A DNA stretch of 64,000 nucleotides, taken from NCBI GenBank assembly GCA_030062745.1, contig CP099839.1, positions 26,401,324 to 26,465,323 of the forward strand, given 5' to 3'. Positions 1-64,000 of this stretch are shown here, piece after piece. The stretch is from Capitulum mitella. Its lineage: Eukaryota > Arthropoda > Thecostraca > Pollicipedomorpha > Pollicipedidae. The first letter of the stretch is position 1. Each line of letters starts with the position of its first letter. A program made the translations under genes and the position numbers. Below the pieces are notes generated by a model. That model ran no database searches. It was not told the origin of the DNA and worked only from the letters and a program-made list of their open reading frames with translations.

Positions 1-1
1 C

Positions 2-158
2 TGGGTGGACGGCAGCCCGGTGACGGTGGCCATGTGGAGCGGCCAGGAGCCGCAGCCGAGCTCGCCAGAGCGCGGCTGCGTCAAAGCCTCGCGCCAGGCC
101 GGCGGCCGCTGGGTCACGGAGCAGTGCAGCACGCGGCTGCCGTTCGTCTGCATGACCG
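2..158 (+). CDS. C-type lectin exon: end of the lectin domain
   Basis: 52 codons plus one base, ending at a GTGAGC donor (159). It carries the C-terminal half of the C-type lectin fold, including two of the conserved disulphide cysteines. The 5' end is cut by the window. Confidence 0.8.
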
Positions 159-1678
159 GTGAGCGGGTCGATTGGCCTGAACCCCTGCCCCCCCCCCCCG
201 GCCGCCGGACGGTGGTCATCGTGGAACGCAGCTGTCCTCAGGGTGCTGTGAGTCAGCGAGTAGTGCGCCTATGAGGCAGGAGAGGCGGGAAATAACGGCA
301 GTGGCGCGATCTGGTCAGTCTGTGTTGTATTTGGATCTGTTTGCCGCTGGCAGGAGCGCTGTTGACTGCCGTCAGCCGGCCAGCCGGAGCCGCATCTAAG
401 CGACCATCTAAAACCATTTGCCAATGGTATCCTCTGTCGACTCAGTCCATATTCGTCAGTCGTCCGTCACGTCCGACTTTTCACTCATTGATCATGTTTA
501 TAGGACTACTTTCATCAACGGTCTGTCGCGTCGCACCGTCTCTATCAGAGGCCAGAGTGAATGCGCGTGGCTCAATGACCTCTTCCGCAGGACAGTTTCC
601 ATTTGGAACATACCGCGTCGGACTACATTCGTTTTCACTGTTTCGTGTCGCGTCATCTCCGTCATGTTTCGCGCCGGTCTGTCCCGTCACCTGCGTCATG
701 TTCCACCAGTGGCGGACCGTCCTGTGACCGGCGCCGCGGCTGGCGGTGGCGGCGGCGGCGGCTGGGCCGTGTTCGGCATCGTCTGCCTGGTGCTGGTGCT
801 GGTGGTGGCGCTGGTCGGGCTCGGCCTGTGGCTGGCCGGCCGGCGCAGGCTGTTCGGCTGGCTGCCGCGCCGGCTGGCGGCCCACAACTCGGTGGAGAAC
901 CTCGCCTACCATCACCGCGATGAGGCCATCTCCTCCGACTGGTGAGGACGGTTTCACGAATCACCCCCCCTGTACGTTTTGGTCATGAGAGGAGCTTTTA
1001 GTTCGCAGTATGGTCTAGTTCACACGAGGGAACGTTGTTTAGATGCATGTAATGTTACGATCTTTCACGTGACAACGTAGTTATAATCACGGGCCAGCCC
1101 TCCGTCTCTCCGGAAGATGGCTTGACATTACAATGTTAAATCCTTAAGATAAGCTAGTGATAATCTCTGAGACCGACCTGCCTCGGACTAACCAGAGTTG
1201 TTCTGCAATTTTGATCATGCTGCAAGTTCTAGAACTTCTGAACTTATCACAACAGCACCAGTGTAACGTACTGGAGCATGCAGCTTTTAACTGAACTTGT
1301 AATGAAGGAACTTTGCTTTTGCTCTGAAAGTTCATTGGTGCAACGAGGCAAAAACAGACAGCTACTTTGGTGGACACCTTTGGACTGTCTTTTCCACCTC
1401 CATTAGACCCGTGTTTTCTGTAACCTGAAGGGGTGTTGATCGGTAATTCATAATTCATAAAAAATTCATAAAAATTCATAAAAACGTAGTTATCACAAGT
1501 GGGTCCGTCCATGTCCTCTCCCCTCAGCAGACCCACCGAGTGGTTCCTCAGTGGTCACGAGGCGACTGTCCACTGTTCCAGGCCGAACCGAGCCAACCTC
1601 GAGAACGGCGGCCTGGACGGTGCCGCCGCAAACCGCTGGGGATCCCAAGAGCAGCTGGTGGTCAACGAGGACCTGTGA
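2..1678 (+). CDS. Membrane C-type lectin, 3' part of gene (three exons)
   Basis: The gene enters the window from the left, so its N-terminus is not visible. Exons 2-158, 710-941 and 1582-1678 join in phase (codons split G|TG = Val and TG|G = Trp). The first exon encodes the end of a C-type lectin domain: a Trp-Val-Asp-Gly start, an internal MWSG, then Cys-Val, GRWV, EQC and FVC, which supply the conserved late cysteines and tryptophan of the fold. The second exon encodes a glycine run, one strongly hydrophobic membrane segment, a basic stop-transfer stretch (GRRR) and a tail containing ENLAYHHRDE. The third exon adds 31 tail residues ending VVNEDL and a TGA stop. The family binds glycans or proteins at the cell surface; this layout suggests a single-pass receptor with the lectin domain outside. 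No ligand can be named. Sure of the domain, fairly sure of the exon joins. Confidence 0.8.
710..941 (+). CDS. C-type lectin exon: transmembrane segment and proximal tail
   Basis: Starts after the AG at 708-709 and ends at a GTGAGG donor (942). It encodes a glycine-rich linker, a hydrophobic span rich in Leu, Val and Gly, the GRRR stop-transfer signal and the tail start. Read past the donor, the frame stops at once (Trp then TGA at 943-945). Confidence 0.75.
1582..1678 (+). CDS. C-type lectin last coding exon: distal tail
   Basis: Follows a CTGTTCCAG acceptor. One base completes the Trp codon, then 31 residues and TGA (1676-1678). The tail is acidic and polar (GSQEQLVVNEDL). Support is the acceptor, the exact phase match and the GC-rich composition like the upstream exons; no homology was recognised. 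Confidence 0.6.
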
Positions 1679-2605
1679 GCGGCCGGGGACACTCGAGGGG
1701 CCCTGTGACGCTGGAGAGCGCCTCGTGGGTGCCTCAGTCCCCGCGCCTGTGGGGCGATTCACGACGGCGTGAGCGACATCGTCGGCGGAAATGTCGGGTG
1801 GTTTCCGTGGCGTGCCAACAGACATTCACTGCGGGGTCTTACATATCTGGCACGGTAGACGTGTGCAAGGCTGGCTGGCTCGGTTCACAGACGACGAGTT
1901 GGATTCCCGCGGCGATAACATCTGATATTCTGCTACTGCGACGAATCCTGGGTGTCGAAAAATCCGTGCATCTTTCGTCTGTACGCATGTATGTTGTACG
2001 ATGTGCACGCATGCTGGACGGTTTCCAGTTCTTGACCGCTTGTCGAAAAATCGGGAAGCCCTGGTCTATATTGTAAACTGCTCTGTGGACGGCTTAAAAA
2101 CAATCTCAGCATGCAAATCGAAAGTCTGCTTCAAATACACGTTCATCATTACGAATGCAAAAACAAGGGCGAACACAACCACGCGCCTTTCACGGAAGAC
2201 TGGACGGAATCGTAGATGTGATGCGGGTAACCCCTGTGGAAGATTTCCTCCGTAGTCAGGTGATAGCAGTCGTCATAACGGCCGTAAGCACCCAGCGCCA
2301 CATACGAACCCACGCTCAAACAGTCTGAGAGAAATATGCGGGGAGATAAGGCATATCATGCAAGATACGGCAATAAATGTGTCAGAAATGAATACGAGAT
2401 AACAACAGACGCCATCGTGGCGCACAGAAAACGTCGCACATCAGATCTGGGCAAAACGGACGCGCATAAAACCTTTATACAAGGCCGCGTATCAGATGTT
2501 AAAAGCTAATCGCGCATCAGATCTTGATAAGTGGTGCGCACACTGGTCTTGACAACAGGTTCCGTGCACGTAGTGTGAAGACGGAACGTTGCGAGAGCTC
2601 ATCGC
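1679..2605. other. Tail-to-tail intergenic space
   Basis: Lies between the stop of the lectin gene (+) and the stop of the CALML4-like gene (-). It should contain both 3' untranslated regions. The only canonical polyadenylation signal noticed is AATAAA at about 2372-2377 on +, suitable for the lectin gene. No further coding sequence was recognised. Confidence 0.5.
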
Positions 2606-2706
2606 TCAGTAGTAATCGGGCACCGGAGCGCACACGATCTTCACAAAGTCGTCGTATTTGACGAAGCCGTTCGGCTGTATGTTGGCCTCGCGGAAGATCT
2701 GGTCCA
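2606..2706 (-). CDS. CALML4: CALML4 exon 5: EF-hand 4 and stop
   Basis: Acceptor TTCCCAG. Encodes VDQIFREANIQPNG, VKYDDF and the PVPDYY terminus, then TGA (complement of 2606-2608). The fourth loop keeps Asn-Gly and Asp but lacks the usual first Asp. Confidence 0.9.
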
Positions 2707-5700
2707 CTGGGAACGACGAAACGACATTACGGTCGCCGTAAACGCAGCATGGTCCAGTTTCGTCTTTATGCCTAGTCCTCATGATCAACCGCAACGCCCA
2801 GCTCGCATCGGTGCGACAGGGAGAAAGAGTATAAACTACGCTTAACTGGCCTGTGCTACCAGCATGCCTGCTATGATCCTGTGTGGCGCTAGATTCAATA
2901 CACGACACACGTCCACAGCGAGCACATTCGGAAATGTGTTTCACAAGATAACTTAACCTTCCATTTTCATGCCGGTAGTAATACCGTCGGGAACAATTAT
3001 CCCTTTGCCCAAATGAGCTAGTGTCAGGGTGACCAGCTCACCTTCACGTGGGCTCAGACATTCGCCCCAGCGCAGCAGTATATGACGTAGGTTACGGGCC
3101 GAAATATAACCACGGCGAGAAGTGTCGTGACCTTTGAACGCCTGGATTATCTCCTTCGGGATTTTCTCTTGCTTCGTGTGCTGATGCATCACGTCCAGAA
3201 ATTCAGCGAAGGTCATCTTTCCACCTGCAAAAATAGACGTGGCTTGGTGTGAAGGTTACTGAGATCGCCTTGTGACCGAAAGGTCTCCGGTTCATGGCCG
3301 GGTACCAACGTCATTTCACCGTTCCACAACTGGCACGAGAGGCTGCGATGCGAAATGACCGTGGTAGTCGAGCGCGTCGACCATTAGCTGAGCAACCATC
3401 ACCACCTAGAAAAATAACATACCATGAGGCCGCTTAATCGTATAAAAAAACACTCCCACATTCAACGATCTTCTTTCCAATACGATTCAGCATTTAACCA
3501 CCCATCACCCAATCAGGCATTTAACACCCTGGCCCAACCGGAGTCAAACCTTCACCAAAAATACATCCACTGTTTGTATCCCTGCGTCCCGCCCACCAGC
3601 ACACAACCCATAAAACTTGGTTCCCTGCATCTCACAACAATATGAACTGTGTTGGAGAGGAGTGGTAGTCCAGCATTTACCTTTGTCCTTCATGTATTTG
3701 CGAAGTTCGGCTATGGTCGGCGACATTCCCAGAGACCTCATTATGACGGTCAGTTCGTCCATGGTCGTGATCTGACCGTGGCGAGCAAACAGGTGGAAAC
3801 AATCACGGAACTCTGCAATAAAGTCGCACGGACTGCCAAAAACTCATAACTAGGTTTTGCTGCAGCGGACAAAAGATAACAATGTAGTTATTGTTCGGCA
3901 AAAATGGCTAACCATACAAACAGAAACTTACAGACAACATTATGGATGTTTCAGCCTCTAAATGCTTTTCTAGGGATGGGCATTTAATGAACAGTGATTG
4001 CTTGAACATTTGATACACACATATGATCAAATTCTCTTTATTCACATGGTAATAGAAAGATACACCAGATACAACATCATACTCTGAAATGAGGAAATGC
4101 ATCATTACGAACACTTGCACATAAACCCAGATAATCTGCTAATTTCTCAAATGGCATTATTCTTGAAACTTATGACAAACAGATGTTCTCCAATATATTT
4201 CACACTCATAACACAAAATAAGGCATGAAATCTCACCATCAATGTCTTGCTCCTTGAAAAACCTGGCCTGGAAAAGCAAAAAAATATTGATGGCAACTGG
4301 GAAACAGAGTGATTGTGCATATCCGTTGCATGCTTAATGCCTATCTTTATTGGGAGCCATAGAGCTGGATGGGTGGGGATTAGCCCCTTTTTTATTGCTT
4401 CTCAGTCAGAACAGGGCAAAGGTTTAGTTATAACACTCTACCACAGTGGGGTAGATAAAAACCCCATGGAAATAAAATCCATGCAGCCCCTCCAGCACAT
4501 ATGCACTGGGGATACCATGGGTCACCAACCAAACCATATAGGATGTATCATTCTGAGGACAGGCATCTTCTGTAAGAAAGCTTTCATAACAGACCTTCCT
4601 TCTGGGGCAGCTTAACATTAAAAGTAGTAAAGGGTAGGGTGATAGAATGCATGTATGTAATGTGAAGCTAAATAACTGGCCACAATTTGGAACAGCACAG
4701 GAGGTGGTACATCTTTAGCCTTTGGCTTTGGAAATCATGGTCACATGAGGATATACATAGAAGGAATCCATAAACACCAGGCTGGAAGAATGATTTTGTC
4801 AACTGATCTGGAAAACAAGGTTTTAGAAATGGCATGACAAGAAAATATAAAAAAGCACTCCAAGTGGACCAGTGCACAAGCCATGTCACAGGGGTCCACA
4901 AGATACTTGAGACAGAATGTACGAACCCAGTTTACTCCTAAAATTTGGTTCCTCATCAGATTTAGGGCACCCTATTTTGTAACTCACAAAAGCTGACTTA
5001 ATATTTCACCTTTGTTTCCTTTTGATCATCATAAGATATAAAGGACATCTGAAACAAATTTGGCACGGTTGTTGCTTGGTGAGCGGTGCTTTTTTAGGAA
5101 AAATATTATCATAATAAGAGTTCTCATCAAACCTGCTGACCCAAGGTGGGCTATGCTGACCAAATTTTGGTAGGTCTGTCCCATCCCTTTAAAAGCTGTT
5201 CCAAGCCTGGCTCACTGCCCCAACTCTGTTCCAACAAGATCTCAACAAAACCTGCCATGTTTTGCATACTGGCACATAAACTTCTATTCATGTGTACACA
5301 TTTGCCTTGTAAACATTTTTTCTTTAATGCTCCAGGGCACATGTACATTAGGGTGAATGGATAACATTTTCGTAATTCTTAATTTGTTGCAATTTGGCAG
5401 TCTGCAAAACATGGCAGACCAGTCAATGAGATGCTCGGGCACCTACAATCCTGCCTTAAACAGGACAGCCAGCATCTCTGCTTGGGGCTGGGGTGGATGT
5501 CATGACTAAGGCAGTGGTTGGTCTCCCACATTCCCTTGCTAAACTGTTTTTTTGATCATCTATGAAACAAGTCTTTTTCATGGTCATGTTGTTAAAATGC
5601 AACTGAAATGTAGTTCAGAAACTTTACACTGAACATGTCCAAACTAAGAAAACTGAATTCACAAATTGTAGAAAATAAAAATGCCTACTTAAATAATGAT

Positions 5701-6942
5701 TTCTCTCCCTAACTTTTATTCTGATTTTATTTTAATGGGGCTTAAGTGTATGGGAATTCAACAAACCCAGATAACAGAAGTGTTCTTCAAAAACCTTGGT
5801 ATCTGGTTGTAAAAAAATGAATGAAAAACAATAGTGAATTCACATCTGAAAAAAACTGAAACAAATGCAGTGCATCCCACCTTTTAGTTGTCCTTTACCA
5901 TTATCTTGTTTTATACCACCTCTGTAAGTTGTGTGTTGTGGCAGGGAATTTTTCCCAGAGTTAATGATGAACCCCAAAGTAGCTATGCCAATCTCAAAAG
6001 TAGCTAGCTATGCCAATCTGAAAATTTCTGCCCCAGGGTGGAAAATCTGGTGATGCTTTACTTTTTTGCCTTTCCACAGACCACTTTTGCTATACATATG
6101 ATCCAGAAGAGCACATAAACTTTCCTATGAAAGCAAAAAATGGTGACAATACCAATATGGTTTCCAAAGGAAATGCAGTTAAATTTCACCATAAGCAAAC
6201 ACAACCAGAATGGGCAGAACCATCTTGCTTACACTGCCTTCATTCCAAGGATGTCCTACATACTGTGTAACATTTGATACATCATCAGTAAATGATATTA
6301 GATGCCACAGCCCCATAAATGGATGTTCACAGGGTGTAATGTTGCACCAAAGGCAACCCTGCAGAGGGGCAGTATGGGATACTAGAGGCCACAGGCAGAT
6401 AAAGGGTGTGATCAGACTTGGCTCTGTCCAGCAGAGGTTAGGTTGTGTGACTACATAGGTTAGGTTAGGTTAGGTTGGTTGGGTCAGGTTAGGTTAGGTT
6501 AGGTCATATCAGGGTTAAGTTAGGTAAGGTTAGTTACCTTGTTTATTATTCACTATGTTATGTTATACTGATGGCATCATTAAGCCCAAAATAACTTTAC
6601 CTTGGGAATTGCCCTTTTGACTTTGTTACCACAGAATTGCAGCAGAAGTCAAACAGACAAGAGGCACAGCAGTCAGCAATGAATGGAGTGGGATATTATT
6701 TGGCAATTTTTTCACTTTCTTCATCTTGGAATGGTATTATGCAGTGACTGAATCCCAAGTATTTGTCTTAGAACTGTTGTATGAATTTTATGCTGTTTTT
6801 CACTGTCCGGTGAAAATGTCATGCAGCAGCAACATCCAAACTAAACCAAGTTATGGGCACAAACAACCAAAATGAACAATGCCATAACTTAATGCAAAAT
6901 GTGCTATGTCAATGGCGCGTGGCTTGTAAAAAAACTCACCAT
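2606..6942 (-). CDS. CALML4: Calmodulin-like protein 4 ortholog, complete coding region
   Basis: Coding exons on -: 6942-6940 (ATG only), 4267-4237, 3812-3681, 3224-3042 and 2706-2606. All junctions are GT-AG and in phase, giving 149 residues, the length of calmodulin. The protein starts MARFFKEQDID and ends PVPDYY, and aligns along its length with vertebrate CALML4 (MAKF start; RSLG.SPT in the first helix pair; FREA.I.PNG.VKYD.F near the end). In vertebrates CALML4 is a light chain of unconventional myosin in the brush-border intermicrovillar complex; a myosin light-chain role here is inference. The four EF-hand loops lack most acidic calcium ligands (for example the loop around ARHGQIT and the one around HDTSRRGY), so calcium binding is doubtful. 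The intron directly after the ATG is the classic calmodulin-family position and decides the start. Confidence 0.9.
3042..3224 (-). CDS. CALML4: CALML4 exon 4: end of EF-hand 2, central helix, EF-hand 3
   Basis: Acceptor TTTTTGCAG, donor GTGAGC. Starts GKMTFAEFLDVM and ends ECLSPRE, covering the linker KQEKIPKEI and the degenerate third loop. Confidence 0.9.
3681..3812 (-). CDS. CALML4: CALML4 exon 3: first EF-hand pair
   Basis: Acceptor TTGCAG, donor GTAAAT. Encodes EFRDCF through MKDKG: EF-hand 1 with a degenerate loop, the RSLGMSPT linker and helix, and the entry to EF-hand 2. Confidence 0.88.
4237..4267 (-). CDS. CALML4: CALML4 exon 2 (31 bp)
   Basis: Tiny exon with acceptor TTTTCCAG and donor GTGAGA. 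It encodes ARFFKEQDID plus the first base of a Glu codon, matching residues 2-11 of CALML4 proteins. Confidence 0.8.
4268..6939 (-). other. CALML4: CALML4 intron 1 (AT-rich)
   Basis: A 2.67-kb intron, clearly more AT-rich than the flanking coding exons. Apart from the TTAGG block near 6436-6536 I see no mobile element or open frame worth calling. Confidence 0.7.
6436..6536 (+). repeat. Interstitial telomere-type (TTAGG)n block
   Basis: Two short uninterrupted runs of TTAGG (about 6456-6475 and 6487-6503) with degenerate units around them (TTGGTTGGG, TTAAGTTAGG). TTAGG is the ancestral arthropod telomere repeat. The block lies in an intron, so it is an internal remnant and not a chromosome end. 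Confidence 0.75.
6940..6942 (-). CDS. CALML4: CALML4 exon 1: initiator ATG only
   Basis: On - the sequence reads ATG directly followed by the donor GTGAGT. The next exon begins with the Ala codon of MARFF. The 5' untranslated part continues to higher coordinates; its start is unknown. Confidence 0.75.
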
Positions 6943-7016
6943 GGTATAAGACGACAACGCTTCAGAACCTAGTTTGTGTTTTGTGGACGCGAATTGTAAT
7001 AGGCGGCAACCTCAGT

Positions 7017-7044
7017 AATATGTTTGTTTGTTTGTTTGTTTGTG
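7017..7044. repeat. (TTTG)n microsatellite
   Basis: Simple tetranucleotide repeat of about six units, 75 bp upstream of the CALML4 ATG exon, so probably in its 5' flank. Confidence 0.8.
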
Positions 7045-10000
7045 AGTTAGCACACACAGCCTCTTGGGCTCAGGTGTCCAAAGTCTTGGGTCAAGTCTTG
7101 TGTTTCGTCGGGCGTCAGTCAGTCGTCTGCTCAGTAATATATGGTGCACAAAATTGACACATATGTCGCAAACGCGCCAAGTCCACAGACAGTTTCTGGT
7201 TGGTGATCAGCTGAGCGGAACATTTTATGTCAAGAGGTCAATGAACCGGATTTAGAAATCGGAGGCCCTGGACTAAGCTCTACGCTGGGGCAAGGGCGTG
7301 GGAATCGGGGGGACGGGGGGGGGAGACTGCGGCTCCCCAACTTTTCTGAAGTTTAACATCGAGCCTATGGGCATTGACAGGAAAGAAATGAACCAAAATG
7401 CTTCTTTGACCCTCACCCTAACTGTGGAAGAGTTCCTGCGCCCCTGCACAGGGGTGTAATTTTGTATCTGTGCGTGCACATACATCTACAAACCAGATTT
7501 GTGCACCCAGAAACATAGCCTGTGAACTCATGAATCAAAAACACTTCATGGCCCCAGACACAACACTTCGACTTCATGATGCAAAAGGGACCCGAGATGC
7601 AAAGCAGGAATATGCAGATATGCGTGGACATCCACTACATGACTGAAAAAAGCACCACTGAAATGTGTTCATCACCGCACCCAGAGGCCACCGACCGCCT
7701 TTTGTTCCCACGTTTCTAAGCCTCTTTTTTGACCAAAAAATAAGGCACGAATTTCCGGAATCTGAAAACAAAGCAGTCGAAATGCGAGAAGTATTTCGTG
7801 TTCGGGGGATCAGGGTCGGCAAAACCCGTCCCGTGCGAAAATCCTCGAGACTGCAGAGTGCACGCACAAAGGATTTTGCGAAATTCCACCCCTGGCTTTG
7901 GGCCATGAAATAATTACCCGTATACTATTTCGCGGCGCGCAGTAGTGTCGCCGTCGTTCACTAGTCGCGACTTCATCTTTTCCTCCCCAACCGAACACGG
8001 CAGTGCCGATCGTGGAGCTTGTGTCCGTGAAGCAAGTATGGAGGAATCAAATTTACGCGCGAATCCGCGTGCTGAGTAATGCTGGTAGGCCCGAACGGTT
8101 TGCCGGGAAGGCCACGGCGCTGGACTGCTGTTCCGGGCCAGCTTGGTTGTTATGCGCTGAATGCTCTAGCTGATAGCTCAGCTGGCGGTAGCCCGGTAGC
8201 TCGGGCGTAATGGGACCCGAAGCCCGGTTTTCCGTGGGCCTAAATGTCGGTCAGGCGTCAGGAGCAGCCCGGCGGCCAACCGCTGTTTTCCGCCGTGGAG
8301 AAACAATTGTACCTGCTGATCTACAGTCTCTACTTGTGCTCACCGTTCCTCACTCTTCTCTTTTTGTATTGCACTCGAGAACCGTATGAACTGGATTAAC
8401 GCAGAGCCTTACTTCTACACACCTAACACCTGTAGGTCCTTTTCAAGTAATGCAGTGCTTTTACAGACGGGACAACCACGAGCTTGTTTAACAGAAAACT
8501 TTTCTTTCGGACATGACAACCGGCACGACGTACAATGGCACGTGATGTAAATAAGCCGGTTTAATTGGAAAAATCGTGTGCTTCGTGATGCCAGCGTAAC
8601 GAATACGACCCTGACGTACATTCGTACTTCGTCAAACCAGACGACAAAAAAGTCCGCACGTTTTGGCGTTTGTTTAAACGCATTCATAGATAGTACAAAT
8701 GCCTCCGTTTTCGACTCTTGGCACACTGATTTTAAAAATACCCCTAATTATGCTGATATCGCGAAAAAGACTTGCAATGTTCAGCCTGTTTCAGTACGTG
8801 ATGCGCTCCATTTCGGTGGTGATGAACATGACTGTGCACGACGTGCACTGCGACTCCGAGTCCAACATTTATTGCACCAGTTCCTACAAACGGAACACAA
8901 ACAACGCCCGTCGACTGAACTTCGTGTCTCTGTCTCCGTCGGACGCAGAGAAGCGGACTAAATGAACATTATTACGTAACTATTTCCGTCTGACTCGCAC
9001 ACTCGTCTGGTCAAGGTAACAGCCGGTATCGTGGGGAAACGACAACTGACCTGGTGCTGAGGCTCTTCAAAGAGCCAACGACAATGACCAACCCAATACC
9101 GGCAGCAACGTCCTACGTCAAAAAAAATGTGCCATTCTGGACCGTCCACGCCAGAAAATATACTATAGCATTTCATCAACATCAAGAAAAATACGCGTCA
9201 GTGGACAAACATACACAGCCATCTAGTGCCACTGAGGCCATATCATATCTTCAGTTTAAAAATACCGCTGACGCCTACCATCTTCTACCATTCACTCACA
9301 ATGGCATGGTTTTTTTCAAATGTGCGTGACTACTTCATGGCAGCCAGCTCTTTACCGTGAATGGATATGGTCGACACCGCAGTTAATGCATATGAATTTG
9401 TTTTGATAACAATGTTTCAAATCCTTCAGCCTGAACGGGCCGCCTCGTAGACACGGCGAACGTTTTCAACATCAACACTTACAAGCGACCAAAGAAATAT
9501 GGAGACAAGGACCACATTCAGGTGCTCAGAAGGGTCACGTTGGGCGCTGATCACTCAGATTTCTTCATTTTAACTCTGGTGTTGACGACGAAGCGTTCGC
9601 CACGTCGTAGCAGTATACGGGACGGGCCAGCAGGTTGCATCTTTGTGGAATCACGGAATTCTAATGCAGTTGAGACGCTACCCCTTGTTTCCCACTGGCG
9701 TGAATGACAAGAAAAAATCGGGACAAAAAGGAGCAATCGGACAGCAGAAGAGAACAGCTGGCCCACGGACGACCTGAATCCGCAAGAGTTCCCACCACCA
9801 TATACATATGAGAAAACTATCCCGGCATTCCTCAAAGCATTCCGCACTGCTTCCATAAAGAGCGTAAAAAAACAACGACGGAAAAATGCCTCCATAGCCA
9901 AAGAGTAATATCCTCCTCCCTGACCAAAAAATCCCGCAGTCAAAATGGCTGTTGTAATAGCATTAGCATAGTCCGCACTAAAAGACCTTTAACATACGAA

Positions 10001-10707
10001 AATCCAGACAATGAAATGACGCGAAATATTGGCTACTTTCGTGCCCAGAAAGTATTCCAAGAGCCATCGTAAATACGAATGTTCCCTCCTTTCTCCCAGT
10101 CGCAAAATGGGACGCGTCCAATGGTAAACGAAAGGCGTGAATCCTGTTCGCAACAGTCGCTGCACGAAAGGTTTGGCCACCGCCAGAACAGCCCGGTACT
10201 TGCCTTACACAGCTTCTATGGCGAATTTTACGAACTGCAAAAGCATTCGCATCGCTAGCACCGTTGCACAAACCGCGAACTCATCGCATAAATACTTTAT
10301 GAGAAAAAAACAAGCCAATTTTCTACAACCTCTGCCTTCAACAACCTGCGCTCCAACTGACCTAGATCAGGGCTGAACCAATAAACATTTTGTTTGTACT
10401 GAATACCAAACAAAAAGTGTGGCAAAATCTGCTAGCAAACACAGACAGTCGGGAGACGAGCGACAGAAAAAATCGAACTACGATCAACGTGAACACAACC
10501 GCCACGTCAGGCCCCCGGCTCGAATCCGCACGAGCCAGACTGACGGGTGACGTCATCCTATTCCGTGGCCGCGGCGCGGCCGCCAGGCGACGCCCCAAGG
10601 CCGCAGCGACATCTGCGGCGACGACGCCGGCGGCCGAGATCCGCCGCCGGGCCCACCCGACGCGTCGCCGACGGCGGCCCGGCGACGGACGGTTGCCGCC
10701 GGCCGCG
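7045..10707. other. Intergenic space between the CALML4 5' end and the PDK 3' end
   Basis: No gene family was recognised. Open frames here are short and mostly begin at non-ATG codons. One - frame (8726-8415) ends in a cysteine cluster (CHCTSC, then CPVCK) and might be an isolated exon; see findings. The CALML4 promoter should lie at the left end and the PDK 3' untranslated region at the right end, but neither is marked by a motif I can defend. Confidence 0.4.
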
Positions 10708-10875
10708 TCAGTTGGGCCGGGCCGACCACGCGCCGCCGTTGCGGCCGCCAGCGCCGCCCGTGTTGGCGCCCAGCACGTGCGACGACCAGTCGGGCGCGCG
10801 CAGGGCGCTCTGGTAGTGCCGTTCGCACGACTTGTTGAACACCGGCAACACCTCGTTGGCGTCCTTGGCCAGGGC
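10708..10875 (-). CDS. Pdk: PDK exon 8: C-terminus and stop
   Basis: Acceptor GTCAACAG. Encodes [16 protein letters not shown], the conserved APDW, then a Gly/Asn-rich end (GGAGGRNGG) and TGA (complement of 10708-10710). Confidence 0.92.
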   Translation of the reverse strand, partial: ALAKDANEVLPVFNKSCERHYQSALRAPDWSSHVLGANTGGAGGRNGGAWSARPN

Positions 10876-13800
10876 CTGTTGACGAACGCGTTGGAGTTAC
10901 AATCGAACTACCGCGACCCAGATCAAAGTCGTTGAAGTCATGTTGCTCTCATTTCCGTGCAGTTCAAAGAAAAGGTTCTCACTGAGGGATAAAACAACAT
11001 TTTAGACGTTTTCGGTACAGAAAGAAACAAACGCCTTGTCGAAGCCATTTGTGACAACGTTGGAATAGCGGATACTTCAGATCCCCTCATTAAATCTGCA
11101 TTAACAGTCTGCCAGATCGGTCTTGCACAACAACCCATCACTACGTACCGACCAAACCACGGCGATCGATCGCGTAAAAAACACTGAGCTGGCCATAGTA
11201 TGGCTTAAACACCGCACCACCGGCGACAGCCCGGAGCGCACCTTCAGGTAGATGATGGCGTCCGTGCCGTAGCCCTCGTACGAGTTGACGATCAGGTCGC
11301 CCTGGAAGTAGCGCGCGTACAGCCGCGACAGGGGCAGACCGTACCCGTACCCTGTGGGGACGGAGGCGGCGTGAGGATCGGCTCGGGCCGCGGGCACGAC
11401 ACCGGGACGAGACGTCGCGGCGCAGCCGCCAAACCGCCGGCGGAGAGCACGGCAAGACTACGCCCCGCAGCCGGTGCTCGTGAAACGGGCGCCGGCGGGC
11501 GCTGAAGCGCGCCACTCTGGGGAGGCGTGGCCCCGCACTTTGCCCCCGACGGGCGGCAGGAACGTCGTATGACGCCGCGGCGTGTAAACAGCCGCCCGTC
11601 CAGGCCTCCAACGGCAGCTTCTCCGACACACGGCGAGCGGATCAGAATCGAGACTACGCTCTGTGATGCGTCATGGAAATGGACAAATCTAATGAACAGA
11701 CATAGCACACCCACATTCGCTTGATAATTACGCAGATATCTTGAATATCTGTACTGCAAGCCGTACCTTTCATTCTGTAAAATGGTGGAATCTGTAGTGA
11801 TAACAGTATCCTGCATTAGGTACAATTGAAGTCCGAATCACTTCATAACTACGTTTTCCTTCACGCCATTTTCTGTATAAAAAACATGCTCATTTCAAAG
11901 CATATGGCAGAGGGACATGCTGACAACATCTGTTTTGCACGAGTTCTTTATCAGACCAAAGTGCAAGTACGAAAAGAGAGCCAACAACGGAGCATTTGGC
12001 AAAATAAAATCAACTCGTGATCTCTAAAACTGCTGTTGTCTTTTCTTACCTTTCCTAAAAATTAAGTGTAATTTACTTCCCTGAAAATCGAGCCCGTCAT
12101 TCCCAACTCTAATGAAATCTGAACAGCGTTGTCTGCTGCGTTGATCATTCACAGCAATGCCGTACCCCAACACCATCCTCAGCCCCTGACGGCGACAGCC
12201 GATGGGGAGGCCCCGCTACCGCATCAGCCCACCAGGCAGCCGGTCCGACTCGGGGCGGCCGCGTCCGGCCGAGGTCACCTTCGCCAGCACTCACCGGCCA
12301 GGGGCGGCGCGTCGCCGGCCACCGACGGCTTCGGCGCCGTCGAGTACAAGTACTGGAACAGCATGTCGCTGATGCTGCGCGGCACGCCGCCGCCCTGGTC
12401 AGAGATCTGCCGGGGGGGGGGGGTGTCACACGGTGTCCTGGTCACAGATCTGCAGGCAGGTGGGTGTTACACGGTGTTCTGGCCCCAGACCTACCGGCGG
12501 GGGGTGTTACATGGTGTCCTGGTCACAGATCTGCAGGCAGTGGGGTGTCACACGGTGTCCTGGTCACAGATCTGCAGGCAGGGGGGTGTTACACGGTGCC
12601 CTGGTCACAGATCTGCCGGGGGGGGGGGGATGTCACATGGTGCCCTGGTCACAGATCTGCAGGCAGGGGGGTGTTACACGGTGTCCTGGTCACAGATCTG
12701 CCGGCGAGGGGGATGTCACATGGTGTCCTGGTCACAGATCTGCTGGTGGTGATGTTACACGCCGCCGCCCTCACATCACAGATCTGCCGACAGGAGGGGG
12801 AGGGTGATGTTACACGCCGCCGCCTCCGGTCCGGATCACCACCAGCCGCCTGTCTCAGCGCGGATCAGATGGGTCCACGCCGTTTTGGATCTCGGCTATT
12901 CCTTATTTTCCAGTCGCCAGAGCGATAAGCTACTCGTTAAAAAAAAAACTTCACTTGTCGCTACAAAACACAAGAAACAGTAAATGGAACAGAAAGATGA
13001 ACAAACTTCTCACGGCATTATCTGCTACAACGCAGCCCAAGCAGGACCCGTTCGGTTCCACCTGGAAGTTAGAGACACGTCAGCTTACGACATATCCTAC
13101 ACAGTTTGAATGCAACATACTTCGTTAGCTGACGACCACGCCCGATGGCATGTCAAGCGGCGCCCTGCCCAATAATTTCATCAACAATCGACCTATACCT
13201 GACCTTTAGTCGACCGACTATGCTGACGCAACGCGGTTATTCCTGCCGTAGCACGGCCAGCCATCTAGCCTATTTTGGGCTGCTCAGAATCTTCAGAAGC
13301 CCGCCGGCCTAGAGCTGGCACCGAGGCTTCCCCAAGCCGGCTGACGTCCGGCGTTTTGCCGCGGTCAGCGACGGGGCTGCCAATCGCCCCCAACACGGCG
13401 ACCACTCGCTGCCGAGGCTCGTCCGAGGGAGAGACGGGCCGCGCGGTCACCATAGCAACGCCGTGATTTACGAAGCGTGACGGCTGCTCAATGGACACCA
13501 GACGAATCACCCAACACCGCTCGGAATGCGCACGGCCAACGCCAATCGGGCAGAACAAAGCATGCGGATAAACCAACTAAATGGTTTTTGCCCAACAGAA
13601 TGTCCGGCGCCTGTGCTTCTGCTGTCCTTGCACCGTACGCACACTCATGCACACGTGTTTATGCAGCCCTTGCACCACACGCACATCTGATGCGCCCCAC
13701 GTGCAAAAAAGGTTCCGCGTTTAAGCGTACCAGCATGGCCCAGCAAATCGCGCGGGAACTGGCGATTGGATGGCTACATACGTGACGTGCTGACTAAAAA

Positions 13801-16800
13801 AAGGCAACGCAATTCGCCTTCGACGGTCCAATCTGGGTACAATGAGTAGCAAGTAGTGCCCAACAGTGTGCTTCTTGGCGATGTGTATATCACAAAACCA
13901 AGCATGTTTACTTATCGGCTCGCCAAAGGAGCTTTTTCCCCGTGCAGAGGGATGCCAGAATCCAAACACCGTTTTTGCGGCGGCAGACCAATGCGTCACA
14001 GTGCAACAAAAAACACGGCACGCCACCGAAGACCGACAACAGTTGCCGCCCCGGCCCCTCCCGGCTCCAGACAGCAGAGCGCGGCACGCTCCCCACATCA
14101 AACGCAAGGCCAGCCAGTCAGCAGGGGAGCCACGGGCCGGCCGCGGCCGGACGAGGCCGCACAGGTGACTCGAGCCGGCGCTGCGGACGCCTGGCAACAG
14201 TCGGCAGCAGCGACGGCGGCCAGCCGTGCAGTAGCCGGTTCGTCACACGACCGCCTTCAACGCCCGAAAGAAGCCTAGTGACCAGCACCGCTGTCAGCGA
14301 CTGACCCGGATCCAACAAACACTCGGACGGGGCCAATTCGATGTGGGTGTATCGAGTGCCCTGTGCTGGCGATAAAACCGGGCTCCGTCCTTTCCGGATT
14401 AGTTGCAAAGAGCCAAAACTTCCACGGCGGTCTATAACGCAACGAAGAGACGCACTAGCTCTCAGGTGTCATTAGTTGCCTGGCAGACAAAGTCATTCAA
14501 AGCCAACAGAGCGAGTTATCAAAACTTCACAGACTCTGGGAGAGTTACTGCCGTATGTTCTGGCGCGCCGTAAATTTAAGGGCGCGTCGGAAGACGCGAA
14601 TAACTTTCAGCACTGCCAACAATGCGGTCTCTGATACACCAGTCGAGTCGGGAACCAGCAGCTGCGTTCATCATACGCCCCACTTGAACAGTGCCGACAA
14701 GGTTTGTGCCGCCAGTGCCAATGTGTTAGACGTTCCCACTTACGCCGTGTCTCCGCCCAAGGTCACCGAAGCCGGTGGACACGATGACGGGGCATGTTTA
14801 CCAATGAACCGGAGAGTGTCGCGCAGTTCTTTAGAAAAACTGATCCGTTCACCGGGTTCGGCAGAGTAAACAACATACGTCGGCGCGCCTCTGCCAGCGG
14901 CGTGTCAAGGTCATTGGGGCCGTCCGTGAGGCGAAAACTATCTCTGTAACACGATTTCAGTGCCTTCTCATTACAAGTGCATTTTTCATATGAAGGGCAA
15001 GCAAAACTAAAGAATCAAACGCGTGGAACGAAAATCCAAGCCCACGGCAGAGAACTCCGAAAATCGGGACAGACATACCAAGCCCAAGACGCAGAGCCAC
15101 GCAATGACAAAAAAGCTGCCATAGGGCTAACGCGATCTCGCTTTGAACCATACACGGCAACTCAAACTACCTCTTCTGATCCAAAAAACGTGCCACACCA
15201 AACACGCCTGCCATTTTTCTCAGAAGGAATATTCATTCACGCCCACTGGACTCGTCGTTTTTGCTAAGCACGGCTCACAGCCAAAAACCCCGGTCCGACA
15301 ACCATGTGACCCAACTGCGGAAAAATTCGCCGCTGCCAATGCGCCAAACAAAACGGGCCGGCTGTTATCCTGACACGGCATTTACCGCTGCGTTTCCGGA
15401 CGTAAATATTTCACCGCGCCGGCCAACACCACGTTACCGGCGCGGAATTCGGCCGACCTCGGCGGTGACCTGTCCGACCAACAAAGCGGACCATCGACCA
15501 CAGCCTGACGGCCGGCCAGCCGTGGGGGCGGCCCCTCCTGCTAGCCACGCAGCGCCGCCCTCGGCGGGCCTCCCGAGCCCCCGAGCCGGCGCCGGGGCCT
15601 CACCTTGATCGTGAGGTCCTCCTGGCCGTTGACCACGAGCAGGCTGATGGGCGGAAAGTCGGACGTGTCCGGGTAGTGCTCCACCACGGCGCGCATGGCG
15701 TTCTTCAGCAGCTCGAATAGGATGTGGTACAGATGCGACGGCACGTACACCAGCTGGATGGACGCGCCCTTGGCGGCTGGACGCACACAGACGCGCAGTG
15801 TCACCACCCCAACGAACACCACCGGGGCTACCGCGGCCGGGCCCGAGCCCCCTTCACACGGCCAGACGGGCACACGGAGCCCTAATCCCACAGTCTACAC
15901 CCCGGACACAAGACATCCCGAGAGTCTACCCGACAGAGGTGCGGACAAACGAAGGACGACGAGCAGAGCCCGCATGCAACAGGACACGGAGCAGGCTGGA
16001 CGACCGCCGCATGCGCCTCCCCATGAGCGTGCCCAGGCCGGCAACAGACACGCTGCTTATAGCGCGGGAAGGGCTGCCATCTCCCAGATCACGGAGATGG
16101 CGGTCCTCACAGACACAACGGAGCTGAAGGAAGTCATGGACGCCAAGCCCGGCGCCCGTGCCCGTCCCGTCTGCGTTCGACCCATTCGTCCGCCTACTCA
16201 ATTGTCCGTTGTCTTTACCGTCTGCACTGTGTGACGTTTCATTTCACTTCCTGATCCGTCGCTTTCAAGTCTCATATAGGAAGTGGCCATGCCTCCTTAT
16301 GGCCAACGTCATATACGAGCCCCCGTGCGCCATGGCCAACCGTTCTGCATGTGACCCTATGACAAACTAACGAAAAAAAAAACGGAAACCGCCATCCCCG
16401 GCTGGGCCACGCGGGGCCCCGCAGGCCCCTGCAGCGCGGCCAGACCGGGTCCACGGCGTCGGTGTCGCGGCGAGCCAGACGGCGGCCCAGCGGGTCCCAC
16501 TCACCATCACCGCTGGCCTGCTGGCCGGCCGCCACGGCTGTCCGCCGGCCGACACACATGGAAGACCAGCACCACGGTTAGACGGACAGCGTGCGGCCCG
16601 ACGACTGCGCTCGGCGGCGCGGCGCGTCGCGACCACCGCCACCGCCCGGGGCGACGCGTCCCGGGCGCCAGTTCTCAAAAACTACAGTCCGAATGTGTGC
16701 TTCTGCGAGAGCGCGTCGGTGGACGACTTTCACGTTCGGGTCTACGCGGCTGCGATCTCATCAATTTTGAGTCACCCATGCATTCTAGATTCGTTCTAGG

Positions 16801-19800
16801 AAGTGTTAGCTCTGCAACGGTATGCCTGGCTACATAAACGACTGAGGAAACGACTGTTTTCAGGAAATACTGGACGTCGCATGCCGTCTGAATACAAAGT
16901 GAGGCATGCAAACAGAATTTCCAGGAACGGATCATCATACATGCTGTTCATATGGTATTCCCGTTACGTAGCACGGCACATATTTCGAACAGTTACGGAG
17001 ACGCCTCGACATCCACAACTCCTAACGCTGAACGCTGCACCGTTTAGATACGGAAAAGCGAACCTCGCGAACACGCAGGTCAAAGGCAAACACTCGATGC
17101 CAGCACACCATCGCACAGCCACGACAGAAACTGATGCGCACACGAGCGGGAGTCGGTCTGCGCCGGCGTGATCGCCCTCACTCACCGTTCACCTCAGAGA
17201 TTCGCAGCTCAGGCGAGGCCAGGTAGTAGCGGTCGCAGAGGAAGCGGGCGTTGGCCGCGGCGTCCTCGATCACGTTCACGACCTTGCAGTACGGGTCGAT
17301 GCAGCCCACCTGTTCCGGATTCTTGTTCCCCTGCTTGCCGAACAGCAGGGCTGGGAATGGACGGCGGCGCTCGGTGAACCTTCTCTTCTTCACGCGGACG
17401 GAAGGGTCAATGAGTCGAAACACGGCTGCCCCTGGATCTAACCGACGGACAGTGAGCTGAGACTGAGACGAGAAGCGGTACAGCATTGCGCGATTACTGT
17501 TTTCAATGTCAAATATTCCCAATTAATCAGAACAATAATTCGTTTCGAGGTAAGAAACGCATCTTACAATCACATTATCATCTAGTGTATCTACGTAAAC
17601 ACCCAAAGAAGACTTACTGTGTTGATTAATCAACATTCGAATGCTGATGCGGCTCATGTAAAATCGGTCTAAGAAGTACTGAATATTATTTTCGGTGGAT
17701 GTATCTACTCTGACACTTTGCTTCATCTCAATAACACCTTCAGCCATTGTCTGCACCACACTACTGTGGCGATTCCGGATCTTGACAAGTGTCTCGCAAA
17801 AACTGAAAAAAAAACAAGTCGGCGTCACTGTAAATGCACTCATTCGATCATCGCATAAAAATCGATGTAATGAAACACACGCTGAGCAAGGTGTACAGTA
17901 CACAACTTTGCACAATGTACATGAACTAGCAAAAACGAAGGCAGGCTACCACATAAGCGGTCATTCTCCAGGTCAACGGAAATCTTACTCGTTCAGTACG
18001 ACGGGAGTTGCTGGGTCTATCTTATCAAAGATCAGAATCTCCTTGAGGCTCTGCAGGTACCAGTCGGTCACCATGCGACAGGAGGGCTGCTGCAGCAGCG
18101 AGTCTGGCAACAGCTGGATCTCGCGCATGATGTTGGCCAGACGCACGGGCACCTCTTGTCGCAGGAACAAGAAACTCTGCTGCTCGGTGGCCGTCCGCCC
18201 TGTGGCACACGAGGTCAAATGCCCAGACCAGCATCTCTGTCGTACCCGGCGCCATTCCGAATTACATTTACGAAAAAGAAAACGCACATGTTCATGCATA
18301 CTCTTAGCATTTATGTCACGAACGGATCGCATGTACAACCTCTGACTTACAGGCGGTAAAATACATTAGAGTAACTTTTGGCTCGACACCATCCATCTGA
18401 TGCTTATCTCATTAGTCATAAATTCTTTCTCACTGGAACATTCGTTTTCCTGTGCCACTTGCAAAAAAAAAATCATCTTTTTCCACTGCGCTGGTAATGA
18501 ACACAGGATATCTTGCCAAAGGCCAGTGGTGGTTGTGCAGCCTCAGCGTGCACAAAAAGTGCCTCGAAAACAAAACTGATTTTTTTCACTATGCATTGTC
18601 AATATAACAACAAGCCTGTGACAACCCAACAAAACAGTTTCAGGTTCACTTCCATTTATCAGCAAAAGTGGTGTACCCTAGAACGATCGACATCAGCCAT
18701 CTGACTCGGCTATGTTGATGGCCAAAAATCTGCATTAACCTTATTATGATGTTCAACTTCTTCTCTGGATAGCTGGTGGAGCTGGCATAAACCAGGACAT
18801 CGTGTCCATTTTGTAAACATCTCACACACCGGTTACCTTCCTCCAGATCAAAGAAGATTCCAGACTCAAATCTGATGCATCCACTTTTGCAACTGTACCT
18901 TTGAGGCATTCCTCAAAACAAGGGTAATGAAGCATTAAAATGGCCAAAAGCCTTCAACTGTCATGCAAGACAAGGTCAGACTAGCTTATGATTATAATTT
19001 TCCTTAACCCGCGCCCGACTGACAGTCGGCGCCAACCACGCACGACTGGGGGGCTGACCACCCCCCTCTAACTCACGGACGGGTGGTCGCACGATAACAA
19101 AAACACACCGTCGGAAAGCTCGAGACAAGCAGAGCTCGGAACTGGTCTCATTTTTTGTTTTGGATAATATGTGCGCCATTTACGCCCTACATATGTTTTC
19201 CCACCGCCGACTGCATGAAACCGAGTATCGGCCCGGATCTCAAGGGCCGTGACTAAAAAAGTCGAGGTACAGACACCAATGATCACGTAAAAGTCCGCAC
19301 ATGCCGGTGCACGCCTAGTTTCTCTTATTTCTTTAATATATATACGACAAAATGTTGAGTTAAAGACACGGTGATTTTCGCGCTGACTGCAGGCGAGCGC
19401 CGGAGACGAACGCGGTATGGAATTGAAGGGAACGAATTTTAACGTTTCTTTATTTTCATGATAGAGGCCTTTCCATGTGAAGTTTCTTAATCTTACGGGT
19501 TCTCGTAGCGATTTCTCTGCTTAAATGCTTAAACTTGGGAGAAAACTCATTAGCTATCAATTTGGAAAAAATCTATTACTTATCAATCTAGACGATGGGC
19601 GGAGCTTTATTCGCGAATCTGTTTATTTTCAAACTATGCGATTTTTGGAACCTTTTGAACCTCTTGGTATTAATCGCAACTGTGTAAGCTAGTTCTGCCA
19701 TTTCCTACCCGTTCTGAGTAATTTGTTGCCGATTTTGACGGCGGTGCATTTTGGCTCATAACAATTATTCGTTACGAAACCTAAGGTCAACGGCTGGAAG

Positions 19801-20599
19801 TCATTGATGCTTTATCCACTGACGGTAAATGGCTGTCTGCATCACCCCGCACTAGAAATCTTATAAAAAATCCCGTGGAATTCTGAAAAACGACGACATA
19901 CCTTAAAAATGGAGTTGATCTAAGGTCAATGATCCGGAAAATTCTGAAAAATCTGGGACAGCACATCTGTTGCATCTATCAAGATCTCTAATCCCTGAAA
20001 GTTTTATTGTGATACCGTGTTTTCCGAAAAAAGTTACGGAGAGCTAAACTTCTGGACATAAGCCCACTTGACGTGATCTAGGTCGGACACCTGACTTGAC
20101 CTGAGTTCAAAATTTTGGCACAAGGTGCAAAAATGATCGAGCAAAAAGTACACATAGTTTCGCGGCGCTGTGTTCGTTCGTTCTCTCACAATCCTGGAAA
20201 ACTTCACGAGGGGTAGTCAACCCCCAGTCAGGGGCAGGTTAAACTATATCTGAGCCCAAATACACTGCCTTATTGGCTCAAGGAAAACTAAGAAAAATGG
20301 TAAAAAAAAAACGCAAAAAATCAGCACGTCTGATGAAACAATGAACAAAACTAATTTGTCCTGGTTTCTGATTGAAATTATTCCATTTTTTCCAGAAACA
20401 GTTTTGCAGGATCAAATGTGAAACAGGCCATCATATACCAGACTTAAGACAGCATTTTGCTCCCTATACTCCATAGCTGAGACATTTTTCTTTCTTTCTT
20501 TCATAGTCTTTTCAATGGCCCTGGAGCTTGACATGTGGGAGGAGTGAGGCCACCAGGTTCTTGGGTTTTTTTTCTCTTGAGTGCTACAAAGGTTTACAT

Positions 20600-20645
<46 letters not shown>

Positions 20646-22310
20646 TATATATTCATATTCTACATATATGCATGTTCTACATGGTACAGCACAACATAAT
20701 AGAGCATCCTACCTTATATATGTATTATATTGTAATGCAATATAAAGTACAATTAACCATACTGGCATATTTTACATGTCTGACATTATGTTAGGTACAA
20801 TACATCATACATATAATGATGTAGTCAACTCTGTGAAATCATGTGTAGCATGCGATGGTGGCGCCACCGGTGGCCACCTTCAAACTACAATAGGGTCCGC
20901 CCGTTAGTACAACTAAGACTTGGACTCCACTATATCTATTACACAAGACGCCGGTCCAACGGTTCACTTCTTTCGAAGTCGAAATGCCCTTTATTACTGG
21001 TTCGCCGATGTGCAAAACGGATTAAGACTAACGACAATTTCATTTCCCGCGGTCTGCTCTGTGACTGAAGTACGACCGGGCTGAACTGTGTTGAACTGAA
21101 CTGAACTGAACTGAGCAGACTTCCTGAGTTGTTTCCTGACGGCCGTAAGAGGTCCCGCACGCTCCAGAACTTACCCATTCATACTGCGCTCGAATTAAGC
21201 CTATTTATCTACAGTAAAACGGACGACGAGTGGTGCAATAATTGAGCCAATATTACCCCACGACGCTGGTCTCCACCTATTATAACCGAAAACGAACAGC
21301 AGATTCTGATTCCCCGGATGGATCACCCCGACTTAGGCTCAGAAGCCACACCACCTAGCTATTGCAAGGAAAGATAAAGAGGTCTCTTCTCACATCAAAA
21401 CTTTTTTCAAAGTAAAGCATCAGCCCAGCCGAAGCTGGATCTAGCACATAACGGGAATGTTCCGCCTTTGTCGTCTTTGCAGTACTGATTACGTTGGTCT
21501 CAGGAATTAAAATGACTGTTGTTTGCTTACATTTTTGGAGGTTTCACTTTCACTCCTCCTCAGAAATATCAGGAGCATGAGAAATGTGATTATCCTACAA
21601 GCTATGTATTTAAAATGGGCGCCGAATGACCTTGTAGTCGGTGCGCCCCTAAACCCCAATAACCAACCATGTATTTAAAAGTTCCAACATCACTCATCCA
21701 TCATGATGCAGAACAGATATTTTAAGATCATTTCGTGGCGAGCGTTTGCAGTCACTTCGTCAAGAAACAGTTGATGACAGTATTCAGGTGAACAGGACAC
21801 AAGTTAAGTTTGCAGACATTGTTCCGAAACTCGGCATATGTTCACCTCTTATACATCCTTAACATTTTAAGTATTTTACCAAACCTTCCCAACCATGGGA
21901 TGGACATGCTTGTTTTGAGGAGTCAAGGGGATAAAATAAACGGAAACCAAACTGAATATCGAAAAAGCTCCACCCTATATCAACTCCTCCGATGTTACTA
22001 CATCGCCTGCACGGACGACATGAACGAGTCTATACCGTATCCATTTCAGTTCACCACCTGCCACTAGTGGTGCCACCGTCACGCACGACAAGCGGCTATG
22101 TCGAGTTGACGCCTGTCCGTACATTACCGAATGTGTCAAGTTCGCCATCAGGAAACAGTAAACTGTATGAACAGAAACAAGAAAACACCCGGAAAACATA
22201 ACATACTTACCAAAATCAATGAACTGCTTGATGGACAGTGGAGAAGGGTTGAAGCCAGAGTAATAGTCCAGCATTTGTTTCACATTTCTGAGACATCTAG
22301 ACAGCTTCAT
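10708..22310 (-). CDS. Pdk: Pyruvate dehydrogenase (acetyl-transferring) kinase, complete coding region
   Basis: Mitochondrial-matrix kinase that phosphorylates and inactivates the E1-alpha subunit of the pyruvate dehydrogenase complex. Exons on -: 22310-22211, 18199-17989, 17802-17618, 17350-17186, 15776-15604, 12406-12295, 11351-11242, 10875-10708. All eight join in phase at GT-AG sites and give 407 residues, the family's usual length (vertebrate PDKs about 400-435). Landmarks: [12 protein letters not shown] near residue 25; the regulatory helical domain with FLRQE.PVRLAN, RNRH..VV.TMA.G and [20 protein letters not shown]; then a GHKL ATPase domain with N-box ELLKNAMR (Asn about 246), G1 DQGGG (281-285), G2 GYGYG (316-320) and the conserved Asp-Trp (381-382). 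These ATP-binding residues are intact, so it should be active. The C-terminus is short and Gly/Asn-rich. Four-kb intron 1 hosts mobile elements. It resembles PDK3/PDK1 about equally; no isoform is assigned. Confidence 0.95.
11242..11351 (-). CDS. Pdk: PDK exon 7: G2 box
   Basis: Acceptor CCCCACAG, donor GTGCGC. Encodes [19 protein letters not shown] and [12 protein letters not shown], the ATP-lid end of the GHKL domain. Confidence 0.95.
12295..12406 (-). CDS. Pdk: PDK exon 6: G1 box
   Basis: Acceptor GGCAG, donor GTGAGT. Encodes [25 protein letters not shown] and DAPPLA. Its acceptor borders, and is the apparent source of, the minisatellite at 12407-12830. Confidence 0.95.
12407..12830. repeat. 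Minisatellite derived from the PDK exon 6 splice acceptor
   Basis: About eight imperfect units of 40-50 bp lie in intron 5, directly upstream (on -) of exon 6. On + each unit reads roughly CCTGGTCACAGATCTGC, then a G-rich stretch, then TGTTACACGGTG. On - that is TGCAG|ATCTGTGACCAGG, almost the true junction GGCAG|ATCTCTGACCAGG. The last units are diverged (GCCGCCGCC in place of the usual spacer). Confidence 0.85.
12831..15603 (-). other. Pdk: PDK intron 5, remaining part
   Basis: Mixed composition with GC-rich patches (about 13270-13460, 14040-14240, 15400-15600). Open frames here show no recognised domain. No repeat boundaries were seen. Confidence 0.5.
15604..15776 (-). CDS. Pdk: PDK exon 5: N-box of the ATPase domain
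   Basis: Acceptor GCGTCCAG, donor GTGAGG. Encodes [20 protein letters not shown] with the ATP/Mg-binding Asn, and ends NGQEDLTIK in phase 0. Confidence 0.95.
15777..17185 (-). other. Pdk: PDK intron 4
   Basis: Contains a GC-rich patch at about 16390-16670. Exons 4 and 5 join perfectly across this intron, so the open frames in the patch are not needed for PDK. Confidence 0.5.
17186..17350 (-). CDS. Pdk: PDK exon 4
   Basis: Acceptor TTCCCAG, donor GTGAGT. Encodes [20 protein letters not shown] and [14 protein letters not shown], the link into the GHKL domain. Confidence 0.93.
17618..17802 (-). CDS. Pdk: PDK exon 3: regulatory domain, second part
   Basis: Preceded by a long polypyrimidine tract and CAG; donor GTAAGT. 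Encodes [23 protein letters not shown] and [20 protein letters not shown], the most conserved stretch outside the ATPase domain. Confidence 0.95.
17989..18199 (-). CDS. Pdk: PDK exon 2: regulatory domain, first part
   Basis: Acceptor GCCACAG, donor GTAAGA. Encodes [33 protein letters not shown] and WYLQSL, the start of the helical domain that contacts the lipoyl domain of E2. Confidence 0.95.
19004..20242 (+). mobile_element. TTAA family-1 non-autonomous element, copy A (full length)
   Basis: Begins TTAACCCGCGCCCGACTG and ends CAGTCAGGGGCAGGTTAA, an imperfect terminal inverted repeat with TTAA at both ends. TTAA target sites and CCC/GGG ends are typical of the piggyBac superfamily. At 1.24 kb with no open frame it would be non-autonomous. 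The interior has AGGTCA-type half-sites near its 3' end (around 20070-20110). Confidence 0.75.
20604..20642. repeat. (TA)n microsatellite
   Basis: Uninterrupted TA dinucleotides followed by degenerate ATTCATAT units. Confidence 0.9.
21604..21680 (+). mobile_element. 53-bp hairpin retroposon-like insertion with 12-bp target duplication (copy 1)
   Basis: ATGTATTTAAAA occurs at 21604-21615 and again at 21669-21680. Between them lie 53 bp starting TGGGCGCCGAATGACC and ending CCCCAATAACCAACC. The inner GGGCGC...GCGCCC can form a hairpin. The second copy at 52311-52399 starts at the same base and has a longer AACC tail. Confidence 0.75.
22211..22310 (-). CDS. Pdk: PDK exon 1: start codon and N-terminal helix
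   Basis: ATG at 22310-22308; encodes [10 protein letters not shown] through [11 protein letters not shown], then donor GTAAGT. The basic start fits a mitochondrial targeting signal, and the LSIKQF.DFG block is diagnostic of the family. Confidence 0.9.
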
Positions 22311-22874
22311 TCTTGCTATCTCAGCCTAACAGACGCTGTAGTAGGCAATCTACAAGAAGAAATGAGCCGATATCACCAACTTCGCACACCAACGGTACGC
22401 CTTCTCCCACATCCAGACGACGCCCACCTCCCTCCAAAGCGCGGACGAAACTGGATTCAGCTGACTTGCACCGACCTCGAAACCCGCATCGAAAGTCAAA
22501 GTAGCTCCGTCCTTGTTCTGTCCAGCTCTATTCATTCTCATCCTCTTCCTCATTTCGCGGCCGCATTTCCTCGAAATTTTGTAGCATTGTGGCGAACTTT
22601 GATGCGATTTCTTTACAGCTATAATTTGCTGTATATTTTTTCCTGAAATCAACTACGAATTGAAATTCGAATTTTTGGTTGTTTGGTAGACCTCACAGCA
22701 GTGGGCAGCAACGCAAATTTTATAACAAAGGTGAAGGTTGAGAAAAGTTACCAATATAATTGGCGAAAAATCGCCGAGATGGTGGTTTTTAGGATAACCC
22801 AAGGGTAGCCTGAGGCGGGTTAAATTTGTACTGGCGATTGACGATAAAATGGACAGAAGAGAGTCGATATCTAG
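22311..22874. other. Upstream flank of PDK
   Basis: Should contain the PDK 5' untranslated region and promoter. No TATA box or other core element could be defended. No coding sequence was recognised. Confidence 0.4.
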
Positions 22875-23121
22875 ATGCAGTGGCATAGTCAGGATTTTTC
22901 CGGGGGGTCCCAGAGGATGAGGGGGGCCCCAACGCTGAGGGGCCCCTTGAACACTACGGGGGGCCCATGGCCAGGGGTGTCGTTTTGTGTACATGATTTC
23001 AGGGGGGGGGGGTGGATCAAGGGGCCTCACAACCTAACCTCCCACCAAATGTCAATTTCTCAAAGGATTTAGGGCACTTTGTTTTGATCGACGGAAGTTG
23101 ATGTAAAAAAAAGGATTTACG

Positions 23122-23163
<42 letters not shown>

Positions 23164-23278
23164 ACAAACCAAAATCTTCCATAAATCCTTTTTTTACATC
23201 AACTTCCGTCGGTCAAAACAAAGTGCCGTAAATCCTTTCAGAAACTCACATTTGGTGGGAAGTTCGGCTGTGAGGCCC

Positions 23279-23324
<46 letters not shown>

Positions 23325-23340
23325 TTTATATATATTAGTG
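22875..23340. repeat. Microsatellite-cored repeat containing a palindrome
   Basis: Starts with the GGGTGTCG-type end shared by the repeats at 37103, 45860 and 29290. The part at 23016-23122 is repeated inverted at 23178-23281 around a (TA)n loop (23123-23159), and a second (TA)n tract follows (23282-23322). Confidence 0.7.
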
Positions 23341-23488
23341 AAGGTAGAAAGCAGGTCGTTACGTATACTGTTTGAATAGAAACTGTAGTGCACTTGACAT
23401 TGATAGTCTTTTTGATGTGGCTTGGATTGTTCGTATAAGTCGTTTCGCTTCCAATCAGTGTTTCTTAAGAAAGTTGCCAATGTTCATT

Positions 23489-24712
23489 TTAACCAGCGCT
23501 CGACCGTCGGTCGGTTGCGATCATGCGCGACTGGGGGGGGGGGGCAGTTAGCCGCCCCCCTCTAACTCACGAACGGTTGGTCGCAAAATAAAAATAAGCA
23601 CACCGTTGGAGAGCTTGTGACGAGTAGAGCTCGAAACTGGTCTCATTTCTAGTTTTATATAATATGTAAGCCAATTTACACCCTATATATGTTTTCTCAT
23701 ATTTGACTGCATGAGACCGAGAAATGGCCTGAATCTCAAGGGCTCGGACTAACAATGCAAAGGTAAAGGCACCAGCGCACAAGTAAATGTCCGCGGATGC
23801 CGATACACGTCTAATTTCCCAGATTTGTTCAATATCAATCCGAAACGTCGAGTTAAAGACACTCTTCTCGCGCCGGCTGTCGGCGTGCGCCGCAGCCGTA
23901 TGCGGTAACAAACTGACGGAAACTAATTTTAGCGTTCCTTTATTTTCGCGAAAAAAGCCTATCCATGTAAATTTTATTGATCTTAGTGGTTATTGTGATG
24001 GTTTTTCATGCTTCAATTTTGGAAAATTCATTAGTTACCAACCTACCCAACTGGCGGAGCTTTATTCGCGAGAGCATGTTTATTTGCAAAATATGCTACT
24101 TTTTCAAACTTTTTGAGGTTCCTGGTATTACTTACCTCTGTGCAAGATAGTTCTGCCATTTTCTACACATTCTGAGTAATTCATCGCTGATTTTGACGGT
24201 GGTACATTTTGGTTTACTGCAGTTGTTCGTGACCTGACCTCAGGTCAATGGCTGGAAGTCATTGATGCTTTTCCCAATGACGGCAACTAGATGTCCGCTT
24301 CATTGCACACTAAAAATGTTCTGAAATATTCCACCAATATCCGAAAAAACGACGACATGTCTTAAAAATGGGCTTGACATTGGGTCAATGACCCGGAAAA
24401 TTCGAAAAATCTGAGACAGCAGATTTGTTGCACCTATCACGATCACTCGTCTCTGAGGGTATTATTGAGTTATCTTGTTTCCCGAAAAAGTTGGAGGACG
24501 CTAGACTTTTTTGACATAGGTCTGTTTGACCTGACCTAGATTAAGCACCTGACCTGACCTGAGATCAAAATTTTGATTCAAGATGTAAAAATGATGAAGC
24601 AAAAGCTACACAAAGCTTCGTGACTCTGCGTGTGTTTGTTCTCTCGCAATCCCAGAAAAACCTCAGGGGGGGGGGCGGCCAACTGCCCCCTCCCCAGTCG
24701 GGGGCGGGTTAA
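23489..24712 (+). mobile_element. TTAA family-1 element, copy B (full length)
   Basis: Same layout as copy A: TTAACC-type start, G-run near the start (about 23533-23545), and end GTCGGGGGCGGGTTAA. Sequence runs parallel to copy A throughout (for example GGCGGAGCTTTATTCGCGA in the middle). No open frame. Confidence 0.75.
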
Positions 24713-25159
24713 TACAAAGGACAAGCAGAAAGTCATATTTTATTATCGGTCTAACGTTTCGTCTACACATGAGATATCTTCGGACATAAATATGGGCTCA
24801 ACGAAATTTGGTTTGAATTTGAAAAATAAAGCACACGATTAATAAAGACATGGATCTTCTGGTTCGCACACATAACGGACATGGACAGCATGGACAAGCA
24901 GCGCTGAAACAATACACGAAACGTCAGTTCAGCACCTATCCACATGTTCATATCTAGGCCCTAGTGGCGTCCCTTCAAACAACTGGAAGGTCCCACGCGC
25001 GTTAATCTGGCGATTAATTAGTGGATCCATATCCCGAATGAATACGGCTTCGGGAGTCGCTAGACGCCGTTTATCCGCTGCCTTCGCCACGATCTTTATG
25101 TTCGAGGTGATGGTGCGACGAGTCAAGTGTTCCTGGTATGGTTCTGTGTTAATATACAC

Positions 25160-25181
25160 ACATATATATATATATATATAT
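25160..25181. repeat. Short (TA)n tract
   Basis: About eleven TA units after ACACACA. The flanking 24713-25159 shows nothing recognisable. Confidence 0.8.
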
Positions 25182-25199
25182 CACATTTATCCAAAACGT

Positions 25200-25870
25200 C
25201 AATAGAGTTGTGGTGCCATCAAGGAGAGGGCCCTTGATGTTTCCAGAAAACCCTTAAAACATTAAGGAAAAATTGGTAAGCCACGCCAGGGCATTGTTAA
25301 GAATTACTCTGAAAATACGTTGATCAAGGGCTCACGCAAAGAGTTAAAGGCCCACAAAGACTCTAATGGGCCCTCTAGATAAGTTCAAGACGAGGTAATC
25401 CTCGTGGTCTTATGGGTCCTCGTTGAATTCATCTCGAGGGCTCATTGGAGTATTTCGTGGAAAACTCAAGTTTTTTGAGAGTGCCTTTGGTATTTTAAGG
25501 GGGCCCACAAACATTTCCTTGTCTTTTTTAAAACTACGTTCCTGAATGTGGGTCCCCTGAAGGTATTCAAGGCCCTCTCAAAGGTTTTAGGAGGGAATCT
25601 TCCTGTAACTTGGATTTGTTCACTGAGTAGTACCGCCGTTCGAAAAAGTTGCAAAATATTTCATCAAATTTAAATATCGTTTCAGTCATGGGCCACGGCA
25701 TACCATTGTGCGCCCCACTTCAAGACTGGGGGGGGGCTGAAATAATCACTGGGGGCTGGAATGAACATCGACGGGAGGTGCGCGCACCCCTTCAAAAGGA
25801 TTTAAAATGAAGTCCCTGTCCATGGTTAGAGCGCTAGCGATACCTGGTAAGAGCTTGAAATCCTTCCCAT
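25200..25870. repeat. Dispersed repeat related to 27330-27970
   Basis: Parallels 27330-27970: both have a GGAGTAT...GTGGGG or GTGGAA segment, then TTTGAGAGTGCC- or TTTGAGGGTGCC-type text, GCAAAGTGTTCCATCAAA-like text, then GGCCCCACTT and a G-run. Its nature is unknown; no ends or target duplication were identified. Confidence 0.55.
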
Positions 25871-25942
25871 AAAAACCAAGCTTTCTATTCAGAAAGCGGG
25901 ACTGGATTATCTATATTTACTGCTCTGGCCACTGGAGCCCCA

Positions 25943-26310
25943 TTAACCCGTCCCCGATTGGGGTGGGGGGGCGGTTGACCGACCCGAGATTTTTCCGATT
26001 TTGCGAGAGAACGAACAAATGCAGCGCCACAAAACTTTGTATACCTTTAGAATGATCATTTTTACACTTCGTATCTAATTTTTGACCTCAGGCCAAGTAA
26101 GATGTTTGACCTAGGTCAAGTCAAATGGATTTATGTCGGAAAAGTTTAGCGCCATGTAACTTTTCCGCAAAACATATCACAATAAAACTTTTAGCGTTAG
26201 AGATTTTGATAAATGCACCGCTGAAGGGAAAACGGCCGTCAAAGGTTTATTTTGATGAGAAAGGACGGACAATGACGCAACTAATGCAAAGACAATTGAT
26301 CACGGGGGAT
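25943..26310 (-). mobile_element. TTAA family-1 element, truncated copy D
   Basis: Starts with TTAACCCGTCCCCGATTG, the inverted form of the family's 3' end, followed by the usual GCGGTTGACCG block and the interior in reverse. The homology stops at about 26200-26310, directly against the outer boundary of the inverted duplication. Confidence 0.65.
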
Positions 26311-26670
26311 TAGGGCCCAGCGGTAGCTTACTGGTGTTAAACTGGTTTGGCATTGGCAACGGGTCTCGGAAATAAGTAAATTTTCACTTAGCCATGGGAG
26401 GGACCCAGCCGCCTAAATATTACACCCACGCCGTTGGGAAGGCCTATTTACCCGGTATTGTTTGGTAACCATCAAACGATCCGAAAATTGTGGAGGGCAG
26501 CGGGATCCATCCGTCAGTCCACCCTACCACCCAGATGTTCACTCCACTTACCCTCGTGGATAAATCCTTTCCGTGAGCGTGAACTGTCAGTATGACAGAT
26601 CGACATTTGCAAGGCCTCCAGCTACAAAATCTGGTGTTGACAGAGCGATGACCATCCGCAGACCGACGAT

Positions 26671-27156
26671 ATGCGACTCTCCCAAGGCGCGGCAGGCGAC
26701 GGCTCTTCTGAGACGGAAGTGGGAACAGCCACAGCTGCGTCTAGCAGGCGTCTTAACACTGAGGTACCCAGGCGCACCTGGCAGGACCCGAGAAACGTTC
26801 CGGCGACTTCCCGCATCGATTTGGCTCTCGTTGCAGAATGCTACAGAATGTTGCACAATGTTGCAAGAATCACTGTCGCAACAATGGTTGGCCGGAGCGC
26901 CAAACGGACGCCGCCAGCTTGCTCGCGAAATAGAAATTCACCAGAAGACTTCCGAGTCTCCATATTGCAAAATATTGCACTGTTGCACGAATACCGGCAA
27001 CAACAACTGGACGTCACAACTCCATCCAAAGGGCGTAGGAGAGTTGTCTGGACCCCTCGAGCTTTTGAGAGCCTTTGGTATTTTCAAAGGGCCGCTGTCG
27101 CCTGGAACAGACTGCCGCGGCACGTGATGGGTTCACCTCGCGGCAGCAGTTATTAG
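26671..27156 (+). pseudogene. Possible non-LTR retroelement C-terminal remnant (left-arm copy)
   Basis: An open frame of about 160 residues ends FQRAAVAWNRLPRHV. The pattern R...WN.LP is common just before the end of non-LTR retrotransposon reverse-transcriptase ORFs. No catalytic reverse-transcriptase motif is visible upstream, so this is only a remnant at best. It is repeated inverted at 60252-59794, where the WNRLP text is altered. Confidence 0.3.
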
Positions 27157-27329
27157 AGTGCCTCAGATCTGAGCCCACCCGAGTCGGCGCTGTTCACTGT
27201 GGGGCCGAGGTGAGGATGCTGGGTGGGGCGGGAAAGGAGTGTTTTATAATTTGAGATATGTTTTATGTCCTTATATTTTATTGATCTGGCCCTGAGTCAC
27301 TTTGTGCATGAGCCCTTATGAACAAATTC

Positions 27330-27970
27330 GAATACAGAATGCATTCAGAGGGTTTCTCAGACATTTTCTCTGGCCCCTCGACTATTTCCTCATTGATTCA
27401 AAAATCCTCTTCTGATTGTTTGAGGAGGTCCCTAAGAATGTTTGAGGAAGGCCACTCAAGCCGGAGGAAGGCCGTTTAAACCCCTCCAGGGGATCCCTTG
27501 AATTCATTTAGAGGGTCCATTGGAGTATGCTGTGGGGCGCTGAAGCCTTTGAGGGTGCCCTCATTATCTTTAAAGAACCTTCAGACTTTAAGGAGGCGGA
27601 TTTTCTTAACCGGTTGAGGAAATCCTTCTGTAACCCAAGTTAGCTCACTGACTAGTAACGCTGCTTGAAAAAGCTGCAAAGTGTTCCATCAAACTGGAAT
27701 GTTATTGCAATTATGGGTTTTAGCATACCGTCGTGGGCCCCACTTCGAAACTGAGGGGGCTGAAATCTTCATTGGAGGGAGGCTGAAATCAATAATGAGG
27801 GACGCGCGCCCTTCAAAATAATACAAAATAATACAAAATGAAGTCCTTGCCCATGGCTAGAGCACAGAGTATTTGGTAAGAACCTGCTCTCTTTCCCATT
27901 ATGACCAACCTTTCTACTGAGAAAGCTGGCCTGGATTATCCATATTTACTCTTCTGGCCACTGGGTCCCC
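27330..27970. repeat. Dispersed repeat, second copy (within left arm)
   Basis: Paralogous to 25200-25870 and present inverted in the right arm at about 59000-59560. Non-coding. Confidence 0.55.
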
Positions 27971-27999
27971 ATTAGCCGTGAGCTCGCACCCTTTCTGGA

Positions 28000-29280
28000 T
28001 TTAAGTGGTCCGGCAGCCTGACAGACGCCAACCTTTCTGCATTTCCATTCAATTGCTTTGATGATCGCCTAGTTACCCCACTATGATGCCCCGCACAGGC
28101 AGGTGGCAGCCATTCCAGGACAGAGATACCTTTCCTGCCAGGAGGTGCCTTTGCTTAATCGGGTCGCCGACCTTTCCAGGCCAATTGACATTGGGCATTG
28201 GGCCTTTTAGGACATGCCAGGGGACCCGGCCCAGAGGATTACCTTGCCATTAAAACTGGGACAAGACCCCGAGGGCCTTTGCCTTACGTTACGTCACCGG
28301 GGCTCTCTTCCCGACAGACCTACACCATCCATGGTAGGAGAACCTTTTCTGGCCGGCGGCTCCTTTCCAGAGAGCATCCTTTCCGGTCCTCGCATATGCC
28401 TTTGGTACGTACATGCCAGCGGGCTCACTATCTTTCCTGGACAGGTGGCATCCCGGCACTTGCCAGAGGGATCCTTGCCTGCGGTCTGGGGGCCCTTTGC
28501 GGAGGAGTGGGTTTGCCTTTCCCGGCCAGAGGAGTCCCTTTAGGCAAACGCAAAGGGGCTCTTCGTGGGCCGAAAAATTTCGGCGGTCCCAGGACCCCTA
28601 GGATCCCCCTGGCTACACAACTTCACCTGTGATACACGGCCCAACTGCGTCACCTATTTGTGTAATGCCACCCATCTGCTTTGTTCCCCGCCGCGTACGC
28701 CGGGCTGGACGGGGGCAGCAGCACCGGCCCCGAGCCGGCTTTGGTGCGACCGAGCTGCGCTAACAGGGCCGACGCCTCACATTTCCCTGCAGTGGCCATA
28801 GCGGTAGGTCATGCGAAATTCCTGCAAACAATCGGGGAAACACTCTCCCGTCTTCCGTTTTTTGTTACACATGGCCGCCTGAATAGCGCCTCAGGAAACC
28901 TGTCAAAAGTGCGTGTTGTTTTGGGACACAACCGGCAAACCAACGGCGCAGATAAAGCAAATAAAAATAAACGAATGGTCGTCACTGGGGCGCATCGATA
29001 ACACACGCACTCGCAGTTTCATGAAGGCAGTTTGCTCTTATCTACTACCAGCAGGTGGCAGGACCCGATCTCCCAAGAGGAAGGTAATCAATCTCGACGG
29101 ATAAGAGGAAGGCCTTTACAGCTAGCTGCCACCGTCAGCCGACCGGGCTGAGGTCTCGTGGCTGATTCATGTGGCCTAACGATTTTAGTTGAGAACATGT
29201 CAAAGGGTGAAGTGCTCCCTCAGTTTGTGTCGGTGGTGACAGGTGAGCCATCCGTGAGCTGAGCCTGATGGTCCGCACAA
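28000..29280. other. GC-rich non-coding stretch of left arm
   Basis: Rich in CCAGG/CCTGG words. Open frames on + do not match the right-arm counterpart (57900-58900) as conserved proteins and show no domain. Treated as non-coding repeat. Confidence 0.45.
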
Positions 29281-29289
29281 AGCAGGCCA

Positions 29290-29433
29290 GTGGTGTCGTT
29301 TTTTTTTTGTTGTAAATGATTGAGGGGCCGTGCCGAGGACTGGAGAACCCGACCTCCCCTCAGTGTGAGTTCCTCAACGGATTTACCCCAATGTATCTTG
29401 AAGGATGACAGTTCTCATTGTTTATTATGATTT

Positions 29434-29492
<59 letters not shown>

Positions 29493-29561
29493 GTATATGT
29501 AATACGTGTATGAATATATATATATAAAGGTCAGTCATACATATACATATATATATATGTA

Positions 29562-29619
<58 letters not shown>

Positions 29620-29790
29620 CTCTGTTGTATGAGATTCTTTATTCCTGATTCCATTTTTATCCCATCTGCCGTTTTAGATACATTCGTGATTCAAGATCGT
29701 TTAACGAAGAAAATATTGGTAGGGCTCAGAGACACATTGGTAAGGCCCAAATCAACATTGGTACGATCTAGGCGCTACAAGACCTATGGA
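29290..29790. repeat. Microsatellite-cored repeat (left arm)
   Basis: Starts GTGGTGTCG followed by a T-run, has the CTCAACGGATTTA motif shared with the other members, then two long (TA)n tracts (29436-29487 and about 29570-29615), then an AACATTGGTA-type right half. The right-arm counterpart near 57330-57660 has only a short TA tract. Confidence 0.65.
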
Positions 29791-30366
29791 AAACGCACCC
29801 CTGAAACAGGCCATACCGCGCAAGGAAGCCGTTTTTGTACTGCTATAGGCGGACAGCCAGAAATGACCAGCAGTTGGTCGCATCAGAGACGACCAGCCGG
29901 CTGCTGAGGGCCGCGTTCTCACGGGGCCCGCTGTGTCCCGCTGTGTGTCGATGCGTCTCCGCCACAGTCGACATTACGCTGTCCTGTTCTGATTTTATTT
30001 TTGCGCACGCTCGGCAGCCGCTGTGTCCTGTGTCGATCTGACCAGTCACTATATAGCATACTACGCGCTGTGCTCCGCTTGGGTAAAGTTATCAATTCTA
30101 CTCGGTGCTGAAAAACACTCAGTGTTACCTAAGCATGAAAGTGTTTTTAACGTCACATGGGGCCTTGTGGAGAACCGCCGGCTGCCCTTTTGAGTATCAT
30201 AGTCAAAGCATACGTTTGTAACCCCAGTCGTTCCGGAAAACCTCCATCAGTGACGCTCCAAAGTCTGCTGGCAATACACCGTTGTCGGCGTGTTGGCGCG
30301 ACCAGTCGCTGAGCGCTGTGTCTGCGTGCCGTGCTGACGCGTCGTGTCCCGCGCCCGCCAGCGCAG

Positions 30367-31952
30367 CGTCCGTCGGCCAGATGCTGTGCGGCATGTCGAG
30401 CGGCTACACCAGCCCGGCGCTGCCCGAGCTGCGCGAACAGATGGCGCTCACCAGCAACCAAGAGTCGCTGATCAGCGCGCTGCTGCCTCTGGGCGGCGCG
30501 CTGGGAGGCCCGCTGACCGTCTGGGTGATGGGCCGGCTCGGCCGCAAGGCCTCCTTCCTGCTGCTGGCCGTCTACTTCACGGCCGGCTGGCTGGCGGTGG
30601 CCTACGCCGGCTCGGCGGGTCCGATCATGGCCGGTCGGCTGGTGCAGGGGCTCGGCTGCGGTGCCTCCTGCCTGGCGCTGCCCAACTACATCGGCGAGGT
30701 GGCGGAGGCGCGCGTGCGCGGCCAGCTGGGCATCTTTACGCAGATGGGCTTCTGCCTGGGCACGCTGTTCGAGTTCGTCGTCGGCAAGTACCTGGCGTGG
30801 AACTGGCTGGCGGCGGTGTCGGCGTGCGTGGCGGCCGCCTGGCTGCCGTGCGTCACGCTGCTGCCCGAGTCGCCGCTGTTCCTGGTGACGCGGCGCCGCG
30901 AGGCGGCCGCCGCCGCCGCGCTGCGCCGCCTCCGCGGCCCCGCCTTCGACATCGCCGGCGAGTTGGCCGAGACGACGCGGTACGCGCGCGACGTGCTGCG
31001 GAGGAGCGCGCGGCCGCGCGACCTGCTGCGCCGCCAGTACCTGCGGCCGGCGCTGCTCGTGGTCGGCCTCTTCTTCCTGCAGCAGACGTCCGGTAGCGAC
31101 GCACTCACCTTCTTCACGGTGGACATCCTTCGCACGGCCGGCTCGACGATGGAGCCGCACACGGCCAGCATCCTGGCTTCGTTCACCTGGGTGCCGGCCA
31201 CGCTGGCGGCGGTGGTGGCGGCGGACCGGTTCGGGCGGCGGCCGTTGCTGCTGGCCTCCTCCTGCGTCACGGCTGCCAGCACGGCCACGCTCGGCGTCTT
31301 CTTCTTCCTGCGCGACGCCGGCCGCGACGTCAGCGGCTTCGGCTGGCTGCCGCTCTTCTGCCTTCTGCTCTTCAACCCGGCCTTCGCCTTCGGGCTCGGC
31401 CTGGTGCCCTGGATCGTCATCGGTGAGTGCCGCCGCCATCGTCGTGCCAGAGAGTGGCCCGTCTGGTCCTTGCATCATCATTCGCTTCTTTTCATTGGCC
31501 ATCTTTACAGCAGGTCCTCGTGCTGCACCACAGTGCCTCAGTTAACCTGTTGATTGGGCCGATAGTCGTCAGAAGCTTTCGTAAAGCGCCTGCGCTCTCG
31601 GCGTTCAAGGCTTCGTTCAGTAGACTGCCGCACTCGTTCCTCAACAAGGCCGAAGTAAATGCGGTAGGTATTGCCGTTGATTGCTATTGCTCATGCGACA
31701 TCTGTTTGCCTGTTTCCAGGTGAAGTATTTGCGCCCGAAATGCGGGGCCTGGGTGCCAGCTTAGGCACAGCCATGACTTGGACGGGCACCACCATTATCA
31801 CATTCAGCTTCAACGGCCTCGTGAGCGGCTTAACCGAGGCCGGTACGTTCTTGCTGTTTTCAGCCATTACCGCCTCTCGGCACACTTTTCTCAGTGTTTT
31901 TCCTCTTCGAAACAAAGGGGAAGACCCTCGAAGAGATAACAGACCACTTTAA
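30367..31952 (+). pseudogene. Tret1-like (SLC2) sugar transporter, left-arm copy with C-terminal frameshift
   Basis: Two exons are visible: 30367-31422 (donor GTGAGT) and 31720-31952 (acceptor TTTCCAG), joined in phase (G|GT). The first exon encodes most of a 12-helix major-facilitator sugar carrier: YTSPALPELRE in helix 1, GRLGRK after helix 2, PNYIGEVAEARVRGQLG in helix 4-5, PESPLFLV, QQTSG in helix 7 and DRFGRRP. Exon 2 begins EVFAPEMRGLGASLG. Compared with the right-arm copy, a single extra T at about 31875 shifts the frame after SAIT, so the last helix and the ETKGKTLEEI signature are replaced by an unrelated 25-residue tail. The N-terminal exon was not found. Family role: uptake of trehalose or hexose across the plasma membrane. 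Probably a pseudogene; a very recent one, since the rest is open. Confidence 0.75.
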
Positions 31953-31956
31953 ACAA

Positions 31957-32395
31957 GAGCATCCGAAAGAAAACCGGACTTCTTTGTGGTGCTTGATTGC
32001 GTATAAGTGTTCATAACCGCACGCTGAACTTTTTATTTGTTACAAATAGGAAAATGAATCGTCAATGGCCATTTGGAAGAACCGGACCTGTAGAACATTC
32101 CGCAAAAGTTAATGCCACAACTGGTGTAGACAGGGCAAATAAACCACTGAGAGAAAAACGCAGAATCCTTGAACATAAGGGAATGGGGGGAAGTATGTCC
32201 CCATCCCTCTCGGGACAGGGTACAGGATTTCGTGTCCGTCAATTCGTAACAGCCGGTCCAACGTAGTTTGAGCATCTCTAATTGTGAACGACAGATATAT
32301 CCCGTGCCTGGATGTTGCGTCGTCCGTAGCTAATTAGCATCAAAATATTCAGCTGATCATCGTGACCTCTACCAATTCGTGTCGCAACATTGACA
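31957..32395. other. Inner end of left arm and adjoining unique sequence
   Basis: Contains the 3' flank of the left transporter copy. The homology with the right arm fades at about 32297. No gene was recognised. Confidence 0.5.
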
Positions 32396-33122
32396 TTAAT
32401 CCGCGCCCGACTGTGGGTCGGCGCCATGCACGCTCGACTGGGAGGGGAGCGGTTGACCACCCCCTTTAACTCATGAACGGTTGGTCAGACGATAAAAATA
32501 AGCACACCGTTGGAAACTTCGTATCAAGTAGAGCTCGGAGCTGGTCTCATTTCTAGTTCTGGATAACATGTAAGTCATTTACGTCCTGTATATGTTTCCT
32601 CATAGCCGCCTTCATGAGACCGAGAAACAGCCTGGATCTCAAGGGCTGTGACTAAAAATCTAGAAAAAGGCGCCAGCGAACAGGTAAAAGTTCGCAGATG
32701 GCGATACACTTCTAATTTTTTCTGATTTGTTTAATATTTACGCGGAAACGTTGAGTTAAAGACACGGCAGTTTTCGCACCGCTGCACGGCGGGCGCCGCC
32801 GACAAAGGCGGTATAAAATTATTGGGAACTAATTTTAGCGCTCTTTTATTTTCCGAAATACGCCGTTCCAAGTGTTGTTTACTGACCTTGATAGTTCTGC
32901 GAAAAGGTTACATGACGCTGAATTTTTTCGGACATAGGTCCATTTGACGTGACCTGGATCAGACACCCTACTTCACCTAAGGTCAAAAATTGGATACATG
33001 GTGTAAAAATGATCAAGTAAAAGGTACGCAAAGTTTCGTGGCGTCACGTTTGTTCGTTCTCTCGCAACATCGGAAAAACCTGGGGAGGGCGGTTAAACGC
33101 TTCCCGGTCGGGGGTGCGTTAA
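32396..33122 (+). mobile_element. TTAA family-1 element, copy C (internally deleted)
   Basis: Starts TTAATCCGCGCCCGACTG and ends GTCGGGGGTGCGTTAA. At 727 bp it lacks about 500 bp of the middle present in copies A and B; the break is near 32870-32900, where the text jumps from the 5' part to the AAAAGGTTACATGACGC part. Confidence 0.72.
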
Positions 33123-34004
33123 GAATTTCAGATGAAGGTCAAACGTCAACATCGAAGACAGTCTGGAACATTTTCACTGTGTTCCATTCCCTTATGATGA
33201 AAATGACAGCAACGAATTTATTTCCAGATAGGGCAGCTCGATTTTTTTTTTATCGAATGGCCATGTTTAAGTTCAACTCAGAAAATGCTCAACTCAAAAT
33301 CACGAATGCCATGGTTCTGTGTTGTCTCCTTTCAATACAACTTAACCCTATACCGGTAGGAACGAGGGGCTTCACAAGCCCGACCTCTTTGGTTTTTCCC
33401 TTCATTATTTGGAGGATTTTTTTAGAGCAGCATAACGAAACGTGGTGATTTTTCATATCTAGTTTCTTTCAACGTGCTGCGTGCAGTTTCCAAAATTATA
33501 TTTTGCCCAGGAGCGGAGATATGCCAAACTTTTGGGCATTGTCTCATGCCTTTTTCGGGACTGAGCGCCCAAGAGAAGTGGCTGCAAAAAATTGAATTTT
33601 TAGTTATGTTTCAAAACTTTATATCAATCTATGCGCAAATAAATGGGCAGCCATCCGAAAAAAATGTGGACCTGAGTTAATTTCACAAGGTCCGGCCAAG
33701 GTTGTAATCGAAATGACGACCATATATCAAAATGACGACCATAGCACTTCCACTTAGTTTTCTGCCGGTTCCTCTAAATTCGTTTTCACCGCGTAAGTCA
33801 CACTAAAATGGAGCGTGGAAGTGCGCCGATCAGAATCATATTTACATCGATCATCTAAGTGTAACTTTGGCTGGCGTAAATGACCACGATTCGATACAGA
33901 AAGTGGTAGGTTGCATTAACTCGTACTGAATTGGATATCACGACTTGACCGATTAAATTGGACGTGAGAAACGGCGCCAAATTGTCCCTGAACATGACCT
34001 TCAC
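33123..34004. other. No gene recognised
   Basis: AT-rich. A fragment near 33340 reads TTAACCCTATACCGG, like the start of TTAA family-2, but no element follows. Confidence 0.4.
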
Positions 34005-35230
34005 TTAACCCTATTTCCGGAGGGCTAGACCGTATGGTCGATTCCCGGCAGGGGGGGGGGGGCGGATTCGGCCCCCCTGCCCCCTGGGATCTCGAGAACT
34101 ACACATCCGATTTCATCGCAACAAACGGCAATCCATTTGCCATGACGTGAAATACATTTTTATAGAAAGAATTTTCAAAAATTTTGAAATGTGTGGATGC
34201 AGAGGGCAAAAATGTTGAAATCAGGGGTATTTTTGGACTTCTTATAACTCCGTTGTTTATGGACCGATTTCAATGAAACTGGCATGAATCGAGAGATTAT
34301 GGATAGGGCTTTTACCATGGATATACATATCTGAAATTTTGAGGAAATTCATGGGCGTTCACAGGGTTTCAAAAATGGGAGGATTACTTTTCTAACAAGT
34401 AAATGAACAAAAGAGGCAAAAACACTTTTTTGGCTTTTGCTAGTCATGCTATGCTAAAGAAGTAAAAATCACATCTACAATGTTTGTATAATGTTAGCAT
34501 AGGCGGTGCCAGGGACATGAAAAAGGGGGAACTGTCATGGTCACATGTCCCTCAGATCAACTTGTGACCTTTGACCTTAAATGACCTCCAGTGACCTTGG
34601 AGTCACTTGGAATGATCTCGTTTGCATTTAATGTTATCATTCAACGTTTTCAATCATTTCAATTCACTCTATTTCAAAAATTTCATTTTATGGCTATTGC
34701 GATATAGGGTACGCGCACTGACATTTTAGGTCATAGTTCCGTGACCCGACCTGATATCAAGCTGAAACTTGGTACACAAGTAGAGGGCACCTTGCTACGT
34801 CATGTGGATTCCGGGTTTGACATTTGAAAAAATGGCACCGGAATTATTGTAAAAAAAAACAAATTTTGATATTTGACCTTGACCTGACCTTGTGAAGTGA
34901 CCTCAGATAAACAAAATTTTGTGTGCGCATTGCCCAACTATTTAGCTATACATCCATACAAAGTTTTAAGTTCTATCTTAAGAACTCTGTTTTTGGCAGA
35001 CATTTTTCTTTTACCCTGAGCATGGCCAAAAATGTCCTGAGGTGCCTCCCAAAAACGTTGCCTGGCTCCGCTCCTGAGCAAAGTAGAATTGTGAAATTTT
35101 CTCACAGCGCGTAGAAAGAATAGCTAGGAAAAGTGACCAAGTTTCGTAAAGCTGCGCTAAAAAGCCTGGAATTGGCAAGCAAAAAACCCGAGGGGGGCGG
35201 ATTCAGCCCCTCTGCCGGGAATAGGGTTAA
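34005..35230. mobile_element. TTAA family-2 non-autonomous element (full length)
   Basis: Begins TTAACCCTATTTCCGG and ends CCGGGAATAGGGTTAA, a second TTAA-ended family with different terminal repeats. G/C-runs lie inside both ends (about 34050-34085 and 35190-35210). Length 1226 bp, no open frame. The interior contains clusters of TGACCT, including a perfect AGGTCAAAGGTCA direct repeat on - at about 34565-34577. Confidence 0.75.
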
Positions 35231-36859
35231 AGGGTCTTCAACTTTAACATCTTAAGATCAGAATCGTTTTTACGCTATCTCTTTCCACACAGCACTATAT
35301 ATGATGATGTGCTCATTTTCGGCATTAATTCCAACATTACCCTTTTGAGTTCGTGGTAGAATTTCGTTGAAGGTGATAGGGCCTTTACCCTTCCTACCTT
35401 TTGGAGTCCTCCACGCATGGTCTGATTTAAGCCACGCGGACGCAGCGCGGCTATAAGCTTGTGTAGAACCCATGAAAGGCTGAATTTCGCTTAGGATAAA
35501 GCAACAGAAATGAAACTCATGTGGGTCCGTCATGGGTTTTTTTTTACTCATTTACTGGTGATTAAATTATTTCTAAGTATACGTAAATATCAGGTTTTGA
35601 CGTCCTAAAAAGCATGTCGGCACTCCTTGATATGGCTTTTTTGGTAGGCCCTTAACTTGGTACACCCATTCATCGTTCCGGGACATGGTGGCCCGTATCT
35701 TTCCACGCCATCTATGGACAGAATTTGGTACTCGGCAGCCGTCACCGCGCCGGCTAACGGTGCTCACAGTGGAGCGCCTCACACATGTACTTGTTTGTCC
35801 CATAGGTCTCGTTTAAGAGCGAAACTAAAAAAAAGTTCACCTAGCACATGGTGCACCAGGGCTTCTGCCATAGTTTGGACATTAATTCAGATAGCTATGT
35901 AACGCACTTAGTGTGCCCGGGACGATAACTTATGACGGCGCTTCCCTAATCGACATAACATGGCGTCGGGCGCGCGGAGCGGCGCACGCAGCATCGCCAG
36001 CACCGATTGCGAAAAAATGGGCTCAAAAGTGAAAAACGTTCATCAACAGCGATATAGTACACAATGTTCTCTCCCGAATGGTCTTATTATTGCGACGGTC
36101 GTGCAAAGCATGTGTTTTCCCTGACTACCTAAACGTAGCCTATCGCTGCAAATATCCAATAGCCAATATGACATTAGAAGCTGCACCGCAACCGTGAGGC
36201 CCACTCATCTTAGTGATCTTCCTGCCAAAGGCTTTATTCGTGTGAAGGGCGCTGCAGCTCTCTCGGAAAGATTAAGATTACCAATATACACTGTCTATGG
36301 ACTGTATATATAATGATTATGACTGACAATACGGCCAGGGGCATTGGACGGGGAGAGGAAAGGGGAAGCAGCTGCCCCCCTATTTTGTTACGCGCATTTT
36401 GCGGGTAACAAAATGTGCACAAGTGACCGAACAATCGCGGTTCTCGCCATCACCGGTGCGGAGCGGCTACCACACACCGCGCCATTAATTCAAAGAGCGA
36501 ATGAAAATGGCGGCGCCGTAAATAGAGCTGGACTGTCACAGATGCCAATGCGCACAATGTTCGTTAGTACGGCTTTACATCCCATAAACAGGAAAATTAT
36601 CTTGATAGAAATAATTTTAAACTTCTTCTGTTAAGTCACGTCAAATACACTTACAAACTACGAGGTACTAGAAAACAGAGTACCATTCCATATCTAGCCA
36701 AACAAAGGGCGGAAAGTTAAGCCAGCATTTGCGAAAATGGTCGGCTGTGCGTTGCGCTCGACGCGTCACGTACTGTATTCAGCTCACACCACAGATTTTG
36801 CGCCATCTACCCTGTTTGGTCAACCTGCCCATAAAATTTCCGCATATGAAGTTCTTTCT
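35231..36859. other. No gene recognised
   Basis: Open frames are short and without recognised domains. A small palindrome built on TTTTGTTAC...GTAACAAAA lies near 36383-36412. Confidence 0.4.
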
Positions 36860-37102
36860 GTCCCAGGTTTGAGCATTTGACCTCCACTGATAAATAACTC
36901 GCAAATTTAAGGACAACGATGGGGACAAGCATAGTTGTCGATCTATGGTAACAAACTGTTTAAATGAGATATCAAACCAAAGAGTGAACCGTTCGCAACA
37001 ATGACGACCCAAAGGGTCAAGGCCAAGGTCCGTCACCAACGTCATAATCAAGGTCAAAGGACGGAGACAAACATGGCCGCCGACCTATGGCACTTAAGTG
37101 CA
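36860..37102 (+). repeat. 140-bp satellite, two units (left of the nested insertion)
   Basis: Two units carrying the landmarks ACAAACTGTTTAAATGAGAT, GACGACCCAAA and TCAAGGTCAAAGG. The array resumes at 39628 after the insertion. Confidence 0.7.
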
Positions 37103-37311
37103 GGGGTGTCGATTTCTGTAAATGATGGGGGGAGCCAAGGGCCCGGCAACTTAACCCCCCAAATGTGGGTGTCTCAACTGACTTGGCCCGCTTTATTTTC
37201 GTCAACAGGAATTTGTAAGTTTTTTGTTACTTTTATCAAGTAAAAAAAGGCATTTATCCTAGGTATGTATATACCTATATATATATAGGTATACAACAAC
37301 AATATAGATAC

Positions 37312-39378
37312 CGTAATCACCCAAGTATAATGCTCCCATGTTCGTCCCAAATTTTAACATTAAAAGTTGGGGGAGCGTTATACTTGAGTATGTGAGAAAT
37401 CCCAGTTTGCAAAGTCAAATTCTTGTAAGGGGAGATCAAATTATGTAATAAATTTTATTAGTACGTTTGTGGTGTTTTATCAATCAATATAATACAGGAA
37501 GGGAAGTTGCAGGAATCGAGAAATCTGCTTAATTGAGCATCCAAGCCGGAACGCCCCCATCGCTTAGTTTTTCTCAGCCACCGAATAATGCTTCATCTTA
37601 TCGAGTGAAAGTTCACAATGAACAACTTGTGTAAGCGTCACTCATTTCATTCTTTATGAACAATAGAGGCGATGATCATTCATAGGGACGATCAGAACGC
37701 TCATCATTCGTAGAGCGCTGATCACAATAGAGACGGAGATCATTCATTGATTGGCCCGTGCAGGCAAAGAAGTTACAGTGAGAATGAACGAATGAACTTC
37801 TATGCGTCGAATGTTGTTAATTTACCGTTGTTAATTTGAACGACAATCATTCTGTATCCCCCAAACAGGCATGACTGACACTCCAGGATTGAAAAGAAAA
37901 AGGTCTTCTTATGAGGCTTCTTTCAAGCTAAAAGTCATCAAATTTGCAGAAGCAAATGGCAACTGGGGTGCTTCCAGAGAATTCACAATTCCACAGGCAA
38001 ATGTCAGGGTGTGGAGAAAGCAGAAAGAACTTCTGATTGAGCTGCCAAAAACCAAGAGCATGCAGGGGCCTTCCAGCCAAGTACCCGGACTTGGAAAAAG
38101 AGCTTGTGGAATGGGTGACTGACCAGAGATGCAGTGGCTACATTGTCACGATGCTTCACATCCAGCTAGAGGCTCTCAGAAGGAAGAGAGATCCAGGTTT
38201 CAAGGCTTCTCTGAATTGGGTCCACAGATTCATGAAGAGAAATGGCCTGAGCCTGAGGCAGAAGACAAAAATCTCTCAAAAACTACTTTTAGAACTTGAT
38301 AACAAAGTAATTTCATTTCACTCCTATGTGTTGAATCAAAGAAAACTGCATGACTTTGAACTCTCACAGATTGGGAACATGGACGAAACACCTCTGTGTT
38401 TTGACATGCCTGGCAGTAGAACAGTTGAGCCCAAGGGAAGCAAAACTGTCCAAATCAGAACAACTGGATATGAAAAGACACACTTCACCACAGTCCTGAC
38501 CTGTATGGCAGATGGAACTAAGCTCAAGCCAATGGTGATTTTTAAATGAAAGACAGCTCCAAAAGAGAAATTTCCAGCTGGTGTGGTGATCCATGTGCAT
38601 CCCAAAGGATGGATGGATGAAGAAGGAATTGTGCTGTGGCTCAATCGAGTTTGGAATAGCAGGCCTGGAGCTCTCCTGAAGAAGAAATCCTTTTTAGTGT
38701 GGGATCAGTTCGGAGCACACATGACTGACAGTGAAAAGAAAATGTGCTTCTCTCAACACCACCCAAGCAGTGATTCCTGGTGGCTTGACATCTATCCTGC
38801 AACCTCTAGATGTCGTTCTGAACAAACCGTTCAAGGACAGAATGAGGCAAAAATGGATGGCTTGGATGGCTTCTGGTCAGCAAGAACAGACCAAGAGTGG
38901 AAACTTCAAGAGACCTAGCCTGTCTCTAGTCTCTACTTGGGTCAAGGAAGCCTGGGATGACATTCCGTCTCAGATGGTTGTCAAGAGTTTCCTGAAGACT
39001 GGAATCTCAAACAATTTGGATGGCACAGAAGACGATGAACTCTGGAAAGAAGACACAGAAGAAGAAAATGAAGAAGATGAAGACCAACTTGACCCCAACT
39101 GGGATACAGATGCAAGACTAACTCCGGAAGAGTTTCATGAACTTTTTGATGACAGTGATGATGATGATTTTGATGGATTATGATTGAAATGCAGAAAATG
39201 TAATTTTTTTATCGGAAATAATTTTTTTTCATAAAAAATCTGAAAACTTCTTTTTAACAGAAAAATCTGAAAACTTAGGGGGAGCGTTATACTTGGGTAT
39301 GACAAAAAAGACCTGTTTTTCGATTCAAAAGTGGGGGGAGCATTATACTTGGGTAAGCATTATACTTGGGTGATTACG
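37312..39378 (+). mobile_element. Tigger/pogo-type DNA transposon
   Basis: Terminal inverted repeats CGTAATCACCCAAGTATAAT at the left and ATTATACTTGGGTGATTACG at the right. Extra copies of the same TATACTTGGGTA word lie just inside the ends (about 37376, 39288 and 39345). Carries one transposase gene, now broken. Insertion is into a TA-rich palindromic microsatellite, consistent with the TA target preference of the superfamily. Confidence 0.82.
37871..39183 (+). pseudogene. Tigger/pogo-type transposase, degenerate
   Basis: Starts at ATG 37871 with a basic helix-turn-helix region (KRKRSSYEASFKLKVIKFAE, VRVWRKQ), then a second DNA-binding part (LEKELVEWV...QKTKISQKL), then the DDE-type catalytic core: IGNMDETPLCFDM (first Asp), VWDQFGAH (second Asp) and SILQPLDVVLNKPFKD, and an acidic tail ending DSDDDDFDGL. 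Breaks: a frameshift at about 38065-38085, an in-frame TGA at 38547-38549 where a Trp is expected, and a second frameshift at about 38730-38745. Otherwise well conserved, so inactivation looks recent. Family role: cut-and-paste of its own element in the nucleus. Confidence 0.88.
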
Positions 39379-39627
39379 AAAAAGTCTGTATATACCTATA
39401 TATATATATAGGTATATATAGAGAGAAGATAGAAAGGTGAATACATACATCGCCTTAGACTTTTTCTTTACTTCCGGCCTATCTCCATCTATTATGGTTT
39501 TTTCTATGTTATTATCACTCATTTCCATTTAAAAGTGGCGGAAAATGTCGGGGACCCAAACCAGCATTGGGGTCCCAAATCAACATTGGGTGGGCCAGGG
39601 CCCCTAAAAAATACAAATCGACACCCT

Positions 39628-39835
39628 TGCTCAACTGTACAAATGTGCTATCAGACCAACGAGGAGAACCGTCCGCAGCTTTGACGACCGAAAAGGTCAA
39701 CGTTAAGGTCCGTCGTCAAGGTCCTAATCAAGATCAAAGGACGGGATAAGCATAACCGTCGACCTAGGACACCAAACTGTACAAATGAGGTATTAGACTA
39801 AAGAAGGAAACCATCCGACACTTTGGCGACAGGCC
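39628..39835 (+). repeat. 140-bp satellite, resumed after the nested insertion
   Basis: About one and a half units with CAACTGTACAAATG, GACGACCGAAAAGGTCAACG and ATCAAGATCAAAGGACGGG. Confidence 0.7.
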
Positions 39836-39839
39836 TACG

Positions 39840-40075
39840 GCCTACGTAACTGAGAATTGCAAGGTGTGTCAAGAGAACTACTTTTTCTTTTAAGTTCGTG
39901 AGGGTTAAGACATATTTTGCAAGGGTGGGACTCGAGCTTAAAATAGTGAAGCAACAGCCAACATATGGTCAGCCGCCAGTTTTGTGGTGTATTGTCTTTC
40001 TGTTTTCTAAACATTTTTTGTCTCTTCCCAATACTTTGATACAAATGCATTAAGGGACAATATACTTCAATAGAC
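39840..40075 (-). repeat. Repeat shared with the right part of the hAT-ended element
   Basis: On - it resembles + 63600-63760: both spell ...F.LESH.C.IC.NP.... in translation and share the words GTTTCAC/GCTTCAC and GGGACTCGAGC / GAGTCCCATTC-type text. Non-coding as far as can be seen. Confidence 0.4.
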
Positions 40076-40089
40076 ATTAGACCGGATCC

Positions 40090-42100
40090 ATTTCAGACTT
40101 CTTTCTTCCAGGGAGCATTTCCCCACATAATGTAGATTGCATTGAACCTTTAGAAAGCGAAAAATGCCGAAATAAAAATTCCATAAATATTCTTGGAGTG
40201 CCGGCTTTTCGTTGAAAAAGTCATGTTTTGCGCCACCGAGATATTGAGATATTAAAGTCTACGTTGGCATTAGCATGCAAAACAGGAAGATAACACTGGG
40301 CATTGTCATGGTTTGTCACGCGGAAACTTGAAGTGTCTGGATGATAGGGCATTATTTGTGAAGTGCATTGATAGCATTTATTACGTTTTTTACGGAGGGT
40401 GTAAATGGTGTATATGCAACTTGATAAACGGCGACGCATTGCAGTGAAAACGGATGGGTCATAGCCGGACTAAATATCCTTTGGTGACATATCGATGCAA
40501 TGATGATTTTTGGAGAAAATTCAGTCGTCTTTGCTGTCGAGTTAACGACGAGAATTCGCCGTTTCTGACAAGCACGGGCATTGACCACGTACGTGACGAG
40601 AAGACAGAACGTTCCTGGATACCCGATGGCAAACGCTGTCTCGTCGCTGCTCTCGCATCAAGCGATACATACGGCACGCCTGTAGGGGAGTACGCAGTGA
40701 TACGCAGAGTCGTTTATGTGTATTTCGCATAAAGGCGAAAAGAGTGGCATTCATAAACGAAACGCAGCATAGGGACTTTATGCTGATGTTTGGTTGATTA
40801 ATGCTACTGTTTTCGACTATTTGTATTGCACATAAAACTGTTTACGTGAATTACACATAAATTCGAGGGGAACGGAATTCAGAAAGCAAACACAACATAC
40901 AAAAATTATTGGTGTTTTGACAGTCAACATGCCGCAGCAGAGTTGGTGCCTAGAAAGAGCTGGGTATTTTGAAGTCGTTTCGACTGAGGGCCTTCTTCGG
41001 TGCGTCAGGACGTCCAGTCCCGGCGACTGCCAACCGTCGACCGTAGATACAGGCCGGACTGTAGCTACGTGGCTGTGACTGCGGTCCACTCTCCGCAGCC
41101 GCCGCGACTTGACGTCCTGACGCACCAAAGAAGGTCCACGGCCGAAACGACTGCAAAATATCCGGCTCTTTCCGGAGCCACCAACTGCGCTGCGCCATAC
41201 AATACGACAATGTCTCACATCTCCATCCAGCGGGATCTTCGAGAACTCCAACTGCATAGACAACTTAAAATGGCACATATCGATTAAGCCTGCTGGTGTA
41301 ACACAATAAAACACAGAAACATCTGCGCTGTACAGCCGGCGCTATATTCACTAGCCGCTCCTCACATGCTGCGCAGCTGCCGGCACCAGGCACCAGTGGC
41401 GTCACCGCCCTGTACTGAGCGTCTCCGAAAGGGAAAATGTTAAGTGCTTTGACCGTACCCCTCCGGCAACTGCTAATGTGCGGCCGTTCTTTGTACCCTC
41501 TATCCCATGGCGAGCGGTATGTGTCGCGCGATCCGAGAGCAGTGACGAGACAGCATCTGCCGATGAATACTCAGGACCGTTCTGTCTTCTCGAGACGTAC
41601 GTGCCCAGTGCCAGTGCTTGTCAGAAACGGCGAATACTCGTCATAAACACAACTGCAAAGGCGACTGAACTTTTTCTGGAAATCATCATTGCATCGACGT
41701 GTTACCAAAGGGCAAATGGTAGTCTGGGAATGACCCATCCGCTTTCACCGTGATGCATTGCCATTCATCAAGTTGCAAAAAAAACATTGAAATGTTTTTT
41801 AAAACAGACGAAATAATATCAATGAACTTGACAAACAGTGTGCCATCATTATGAAACTTCAAGTTTCCTCACGGCGCAAACGATAAAAATGCTGGGTGCT
41901 ACCTTCCTGTTTTGAATGTTAATGTCAATAGAGACTTGAATGCTTTGTAAATGCAAAACATTACCTTGTAAACAAAACGTTGACACTCCAAGAATATTGT
42001 CGGGAACTTTTATTTCGAAGTTTTCCATTGCCTAAATGTTCAACGGAAACGACGGTGTATGGGTGAATGTTTCCCGGAACAAACGTTTAAAATCGATCCA
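40090..42100. repeat. Large foldback (inverted-repeat) element
   Basis: About 650-bp imperfect arms, 40090-40780 and 41440-42100, are inverted copies (for example ATATTCTTGGAGTG on the left and CACTCCAAGAATATT on the right). The middle contains a second inverted pair at about 40940-41195. No transposase is visible. Confidence 0.75.
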
Positions 42101-42406
42101 GCGTAATGGACATACCTCACTGTATGGAATGCCAATAAGGCCAGGTGTTCTATGTCTACCAAGACGATATAATGGCATTCTGCATATTCTGGAGCCTTTG
42201 CCTTTTGCCTACAGCCACCTCCGATAGGGTAGGCTCGGCTATGACCGTTGTTCGTTGCGTTCTTTATTTATTCTTTTTTACAATGCGACCTATGGAACCC
42301 TCGCAGTACTAAGCACTGGGGGGAATCATTCACATGTCTTTCTTTTCTAAGTTCAATCTTTTTCTTTCCATTATTCAGTAAAAAACGTAAAAAAGGAAGT
42401 TAGCTA

Positions 42407-42490
42407 TAATATCCAATATCCAGCCGGACATCCGGTGCCTCGATCCGGTGTCCGGCCGGATCACAAAAATCTCGATCCGGTGCATCCCTA
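42407..42490. mobile_element. Isolated hAT-type element end
   Basis: A CCGGCCGGAT-rich stretch ending CCGGTGCATCCCTA, the same terminus as the complete element at 61165-63934. No partner end with TAGGGATGCA was found nearby, so this is a truncated copy. Confidence 0.65.
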
Positions 42491-42499
42491 CATGTTGTT

Positions 42500-42770
42500 A
42501 CCACATCTTCAGTCAACGGCACACGTTTGAACTGTATCCGTGAATAACTGAGTTCTGGAGAGATTCGACTCGCTCCGCTTGGCACGTGCCACACGCCGAA
42601 TCACTCCGAAACCTACACCGTAATCTGTCCCACGAGTCGGTGCATCTGGTGCTGTCACTTTTGTCGCGATCGGCTGGCGCGTTCGGGCGCTGGACGCTCG
42701 AAAGCTCGGACGCGCTGACTGACAGAATGACAAACATCTCGATCTGAACTTGCCTGACCGACCAACATGT
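42500..42770 (-). repeat. 270-bp repeat, inverted relative to 47690-47960
   Basis: On - it parallels + 47690-47960 closely; both read FRASSARTRQP in one frame and share GGTTTCGGAATGATTCGGCG-like text. Unknown family. Confidence 0.65.
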
Positions 42771-43974
42771 ATGAAATCTCACTCGCTAAAAGCGAGCAAA
42801 GCCCGCTTTTTGCTCCTTCGATTTTGAACTCGTTGAATAGTTAGTTTCAAAATGACTTTCCATGAATTTCCTTTATCCTCTTCGTCCGTGTCTTACGGCC
42901 AGTCGCTCTGTAACACCATGAACGGACGCAGGCCAATGGACATGAGTGGAAGGCCCGTGTTGCCATCGCGGGTCGACGCCATTATGTATAGTCTTTCATG
43001 CATAACATTTTTTGACGCTTCTAAGCATTTTTAGAAAAATGGGAGTTGACAGCATAATCCGATCACGTTTTTAAATTTTCGAAAATGCTATTGGCAACGA
43101 CATTTTTCGGAGTAGCCAAATCTGTACCTAAAAAGCGAACCAGAAGAGGGCGCAGAACCCTGTTCGGTTTTAGCGACTTGAGACGCCTTCTGCCGCCCTG
43201 TTCCCTGTTCATTATTATTCAAGGTGTGGTCATCTGGCGCGTCAGGCATTGCATTTATGTGCACGGTAGCGGATCCGCTTCTGACGACGCTTGACGCCTC
43301 AAAATGACCAATTCTGCAACAAAAATTTTTGCCGGCCGTCATCAATTTGACCACGCGTCTGACGAGGCCAGCAGTGCGACCTGCACCTCTCCCCTTGTCA
43401 GAAGCATGACGTACAACTTCTGAAAACTGTGACCCGGCCAGTGCTTCACTTTTACTGAGTTTCGCCTATGCGTGCTCTTACAAATGAGCTACTAACCAGG
43501 ACCAGGCCTTCTGTGATCCCCTGCCACCATGCGACGGCCAGTCAGGGGTCTGTCACTTATCCGGCAGCCATGCGACACGAGATCCCGGGTGACGGTAACC
43601 CGGCTCGGTCCAGTCGGGTTCCGAAAAGCGCAGTAAAGGCTCGCGTTGTTGAACAAACGTTTTGTTTGTCTCTCGCGTATGTGCATCTAGCCCGCTGCCT
43701 TTCAACCCGGCAGTTGCTGGTGTATTTCGCTGACTGGCACTAAATGGGTGGAAGCTTCACATGCCACCACACAGTAACTCTGCAACCACTCCACCGATTC
43801 GGCTGATTCGAACGGCAATCCACTCTCCTTGATGATTCGACCACGGATATATCACATATTTGGACCTTAAGACTAGATTTCATGTAGCAGGTCACGTCAA
43901 AAGTAAATACTGATTTTGGGGGTGCCTTCTTTCTCTTGTGTAAATGGCGCATTCAAGACATTTTCATCTTTAGG
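42771..43974. other. No gene recognised
   Basis: Short open frames only. Nothing else noted. Confidence 0.4.
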
Positions 43975-45310
43975 CCGAGAGATGGGGAAAGGCAGGCGCG
44001 GATCCAAGGTAGGGGGAGCGATGGGGACGATCCCCCCGAGGCCTGAGAAGGGCCTAACGAGAAGGGCTCCTTCTGGGGCCCTCTCAGACTCAAAAGAGGA
44101 CCCGAAGGGGCCCCGTGTATGAACTTCATGGGTCTCACTGAAAACGTCACGGGTTCTTGATGCAGTCAGGGGGCCTCTGGGAGGGTTAGATGGCCCCTGA
44201 GATGCGTAGAAGGGCCGCTGAAGCTCCCAAATGCCCCCTGAGACCACGGCAGGGCCTCAGCATGGCAGATTGCCCCTGAGACCGCCGGAAGGGTTACAGG
44301 GCCACTGAGACACGGCCAGGATGAGGAATGAGTCCCGAGGACGGAATAGGGGCTCTGGAATGGCACAGGGGCCTCGAATGGGTCTCACGGACCTGTGTAA
44401 AAAGCTTAAGGTTCCTGATGTGGTCAGAGGGAATGAGACCCTGCGATGGCAAGATGTCCCCTGAGATGGAAAGAAGGGCCCCTGATACTCTCCCAGTGTC
44501 CCGGGATCGCAAGAAGGGTCCCAACACGGCAAAACTTAAAGAGACCCAAGCCCATAGAGGACCCCTAATTGCCTGCAGGGGAACCCCTGCCGGTCTGTAA
44601 TGTCCCTGCCAGCCTGTGCCGGCCCCCTGCCAGCCTGGAGGGGGATCCCTGCCGGCCTGTAGGAGCCCGTGCTGGCCTTCAGGGCTCTCTGCCACTCTAT
44701 AGGTCTCCTGCTTCCCCACAGAGGTCCCTCTGCCGGCCTGCAGGAGCCTCCTGTCGGCCTGTAGGGGGTCTCTCCTGCTGGTCTTTTGGGCCTCTACCGG
44801 CCTGTAGGGACCACCTACCGGGTTGTGGGCTCCCTGCCGTCCTGCGGGCCCCGCCAGCCTTCGGGACCTCTGCTGGCCCGTGGAGGGATCCTCTGCCGTT
44901 CTTTGAGGCCCTGCCGGCCTACAAGGGCCCCCTGCCGGTCGGAAAGAGCCCCCTGTTTGTCCTGAAGCTGGACCTTGTCGGCATGAAAGGGCGGCTCCTG
45001 CTGACATGCATGGACCTTTGCCACCGCCTGTAGGGACCCCTGCTGACCTGTGGAGGGACCTCTATGTTCTATGGGGCCCTGCCGGCGTTTAAGGGTCCCT
45101 TGCCGGCCGGAAGAGGTCCCCTGCTTGCCGGTAGTTGGCCCTCTGTCGACATGAAGGGCCCCCTGCTGACATGCAGGGGCCCTCGCCGCCGCCTGTGGCG
45201 CCCCCTGCCGGCTCGCGGAGGAACCCATTTACGGCCTGTGGAGAAGCCCCTTAGTGTATAGAGGAGCTCTTAACAGGCCAGCGGAGGACCCCTGACATCT
45301 GTGGAGGTCC
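43975..45310. repeat. Degenerate GC-rich tandem repeat region
   Basis: Roughly 30-35 bp units. The first third uses a CCCCTGAGA...GGAAGGG theme, the rest a CCCCTGCCGGCCTGTAGGGG theme. Long open frames on both strands are a by-product of the composition. Confidence 0.7.
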
Positions 45311-45859
45311 CCAGTCAAAAATTCGTTTTGGTTCGATCATCGACAATCAAATACGAGCTGGCTGGTAGCAACTGATAAAGTTTAGTAACGGCAATCGTCC
45401 ATTGTCGTAGAATTTTCACTGGCTGTTATTATTCAGGGGGCCCACTTATAGGAGACGAGTCACCACTGTTCACGCACCCCCTCCCCGAAATTTTGGGCCG
45501 GCTATACCCTCTCAGAGCCTCCTGTGAAATGTTACGTGAATATCTTTGTTCAGGGGCCCACATGAAGTGAGGGGGCCCACCCCTGGACGAGGACCCCTCC
45601 CCTGAAATTTTTGGCTGGCTGTGCCACCTGCCCCGAGTGTGTTAGGCGAGCCGGGGGCCCCTTTAGGCGGGCAGGGGGCCCCTTTAGATCAATGCCAGGG
45701 GCAATCGAAAAATTTCGGAGCGGGATCACAGGACCTCTCGGGCCTTCTGGCTACCCTGCTATCCAGATGTTAGAACTGAGGATTACGTCGGCGTCGATGG
45801 AGTCGGTGACGATTATGGACTGATGCGGTCATAAATTTGGCACCACCAAGCTCCAGTGA
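45311..45859. other. GC-rich unique or diverged repeat
   Basis: Contains repeated GGGGCCC words and two near-identical GGGGGCCCCTTTAG segments at about 45653 and 45674. No gene. Confidence 0.4.
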
Positions 45860-46623
<764 letters not shown>

Positions 46624-47689
46624 GGCTCCAGTACATGTTATCTAATTTCTATTGCAGTTATTGTTTCGAGAAGGAAAGGAGAAAACACTTGCACCGCTCA
46701 ATGCCAAAATTAAATTGGGTACAGTTACAAGAAACACCATTCGCTAAAACGTACGCAAGCTTTCATCATTGAGAAGTGGCTCAATGGACTCATGGACATA
46801 AGAGCATGGGATTCATCCAAAAGGGAGGGGCGGGGGCAAAGACGTTTTTTCTCATAGGACTAATGGCAGATTTGCAAAAACGTGAAGGGATCATGCCCAG
46901 TCCTTGCGCCTCTGATGCATGGGCAGGTGTACTGAAAATTAACATGTAGGTAATCAGCCTCTTACCTTTGGTACCTACCAAAAGACTAGGTTGACCCATG
47001 TGTTGGTTTTTTTTTCTCCAGCAACGAATATCGACATCCTAGGCATGCCTTTCCCCAGGGGCGGACACCAAGGGGACGAACGGTTAGCGCAAGCTCCCCC
47101 CCCGTCCCGCCCGGGCCCCCATTCCATTTTTGAACTCTTCAGATATGAAAAAAGGTAGACTTGCTCGGGTCCAGACTGAAATATCTGATGAAATTTCGTG
47201 TTTTACTTCGCCATGTAAAGTAACCGAAAAAACGATTATACCAACTCATTTGAGTAAATTATGCCTCTTGTTTCGGTCCAAAGTGGCCGAAAGTATGACA
47301 ACAACGGCGGGATTTTTGGGGGGCTGCGCCCCTCTCTCTACTTCAAGTGTCGTATTTCTATCTGGTCCAGAAGCCTCTCTGCCCCTCGTAGCTTTTGGAG
47401 ACTTTTTTTGCTAGCCTTTTGGTGGTCTCGGGCCGTCTACCGCGTCAGGGCCCTAACCTGGTCTCAGGTTCTTTTTACAATTTTTCGTGTCCCTCACTGC
47501 GCTTCAAGCGTTCCTTTGGAGTTTCAAGGATACCTCAGGCAGTTTCACGGACCCATCTGGCAGTTTCAGGGACACTTAAACCATCTCGGGTTCCCTCCTG
47601 TCATCCCTGGGAAATTTGGGAAATTTGGGAAAAAATGGGGTTTCATTCACTGCATTTTAGCAAATGGGATTTCATGCATGACAGTCGGT
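46624..47689. other. No gene recognised
   Basis: Low-complexity C-runs near 47093-47120. Open frames without domains. Confidence 0.4.
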
Positions 47690-47960
47690 CGGACACGTTC
47701 AAGATCGAGATGATTGTTCATTCTGTCAATTCAGCGTGTCCAGGCTTTCGAGCGTCCAGCGCCCGAACGCGCCAGCCGATGGCGACAAAAGTGACACCAC
47801 CAGGTGCGCCGACTTGGTGGACAGATTACGGTTTAGGTTTCGGAATGATTCGGCGTGTGGCACGTGCCAAGTGGCCCGAGTCGGACCTCTGCAGAGCTCA
47901 GTTATTCACGGTTACAGGTCAAACGGCGTGTCGTCACCACATTAAAAGACGTGGCGACAA
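47690..47960 (+). repeat. 270-bp repeat, second copy
   Basis: Inverted relative to 42500-42770; see that entry. Confidence 0.65.
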
Positions 47961-50079
47961 CACGAACCCCACCTACGGGGCACTAGCTTTAGTAGCCGGC
48001 ACCCACCTGTGATCCATGTGGTGATCCACAGACATGTATTTCCATTTGGCTTAGGGGACCAGAGTACCGCCAGAAATGACCTACGCAGTCGAAAAATGGT
48101 GGGTACACCAAATTTGAGCAGACCAGCACTGGGGCTATCCAGCAGTATCCCACATGATGGACATTGTGGAAGGGGCCACGTGCAGCGCACGTTCGCCTCT
48201 TTTCCACACTTGTTTCTTAAGGGTTAATTGCCGGGACTCAAACGGCGCAGTTTGGTGCAATGATGACTTGGAAAGGCGGGCTGGGCTGGGCAGCTGGGCG
48301 ATTCAATGTTGCTGGATTCAGATCGAAACGGGGCGCAGCTTGCTCGTTTAACGCGAGATGCCCAAAGGATTAACACCCCTTCTTCACTGCCGCAAACTGC
48401 TACCGCTGGGCTGCTGAAAAATGGCGGGAAGGAGCACGTGATAGGTCACAATCGATACATGTGGGTACTTGTACCTCAGTACCTTCAGCCTGGTGTCTGC
48501 GGGACGTGCGTGCTGAAGTGTGCCATTTGCTATTCAGGCATTTGGTTTAGGGAACCGCTGATGCTGAAGGCACCAAATTTTGTGGTGGGCTGCAAAGTTA
48601 AACGCTATCCAGAGCAAGCAAAATGTAGGGTATAAGTGGCCAGATGCCGTCCATGTCAGCGTGCAACTTGTGAGGATTCGGATTCTCTGTTTGCGGGAAG
48701 TTTGTGGTATCTACGTTAGTACCAGTATTTAGATAAAGGTACTACGTCACATCTACTGCTAAGGTGGGTGCAAAGGTCTGCGTGGGATACAGAGCTTCGA
48801 TTTTGATCCCAAGCCAACCGTGTAACGCGTTAATTTGCCTCTAGTTCAGACATAGTGTACGTTTAAGTCGATTTTGTTGATTACCAGTTACATTATGGAT
48901 ATCTTAATTCGAAACATGTGTTAAGGAGAGAACATTTCCTTTGAGCATGGCGCTGATGTGGGTGTTCATCGGTTCCCTTCCTTTCCATTTCTTGCTAGTC
49001 ACGGTATACTTTCTTCCTTAGGGATGCCAAATTTTCAGCACATACCTCTTTCCATTCAGTTCAGCACTTAAGATATAAAATCTTCTCATTAAGTTTTATG
49101 TTACAATCATGCCCTGAAAGTGCAATGGTGTTGTCGGTCCGCTCTGCGCCGCTGCGTGGAGGCGCCTGACGGCCAGCTAAATGCCGCGATGGCGTCGTTG
49201 TTATAAGTTTTCTTTTTTTTTACTGGGCTTGCCATATCACGCATTTCTGTTTCATCAGACGTCCGATAGCAACAGAATCGAAGCGATTGAGAAAACGCTT
49301 TGCGTTATGTGATCTCCACTCAAGATGGCCGGAAACGCGTGCTGGCGCCGGCACTTCAACGTATTTCGCAGGGGGCGTCGCTTCTTTTGAAAACTACGAG
49401 ACTCAGATTATAAAGTGTACTGATGACATTGACTTCACATTTATGGCCTGATCAGTTCAGCAGGCGGTGATAACGTGTGCCAATAATTTGGTGGCAGTTC
49501 GGAGGTTACAGACAAACTTCCTTAGAAAACTCCACCAAGTAATGCAATCGGCCAATAACATGAAGATTTTACTTGAGCTGGGACATATGAAGACTAACAT
49601 GAGCTTTATGACAAAACGATCTACAGAGGGCCAAATGTGATCCCAGTTTGCTCTGTTCACACAATGGTTAGACGCATCGTGTAAAACTGGCACGTTTCGG
49701 GACCGGTTCAAAATCAAGAGAAAACTAGTCACAAAACTGGTGATTTTGTCCCAGCGTCTCGCGAAAAGCTGAAAATGGAACATGGGAGCCCTGACCTGGG
49801 TCAAGCCACGGTGTTAAAAGTCAACGTATAACGAGATGGAGAGCCCCTTGTTCCTTCCTCCTTTCTGAACCATTGAGACAGTCTCATTTATGATTAAGTT
49901 GTTTCCGAGTATATCTGAGTGTATGGGTCTGTTGTTATAAAAAAACACGCCATGATCGGATGGCAATCTCCGCGCTAATGCCACTGACAAAACGTCCGTT
50001 AACTTGGCGCACATATTCATGTCCGTTTTCAGCACACTCCACACATTTTTGCCAAATTACCTTATTTGGTTCACCTGCC
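47961..50079. other. No gene recognised
   Basis: Two kb with short open frames only; the longest on - (49804-49457) has no recognised domain. Confidence 0.4.
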
Positions 50080-51290
50080 CATGCCATTTTTGAAGCTCAA
50101 GTTCTTTCTGCCCTAAGTCTGACCATTTGAGCTCGAGAGGCTAAAAACGCAAATTCAAGGTCAGTGATGGGGACATACATAGCCGTCGACCTAAGGCATC
50201 AAACTGTACAAATGAGGTATCAAACCAAAGTGGGAAACCGTCCGCAACTTCGACAACCCAGAGGGTCAAGGTCAAGGGCCGTCTTCAAGATCCTAATCAA
50301 GGTCAAAGAACGGGGACAAGCATAAGCGTCCACCTACGGCACAAAACTGTACAAATGAGTCATGACCAAAGAGAGGAACCGTCCGCAATTTCGACGACTC
50401 GAAAGATGAAGGTAAACGTCCGTCGCCAAGGTCACAGCCAATATCAAAGAATGGGGAAAAGCACAGCCTCCGACCTATTGCACCAAACTGTAAAAATAAG
50501 GTATCACACCAAAAAGGGAAACCGTCCGCAGCTTTGGCGACCCAAAAGATCAAGGTCAAGGTGCGTCGTCAAGGCCTTAATCAAGATTAAATGACGGGGG
50601 TAAGTATAGTCGCCGACCAATGTCACTAAACTGTACAAATAAAGTATCAAACCAAAGAAGATAAAAATCCGCAACTGGCGACCCAAATGGCCACGGTCCA
50701 CGTTCATCGTCAAGGTCATTATCAAGGTCAAATGATGGGGACAAGCATAGCCGCCGAGCCGTGGCATCAAACTGTAGAAATGAGCTATCGCACCAGAGGA
50801 GAACCATCCACAACTTTGACGACCCAGCAGACCAAGATCAAGGTCCTCCATCAACTTTCTTATCAAGCTCAAATGACGAGGACATGCACAGCCACCTATG
50901 GCACCAAACTGTAAAAATGAGGTATCACACCAAAACGGGAAACCGTTCGCAGCTTTGACGACCCAAAAGGTCAAGGTCAAGGTCCTAATCGAGGTCGAAG
51001 GACGACGACACGCATAGCCGCCGGCCTACGACACCAAACTGTACAAGTGAGATATCAGACCAAAGGGGAGAATGAGCCGCAACTTAGACGACCCAATAGG
51101 TGAAGGCCAACGTCCGTTGTCAAGGTCATGATCAAGGCCAAAGGATGGCTATAAACATAGCTGCCGACCTATGACACCAAACCGTACAAATTAGCCATCA
51201 CACCAAGTAGGGAAATCGTCCGCAACTTTGACGACGCCATAGGTCAAGGTCATGGTTTGTCGTAAAGTCCTTATCAAGGTCCCCTCTTTG
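50080..51290 (+). repeat. 140-bp satellite array, about eight units
   Basis: The landmark CAAACTGTACAAATGA recurs at about 50190, 50335, 50480, 50628, 50768, 50902, 51035 and 51177. Each unit also carries a GACGACCCA word and one to three TCAAGGTCA-like words. Same family as 36860-37102 and 39628-39835. Confidence 0.85.
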
Positions 51291-51379
51291 GTCTGTCCTT
51301 TTCCCGTAATGAACCCATAAAACATGAACGCATTCCCGTATGGTGGAGGATCTTATTGCCCCCTCCCCCCGAAATCTCC

Positions 51380-51680
51380 AGATCATCCCATTTGATCTGG
51401 CCGCAAAAAAAGACGGTAGGCAATTCGCTACAACGTAAATTACACCATTAAGAAACGATGGAAATTTTGTAAGGTGTGGATACAAGGGAAAACTGAGGAA
51501 AGCGTATTTTTGAGTTGTTATAACTTCGATGCTTATGGGTCAATGGTCATGCAGTTGGCATGAATCGAGAGCTAATGATAGAAACTTTTTTGAATCTCAT
51601 ATTTACCTGTTCTTCTAAAAGTGGTATGCATTCACCTAAAGCTTGCATCATGGAGGCATGTTTTTTAGAAAACTGACAAT
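51380..51680 (+). mobile_element. TTAA family-2 fragment
   Basis: Parallels the 34090-34400 part of the full element (GTGTGGAT.CA.AGGG, GGCATGAATCGAGAG). No ends are present. Confidence 0.55.
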
Positions 51681-52970
51681 TCGCCCCGCCTGGCGGGAGG
51701 TTGACCGCCCCCTAAGGTTTTTCAAAGATTCCAAGAACGAACGAACGCAACGCAACGAAACTTTTTGTACCTTTTGCTAGATCACTTTTACTCCGTGTCA
51801 AAGTTTTAACTTCAGGTCAAGTCAGGCGTCTGACCTAGGTCGGGTCAAGCGGACTTATGTCCAGAAATGTTTAGCGCCCTGTTACTTTTTCGGGAAACAT
51901 GGCATCACGATAACACTTTCAGATGTTAGAGATCTTGATTGATGCAACAAATGTGCTATCTCAGATTTTTCAGAATTTGCCAGGTCATTGATCTGAGGTC
52001 AAGTCTATTTTCGAGACATGTCGGTTTTGTTGAAAACCGACGAAATTTCTCATAATATTTTGAGATCGGGGTGATGCAGACACCCAGTTGCCGTCAACGG
52101 CCAAAGCATCAATGGCCTCCAACCATTGGCCTGACGTAAGGTCACGAATAACCGTTATGAGCCAAAATGCGCTGCCGTTAAAATCAGCGATGAATTACTC
52201 ATATAGGATAGAAAATTGCAGAACTGGCTCGCACAACTGCAAGCAATACCATAAAGTTAAAAAAAAATTTAAAGAAAATTGCATGTCGTAGAAATAAACA
52301 GGCCCTCGCGAATAAAACTCAGCGATTGGTTGGTTGGTTATTGGGGCTTAGGGGCGCACCGACTGCAGGGTCATTCGGCGCCCAAATAAAACTCAGCGAA
52401 TTATGTATATTGATAACTACTGATTTTTCCAAAATTTAAGCATGAAAAACCATCACAAGAACCACAAAGTTCCCTATATTGCACATGGATAGGTTTACGT
52501 CGCGAAAATAAGGAAACGCCAAAATTTAGTCCCGTTAACTTCATAACGCGTTTGGCTAAGGCCTCCGCCGGCAGTCGACGCGAAAATTGCCGTGTCTAAT
52601 TCAACGTTTCGGCGCATGTATTGAACAGATCAGTGAAACTGAATGTGTATCGGCATCTCCGAATTTTCATCTGTTCGTTGGTGCATTTACCTAGACTCGT
52701 TGGTGCATTTACAACAGCCCTTGAGATGCAGGCCGCTCCTCGGTTTCATGCAGTCGGCTGTGAAAAAGCATATATAGGACGTAAATGGCTTACATATTAT
52801 CCAGAATTAAAGCTGACATCAGGTTTGAGCCCTGCTTGTCACGAGCTTCCCAACGATGCGCTTATTTTTGTCATGCGATCAACCGTTCTTGAGTTACAGG
52901 GGAACGGTAAACCGCCTCTTCCACCCAATCGGGCGTGATCGGCGCCGACCGCCAGTCAGGTGCGGGTTAA
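51681..52970 (-). mobile_element. TTAA family-1 element, copy E (reverse orientation)
   Basis: The interior matches copies A and B in reverse. The right edge ends GGTGCGGGTTAA at 52967-52970; the left TTAA end is missing. It carries the second copy of the 59-bp hairpin insertion at 52311-52399. Confidence 0.72.
52311..52399 (-). mobile_element. 59-bp hairpin retroposon-like insertion with 15-bp target duplication (copy 2)
   Basis: AATAAAACTCAGCGA at 52311-52325 is repeated exactly at 52385-52399. The 59 bp between them, read on -, begin TGGGCGCCGAATGACC and end in AATAACCAACCAACCAA. It differs from copy 1 at three positions plus tail length. The host element's sister copies show the same site without the insertion. 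Confidence 0.78.
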
Positions 52971-53814
52971 AGAGACGGCAATTTTCGCACCGACTGCAGG
53001 CAGGCGCCGTAGCCGTAGCGTTTCTTTATTTTTGCGATATAAACTTTTCCATGTGATATTTATTGGTCCTAAATGTTCTTGTGATTGTTTCTCATGATAA
53101 AATTGTGGAAAAATTCATTAGTCCTCATTCTACACAACAGGCAGAGCTTTACTAGCGAAAGACTATTGGTTTCCAAAATATAAAGTTTTTTTTGATTTTT
53201 TTGTTGAACCTCTTGATATTACTTGCAGCTGTGTGAGCCAGTTCTGTCATTTTCTGCCCGTTCTGAGTAACACATCACTGAGTTTGACGACAGTGCATTT
53301 CGGCTCATAACAGTTATTTGTAACCTGACCTCAAGTCAATGGCTAAAAGTCATTGATACTTTGCCCGTTGACGGTAACTGAATGATGTCTGCGTCATCCC
53401 GCAGTAAAAATGTTATGAAAAATTCCGTCAGTTTAAAAAAAGCTATGTCTTCAAAATGGACTTTACGTTAGTTCAATGGCTCGGAAAATTTCGAAAAACC
53501 TGAAACAGTTTGTCTATTGCATCTACCAAGACCTCTAATCTCCGAGAGTATTATTGTGATATCATGTTTTCCCGAAAAGTTACAGGACGCTAAACTTTTT
53601 TGGACAGGTCTGCTTGACCTGACCTAGGTCAGACACCTGGCTTGACCAGAGGTCAAAACTTTGACACAGGGTGTAAAAGTGATGACACAAGGTGACACAA
53701 GGTACAAATGTAAAAGGTACACAAAGTTTCGTGGTACTGTGTTCTTTCCTTCCCTCGCAGTCTTGGAAAACCTCAGGGGGGTTTTCAACCGTTCCCCAGT
53801 CGAGATCGGGTTAA
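52967..53814 (+). mobile_element. TTAA family-1 element, copy F (3' two-thirds)
   Basis: Begins at the family's internal TTAA (TTAAAGAGACGGCAATTTTCGC, as in copy A near 19359) and runs to the normal 3' end CGAGATCGGGTTAA. The 5' part is absent; copy E abuts at the shared TTAA. Confidence 0.7.
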
Positions 53815-53984
53815 TTAAGTCCGAAAAAACGCAACATGCAAAACGGAATATATCTATTGTCGCTGACAGCCTAGCGTCCGTCTACAGATTCTTTGGTGTG
53901 GACTGCATGTTTTATGGAACACTAGAGGTCCGCGACACTTAAATGGGCTACGCCCGGCTCAGGATAAAAGTAAGGAGGAATAGG

Positions 53985-54240
53985 TGGGAAAATTCAGGGG
54001 AAGCAGGCGCAGAATGCTACAGTTCAGCAGCATGAAAGGAAAACCATTCAATTCAAGATGGTATACGGTCCTAACGGAGAACGCTACAATTCAGGGAACC
54101 AGCAAATTCAAGCTGGTATAGGTGAGTCAGGAGCTCCAATTCAAAAGCACAAGGAACGCTCCAATTCAGGCGCACTGGGATAGGAATGAACTAATTTCCA
54201 GAGTGGCAATTCAGCCAGCAAGGAGACCTCCCATTCACGA
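53985..54240. repeat. Weak tandem repeat based on CAATTCA words
   Basis: AACGCTACAATTCAGG, AACGCTCCAATTCAGG and similar phrases recur about every 35-60 bp. Confidence 0.5.
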
Positions 54241-54489
54241 GGCCAAGGAGAGGGCAAAAGGAAACTCCCGAGCTTCGCGGACTATCATTTTTCTGCTACA
54301 CGCCGCTTCACATCGCTGCACTGCCGCACACCATCACTGACAACGAAGTTCTGTATTGAGACGTCCGAACAGTTTGAGCGCCAGACAGGAAGAGGCCAAG
54401 GACGTGTTTACGCCAAGCTTATATAGCGCGAGCGAAAGAGGTCACGAGATAAAGCGGAGACGTATTTTGGGGGACAGAACAAACGGTAA

Positions 54490-54717
54490 AAGCAAATAAA
54501 GGTGGCCGGCCGGGTCCGGCGAGACGCGCGAAACCGCCGGTGCAGGGCGGCCGGCCGGCCAGCCGGGGCGTCGCGGCCCCACGCGGAACAAAGGCGGCGC
54601 AAACACAGATGGCCGGCCGGTTCTGGCGAGACGTGCCGGACCGCCGGCGCAGGCCGGTCGGACCGGCCGGCCGTGGCTTCGCCGCCCCACGGACAGGGCG
54701 CAGCACGACCGATGGCA
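54490..54717. repeat. Two tandem units of a 108-bp GC-rich repeat
   Basis: GGCCGGCCGG...CTGGCGAGACG or CCGGCGAGACG, then GCCGCCCCACG-like text, occurs twice. It sits at the inner edge of the right arm. Confidence 0.6.
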
Positions 54718-55029
54718 ACATCTGTCGTTTACAGTTATAGATGCCGAAGCTATCGTTGGACCGGCTGTTACGAACTTACGGACACGAAATCCTGTACCCT
54801 GTCCCGAGAGGTATGGGGGCGTGTTCCCCATTTCCTTATTTTCAAGAATTCTGCGTTTTTCTCTCGGTGATTTCTTTCCCCTGTCTACACCAGTCGTGGC
54901 ACCCTTGTGCAATGTTCTCCAGCCCCGGTACTTACAAATGGCAATGAACCTTTTTTCTTCTATTCATAACAAATCAAAAGTTTACCGTTCGGTTACAATC
55001 TCACACTTACATGCATTCAGTCATCACAA

Positions 55030-55292
55030 CTAAGTCTTGCTCTCGTTCGGATGCTCTTGCTTAAAGTGGTCTGTTATCTCTTCGAGGGTCTTCCCCTTTG
55101 TCTCGAGGAGGAAAAACATTGAGAAGAATGTGCCGAGGGCGGTAATGGCTGAAAACAGCCAGAACGTACCGGCCTCGGTTAAGCCGCTCACGAGGCCGTT
55201 GAAGCTGGATGTGATAATGGTGGTGCCCGTCCAAGTCGTGGCTGTGCCTAAGCTGGCACCCAGGCCTCGCATTTCGGGCGCAAATACTTCAC
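55030..55292 (-). CDS. Transporter right copy, last exon
   Basis: Encodes EVFAPEMRGLGASLG, helices 11-12, ETKGKTLEEI and a short hydrophilic tail ending PNESKT. Confidence 0.85.
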
Positions 55293-56658
55293 CTGGAAAC
55301 AGGCAAACAGATGTCGCATCAGCAATAGCGATCGACGGCAGTACCTACCGCATTGACTTTGGCTTTATTGATGAAGGAGTGTGGCAGTCTTCTGAACCAA
55401 ACCTTGAACGCCGAGAGCGCAGGCGCTTTGAGAAAGCTTCTGACTATCGGCCCAATCAACAGGTTAACTGAGGCACTGGGGTGCAGCACGAGGACCCGCT
55501 GTAAAGATGGCCAATGAAAAGTAGATGAAAGAAAATGAAGCGAATGATGAGGCAAGGACCAGACGGGTCACTCTCTGGCACGATTATGGCGGCGGCACTC
55601 ACCGATGACGATCCAGGGCACCAGGCCGAGCCCGAAGGCGAAGGACGGGTTGAAGAGCAGAAGGCAGAAGAGCGGCAGCCAGCCGAAGCCGCTGACGTCG
55701 CGGCCGGCGTCGCGCAGGAAGAAGAAGACGCCGAGCGCGGCCGTGCTGGCAGCCGTGACGCAGGAGGAGGCCAGCAGCAGCGGCCGTCGCCCGAACCGGT
55801 CCGCCGCCACCGCCGACGCCAGCGTGGCCGGCACCCAGGTGAACGAGGCCAGGATGCTGGCCGTGTGCGGCTCCATTGTCGAGCCGGCCGCACGCAGGAT
55901 GTCCACCGTGAAGAAGGTGAGCGCGTCGTTACCGGACGCCGGCTGCAGGAAGAAGAGGCCGACCACGAGCAGCGCCGGCCGCAGGTACTGGCGGCGAAGC
56001 AGGTCGCGCGGCCGCGCGCTCCGCCGCAGCACGTCGCGCGCGTACCGCGTCGTCTCGGCCAACTCGCCGGCGATGTCGAAGGCGGGGCCGCGGAGGCGGC
56101 GCAGCGCGGCGGCGGCGGCCGCCTCGCGGCGCCGCGTCACCAGGAACAGCGGCGACTCGGGCAGCAGCGTGACGCACGGCAGCCAGGCGGCCGCCACGCA
56201 CGCCGACACCGCCGCCAGCCAGTTCCACGCCAGGTACTTGCCGACGACGAACTCGAACAACGTGCCCAGGCAGAAGCCCATCTGCGTGAAGATGCCCAGC
56301 TGGCCGCGCACGCGCGCCTCCGCCACCTCGCCGATGTAGTTGGGCAGCGCCAGGCAGGAGGCGCCGCAGCCGAGCCCCTGCACCAGCCGACCGGCCATGA
56401 TCGGTCCCGCCGAGCCGGCGTAGGCCACCGCCAGCCAGCCGACCGTGAAGTAGACGGCCAGCAGCAGGAAGGAGGCCTTGCGGCCGAGCCGGCCCATCAC
56501 CCAGACGGTCAGTGGGCCTCCCAGCGCGCCGCCCAGCGGCAGCAGCGCGCTGATCAGCGACTCTTGGTTGCTGGTGAGCGCCATCTGTTCGCGCAGCTCG
56601 GGCAGCGCCGGGCTGGTGTAGCCGCTCGACATGCCGCACAGCATCTGGCCGACGGACG
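55030..56658 (-). CDS. Tret1-like (SLC2) sugar transporter, right-arm copy
   Basis: Two exons on -: 56658-55603 (acceptor CGGCGCAG, donor GTGAGT) and 55292-55030 (acceptor TTTCCAG, TAG stop), joined in phase; 438 residues are visible. Sugar-porter landmarks: YTSPALPELRE in helix 1, LPLGGALGG, GRLGRK, PNYIGEVAEARVRGQLG, PESPLFLV, DRFGRRP, GEVFAPEMRG and the terminal ETKGKTLEEI. These place it in the arthropod trehalose/hexose facilitator group at the plasma membrane; the substrate is inference. The helix-7 motif, normally QQ.SG.N, is QPASGND, so a conserved Gln is Pro. The N-terminal exon (cytoplasmic start and initiator ATG) was not identified upstream, so the gene model is incomplete. Extremely GC-rich third codon positions create long antisense open frames. 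Confidence 0.82.
55603..56658 (-). CDS. Transporter right copy, exon with helices 1-10
   Basis: 352 codons, no stop or frameshift. The acceptor CGCAG is conserved in both copies, whereas a nearer CCAG in the left copy is CCGG here, so the conserved site is preferred. Confidence 0.75.
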
Positions 56659-57900
56659 CTGCGCCGGCGGGCGCGGAACACGACGCGTCAGCACGGCACG
56701 GAGACACAGCGCTCAGCGTTCAGCACGGCGACTGGTCGCGCCGCCAATGTGCCGCCCACGCCACGGCGTATTGCCGGCAGACCCTGGATCACTACGAATG
56801 ATGCTTTGCCGCAACGACTTGGCAACGACTGCAAATGCATGCGTTGCCTTTGATGCTCAAAACTGCGGCATGGTGGTCCTGCACAAGGTCTCATGTTGTT
56901 TGAAAAATACTCGGACGCTTATGGAACACTGCAAGTTTTTCAGCATCGAATGGAAAAGATAACTTCATCTGTGTGAAGCATGGCGCATAGTATGCCACAA
57001 AGCTGGTCTGATCTGGTCAGATCGGCGCAGGTCACGGCGGCTGCCGGCCGTGAGCGAAAACAGAAACAGAACACAGCAGCTGAACGCCGACTGCTGCGGA
57101 GACGCACCGACACACAGCGGGACACAGCGGACCCGGTGAGAACGCGGCACTCAGCAGCCGGCTGGCGGTCCCGGAGGTAACCAGCTGCTGGGCTGGTTAG
57201 AAGTGCTGGGCAGCCAGCCAGAAATGCTGGGCATTTCTGGCCATCCGCCCGCATCACAAACGGCTCCCCTGCGCGGTACTGCCTGAGTCAGAGGTGCGTT
57301 TCTATGGCCCTCATATTGCCCAGATCCTGCCAATATTGATTTGTGCATTACCAATGTTGTTTTAAGCCCTACCAATGCTTTTGTTCCTTCAACAATTTTA
57401 AATCGCATTTTATGTAAAAGGGTAGACTGGATTAGAAATAGAAGCAACAATCAGGAATTTCAGACAGCAGAGTGGTTGTATCTATCTATATATCTATACG
57501 TATATATAGTTTTTGGTAAATGATAAAAGAAAAATCTCCGTCGTTCAAATCAAACATGGTAAATCCGTTCAGGAACTCGCATTTGGAGAGGTTAGGATGT
57601 CCGGCCCTCGGCACAGCCCTACCAATCGTTTACACAAACCGACAGCACTGGCCTGTTTTGTGGAGACCAAGGTTCAGCTCACGGATGGCTCACCTGTCAT
57701 CACGGACACAAACTGAGGGAACACTGCACCCTTTGACATGTTCTCAAATGAAATCGTTTAAGCCACATGAACCAGCCACGAGACCTCAGCGCGGCCGGTT
57801 GACGGTCGCAGCTAGCTGTAAAGGTCTTCCTCTTATCGCTCGAGATTGATTACCTTCCTCTTGAGAGGTCGTGTCCTGCCACCTGCTGGTAGAAGATAAA
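56659..57900. other. Upstream flank of right transporter copy
   Basis: Should hold the first exon and promoter, but no start exon could be defended. Includes the right-arm counterpart of the microsatellite-cored repeat (about 57330-57660). Confidence 0.4.
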
Positions 57901-59790
57901 AACAAATTCCCTTCATGAAGCTGCCGTTGCGTGTTTTATCGGTCGCTTGCGTTCCGGAACAGCACACTCGTTTGACTGGTTTGCCGACGCGCCAAACCCA
58001 TCGCTATGGGCGTGGAAAAAATCACCTGTTTTAGGCGGCCACGTGTAACAAGAAACGGAAAACAGGGGAGTTTCCCCGATTGTTGGCAGGAATTTCACAT
58101 GACCTACCGCTATGGCCACTGCAGGGAAATGTGAGGAGTCGGCCCTGTTAGCGCAGGTCGGTCGCACCAGAGCCGACTCGGGGGCCGGTGCTGCTACCCC
58201 CGGCCGGCGCGGCATGCACGGCGGGGAACAAAGCAGATGGGTGGTGTTACACCAACAGGTGACGCAGGTGGGCCGTGTATCACAGGTGCAGTGGTGTAGC
58301 CAGGGAGATCCTAGGAGTCCTGGGACCTCCCGAATTTTTTCGGCCCACAAAGGGCCCCTTGGTGTTTGACTAAACGGGCCCGCCTGGCCAGGAAAGGCAA
58401 ACCCACTCCTCCGCAAAGAGCCTTCAGACCCCAGGCAAGGACCCCTCTGGCAGGCAGCGGGGTGCCCTCTGTCCGGGAAAGGTAGTGGGCCCCCCGGCAT
58501 GTGCGTAGCAAAAGGCATATGAGAGAACCAGAAAGGATGCTCCTCTGCAAAGGAGCCGTCGGTCACGAAACGTCCTCCTTCCATGGATGGTGTAGTTGTG
58601 TCGGGAAGGGAGCCCCAGTGCCGTAACATAAACCAAGGGTCCTCTGGATCTTATCTCAACTCCAGAAATTCTTGGAATGGGAAGGCAATCCCCTGGACCG
58701 GGTCCCTGACATGTCCTTAAGGGCCCCAATGTCCACTGATCTGCAAAGGTCTGGGGCCCAATTAAGCAGAGACAGCTCCTGACAGGAAAGATATCCCTGC
58801 CCTAGAATGGCTGCCAGATGCCTGTGCCGGGCATCGCAGTGGCGTAACTAGGTCATCAAAGCAATTCGATGGAAATGCAGGAAGGTTGGCGTCTGGCAGG
58901 CTGCCTGACCAGTTAGAACCAGAATAAATGCGAGCTCACGGCTAATGGAGCCCCATTGGCCGGAGTGGTAAATATTGATAATCCAGGCCAGCTTTCTCAA
59001 TAGAAAAGTTGGTCATAATGTGAAAGAAAACAGGTTCTTACCAAGTACCTCTAGTGCTCTAGCCATGGGCGGGGACTTCATTTTGTATTATTTTGAGAAG
59101 TGCACGCCTCCTCAATATTGATTTCAGCCTCTCTCCAATGATGATTTTAGCCCCCTCAGTGTTAAAGTGGGGCCCACTATGCTATGTTAGGGCCCATGGT
59201 TGAAACAACATTCCAGTTTGATGAAACACTGCAACTTTTTCAGACAGCGTACTAGTCACTAAGCTAATTCAGGCTGCAGAAAGATTCCCTGGACTGGTTA
59301 AGAAAATCCTCTCCTGAAAGTCTGAGGGTTCTATAAAGATGATGAAGTCACCCTCAAAAGCTTGAGAGCCCCACAGCATGTTCCAATTGACCCTTTAAAT
59401 GAATTCAGGGGGTCCTCTGGAGGAAGTCCAGTGGGCTTTCCTCCGGTCTAAGGGCCTTCCTCAAGCATTCTTAGCGACCTCCTCGAGCAACCAGAAGGGG
59501 ATTTTTGCATCAAGGAGGAAATGGCCGAGAGACCAGAGAAAATGTTTGAGGAGCCCTCTGAATATATTATGTATTCCTATTTGTTCATAAAGCGCTCCTC
59601 CACACAGTGGCTCTCACGGCCACGTCAATTAAATATAAGGACATAAAACAAATATCAAATTATAAAACACTCCCTTCCTGCCCCACCCAGCATCCTGACT
59701 ACGCCCCCATCCCGACCCCACAGTGAACAGCGCCGACTTAGGTGGGCTCAGATCTGAGGCACTCTAATAACTGCCGCCGCGAGGTGACCC
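57901..59790. other. GC-rich non-coding stretch and dispersed repeat of right arm
   Basis: Counterpart of 27330-29100. A 238-residue - frame (58629-57913) is not conserved with the left arm as protein and is not called. Confidence 0.45.
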
Positions 59791-59793
59791 CCG

Positions 59794-60252
59794 TCACGTG
59801 CTGCGGCAGCCTGTTACAGGCGGCAGCGGCTTTCTGAAAATATCAAATGCTCTCTCAAAAGCTCGAGGGGTCCAGAAAACTCCCCTGCGCTCTTTGGATG
59901 GAGTTGTGACGTGCCATTGTTGTTGCCGGTATTCGTGCAACGTTGTAATATTTTGCAATATGGGGACTCGGAGGTCTTCTGGTGGTCTTCTAGTTTGCGA
60001 GCACGCTAGCGGCGTCCGTGTGGCGCTTCGGCTAGCCACTGTTGAGACAATTACCATTGCAACATTGTGCAACATTCTGCAGCATTCTGCAACGAGGGCC
60101 AAATCGATGCGGGAAGTCGCCGGAACGTTTCTCGGGTCCTGCCAGGTGCGCCTGGGTCCCCCGGTGTGAACACGCCTGCTAGACGCAGCTGTGGCTGTTC
60201 CCACTTCCGTCTCAGAAGAGCCGTCGCCTGCCGCGCCTCGGGAGAGTCGCAT
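59794..60252 (-). pseudogene. Possible non-LTR retroelement remnant (right-arm copy)
   Basis: Counterpart of 26671-27156. On - it keeps SSETEVGTATAASSRR and the HEYRQQQ words but has lost the WN.LP text through indels. Confidence 0.28.
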
Positions 60253-60608
60253 ATCGTCGGTCTGCGGATGGTCATCGCTCTGTCAACACCAGATTTTGTA
60301 GCTGGAGGCGTGCAAATGTCGATCTGTCATACTGCCAGTTCACGCTCACAGAAAAGATTTATCCACGAGGGTAAGTGGAGCGAACATCTGGGTGGTAGGG
60401 TGGACTGACGGATGGATCCCGCTGCCCTCCACAATCTTCGGGTCGCTTGGTGGTTACCAGACAATACCGGGCAAATGGGCCTTCCCAACGGTGTGGGTGC
60501 AATGTTTAGGCGGCCGGGTCCCTCCCATGCCTTAACGAAAATTTATTTACTTCCGAGGCCCGTTGCCAATGCCAAACCCGTTTAGCACCAGTCAGCTACT
60601 GCTGGGCC

Positions 60609-61156
60609 CCGGTTCAGCTCTCCCTTGTCAATGTTCTTCGCATTAGATGCGTCACTGTCCGCCCTGCCTTTCCCCGCCAGCGGTGCGGGGTTACCAAAAT
60701 CAACGAATTCCTCCGAAGCAGAGTAAATGCTCGAATCCTTTAACTCTCAGCCATGAAGAGTATAACCCAACCTGACGGACTCTGGGTCTGCAGACGACGC
60801 TGTCTCCACCGCAACTCGGTCCCGAATCCCTGTCCCTGGAGTAACTGGGACGCTTTTCTGGCGGTCCTTGGCTCTGGTGATACCATGCGACGAGGGTTCT
60901 CAGTCGGCATCAAAACGACAGAGACTCACCTCGAATCTAGGCACACTCATCGGCCCTAGCCCAATGAAGTTGCTTTATCGAGTTACCGCTACTTGACCGG
61001 TAATGGGTCGTTTGCTTCTTGGCCTCTCCTGGCTCCTTCCTCTGCCTGTCTCCTCGCGAGCAGGGGTCCCAGTCCTGGCTGGGTCCGGGGCCCCCCTGGG
61101 TGTCGCGATATTCCCACCCCCACTGCTCTGGTTCCGGCCCTCCTGTTCCTCAGGTG
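60609..61156. other. No gene recognised
   Basis: Unique-looking sequence between the right arm and the hAT-ended element. The + open frame at 60753-60959 has no recognised domain. Confidence 0.4.
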
Positions 61157-61779
61157 ATTATACTTAGGGATGCACCGGATCGGGATTTTTGTAATCCGGC
61201 CGGATACCGGATATGCCGGATCGGGTGCTGAATATCCGGCCGGATATCCGGCCGGATACCGGATATTATGTTTACATGTTTTTATTTACTATTTCCACTG
61301 AAATAATGAAACCGAAAAGACTGAATAGAAAAGAAAGATGTGGGAAACTGAAAAAATTAGTAAAAAATGCCCACAGCTCGTGAGTTGATATCTTCAAGGC
61401 CAAATGGGGTGGAAAAGGTCAATTTTGGACACTTTATCGGCCTGTACAGGCCATTCCGTACAACTTTCCGAACGAAACGGGGTGTTTGTTGGGCCGTTAA
61501 AACGTGGAATACGATAACTTCCATTCATTTGGCGTCTTGACTGGGGATTTTGGGTCGAGGTCATGTCAGGTCAATGACCTGTGACGTCATTTTTTTCATC
61601 TTTTACAGATCAGATTTCGAACAACACGGGACAGTTTGAGAGTAGATGAGGGCGCGACATGTATCTTTTGGCGTATTTTCAGTGAAGGTAGCCAACATCG
61701 GTACATCTGGTCATTTCCAGCGTTTATATTTCTGTATGTATGTATAGCTATGTATGTATATACATGTCAGTATCAATAT

Positions 61780-61908
61780 GCCAAACGTGTTTTAGAAGGG
61801 TCTTTGAATGCGTATTTCACACAAATCAATGTATTGCAAAACAAATCTGGACCAGGTCACAAAAGCCTGCCCTTGACCTTTGATGACCTTGACCTGAAAT
61901 GACTCTGG

Positions 61909-61950
<42 letters not shown>

Positions 61951-62245
61951 TCTGCATGTGCGCACAGGTGTCTTTATTAGGGTCTTTGAATGCATATTTC
62001 ATACAAATCGATATGCCGCAGAACAAATCTGAGCAAGGTTACAAGATATTTGACCTTGGCTTTTAACGACCTTGACCTTGACTGACCTTGGAATATGTAA
62101 GTATATCAGTGTGCGCACACGTGTTTTTATTGGGGCCTTCGAATGCATATTTCATACAACCTGACATCTTGCAAAGCAAATCTGGATCAGGTCACAAACC
62201 TCGACCTTTGATGCCCTTAACCCTTATTGACCCTGGCTGTAGCCT
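61780..62245 (+). repeat. Three diverged tandem units inside the hAT-ended element
   Basis: Each unit runs GG(GT/CC)CTTTGAATGC..ATTTCA, then GCAAA/GCAGAACAAATCTGG, AGGTCACAA or AGGTTACAA, and a TTGACCTT-rich end. Units begin near 61797, 61980 and 62133. A (TA)n tract (61911-61947) separates the first two. Confidence 0.75.
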
Positions 62246-62449
62246 TGGTACGTCCATCACTTATGCCCGAATGACATCGCCTGACTGTGTTCAAACAGCA
62301 GTCTTAAGAAGAACGCAAGTTCTTTCACAAAGTTCCCATTTGTCAGCGACAACCGTCGTTTTCGTCATGTTTGCCTGACTTCATATGCTTGAAACTTCAA
62401 AATTTCCAGCCGATTTCCAATTTTTCAACGCCATTCGACGAGTTATTCA

Positions 62450-63370
62450 ATTGCCATAAATGTCACAAAGTAACAGCAACCAGCTCAGATGCGTTCTCGA
62501 GATATTCAAGAAGAGCAGGTGGGGGGCACAAAAAGACCCCCATTCCAGTGCGCGTGTTAAGAGACAGCTACAGCTGATTCGAGCTGTAAAAACAACAGGT
62601 GTCATAATGCGTTCCGGCTGGAAGGTTTGGAATCTCCAGAACGTACGTGCCAAAAAGTATTGGTGGCAAACAAGGTTCGGTACCGAAAGAGCAAGAGTCA
62701 GGTCACCCAAAAACAAGAGGTCGCCCAAAAGACCCGCATCCGCAAACTGTCCCGCGGATCACATGAAATCGGAAAGAACGGGGCATTGCCATGGACGACG
62801 AAAGCTACTTCACCTATCACGAGAGGTATATGTCAGGAAACCTTGGGTACTCTGTTGGAGCACGTCCAGCAGAAGTCCAGCAAAAGTACAACTGAGGCCA
62901 GAGAGCAAGTTTCCCCGTAATCTTTTCGTGTGGTCCGCCATCTCTCTCAGGGGTGTGACAAAGCCGGCTATCATGCCGGGTATGGGTAATGTTGATGGTA
63001 ACATGTACCGTGAGAAGTGCGTAGGAAATGTGCTCATCCCATATTTGGATGAGTACTGTTTCGAGAGGAACATGTTGATCTGGCCAGACTTGGCCAGCGC
63101 TCATTATGCGAAGAAAACGCTCAAGTTGCTGGAAGAGGCCAGAGTGCCGTATGTAGTGCGTGACAGCAGTCCCCTGTGTGCACCAGGGGTGTCCTACTGA
63201 GGACATCTGGGGCATCATTAAGCAGAGGATGTATCAGGGAGACTGGTACGTAACATCCAAAGTCGCCCAAAAGCGCTGGATGAGTCAGGTGATCGCTGCT
63301 CTGGACCTGGAGATACCGCGTAAAATGCTGGTGCGCGTACCCAGGCGCGTGCGTCTTGCCGACAGATGAG
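62450..63370 (+). pseudogene. Tc1/mariner-superfamily transposase, degenerate
   Basis: Pieces lie in three frames. The first catalytic Asp region reads MDDESYFTYH (about 62792-62821), then NLFVWSAISLRGVTKP, then LIWPDLASAHYAKKTLKLLEE with the second Asp (codon at 63087), then PTEDIWGIIKQRMYQGDWY with the third acidic residue (about 63199), ending RVRLADR. At least two frameshifts (about 62880-62925 and 63165-63195) and a stop break the gene. The upstream basic part (62460-62760) may be the DNA-binding region. No terminal repeats of its own were found, so only the coding part is recognised. Confidence 0.8.
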
Positions 63371-63942
63371 AGGTGATGGAGATGATCCATTAAGCAAGAA
63401 CTGACCGCAACGGTTATCACTACATTTCTGCAAAGTTTAATGTTCATACAGTAATAAATGTGCTTACGGTATGACTTTAAATACTGTCTCATTTCCAAGT
63501 GCCCACAATTTATATTTTTCTTAATGCGTTTGTGTCAGAATTTGAGAAAGATAAGAAATATTTCGAAAAAAGGAAATCATAAGATGGGCTGCTGCCCGCA
63601 TGCTGGCTATTGTTTCACAGTTTTGAACTTGAGTCCCATTCTTGCAGGATATGTCCGAACCCTCCCGGACCAATACAGAAAAGAATTGGTTCCAAGGTCT
63701 CCAGACCGACTTGGAACTGCCAGTTACATCGACAATGTAATAGAACAAGCCATGCTTCCCCTGGAACGGTTTTGGACGCAGACATTACAGCAACGTCTTG
63801 ATTGTACACCGGGAGGTTAAATATCCGGCAGTATCCGGCCGGATCACAAAAATATCCGGCCGGATACCGGATACCGGATAATCTCTAATATCCGGCCGGA
63901 TATCCGGCCGGACCGGATATCCGGTGCATCCCTAATTATACT

Positions 63943-64000
63943 CCCTTCCCTCTGGCGGAACTTCCTCGCCAAGCTGACGCCCCGGCTCACCCGTACTGAG
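63943..64000. other. Right flank, nothing recognised
   Basis: Short unique stretch after the target duplication. Confidence 0.4.

Follow-up and report, generated by a model that had tools for sequence, protein, structure and literature searches.

The 3'-terminal hairpin of a young LINE occurs as a 53-nt solo insertion with a near-constant 5' end in Capitulum mitella

A 53-nt insert was analyzed in a 64,000-nt stretch of Capitulum mitella DNA (contig CP099839.1, positions 26,401,324 to 26,465,323, forward strand; hereafter "the window"). The insert was found to be the last ~53 nt, i.e. the 3' hairpin and the AACC tail, of a young autonomous LINE of the same genome that encodes APE endonuclease, reverse transcriptase (RT) and RNase H. 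Copies of this unit sit at many unlinked loci, and they feature a fixed 5' end, an AACC tail whose length differs among copies, and target-site duplications (TSDs) of 9–18 bp. Insertion of the unit by target-primed reverse transcription (TPRT), as proposed in an earlier, sequence-only reading of the window, is thus as well supported as sequence allows. What is unexpected is that the start is fixed and that tail-only insertions are in large excess. The LINE transcript probably gives rise to a discrete RNA comprising the 3' hairpin, which the LINE machinery would insert by TPRT.

The sequence-only reading had described 53 nt between perfect 12-bp duplications, and this was confirmed in the letters. 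The span that it gave, 21604–21680, holds for the unit together with its duplications; the unit proper occupies 21616–21668. The features are as follows, in positions of the window:

21604-21615, plus strand: left TSD, ATGTATTTAAAA (letters read; TSD search, locus L001)
21616-21668, plus strand: solo 3'-terminal LINE unit of 53 nt, loop type CTTGTAG (letters read; genome pattern search)
21617-21648, plus strand: hairpin GGGCGC / TGAC...GTCG / GCGCCC (predicted fold)
21649-21668, plus strand: 3' tail, CTAAACCCCAATAACCAACC (letters read)
21669-21680, plus strand: right TSD, ATGTATTTAAAA (letters read)
52326-52384, minus strand: copy 2, solo unit of 59 nt, loop type CCCTGCAG (letters read)
52385-52399, minus strand: TSD of copy 2 on the 5' side of the unit, TCGCTGAGTTTTATT
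52311-52325, minus strand: TSD of copy 2 on the 3' side of the unit, TCGCTGAGTTTTATT

Copy 2 had been said to share the first T, to carry a longer AACC tail and to be flanked by a different duplication. All of this proved correct on the minus strand (52384–52326), the duplication being 15 bp long, and 35 nt of copy 2 (C1:26453673-26453707) are identical to the young LINE 3' end. The window unit matches the 3' end of the LINE designated L094 at all positions except two in the loop and one in the tail. The folding of GGGCGC against GCGCCC was recovered as a predicted hairpin (z = -2.4, -15.3 kcal/mol) with one stem of 6 bp and one of 4 bp; 4 of 200 shuffles were equally stable.

A LINE with an AACC-tailed 3' end had been predicted, and it was located. 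In the L094 family, which has an open frame of 1,244 aa, the 3' UTR ends in ...GAAGTTA-TGGGCGCCGAATGACCCTGCAGTCGGTGCGCCCCTAAGCCCCAATAACCAACCAACC, where TGGGCGCCGAATGACCCTGCAGTCGGTGCGCCCCTAAGCCCCAATAACCAACCAACC represents the unit and its AACC tail. The ORF of L094 stops ~130 nt upstream of this sequence, and TTTTTAAT is present 21–28 nt upstream of the unit. For 20 further LINE copies, the sequence at the distance predicted from their RT matches was retrieved, and the unit closes all of these except L115. A first RT survey had returned no units in the 30 best RT loci with 1.5-kb flanks (one strand, unoriented loci); this absence meant little, because a single strand had been scanned and other LINE families were involved.

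The protein of the parent LINE contains APE endonuclease and RT domains above the cut-offs, and its RNase H match reached 25.1 bits against a cut-off of 25.8, the domain being split by the boundary of the analyzed locus. Another LINE of the genome (L088) gave an RNase H match at 38 bits. The nearest solved relatives by sequence in the PDB are LINE-1 ORF2p, the TRAS1 endonuclease and R2. From the order of its domains (APE, RT, RNase H), we take the parent to be an I-superfamily-like LINE; as in such LINEs, the three domains share an ORF and the 3' UTR ends in a hairpin with a tandem tail.

The genome (477,042,490 bases in 16 contigs, of which C1 comprises 45.52 Mb) was searched for copies, and their flanks were examined for duplications, as the sequence-only reading had suggested. 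The first 33 nt of the unit returned 1,762 places at up to 3 mismatches, and the reversed-pattern control returned none; this total, like the 35-mer total given below, takes in LINE-linked ends as well as solo copies. Forty-seven distinct copies were picked as best-scoring or exact. By a fixed score, a TSD was present in 38 of these, compared to 0 of 925 shuffled flank pairings. Additional solo copies yielded TSDs in 15/18 and 33/37 cases, compared to 1/1,086 in the shuffled control. Left-TSD offsets of 0–3 were used in both controls. When 100 distinct solo copies were surveyed, 89 had a TSD and 11 had no clear TSD by the score used. The left TSD abuts the unit's T in 67 of the 100, lies 1–5 bases away in 18 and lies 10–27 bases away in 4; of these offsets, the shuffled controls bear on 0–3. 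The upstream 400-bp flanks of the 47 copies contained one related pair only, a local tandem.

A search pattern with the unit's T as its first letter returns T by design, and the start was therefore checked independently by a count of other first bases and by a search with the inner core. The exact LINE-type 35-mer starting with T has 899 copies in the genome; with any other first base, 15 were found. All 29 copies from the inner-core search (L001–L028) start with TGGGCGCC or TGGGCACC. Copies cut inside the 5' stem arm were located at 13 places, using a pattern that misses units keeping four or more arm bases. Among 65 cases, the target base that follows the TSD is T in 13, and the first T was therefore counted as part of the unit. 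The unit starts one nucleotide 5' of the stem. The near-constant start base, together with the prevalence of solo insertions, suggests that a very short stretch of the LINE RNA is often all that the LINE machinery copies.

LINE-linked ends number 145 in the genome at up to 3 mismatches, or 167 when a looser upstream pattern is used. The first 40 exact copies on C1, taken in listing order, comprised 37 solo and 3 LINE-linked copies (L154 and L155 have common flanks). The sequence-only reading had named copies that are always the end of a longer element as evidence against a mobile unit; the whole unit is indeed a LINE end, but these 37 copies are not joined to a LINE. Among the matches listed, there were 86 exact LINE-linked ends, of which at least 44 have an RT match 1.5–3 kb upstream (a lower bound, as the RT matches compared with these ends were 53 of 150, namely those of the family concerned and near ones). 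At most 42 of the 86 are truncated within the next 2.3 kb. These ends are spread over some 2.3 kb, compared to several hundred copies with one start base.

The loop types CTTGTA (four matches), CTTGAA, CCCTGTA and CCCTGCA were each found on LINE-linked copies among the matches listed, and the LINE-linked copies L118 and L124 also have main loop types. Because the four main loop types occur on LINE-linked copies, the solos track the LINE's own history. This points to LINE transcripts as the origin of the solos and argues against a SINE lineage distinct from the LINE. Loop variants were also considered as proof of an independent unit lineage; this use of them was rejected, as the main variants are present on LINEs.

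The LINE-linked copies appear clustered. Among the matches listed, 18 of the 86 exact ends are on C14 and 3 are on C1, which is twice as large. Clusters were noted on C14 (about 6.05–6.16, 20.9–21.2 and 22.65 Mb), C8 (9.386–9.444 Mb), C10 (9.595–9.62 Mb) and C16 (2.57–2.62 Mb and 5.654/5.664/5.674 Mb), with some copies lying about 10 kb apart. The exact unit copies on C1 look dispersed among the matches listed.

A sister LINE (frame of 1,237 aa) from the same genome was used for comparison. Its 3' hairpin is of the same plan and has a similar predicted stability (-14.7 kcal/mol, compared to -15.3 kcal/mol for the unit), and it is followed by an AAGT or AATC tail; an RNase H-like region was seen by reading the protein. 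Sister LINE ends were found at 73 places in the genome at up to 2 mismatches. Twenty ends were chosen by eye, away from RT matches, from 39 exact places. LINE sequence lies upstream of 19 of these, and one (L187) is solo; it starts two bases outside its own stem, and its TSD was read by eye. A LINE enzyme of this type is, then, not halted by a stable hairpin as such. Solo insertion is frequent in the unit's LINE family and rare in the sister, and it does not follow inevitably from the presence of such a hairpin. This control concerns another enzyme, and a stop specific to the enzyme of the parent LINE is compatible with it. Two kinds of tail, AAGT repeats and AATC repeats, were observed behind the same hairpin in the sister LINE copies (L089, L090 and L177–L196).

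Several explanations were weighed for the constant start. LINE copies are commonly 5'-truncated, and ordinary random truncation would account for the fact that the unit equals the 3' terminus of an autonomous LINE from this genome. That reading is refuted by the distribution of 5' ends and has practically no chance of being correct: one start base is seen in 899 of 914 exact copies, the scatter of truncation points found in 5'-truncated LINE copies is lacking (899 T-starts compared to 15 others), and no more than 42 of the 86 exact LINE-linked ends among the matches listed are truncated within the next 2.3 kb. An independent minimal SINE, with RNA produced at one or more dedicated master loci and with merely the 3' end in common with the LINE, agrees with more of the data. 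Stringent-type SINEs have a fixed 5' end, many copies and a LINE-derived 3' tail; the present unit is short and RNA-like, has a fixed 5' end, a high copy number and TSDs, and shares its 3' end with a partner LINE. Yet no separate head or body (tRNA, 5S, 7SL or other RNA) was found, as the whole unit lies inside the LINE end and contains nothing beyond the LINE tail. Moreover, no common promoter was seen in the upstream flanks of the 47 copies, the single related pair being the local tandem, and the four main loop types are on LINEs too, with no unit-only lineage seen. We regard an independent SINE as quite improbable. The earlier view of the unit as its own kind of tiny SINE was abandoned, since its whole sequence is the LINE 3' terminus and its main loop types occur on LINE-linked copies.

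A possible but rather unlikely explanation is that ordinary LINE RNA is the template and that the RT, or a protein bound upstream, stops just past the hairpin, such that LINE insertions are truncated at one hot spot. It would fit the identity of the solos to the LINE end, the loop types that they have in common, the position of the 5' end at the hairpin exit, and the lack of head-to-tail dimers described below. The sharpness of the boundary (899 to 15) argues against it, as do the sister LINE, which has a similarly stable hairpin and 1 solo among 20 ends, and the thinness of truncation elsewhere, 44 of 86 exact LINE-linked ends among the matches listed having an RT match 1.5–3 kb upstream. A polymerase impeded by a hairpin would be expected to halt as it enters, not once the hairpin has been fully copied. 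Because the boundary follows complete copying of the hairpin, a template that ends at the hairpin is favored.

Under the preferred explanation, a discrete RNA template, the LINE enzyme would recognize its own 3' hairpin and AACC tail and insert the unit by TPRT; the 3' end and tail common to unit and LINE point to this enzyme as the agent of the solo insertions. The template would most often be a discrete short RNA ending one nucleotide 5' of the stem, and we infer that the RNA template, not the enzyme, sets the 5' end. Such an RNA could be what is left when LINE RNA is degraded from its 5' side as far as the hairpin, which the enzyme would protect; alternatively, it may arise by cleavage or by initiation at the unit's start, to which the upstream TTTTTAAT of the LINE might be relevant. 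A stronger proposal was also formulated, in which the LINE transcript would routinely be reduced to a ~53-nt 3'-hairpin RNA, this RNA and not the full transcript would be the enzyme's main template, and the recognition hairpin would be a complete mobile unit, i.e. a headless, promoterless "SINE" would be possible. We consider this proposal evenly poised between right and wrong.

Some solo copies have extra bases between the left TSD and the T. Ten or more were found in 4 of 100 solos: L170 (27), L008 (18), L009 (13) and L128 (10). The 27 extra bases of L170 resemble, by eye, the complement of the AACC tail, and L008 has a second, partial unit, likewise starting at T, inside one TSD pair, in keeping with the preferred explanation. 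Head-to-tail unit dimers within 24 nt were sought using exact patterns, and none were found beyond 3 matches in one local 70-bp tandem array. If unit RNAs have a physical end, frequent template jumps by the enzyme from that end onto the tail of a second unit RNA should produce dimers; their absence counts against the preferred explanation, as do the 11 of 100 solos with no clear TSD. The array (C14:2193195-2193379) seemingly consists of the unit plus a flanking duplication, as if a small satellite had formed from a retroposed unit.

Other identities were tried and rejected. A MITE was ruled out by the lack of terminal inverted repeats, the variable AACC 3' tail and the 9–18 bp TSDs. A tRNA-like SINE was rejected, as Rfam gave no match at 21500–21800 and no tRNA genes were found in the window. 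By eye, the 53 nt show no pol III A or B boxes. Nineteen places were considered as evidence of another long element with the same tail and a different loop, but by eye they are indel-bearing or 5'-truncated units, with no second family.

SINEs with a LINE-derived 3' tail include those mobilized by stringent LINEs of the UnaL2 type. The present unit is likewise short and non-autonomous, with a 3' hairpin and short tandem tail from a LINE, TSDs and a fixed 5' end; it differs in being the LINE tail alone (53 nt), with no tRNA-, 5S- or 7SL-like head found and no promoter seen. Truncation points of LINEs are normally scattered. Like 5'-truncated LINE copies, e.g. those of avian CR1, the unit is a LINE 3' end, but about nine in ten of the exact ends sampled are solo, with one common start one nucleotide outside the hairpin. 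In PMC8665684, the 3' hairpin and microsatellite of CR1 are described as a potential RT recognition site. Chimeric retrocopies formed by template jumping are reported for the rice blast fungus (PMC2104539). L008 and L170 likewise have extra pieces inside one TSD pair; the unit differs in that additions of at least 10 bases are confined to 4 of 100 solos and that the search for unit dimers was negative. A limited search of open-licence literature returned no description of a repeat made solely of a LINE tail and having a fixed 5' end, nor of mass tail-only insertion.

If the preferred explanation is true, the minimal RNA for LINE insertion with a precise 5' end would be one hairpin plus a tandem tail. 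It also suggests a possible route to the birth of a SINE, in which the LINE tail moves first and a head is gained later. What sets the 5' ends of LINEs would become testable, as a sister LINE in the same genome has a similarly stable hairpin and behaves differently. Copies of this size would presumably be missed by repeat annotation that sets a minimum length near 80–100 bp.

Additional features were noted in the window, with names assigned from ORFs read by eye. A sugar-transporter-like reading frame is present in two inverted copies (30307–31492 and 55533–56718; 97% complementarity across 1,186 nt), which belong to a larger set of inverted matches. Frames resembling transposases of the pogo/Tigger and mariner/Tc1 types are located at 38037–39183 and 62460–63200, respectively.
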